Of a stretch of 8,914 bases of DNA, positions 1 through 8,914 are shown piece after piece. Position 1 is the stretch's first letter. The number at the start of each line of letters is the position of its first letter. The notes under the pieces were generated by a model, which saw only the letters and a program-made list of their open reading frames with translations, searched no databases and was not told the origin of the DNA. Source of the stretch: Candidatus Micrarchaeum sp. (lineage in GTDB: Archaea; SpSt-1190; DYHY01); assembly GCA_020723935.1 (NCBI GenBank), contig DYHY01000030.1, forward strand, positions 1 to 8,914, given 5' to 3'. Made by a program: the position numbers and the translations under genes.

Positions 1-110
1 GGGCCAGGGGGCCTCCTTGTCAGGGGGGATGGGGGGCTCCGGGGGGAAGGGGGGGCGCGCCCGGCCCGCTTCTTCCTCACGCCCCGAGAAGGGGAGTGCT
101 TCTCGGCCAT
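1..110 (-). CDS. Possible 5' end of a minus-strand gene, cut by the window edge
   Basis: An open frame starts at ATG 110-108 and runs off the left edge without a stop. It would encode a basic, Ser/Pro/Arg-rich N-terminus beginning MAEKHSPSRGVRKKRAGR, followed by a proline-rich stretch from C-runs. The main support is a TATA-like TTTAAA (137-142) centred about 30 bases before the ATG, the same spacing as at the surer genes here. No domain is recognisable in 36 codons. The C-homopolymers make the frame after residue 18 uncertain: a neighbouring frame reads PPEPPIPPDKEAPWP, so an indel in the runs could change the protein. It may be only intergenic low-complexity DNA. Confidence 0.38.
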   Translation of the reverse strand, partial: MAEKHSPSRGVRKKRAGRAPPSPRSPPSPLTRRPPG

Positions 111-136
111 CGGCTTCCGTCGGCCGGAAAGCCGGG

Positions 137-142
137 TTTAAA
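137..142 (-). promoter_or_regulatory. TATA-like box for the left-edge minus-strand frame
   Basis: TTTAAA is self-complementary and lies about 30 bases upstream of the minus-strand ATG at 110. It could serve either strand. On the plus strand it would give a roughly 60-base leader for the gene at 229, which has a closer box of its own. Confidence 0.35.
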
Positions 143-193
143 GTGTTTCGGGGGCGGGGCTTCTTTCCTGCAAACAAAATAGTCCGGACAAAT

Positions 194-201
194 CATTAAA
201 T
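194..201 (+). promoter_or_regulatory. TATA-like box of the SRPBCC gene
   Basis: CATTAAAT is centred about 31 bases before ATG 229, which fits a leaderless or very short-leader transcript. A GC-rich hairpin, GCGCCGC (202-208) with GCGGCGC (217-223), lies between the box and the start. Confidence 0.5.
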
Positions 202-228
202 GCGCCGCCGCAAGCCGCGGCGCGGAAT

Positions 229-654
229 ATGGTGGTGGCACCCACAATGAGGACGATAAGGCAGTCGGCGGTCTTCGGCGCGTCTCCCGGGGAGGTCTAC
301 TCCCTCCTGACGGAATCAAAGAAGCATTCGGAGTTCACGGGAGCTGCGGCGAAGGTGAGCCCAAAGAAGGATGGGAGCTTCTCCGTCTGGGACGGCTGGG
401 CTTTCGGGAGGAATGTGGAGCTCGTCCCGGGGAGGAAGATCGTCCAGAACTGGGGCTGCCTGGAGGACGGCTGGCCAGAAGGGCACCTGTCGCGCGTCAC
501 GTTCTCCCTTTCTCCGGCGGCCAGGGGGAAGAAGACAAAGCTATCGTTCGTCCAGGAAAGGGTCCCCGCCGCGTGCTTCGGCAGCATTTCTAGGGGCTGG
601 AAGGACAATTACTGGGCGCTCACGAAAAAACACCTCGAAGGGACGGGAAAATAG
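229..654 (+). CDS. SRPBCC / AHSA1-like domain protein
   Basis: A soluble 141-residue protein matching the Activator of Hsp90 ATPase homologue 1-like group of the SRPBCC (START/Bet v1) superfamily. These are single-domain helix-grip folds with a hydrophobic ligand cavity; the ligand is usually unknown. Visible family features are an N-terminal strand plus SPGEVYSLLTESKKHSEFTG (residues 19-38), GSFSVWDGWAFGRNVELVPG (49-68), KIVQNW (70-75), WPEGHLSRVTF (82-92) and the C-terminal helix segment GWKDNYWALTKKHL (123-136). Length is normal for one domain, so it seems intact. ATG 229 is chosen because a TATA-like box sits about 31 bases before it; ATG 247 (MRTIRQS) is the alternative and would give 135 residues matching the domain more tightly. 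Terminates with TAG. It appears to be transcribed alone. The family call is strong, but the specific role is unknown. Confidence 0.9.
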   Translation: MVVAPTMRTIRQSAVFGASPGEVYSLLTESKKHSEFTGAAAKVSPKKDGSFSVWDGWAFGRNVELVPGRKIVQNWGCLEDGWPEGHLSRVTFSLSPAARGKKTKLSFVQERVPAACFGSISRGWKDNYWALTKKHLEGTGK

Positions 655-886
655 CCCGCCCGCTTCCGCGAACGGAAGAGCCGGGGGGAAAACTTCTTGC
701 AGCCGGGGCGGGAAGCCGGAAGGCGGAGGGCGAAAAAAGGGCTCGGATTGCCTAGGATGGCTGTCTTTCTTCCTTCTGGGCTCTTTTCCCCGCGTGCCTT
801 CCGCCCGTCCCCGGCCGGAAGAACCCTTCTCTGGGTTTTTGCTTGCACATCTTTCCTCTCTGTCCGTCGGACAGTTCGGGGTAAGC
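655..886. other. Gene-free stretch with small hairpins
   Basis: No frame here has both credible protein composition and a promoter. A perfect 6-bp stem with CGAA loop (CTTCCG 663-668, CGGAAG 673-678) sits just after the SRPBCC stop, but it has no T-run, so it is not clearly a terminator. Pyrimidine-rich DNA at about 769-796 might help end plus-strand transcription. A second perfect hairpin, CTGTCC (860-865) with GGACAG (869-874), lies just past the 3' end of the minus-strand small gene. No tRNA or other structured RNA was recognised. Confidence 0.4.
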
Positions 887-1090
887 TCAATCCATGATTT
901 CCGGACCCGCCAGGGGGCTCACCTCCTCCGCGGATTGCGAGCGCGACGGAAGGAGGCCCGAGAAATCGAAGGAAATCTCACCGTATTCTCCGCGGATGAC
1001 CATGACGACATCCGTAGGGGCCGCGGGGGCCTCTTCCCGAGGGCCCCGCACATCGCGTCCGGGCATCTTCGCGCGCGTCATCTCTCGCAT
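887..1090 (-). CDS. Small acidic hypothetical protein (67 aa)
   Basis: Not recognised. The protein starts MREMTRAKMPGRDV and has a central patch TDVVMVIRGEYGEISFDFSG (residues 26-45) that looks like a beta hairpin of alternating hydrophobic residues, followed by a Ser/Glu-rich tail ending GPEIMD. Codons are mostly GC-ending, like the neighbours, and the composition is much less arginine-rich than the antisense frames of this DNA. A TATA-like box on the minus strand (1119-1126) is centred about 33 bases before the ATG. There is no signal peptide, membrane segment or cysteine motif. It is divergent from the membrane-protein gene at 1195, so the two share a 104-base promoter region. It ends in TGA, followed by a hairpin at 860-874. 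Confidence 0.55.
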   Translation of the reverse strand: MREMTRAKMPGRDVRGPREEAPAAPTDVVMVIRGEYGEISFDFSGLLPSRSQSAEEVSPLAGPEIMD

Positions 1091-1118
1091 CTCCTCAGAT
1101 AGTCATGCCCGCAATTTC

Positions 1119-1126
1119 CTTATAAC
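1119..1126 (-). promoter_or_regulatory. TATA-like box of the 67-aa gene
   Basis: On the minus strand it reads GTTATAAG, centred about 33 bases upstream of ATG 1090, giving a predicted leader of only a few bases. Confidence 0.5.
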
Positions 1127-1145
1127 CGGGCGGAAGGGCAAATCC

Positions 1146-1181
1146 GGAGCGCTCCTTCAGAAAACTTAAAAGAGCGCTTCC
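1146..1181. promoter_or_regulatory. Paired AGCGCT palindromes around the TATA box of the membrane-protein gene
   Basis: GGAGCGCTCC (1146-1155) is a perfect 10-bp palindrome. A near copy, GAGCGCTTCC, lies at 1172-1181. Their centres are 25 bp apart and they bracket the TATA box at 1164-1171. This is the position expected for a regulator that blocks TBP/TFB binding. The winged-helix protein encoded by this operon is an obvious candidate ligand, but that is inference. Confidence 0.4.
1164..1171 (+). promoter_or_regulatory. TATA-like box of the membrane-protein/winged-helix operon
   Basis: ACTTAAAA is centred about 27 bases before ATG 1195, which is standard archaeal leaderless spacing. Confidence 0.65.
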
Positions 1182-1194
1182 GGGCCGCAAAATC

Positions 1195-1875
1195 ATGGCA
1201 GTCACAGTCTACATCGCCCCGCCCTGGTTCCTCGGCTACGACGCGCTCTTCCAGACGCTCTTCGCCCTAGTGTGCATTGTGATCTCCGCGTTCGCCTTCC
1301 GCGTCGCTTCGAGGACGGGCGCAAAGCCCGTCCAGCGGATAGGCTGGTCCTTCTCCCTCCTCGCCCTCTCCTATTTCGTCCAGGCAGCGACAAGCACCTT
1401 CCTCCTCACGAAGCTCTCTAGCGGGATGACGGTCGCCTCGATAATGGGCGTCAGGGCGATCGGCATGTACCTGCACATACTCCTGATGCTCGCGGGCCTC
1501 GGCCTCTTCGCGACGATGGGTTTCGAATCCCTGACCCCGTTCTGGCTCACCCTCATCCCCGCCCTCGTCGCCGTCCTCTACGCCGAGAACGCCCTGCGCG
1601 CCGCATACACCGTAACGTCCGGATACCTCCTCTTCCTCTCCGCCAAGTTCGGGATGAACTACTTCAGGAAGAAGGGCGTCGAATCCCTCCTAATATCGCT
1701 CGCATTCATCCTGCTCCTGGCAAGCCACGTCGGGATCTTCCTCTCCGGGATCCTCTCGCCCTCGCTCTACGCCCTGGCCCACTTCCTCGCGCTCGTGTCC
1801 TACCTGATGATACTGGGAAACCTCTACCTCGTCCTGAAGAAGGGCGGGCCGAAGGCGGTCAAGGGGATATCCTGA
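1195..1875 (+). CDS. Seven-TM integral membrane protein, unknown function
   Basis: A 226-residue, almost wholly hydrophobic protein with about seven predicted membrane helices near residues 17-37, 47-70, 88-109, 113-130, 134-155, 164-186 and 190-213. Positive residues fall in the loops (RVASRTGAKPVQR 36-48, KFGMNYFRKK 151-160) and in the C-terminal tail KKGGPKAVK. No catalytic or transport motif was recognised. It has no separate signal peptide, and TM1 follows a short YIAPPWFLGYDAL start. The ATG is fixed by the TATA box 27 bases upstream. A winged-helix DNA-binding gene follows after 3 bases, so the two are almost certainly co-transcribed. Archaeal membrane proteins of this general kind are often paired with HTH_45-type regulators, suggesting a membrane sensor or sequestering partner. 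That role is inference from context, not from the protein itself. Confidence 0.85.
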   Translation: MAVTVYIAPPWFLGYDALFQTLFALVCIVISAFAFRVASRTGAKPVQRIGWSFSLLALSYFVQAATSTFLLTKLSSGMTVASIMGVRAIGMYLHILLMLAGLGLFATMGFESLTPFWLTLIPALVAVLYAENALRAAYTVTSGYLLFLSAKFGMNYFRKKGVESLLISLAFILLLASHVGIFLSGILSPSLYALAHFLALVSYLMILGNLYLVLKKGGPKAVKGIS

Positions 1876-1878
1876 GAG

Positions 1879-2187
1879 ATGGGCGCGCCCGACAGCCCGC
1901 AGGGCCAGCCGTCCCAGAAGAGGGGGCGCCTGGAGATAATCCACGACATCCTGCGCGTGATAGAGCGCGGCGGCGGGCAGGCCAAGCCCACGCAGATACT
2001 CTACCGCGCGAACCTCTCAAACCAGATGCTCTATGACTATCTCGCCGAGCTCGTCGCCAAGGGGATGGCCGAGCAGAGGATCGGGAAGACCGGGAGGCGG
2101 ACCTATTCCATAACAAGGAAGGGCGAGGAATACCTGCAAGGGTACCATTCCATGAGGGCATTCATGGATTCCTACGGGATATCCTAG
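1879..2187 (+). CDS. Winged-helix DNA-binding protein, HTH_45-like
   Basis: A 102-residue soluble protein resembling archaeal winged-helix proteins of the HTH_45 (PF14947) type. After a disordered start (residues 1-15) come helix 1 (RLEIIHDILRVIERGGG, 17-33), helix 2 (KPTQILYRANLS, 36-47), the recognition helix (NQMLYDYLAELVAKGMAEQ, 48-66) and a wing (GRRTYSITRKGEEYLQGY, 72-89). The phrases ILYRANLS and Y-x-I-T-x-K-G-x-x-Y/F-L are characteristic of this family. The only domain is DNA-binding, so any signal must arrive through a partner. The start is three bases after the stop of the membrane-protein gene, implying translational coupling, with no clear Shine-Dalgarno. It ends in TAG. The likely role is a transcription regulator, possibly of its own operon through the paired AGCGCT palindromes at 1146-1181. 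Confidence 0.85.
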   Translation: MGAPDSPQGQPSQKRGRLEIIHDILRVIERGGGQAKPTQILYRANLSNQMLYDYLAELVAKGMAEQRIGKTGRRTYSITRKGEEYLQGYHSMRAFMDSYGIS

Positions 2188-2202
2188 GGGCGGGCCGCGG
2201 AA

Positions 2203-2265
2203 TCAGTTGTTGTGGGCCTTGGCCGGGGTGTGCTTTATCGGGTGCGCGTTCTTGTCCTTGGAAAC
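2203..2265 (-). other. Possible read-through or lost C-terminal extension of the 2266-2598 gene
   Basis: Immediately after the TGA at 2268-2266 the same frame stays open for 20 codons to a second TGA (2205-2203). It reads VSKDKNAHPI then KHTPAKAHNN. Nearly all codons are the GC-ending ones preferred in the window (AAG, AAC, GCG, CAC, ACC, GCC), and the lysine-rich character continues that of the upstream tail. This looks like former or true coding sequence separated from its gene by a single nonsense change. A chance open frame of 20 codons cannot be excluded. Confidence 0.4.
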
Positions 2266-2598
2266 TCAGCCGGGCTTCTCCTTGCTTTTGGGCCGCGACC
2301 TTATCTTCGGGCCTCTCGTCGGAACCAGGTTGTTAGGGTTCTTCTGGCCCCGGCTCCAGGCGAGGAGAGGCGCGGGAGAATAGGAAGCGGCATCGCCCAC
2401 AGTCTCTCCGAATTCCAGGAGGAATCTGATCTCAGCCAAATATGCCCTGGCCTTCTTCCCTGCCGAGCCGCTGTAGGAATAAGCGCCCGCAGGATTTCCC
2501 GCCGCGGGAAGGGGAAGGGGAAGGAGATAGCCGGCCGTTGCCGCGGCTTGGGTTTCAGCGTATTGCTGCGTCCGCGCTTGGTAGGAATAATCTCTCAT
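2266..2598 (-). CDS. Hypothetical protein with basic C-terminal tail (110 aa to first stop)
   Basis: Not recognised. Three parts are visible: a Tyr/Gln/Ala-rich N-terminus (MRDYSYQARTQQYAETQAAA, residues 1-20); an LPLPLP segment (27-31 and flank) encoded by a GGGGAA-type tandem repeat; and a likely amphipathic helix KKARAYLAEIRFLLEFGETV (48-67). A proline/lysine-rich tail, NPNNLVPTRGPKIRSRPKSK (87-106), follows. It has no membrane span or cysteines. Support for a real gene is a good TATA box (2621-2630) about 28 bases before the ATG on the minus strand and sensible codon use. The frame continues past the TGA for 20 more coding-like codons, so the intact product may be about 131 residues (2203-2598). 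It is divergent from the PH-domain operon and shares its regulatory region. Confidence 0.6.
   Translation of the reverse strand: MRDYSYQARTQQYAETQAAATAGYLLPLPLPAAGNPAGAYSYSGSAGKKARAYLAEIRFLLEFGETVGDAASYSPAPLLAWSRGQKNPNNLVPTRGPKIRSRPKSKEKPG
2506..2524. repeat. GGGGAA hexamer tandem repeat inside the hypothetical gene
   Basis: About three copies of a purine hexamer (GGGAA, GGGGAA, GGGGAA, GG). In the minus-strand frame it gives CTT CCC repeats, i.e. Leu-Pro dipeptides. A 6-bp unit keeps the frame when copy number changes. Confidence 0.7.
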
Positions 2599-2620
2599 GA
2601 GATAAGCAATGCCCCGAACT

Positions 2621-2630
2621 CATTTATATA
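2621..2630 (-). promoter_or_regulatory. TATA box of the minus-strand hypothetical gene
   Basis: On the minus strand it reads TATATAAATG, a near-ideal archaeal TATA box, centred about 28 bases before ATG 2598. Confidence 0.65.
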
Positions 2631-2635
2631 TTTAC

Positions 2636-2662
2636 TATTCAATAAAAGTCAATAATTGAATA
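2636..2662. promoter_or_regulatory. Candidate operator: inverted and phased TCAAT repeats between divergent genes
   Basis: TATTCAAT (2636-2643) and ATTGAATA (2655-2662) are perfect 8-bp inverted arms. Inside lies another TCAATAA (2649-2655) exactly 10 bp after the first (2639-2645), and TCAATAATTGA (2649-2659) is itself a perfect palindrome. Three half-sites on about one-helical-turn spacing, just upstream of the TATA box at 2621-2630, resemble a protein-binding array. The A/T-rich setting makes chance symmetry easier. Confidence 0.4.
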
Positions 2663-2699
2663 ATTTTCCACTTCGCGCGCCCAAAGCCCGCAAAACCGC

Positions 2700-2705
2700 T
2701 TTAAA
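2700..2705 (+). promoter_or_regulatory. TATA-like box of the PH-domain operon
   Basis: TTTAAA is centred about 27 bases before ATG 2730, consistent with a leaderless transcript for the two-gene operon. Confidence 0.6.
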
Positions 2706-2729
2706 CACGGGAAACCAGGTCCCTGCGAA

Positions 2730-3335
2730 ATGCCGGCAAAAGGCGCATATCCGAAAGCAGCTTACGGTTCCGACGCAGAAGAAGGGAAGGGCGAGAGGTT
2801 CCCGCCAAGGAAGATACTTGTCAAGGAGTGCTCGGCCAAGCACGCGACGCCCAACGGCGGGGCGATATTCGTCGAGAGGGCGCTCATGTTCTTGTTTGCG
2901 GCCGTCTTCCTCTGCGCAATAGCCGGTGCGGCCGTCGGGGCCGTGAGCTTCGCCGCGTTCTTGCTTGGCGCCGGCATCGGGGAAATCGCGGCGCCGGGGA
3001 TCGCGGCCTTCCTGCTCCTCGCGGTGCCGGGCCTCGCCTTCGTCGCGATTGAGGGCATCTACTATGTCAGGACCTTCCGCTTCAGCCTGCAAGACGAGCT
3101 CGTCTTCTCGAGGAGCGGCGTTATCTCCCCCGGGTACACCATGATCCCCTACGAGAACGTCCAGGACGTCCAGCTTTCCGAGGGCCTGCTCGAGAAGCTC
3201 ACCAGGACTGCGAGCGTGACGATCACGACGCCCGCGAGCACCCTGAAGGTGCCCTACCTCGAGCGAGAGCTTGCCAAGGGCCTGCGCCTCGAACTCCTCG
3301 CGCGCGCCGAGAAGCACAGGGGGCTTGCGGAATGA
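2730..3335 (+). CDS. Membrane-anchored bPH2 (DUF304) protein, YdbS-like
   Basis: A 201-residue protein with a charged cytoplasmic-looking N-terminus (1-45), two membrane helices (about 52-80 and 87-109), then one bacterial PH-like bPH2/DUF304 domain (about 113-193). The domain shows the family pattern FSLQDELVFSRSGVISPGYT followed by MIPYENVQDVQL and a terminal helix. The domain is a PH-fold module found beside TM pairs; its ligand is generally unknown. In Bacillus the single-unit YdbS is encoded next to multi-unit YdbT, a sigma-W-controlled pair linked to resistance to membrane-active peptides, and the same arrangement is seen here. The next gene overlaps by four bases (ATGA), so the two are translated together and probably form one membrane complex. 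The start is fixed by the TATA box 27 bases upstream. Function beyond an envelope role is inference. Confidence 0.85.
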   Translation: MPAKGAYPKAAYGSDAEEGKGERFPPRKILVKECSAKHATPNGGAIFVERALMFLFAAVFLCAIAGAAVGAVSFAAFLLGAGIGEIAAPGIAAFLLLAVPGLAFVAIEGIYYVRTFRFSLQDELVFSRSGVISPGYTMIPYENVQDVQLSEGLLEKLTRTASVTITTPASTLKVPYLERELAKGLRLELLARAEKHRGLAE

Positions 3336-5455
3336 GCTGGCCATCTGCCGCTTCTGCCGCGGCCGCCGCGAAGCGTCCTTCCGAGGCGCCCCTCCGGGAG
3401 AACTATCCCCTGGAGGGCAGGAAAGTCGTCAAGAAGATCCTCGAGCGGGGCGCGATAGCCCTCTTCCTCGCCCCGTTCGTCGGGATGGCGGGCATAATTT
3501 TCCTGGGCATATTCGGGCTCCTACTGATCTTCGTCGTCTTTGGGATAGTCATATGGTGGGCTTCCGAATATTGCAGGACCTACTTCTACGACATAGAGGG
3601 GAGCGGCCTCGTCGTGAAGAAGGGCGTGATCTTCCCCAACTCCGCGACGATCCCCCTGGACAAGATATCGGACGTCTACGCTGATCAGGACATCGTCGAC
3701 AGGGTGATGGGCCTCTACGACCTGCACTTCTCATCGGCATCCGAGACCTCCGGCGCGCTCTCCCACATCGACGGCGTGTCGAAGGCGAACATGGAGGCGC
3801 TCAAGGCGATCCTCCTCTCCGCGATCTCCGGGAAGAAGGCCTCTCCCGGCGCTAGGTCCCAGGCCTTCTCCGCCGCTGGGCCGCAGGCTTACGGAATATC
3901 GCGGGGCAGGGCGTCCGCTCCCACGGGCGAGGCCTTCAGGCCGGGCGAGCACGCGTACGTGCGCGAGCTCGCGGGCAAGGCCCTGAGCGCCCTCTTCATG
4001 ATGGCTTTCGCGCTCTCCGGGATACTCGCGGTCCTTCCTCTCCTGATAACCATCGCGGTCGTGGTCGCCGTCCTCGGCGCCGTGGCGTTCTACGTCAAGA
4101 AGGAGGTGGAGGCATGCTCATACGAACTCACCGCGGAGGGCCTGAGGATAAGGAAGGGCTGGCTCACGCCCTCGGAATCCCTGATATTCTATGCGAACAT
4201 GCAGGACATCGACACCGCCCAGGGGATCCTGGACAGGCTCTTCGGCCTGGAAGAGATGACCGTGAAATCCATGTCCGTGCAATCCGCGGTCTCCGCCAAG
4301 GCCCGGCTCCTTGACGCGGCGGACGCCGAGCGCCTCAAGAAGCTCCTCGAGGGCAGGCTCTACGGCGCGTCCAGGGCGGCCAGGGCGGCGGGCCCGGCGC
4401 CCGTTTCGGCGAGGCGGCCTCTCGAAGGCAGGGAGAAGCCCTACGTCAACCACTTCTTCCTCGGCGCTTGCGCGGGATGCGTCGGGGCTGCGGCGTTCCT
4501 CGGGCCCCTTGCGATCATGGCCTTCGCGGTGGGGCTCCACTTCGGGCCCGCGGCGATGGCGGCGGGGATAATTCTCCTGCTGCTCCTCGCGGTGGCGGTC
4601 CTCGCATTCACAGGCGCGGCGATATCGAACATGGCATTCTCTTATTCCCTCGAGGGGGACGGGGTGTCGATAGGATACGACTTCATCGCCAAGAGCGCTA
4701 AGAAGATACGCTACGAGAAGGTCCAGGACGTGAAGGTGTCCTGCTCGCTCTTCGGGAGCATCTTCGGCATCGCGGACGTGACGATTGAGACGGGCTCAAG
4801 GGAGGTCACGACGGGCGAGCACGGCGAGCAGTATTCCGGGAGCTACGCGACGCCCTTCGAGACGATCCCCTCCTTGAAGCTTGCCGACGCCGCGGCCCTC
4901 GCGATGGAGATGGCTGAGGCGAGCGGGATCTCCGTGCCCTCCTCCAAGAGACCGCTGAAGACGACGCTCCCCCTGTCCAAGAAGAAGCCTCTCAAGAAGG
5001 CCCTCGCGTTCATCGCCTTCCCGTGGCCGCAGCTGGAAATCCTCGCGATACTTGGCGCGATGATCGTCCCCTCCTGGGGGCGGACCGTCTCGCTCGCGAT
5101 CGCCGCGGGGATCCCTGCGCTCTGCGCGGCGGCGTTTTGCCTGAAGCTGTGGTACGAGAACGAGTACTTGAGGCGCTACGAATACTACGAGGACTCCAAG
5201 AGCCTCACCGTGCACAAGGGCGTCTTCGGCTGGGGCGAGATAGTCGTGCCGTTCAGGAACGTCCAGTCGGTCTACGTGGACCAGGACCTCTTCGACGTAG
5301 CATTCGGCCTCTGGGACGTCTGGATGACGACCGTCACCGGCGAGTCCGGGAACCTCTCGCACATCGACGGCCTGGAACGCGAGGGGGCCGAGGAGCTCGC
5401 GCGCCTGCTCGCGTCGCGCGTGGAGGCGTCCAGGAAGCCCCGGAGGCGGCGCTGA
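3332..5455 (+). CDS. Four-unit TM + bPH2 (DUF304) membrane protein, YdbT-like
   Basis: A 707-residue protein built of four repeats of a TM pair plus a bPH2 domain. TM regions are near residues 39-76, 215-254, 374-430 and 558-606; PH domains are near 80-165, 258-341, 434-530 and 611-695. Each PH opens with Y-x-(L/I)-x5-L/V and carries a variant of IP(L/Y)(E/D)-K/N-(V/I)-Q-D-V: IPLDKISDV (107-115), FYANMQDID (286-294), IRYEKVQDVKV (459-469) and VPFRNVQSVYV (639-649). Units 1 and 4 are the closest pair, both having ADQD/VDQD and LSHIDG (143-148, 675-680). Unit 3 lacks the K-K/R-K-G turn and has an insertion about 488-508. Linkers 166-205 and 345-368 are Ala/Pro/Arg-rich and probably flexible. 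It overlaps the upstream gene by ATGA and ends in TGA. The expected role is with the upstream protein at the cell membrane, perhaps in envelope protection; the ligand is unknown. Confidence 0.88.
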   Translation: MSWPSAASAAAAAKRPSEAPLRENYPLEGRKVVKKILERGAIALFLAPFVGMAGIIFLGIFGLLLIFVVFGIVIWWASEYCRTYFYDIEGSGLVVKKGVIFPNSATIPLDKISDVYADQDIVDRVMGLYDLHFSSASETSGALSHIDGVSKANMEALKAILLSAISGKKASPGARSQAFSAAGPQAYGISRGRASAPTGEAFRPGEHAYVRELAGKALSALFMMAFALSGILAVLPLLITIAVVVAVLGAVAFYVKKEVEACSYELTAEGLRIRKGWLTPSESLIFYANMQDIDTAQGILDRLFGLEEMTVKSMSVQSAVSAKARLLDAADAERLKKLLEGRLYGASRAARAAGPAPVSARRPLEGREKPYVNHFFLGACAGCVGAAAFLGPLAIMAFAVGLHFGPAAMAAGIILLLLLAVAVLAFTGAAISNMAFSYSLEGDGVSIGYDFIAKSAKKIRYEKVQDVKVSCSLFGSIFGIADVTIETGSREVTTGEHGEQYSGSYATPFETIPSLKLADAAALAMEMAEASGISVPSSKRPLKTTLPLSKKKPLKKALAFIAFPWPQLEILAILGAMIVPSWGRTVSLAIAAGIPALCAAAFCLKLWYENEYLRRYEYYEDSKSLTVHKGVFGWGEIVVPFRNVQSVYVDQDLFDVAFGLWDVWMTTVTGESGNLSHIDGLEREGAEELARLLASRVEASRKPRRRR

Positions 5456-5515
5456 CCCGGGAAAGGGCCCCCAAAGGATAAACTCCGCTGGGAAAGCTAC
5501 GTTGACGACATCATT

Positions 5516-5988
5516 GTGGTTGCGAAAAAGGTCAGCAGGGCCGCGGGTCTCCTGGTTCCGGTCCTCTTCGTGATACTCTTCTTCTCCGTGATAAGGGCAT
5601 CCCTCTTCTCCGAGGCCGTCCCCCGGGACAAGATAATCTGGTTCGAACTCACAGCCCTCCCCCTCACCACCATCCTCTCGGAGCTCCTCGTCATCTACAT
5701 GAGGCAGCCGGCGGTCGTCGGGCTCCTGATCCTCGGGATGCTCGTCTCGCCCAAGGGCCTCGTCCTCGTCTGGCCCTACGCCTCGGCCGTGCTGAACGCC
5801 CTCTACTCGGCCCTCGCGGGCGTCGCGCCCTTCGCGGCGGGCAGCCCACCGCATTTCATAAGGTACGACGACACCGTGCGCCTCTTCGCGCAGCTTGGCG
5901 CCATATTCCTGCTCTTCGAGATAGGCCCGCATAGCGAGGTGAGAAGATCTTCAACTTCAGGAACTTCATCGTCGGCGCCCTCGGCGTA
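5516..5988 (+). pseudogene. Truncated, frameshifted cation:proton antiporter (CPA2 / Kef-type), 5' part
   Basis: The N-terminal third of a monovalent cation:proton antiporter-2 protein, which in full would be an integral membrane exchanger of roughly 400 or more residues. Family signatures are [20 protein letters not shown] (residues 54-73), GMLVSPKGL (74-82), then a loop and [20 protein letters not shown] (119-138). At about 5940 one base is missing: the original frame goes off into unrelated residues, while the next frame continues the family sequence [16 protein letters not shown] (5941-5988). Homology then stops and the DNA becomes uvrA in reverse. The rest of the transporter, including the ion-binding helices, is absent. 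The start is GTG 5516, 60 bases after the PH operon. An open frame extends further upstream without an ATG, and no good TATA box was found, so read-through from the PH operon is possible. Confidence 0.8.
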
Positions 5989-6123
5989 TATCGTGTCGAA
6001 GGCGAGGGTCGACTTGCCCGAGCCCGAGAGGCCCGTGAAGACGATGAGCTTGTCGCGGGGGAGCTCGAGGGAGACGTTCCTCAGGTTGTGCTCCCTCGCG
6101 CCCTTGATTATTATGGACTTCAT
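5977..6123 (-). pseudogene. uvrA: Truncated uvrA, 5' part only
   Basis: The first 49 codons of UvrA, the ATPase that recognises damaged DNA in nucleotide excision repair. The match is textbook: [20 protein letters not shown], then [10 protein letters not shown], Walker [10 protein letters not shown] (residues 31-39) and [10 protein letters not shown] (40-49). In full-length proteins QRRYVESLS follows the last motif; here the frame changes to [11 protein letters not shown], which is antisense of antiporter sequence. More than 90 percent of the gene (usually over 900 codons) is missing. The promoter and start are intact, with a TATA box 28 bases upstream of ATG 6123. The 3' part may lie elsewhere in the genome if this is an inversion, or the join may be an assembly error. 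The product as read cannot be a working UvrA. Confidence 0.88.
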
Positions 6124-6146
6124 CCGACGCGCGGCTCCTCCGGGGG

Positions 6147-6155
6147 CTTTATAGG
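6147..6155 (-). promoter_or_regulatory. TATA box of uvrA
   Basis: On the minus strand it reads CCTATAAAG, centred 28 bases before ATG 6123. It is divergent from the promoter of the DoxX-like gene. Confidence 0.65.
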
Positions 6156-6183
6156 CTTTTTCCGGGCCCCGGATGGAAGCGCT

Positions 6184-6191
6184 TTTTTAGA
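6184..6191 (+). promoter_or_regulatory. TATA-like box of the DoxX-like gene
   Basis: TTTTTAGA is centred about 26 bases before ATG 6213. It is weaker than the other boxes but at the usual spacing. Confidence 0.45.
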
Positions 6192-6212
6192 TGCTGCGCC
6201 TCCCGGGGGAAA

Positions 6213-6740
6213 ATGGCGGCGAAAACGGAGGGGGCCGGCGGAAGCTGGTTCGTCGGGCTTTTCAGGAAGTTCGATGGGTGGTTCATCTCGTTCATGAGCG
6301 GAAACAGCATCAACTTCCTCAGGATCGCCCTCGCCGTGATCTACATCTGGTTCGGAGCCCTCAAGATTGTTGGCTTCAACCCAGCAGCCGGTCTCGTCGC
6401 GCAGACCGTCTTCTGGCTCCCTCCCGAATGGGCGGTGGTCTTCATAGGCGCGTAGGAGGTCCTCATCGGCGTCGGCCTGCTGATACCTGACAAGTTGGTC
6501 CTGCGCGGGACGCTCTTCCTCCTCTGGCTGCAGATGGCAGGGACCTTCCAGGTCCTCGTCTTCTTCCCGATGCAGGCGTTCCAGGGCGGGAACTTCCTCT
6601 TCCCGACGCTCGAGGGCCAGTATGTGATAAAGAACCTGGCGATAATAGCCGGCGCCCTCGTCATAGGGAGCACCGTCACCCCCTACGGCGGTGGGGCCAG
6701 GAAGGCAGCGGAGAAGGGGAAGAAAAAGGGCGCGGCCTGA
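6213..6740 (+). pseudogene. DoxX/DUF417-like membrane protein interrupted by in-frame TAG
   Basis: A 175-codon gene for a four-helix membrane protein of the DoxX/DUF417 kind, broken by TAG at codon 81 (6453-6455). Before the stop are an amphipathic start (SWFVGLFRKFDGWFISFM, 11-28), NFLRIALAVIYIWFGALKIV (34-53) and the TVFWLPPEW segment (65-73). The same frame continues after it without any shift: EVLIGVGLL, LFLLWLQMAGTFQVLVFFP (101-119), and TLEGQYVIKNLAIIAGALVI (132-151), with a lysine-rich tail. The stop sits within TM2, where relatives as I recall them have Trp before E-V-L-I-G, so one TGG-to-TAG change would explain it. Both halves look otherwise intact, suggesting a very recent mutation, a sequencing error or stop-codon suppression. 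ATG 6213 follows a TATA-like box by about 26 bases. The physiological role of this family is poorly defined. Confidence 0.8.
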
Positions 6741-6743
6741 AGT

Positions 6744-7004
6744 TCAGCGCGACGCGCGCATGAGCCTGTCGAGGTTCTCGCGGCCCACTGTCTTCTTGAG
6801 CTGCTTCTCCGCTTCCTTCAGGCTCTTCCCCTCGGGCTGCGCGCCGCACTGGGGGCAGACGGGGCTCGTGGAGACGTCCCATCCCCAGCCGCACTTCTTG
6901 TCCGAGCAGTAGACCATCCCAGCCTCGCTCGCCGCGCGGGCGAGGTCAGAGACCTGCCTTCTGGCCTCCATCATCCTCTTGTTCGGGCGAAGGAAGGACG
7001 CCAT
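6744..7004 (-). CDS. Small zinc-ribbon protein
   Basis: An 86-residue protein with one predicted treble-clef or zinc-ribbon knuckle pair: Cys33, Cys38, Cys50 and Cys53 (C-x4-C-x11-C-x2-C) in VYCSDKKCGW and SPVCPQCG. It is flanked by a basic N-terminal helix (RPNKRMMEARRQVSDLARAA, 6-25) and a charged C-terminal helix (KSLKEAEKQLKKTVGRENLD, 60-79). Such small archaeal ribbons commonly bind nucleic acid or act as protein adaptors; which applies here is unknown. The ATG at 7004 has its own TATA-like box 27 bases upstream, overlapping the end of the NTP pyrophosphatase gene, so it can be transcribed separately as well as by read-through. It converges on the DoxX-like gene with only three bases between stops. 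It appears intact. Confidence 0.8.
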   Translation of the reverse strand: MASFLRPNKRMMEARRQVSDLARAASEAGMVYCSDKKCGWGWDVSTSPVCPQCGAQPEGKSLKEAEKQLKKTVGRENLDRLMRASR

Positions 7005-7027
7005 ATTGCCGCGGCCGCAAGGCCCGG

Positions 7028-7034
7028 CTTAAAT
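7028..7034 (-). promoter_or_regulatory. TATA-like box of the zinc-ribbon gene, containing the upstream stop codon
   Basis: On the minus strand it reads ATTTAAG, centred 27 bases before ATG 7004. The TAA stop of the NTP pyrophosphatase (7031-7029) lies inside it. Confidence 0.5.
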
Positions 7035-7628
7035 CTTCTTCCTTTTCTTCTCGCCCTTGGAGAGGAACGCGGCGAGCTGCGCGAGGCAGCTCTTGACTGG
7101 GGAGAGCTCGTCGCGGAAGGCGGGCTCCTCGCCGAACGTCTTGTCCCTCCCCGCCGGGATGAAAAGGGGATCCCAGCCGAAGCCACGATCGCCCCTGGGC
7201 GCGTCCGCGACGGCTCCTTCGCGCTCCGCCGAGAAGACGGCGGGCCTCCCCTTCGGCTCGCAGTACGCCAGGGCGCAGCGCCACACGACCTTCCTGTTTT
7301 CCTCCCCTTCGAGGAGCTTGGCAAGGCCCGACAGGCCTATCCTGTCAAGGGAGAATGCGGTGTTCACCCCAGGGAAGCCCTTGAGGGATTCGACGAATAT
7401 CCCGACATCGGTCGCAATGACCGCTTTCCTGTACCTCACCGCGCAGTACCTGGCCTTCTCCATCGCGGTCGTCTCCAGGGTGTCGTCGGTCTTCACCTCC
7501 GGGTGCCGGGCCTTGAGCATCCTGACGTTGAGGTTTAAGCCCATCTCCGAGACGTAGGAGCGCATCGTCTCCAGCTTCCCGGGGTTGGAAGTCACGAAAT
7601 AGACCGGCTTCCGCGCAGCAATCCTCAC
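7029..7628 (-). CDS. Ham1/RdgB-like XTP/dITP diphosphatase, divergent C-terminal motif
   Basis: A house-cleaning nucleotide pyrophosphatase that would hydrolyse non-canonical purine NTPs (XTP, ITP, dITP) to the monophosphate plus PPi in the cytoplasm. The 199 residues show TSNPGKLE (13-20, triphosphate-binding loop), an E-T-x2-A-x2-KA helix (52-60), TDVGIFVESLKGFPGVNT (73-90, the catalytic-Asp loop, usually DSGLxVxxLxGxPG) and GFGWDPLFIP (149-158). Length is typical. One key motif is absent: the C-terminal K-N-x2-SHR that normally contacts the purine base is replaced by ELSPVKSCLAQL (174-185), as if several residues were deleted. Specificity may therefore differ. The start is GTG 7628, overlapping the Lrp gene stop by four bases (GTGA), so the two genes are coupled. 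The lysine-rich tail KGEKKRKKI is typical of archaeal proteins. Catalytic activity is likely but not assured. Confidence 0.85.
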   Translation of the reverse strand: MRIAARKPVYFVTSNPGKLETMRSYVSEMGLNLNVRMLKARHPEVKTDDTLETTAMEKARYCAVRYRKAVIATDVGIFVESLKGFPGVNTAFSLDRIGLSGLAKLLEGEENRKVVWRCALAYCEPKGRPAVFSAEREGAVADAPRGDRGFGWDPLFIPAGRDKTFGEEPAFRDELSPVKSCLAQLAAFLSKGEKKRKKI

Positions 7629-8050
7629 TTCTCCTCCACCATGTAGCAGACCATCGTCCTCGTCTCCGCGACCTCGGGAAGGAGCCGCAGGAACTTCAGG
7701 ACTAAGCCGTTCAGGGCGTCCATGTCGCGCACGCTAACCTTGAATATGAGGTCGGATTCCCCGGTGACTATCGCCCCCTCCTCCACCTCCGGCCGGGGGA
7801 GGATCCTCTGGAAGAGCTTCTCGTGGTTCACACCGGGCATCGCCTTGACGAGGACATAGGCGACGAGGCTCCTGTCCGAGAACCTCCTGTTCACCCTTGC
7901 GGTGTACCTTATCGCGCCCGACTTTGCAAGGTTCCTCATCCGGTAGTGGACCGTCGTCACAGACAGGCGCGCGCGCTGCGCAACCTCGCGCACCGAGAGG
8001 CGCGAGTCGGCCTTCAGGGCTGAGCAGATCTTCTCGTCCTTTGCGTCCAT
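7625..8050 (-). CDS. AsnC/Lrp family transcription regulator
   Basis: A 141-residue Lrp/AsnC protein. The N-terminal winged helix-turn-helix covers MDAKDEKICSALKADSRLSV through the recognition segment LSVTTVHYRMRNLAKSGAI (29-47). The C-terminal RAM/AsnC ligand-binding domain includes GAIVTGESDLIFKVSVRDMD (about 91-110) and ends ETRTMVCYMVEEK. Such proteins form dimers to octamers and sense amino acids or related metabolites. The start is placed at ATG 8050, not ATG 8071, because the TATA box at 8072-8083 is centred 28 bases before 8050 and the protein then begins exactly at the conserved D-x-x-D-x-x-I helix; the longer start adds only seven residues. A 16-bp palindrome (8056-8071) lies between TATA and start, suggesting autoregulation. 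It is coupled to the NTP pyrophosphatase by GTGA and divergent from the HAD phosphatase gene. Confidence 0.9.
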   Translation of the reverse strand: MDAKDEKICSALKADSRLSVREVAQRARLSVTTVHYRMRNLAKSGAIRYTARVNRRFSDRSLVAYVLVKAMPGVNHEKLFQRILPRPEVEEGAIVTGESDLIFKVSVRDMDALNGLVLKFLRLLPEVAETRTMVCYMVEEK

Positions 8051-8055
8051 ATCTC

Positions 8056-8071
8056 TTGTATGGATATACAA
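8056..8071. promoter_or_regulatory. Candidate Lrp operator palindrome
   Basis: TTGTATGGATATACAA has perfect 6-bp arms (TTGTAT/ATACAA) around a 4-bp centre. It fills the gap between the TATA box and the predicted start of the Lrp gene, where a bound dimer would block polymerase. A weaker look-alike sharing only the outer TTGT/ACAA lies at 8096-8112. Confidence 0.55.
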
Positions 8072-8083
8072 TATTTAAAAATA
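8072..8083 (-). promoter_or_regulatory. TATA box of the Lrp gene
   Basis: On the minus strand it reads TATTTTTAAATA, centred 28 bases before ATG 8050. Confidence 0.65.
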
Positions 8084-8126
8084 TTTTGTCATTTTTTGTT
8101 ACATCTGTACAAACTTGCACCGAAAA

Positions 8127-8137
8127 ATGATAAAAAG
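8127..8137 (+). promoter_or_regulatory. TATA-like box of the HAD phosphatase gene
   Basis: ATGATAAAAAG is centred about 30 bases before ATG 8162. About 45 bases separate it from the Lrp TATA box, so a protein bound here could control both divergent promoters. Confidence 0.55.
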
Positions 8138-8161
8138 CCTTGATTAGCTCCCGGCGCCGCC

Positions 8162-8803
8162 ATGGCGGCTTCAGGAAGGAGGGGGGATGTCGCGGTCCTT
8201 TGGGACTATGACGGGACGCTCAGCAACGCAGAGGGGATAGTCGTCCTCGGGGAGCTCTGGGGCGTCGGAAGGGAGGTGGGGGAGATAACGCGCGCCGCGA
8301 TGGCCGGGGAAATCCCGTTCGCGGAGGCGATGGAGATGCGGATCTGTCTCCTGCACGGCTTCCCCGAGGAGCGGCTCGCCGAGGCGCGGGGAAGGGTGCA
8401 TCTTCGGCCCGGAGCGAAGGAAACGCTCCACAACCTGAGAGTTTACGGGCTGGGCCTTGCCGTGGTCACGGGCGGGTTCGAGCAGCTGATAGGCCCCTCC
8501 CTCCCGCCCTACGTGAGCCTGCACGCGAACAGGCTGCTCTTCGAGGACGGGGAGCTTGCAAATGTCGAGATGCGCGTCGACAAGGGGCCGATCGCGGCGC
8601 GGTATGCGCGGGCCGGCAAGATAGCCGCCGTCGGGGACGGCTCGACGGACATCGAGATGTTCACGTACGCCGACTTCTCAATTGCGATGGGCGAGAAGGA
8701 GGGGGTCGTTCGCGCGGCCGACCTCTTCGCAAGGGACGTTCCGGAAGCCGGGAGGCTGATCCTGGAAAAGTATGCCTGCCTGGATTTAGCCGGGCACGCT
8801 TAG
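8162..8803 (+). CDS. HAD-superfamily phosphatase, SerB-like
   Basis: A 213-residue soluble phosphohydrolase of the phosphoserine-phosphatase-like HAD branch. All four motifs are visible: motif I WDYDGTL with nucleophile Asp15 and acid/base Asp17; motif II VVTGG with Thr103; motif III Lys141 in VDKGP; and motif IV GDGSTD (158-163) with Mg-binding Asp159 and Asp163. The small alpha-helical cap between motifs I and II (about 28-80) contains AMAGEIPFAEAMEMRICLLHG (46-66), close to the cap of SerB. Substrate could be phosphoserine or another small phosphate monoester; motif IV (GDGSTD rather than GDGAND) argues for caution. The start is fixed by a TATA-like box 30 bases upstream. It is transcribed divergently from the Lrp regulator, which may control it. 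It ends in TAG and is intact. Confidence 0.88.
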   Translation: MAASGRRGDVAVLWDYDGTLSNAEGIVVLGELWGVGREVGEITRAAMAGEIPFAEAMEMRICLLHGFPEERLAEARGRVHLRPGAKETLHNLRVYGLGLAVVTGGFEQLIGPSLPPYVSLHANRLLFEDGELANVEMRVDKGPIAARYARAGKIAAVGDGSTDIEMFTYADFSIAMGEKEGVVRAADLFARDVPEAGRLILEKYACLDLAGHA

Positions 8804-8806
8804 TAT

Positions 8807-8873
8807 AATTACGGCAATAAATAATTAATACTTTTGTGCTCGAATTTTTGCCGGTTCCCTTCTTGCCGTAATT
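8807..8873. repeat. 11-bp inverted repeat downstream of the HAD gene
   Basis: AATTACGGCAA (8807-8817) and TTGCCGTAATT (8863-8873) are perfect complements with a 45-base A/T-rich spacer. A third partial copy, TTGCCG, lies at 8838-8843. The first arm begins four bases after the HAD stop. It could be a long-loop RNA stem, a remnant of a small mobile element, or a protein-binding site. Confidence 0.55.
8831..8839 (+). terminator. Possible T-rich terminator of the HAD gene
   Basis: A TTTTT run (8835-8839), preceded by CTTTTG at 8831-region upstream, lies about 30 bases after the stop. Archaeal termination needs little more than T-runs, but none here is long. Confidence 0.3.
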
Positions 8874-8876
8874 CAC

Positions 8877-8883
8877 GTTTAAG
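8877..8883 (+). promoter_or_regulatory. TATA-like box near the right edge
   Basis: GTTTAAG would place a leaderless start near 8907-8912. No ATG is visible before the window ends, so the next gene, if any, would begin at or just past the edge. Confidence 0.3.
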
Positions 8884-8914
8884 TTGTTCTGTTGTTGAGA
8901 AAGCACGATTTGCA

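Follow-up and report, generated by a model that had tools for sequence, protein, structure and literature searches.

Two genes that face each other on a short archaeal contig, one encoding an antiporter and the other UvrA, break off at the same few bases, which raises the question of whether the organism lost the sequence between them or whether the contig was joined incorrectly. The window, meaning the whole stretch of DNA analysed, is the entire contig C10 (8,914 bp), from an archaeal bin of 47 contigs and 1.14 Mb (completeness 91%, contamination 1.2%); the nearest relatives compared comprised a single same-family genome and eight genomes from its class. We conclude that the join is of a deletion type rather than an inversion, and we give roughly even odds to a recent deletion in the organism and a skip by the assembler. 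The following features of the window bear on the question or lie close to the join.

1 to 24, no strand assigned: left contig end; read as its reverse complement, it overlaps the beginning of contig C36 (Nudix, uvrB) by 24 bp, one of them mismatched.
2730 to 5455, plus strand: two overlapping bPH_2 (bacterial PH domain) genes, one of 201 residues and one of 707, the longer protein showing domain matches over four stretches.
5516 to 5988, plus strand: 5' part of a Na+/H+-exchanger-type (PF00999) antiporter gene, covering only positions 5-60 of the 375-position PF00999 model and sharing 46% identity with an intact homologue from genome G021; the 3' two thirds are missing, and a 1-nt frameshift lies near 5942.
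5977 to 5988, no strand assigned: shared sequence GCCCTCGGCGTA at the join, read as antiporter A-L-G-V on the plus strand and UvrA Y-A-E-G on the minus strand; a single copy is present in the 831 kb of genome searched.
5977 to 6123, minus strand: first 49 codons of uvrA, including Walker A, recognised by model and homologue matches; the remaining ~890 codons are missing.
6213 to 6740, plus strand: DoxX/DUF417-like membrane protein gene beside the uvrA 5' end, with an in-frame TAG at 6453-6455; both halves give weak Pfam matches, and the coding signal runs in frame past the TAG.

The composition of the window correlates with that of the bin (r 0.866), as do the parts to the left (0.791) and right (0.737) of the join, each value being within the range for pieces of equal length. 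A mis-binned contig was rejected and a mixture of two organisms is not indicated, as the composition on both sides of the join falls within the range of the bin.

The antiporter fragment can be followed almost to the last base of its reading frame. Its alignment with the G021 homologue runs to H-S-E-V and continues beyond that point in a shifted frame only, where it matches K-I-F-N-G-K-N-F-L-V-A-L-I-G-V of the homologue as far as G-V; similarity ends after 5988. The responsible 1-nt frame change, missed in the first-pass annotation, lies 35-45 bp before the join and, judged from this alignment, would be either a second lesion close to the join or a base error. A search of the 91%-complete bin with the PF00999 model returned the fragment and one separate, complete PF00999 gene on contig C45, and the 3' part of the antiporter gene was absent.

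The uvrA side is equally sharp. UvrA residues 1-49 match at 5977-6123 on the minus strand (E 7.9e-28, search within the organism's own genome), and the same query found no second uvrA 5' end elsewhere in that genome. The uvrA model TIGR00630 matches the fragment over positions 2-48 only; its remaining matches are to other ATPases, and the 3' part of uvrA is absent from the 91%-complete bin. In 85 of 86 UvrA relatives with the same motif, YAEG is followed by Q, whereas the window has YAEG-A, indicating that UvrA homology stops at 5977. The 49-codon remnant shows no visible decay. A functional stand-alone UvrA of 49 residues was considered and rejected, because the other matches of the genome search, 13 of 13, lie in open frames of 939-1032 residues.

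These two limits of homology confirm the view of the first-pass annotation that both genes keep their 5' ends and lose their 3' ends at one spot. The genes are convergent, both end within 5977-5988, and the join itself contains no N. Since both codings fit this segment and similarity ends at its limits, the shared stretch measures at most 12 bp, an upper bound on the microhomology; the earlier placement of the join in about 9-12 bp of shared sequence is borne out, as both proteins can be read across it. In this genome, 45% of paired stretches of 0.95 kb and 2.7 kb share a 12-bp repeat by chance, and a deletion would therefore need no special sequence. A literature search on an antiporter-uvrA locus found nothing.

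That the join is the scar of one deletion between convergent genes is, in our judgement, an even call. Under this reading, the ancestral order would have been an antiporter gene on the plus strand facing uvrC and uvrA on the minus strand. A block comprising the 3' part of the antiporter gene, uvrC and the 3' part of uvrA, at least ~5 kb as derived from homologue sizes, would have dropped out between two direct copies of a short repeat (up to 12 bp), of which the one at 5977-5988 remains. The route may have been slippage or microhomology end joining, and the event would be recent and would form one step in this archaeal lineage's loss of UvrABC nucleotide excision repair, in which uvrB had already acquired its frameshift. 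Because the genes are convergent, a plain deletion yields the observed product and needs no partner junction. Both genes break off at one position, and the missing block does not turn up elsewhere in the 91%-complete bin; the 12 bp fit both genes at the protein level, and no parent sequence was found in the relatives searched.

The placement of uvrC draws on other archaea. In three archaeal loci (G003, G005 and one Thaumarchaeota contig), the start of uvrC coincides with the uvrA stop or follows it closely, and if the same order held here, uvrC would have lain inside the missing block. No uvrC match was obtained in the 91%-complete bin, and the loss of one block would explain the absence of the uvrA 3' part, uvrC and the antiporter 3' part together. 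We infer, rather than observe, the position of uvrC inside the block, the occurrence of the event in the organism's DNA and the mechanism.

The third component is also damaged. The only uvrB of the bin, at the start of C36 (L040:613-2540), is split by a 1-nt frameshift near C36:1428, as supported by 10 homologue alignments. It lies within a run of GGGGCCC, where a base error may account for it. Over 229 kb, a homologue-based scan yielded nine frameshift candidates, two of them at N gaps and several doubtful, a low rate, and an intrinsic scan of the genome was noisy; with the background thus uncertain, the uvrB frameshift supports decay only mildly. The 24-bp sequence shared by C10 and C36 is found nowhere else in the genome, and from this overlap the two contigs are probably adjacent, which would place the uvrA 5' end ~6.5 kb upstream of uvrB on the same strand.

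Searches for an intact version of the locus covered several collections. Among 60 relatives, the antiporter had two distant homologues only, neither on a uvrA-bearing contig, and a genome-collection scan with the antiporter found no relative of the locus. The corresponding scan with the UvrA fragment retrieved mostly bacterial UvrAs and no near relative, with the antiporter beside uvrA at none of those loci. The long PH-domain protein, used as a locus marker, had no relative in 20 related genomes. The single-deletion reading is favoured by the convergence of the genes, the joint absence of both 3' parts and uvrC, the split uvrB, relatives that lack uvrABC and a composition that fits the bin on either side of the join, while against it stand an antiporter-uvrC-uvrA order observed in no genome searched, the undecayed uvrA remnant and the short, gap-scaffolded contig. 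The likeness to known deletions between short direct repeats, by slipped mispairing or microhomology end joining, lies in two sequences joined at one repeat copy with the intervening material absent; the difference is that both the length of the repeat (at most 12 bp) and the extent of the block are here inferred.

The strongest competitor, which we regard as a substantial possibility falling somewhat short of even, is an assembly join, in which strain variation or poor coverage kept the block between the convergent genes out of the assembly and a short overlap allowed the two contig ends to be joined, the organism's genes being intact. Some short-read scaffolders fuse contig ends via short overlaps. 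In ~830 kb of the bin (overlapping stretches counted), gaps of exactly 10 N occur 18 times and gaps of 100 N six times, and from these constant sizes we take the bin to have been built by pair-based scaffolding. A conserved translation factor gene (eIF2-gamma-like, on C17) is broken by one of the 10-N gaps (L063:1602-1611). The ends of C8, C9 and C20 (L048 end, L049 start and L038 start) have ~40 bp in common, reflecting either a repeat or an assembly-graph break. An assembly join would also suit the mismatch in the overlap of the C10 left end with C36, which suggests a strain mixture, as well as the frameshift close to the join, the low rate of other frameshift candidates in the genome, the fresh appearance of the remnants and the shortness of the contig (8.9 kb), which breaks at both ends. 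Against it count the lack of any N at the join, the damage to uvrB on another contig and the rarity of suitable overlaps, since random pairs of 100-bp ends have at least 12 bp in common in only 0.25% of cases and at least 10 bp in 2.4%. The absence of uvrC does not discriminate, because the same gap would take uvrC as well.

The first-pass annotation was right to see a join at short shared sequence and a choice between a real event and misassembly, but its interpretation as an inversion of formerly co-oriented genes is unsupported, since convergent genes that lose their 3' ends together require a deletion only. An inversion of a co-oriented antiporter gene and uvrA through the 12-bp sequence would give the same local product, and its partner junction could sit in the unassembled 9% of the genome. 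We nevertheless consider it improbable: the expected junction of the antiporter 3' part with the uvrA 3' part does not occur in the 91%-complete bin, neither uvrA from codon ~50 onwards nor the C-terminal part of the antiporter was recovered there, uvrC is absent as well, and an inversion requires in addition that the partner was lost or left unassembled, whereas a single event suffices for a deletion.

An amplification chimera, arising when a displaced 3' end primes a nearby strand at a short complementary stretch in amplified (single-cell or low-input) DNA, is very improbable, given that this genome bears no sign of amplification and that a chimera enters an assembly only if it is more abundant than the true sequence. 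A head-on join at a few shared bases, on a small contig from a draft bin, does resemble the reported pattern of MDA chimeras, more than 85% of which are inverted with intervening deletions and more than 70% of whose junctions use 2-21 nt of complementarity (PMC1855051).

Returning to the single deletion, its wider setting is the state of UvrABC in this lineage. The bin holds 49 codons of uvrA, no uvrC and a frameshifted uvrB, in a genome that is incomplete and where a base error is possible. All three genes, uvrA, uvrB and uvrC, are missing from G001, the genome of the same family, and from most members of the class, and their distribution among relatives is patchy. On these sequence comparisons, the uvr damage fits a recent loss of nucleotide excision repair. 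It resembles the loss of uvrABC in reduced archaeal genomes, with related genomes that lack all three genes, and differs in that the remnants, if real, are still clearly recognisable. The full scenario, in which a small-genome archaeon is losing nucleotide excision repair and one microhomology deletion has just taken uvrC, most of uvrA and the 3' part of the antiporter gene, with uvrB newly frameshifted, is put forward tentatively, as an account that could well be wrong.

The join is an ordinary kind of scar and no new system, and neither outcome alters general understanding; broader interest attaches only to the possibility that nucleotide excision repair was lost recently. If the join is an artefact, it cautions against scoring uvrABC genes as absent or truncated in this bin. 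If it is real, the locus would offer a snapshot of a reduced archaeal genome in the course of losing a whole repair pathway, and the organism would be predicted to be sensitive to UV.
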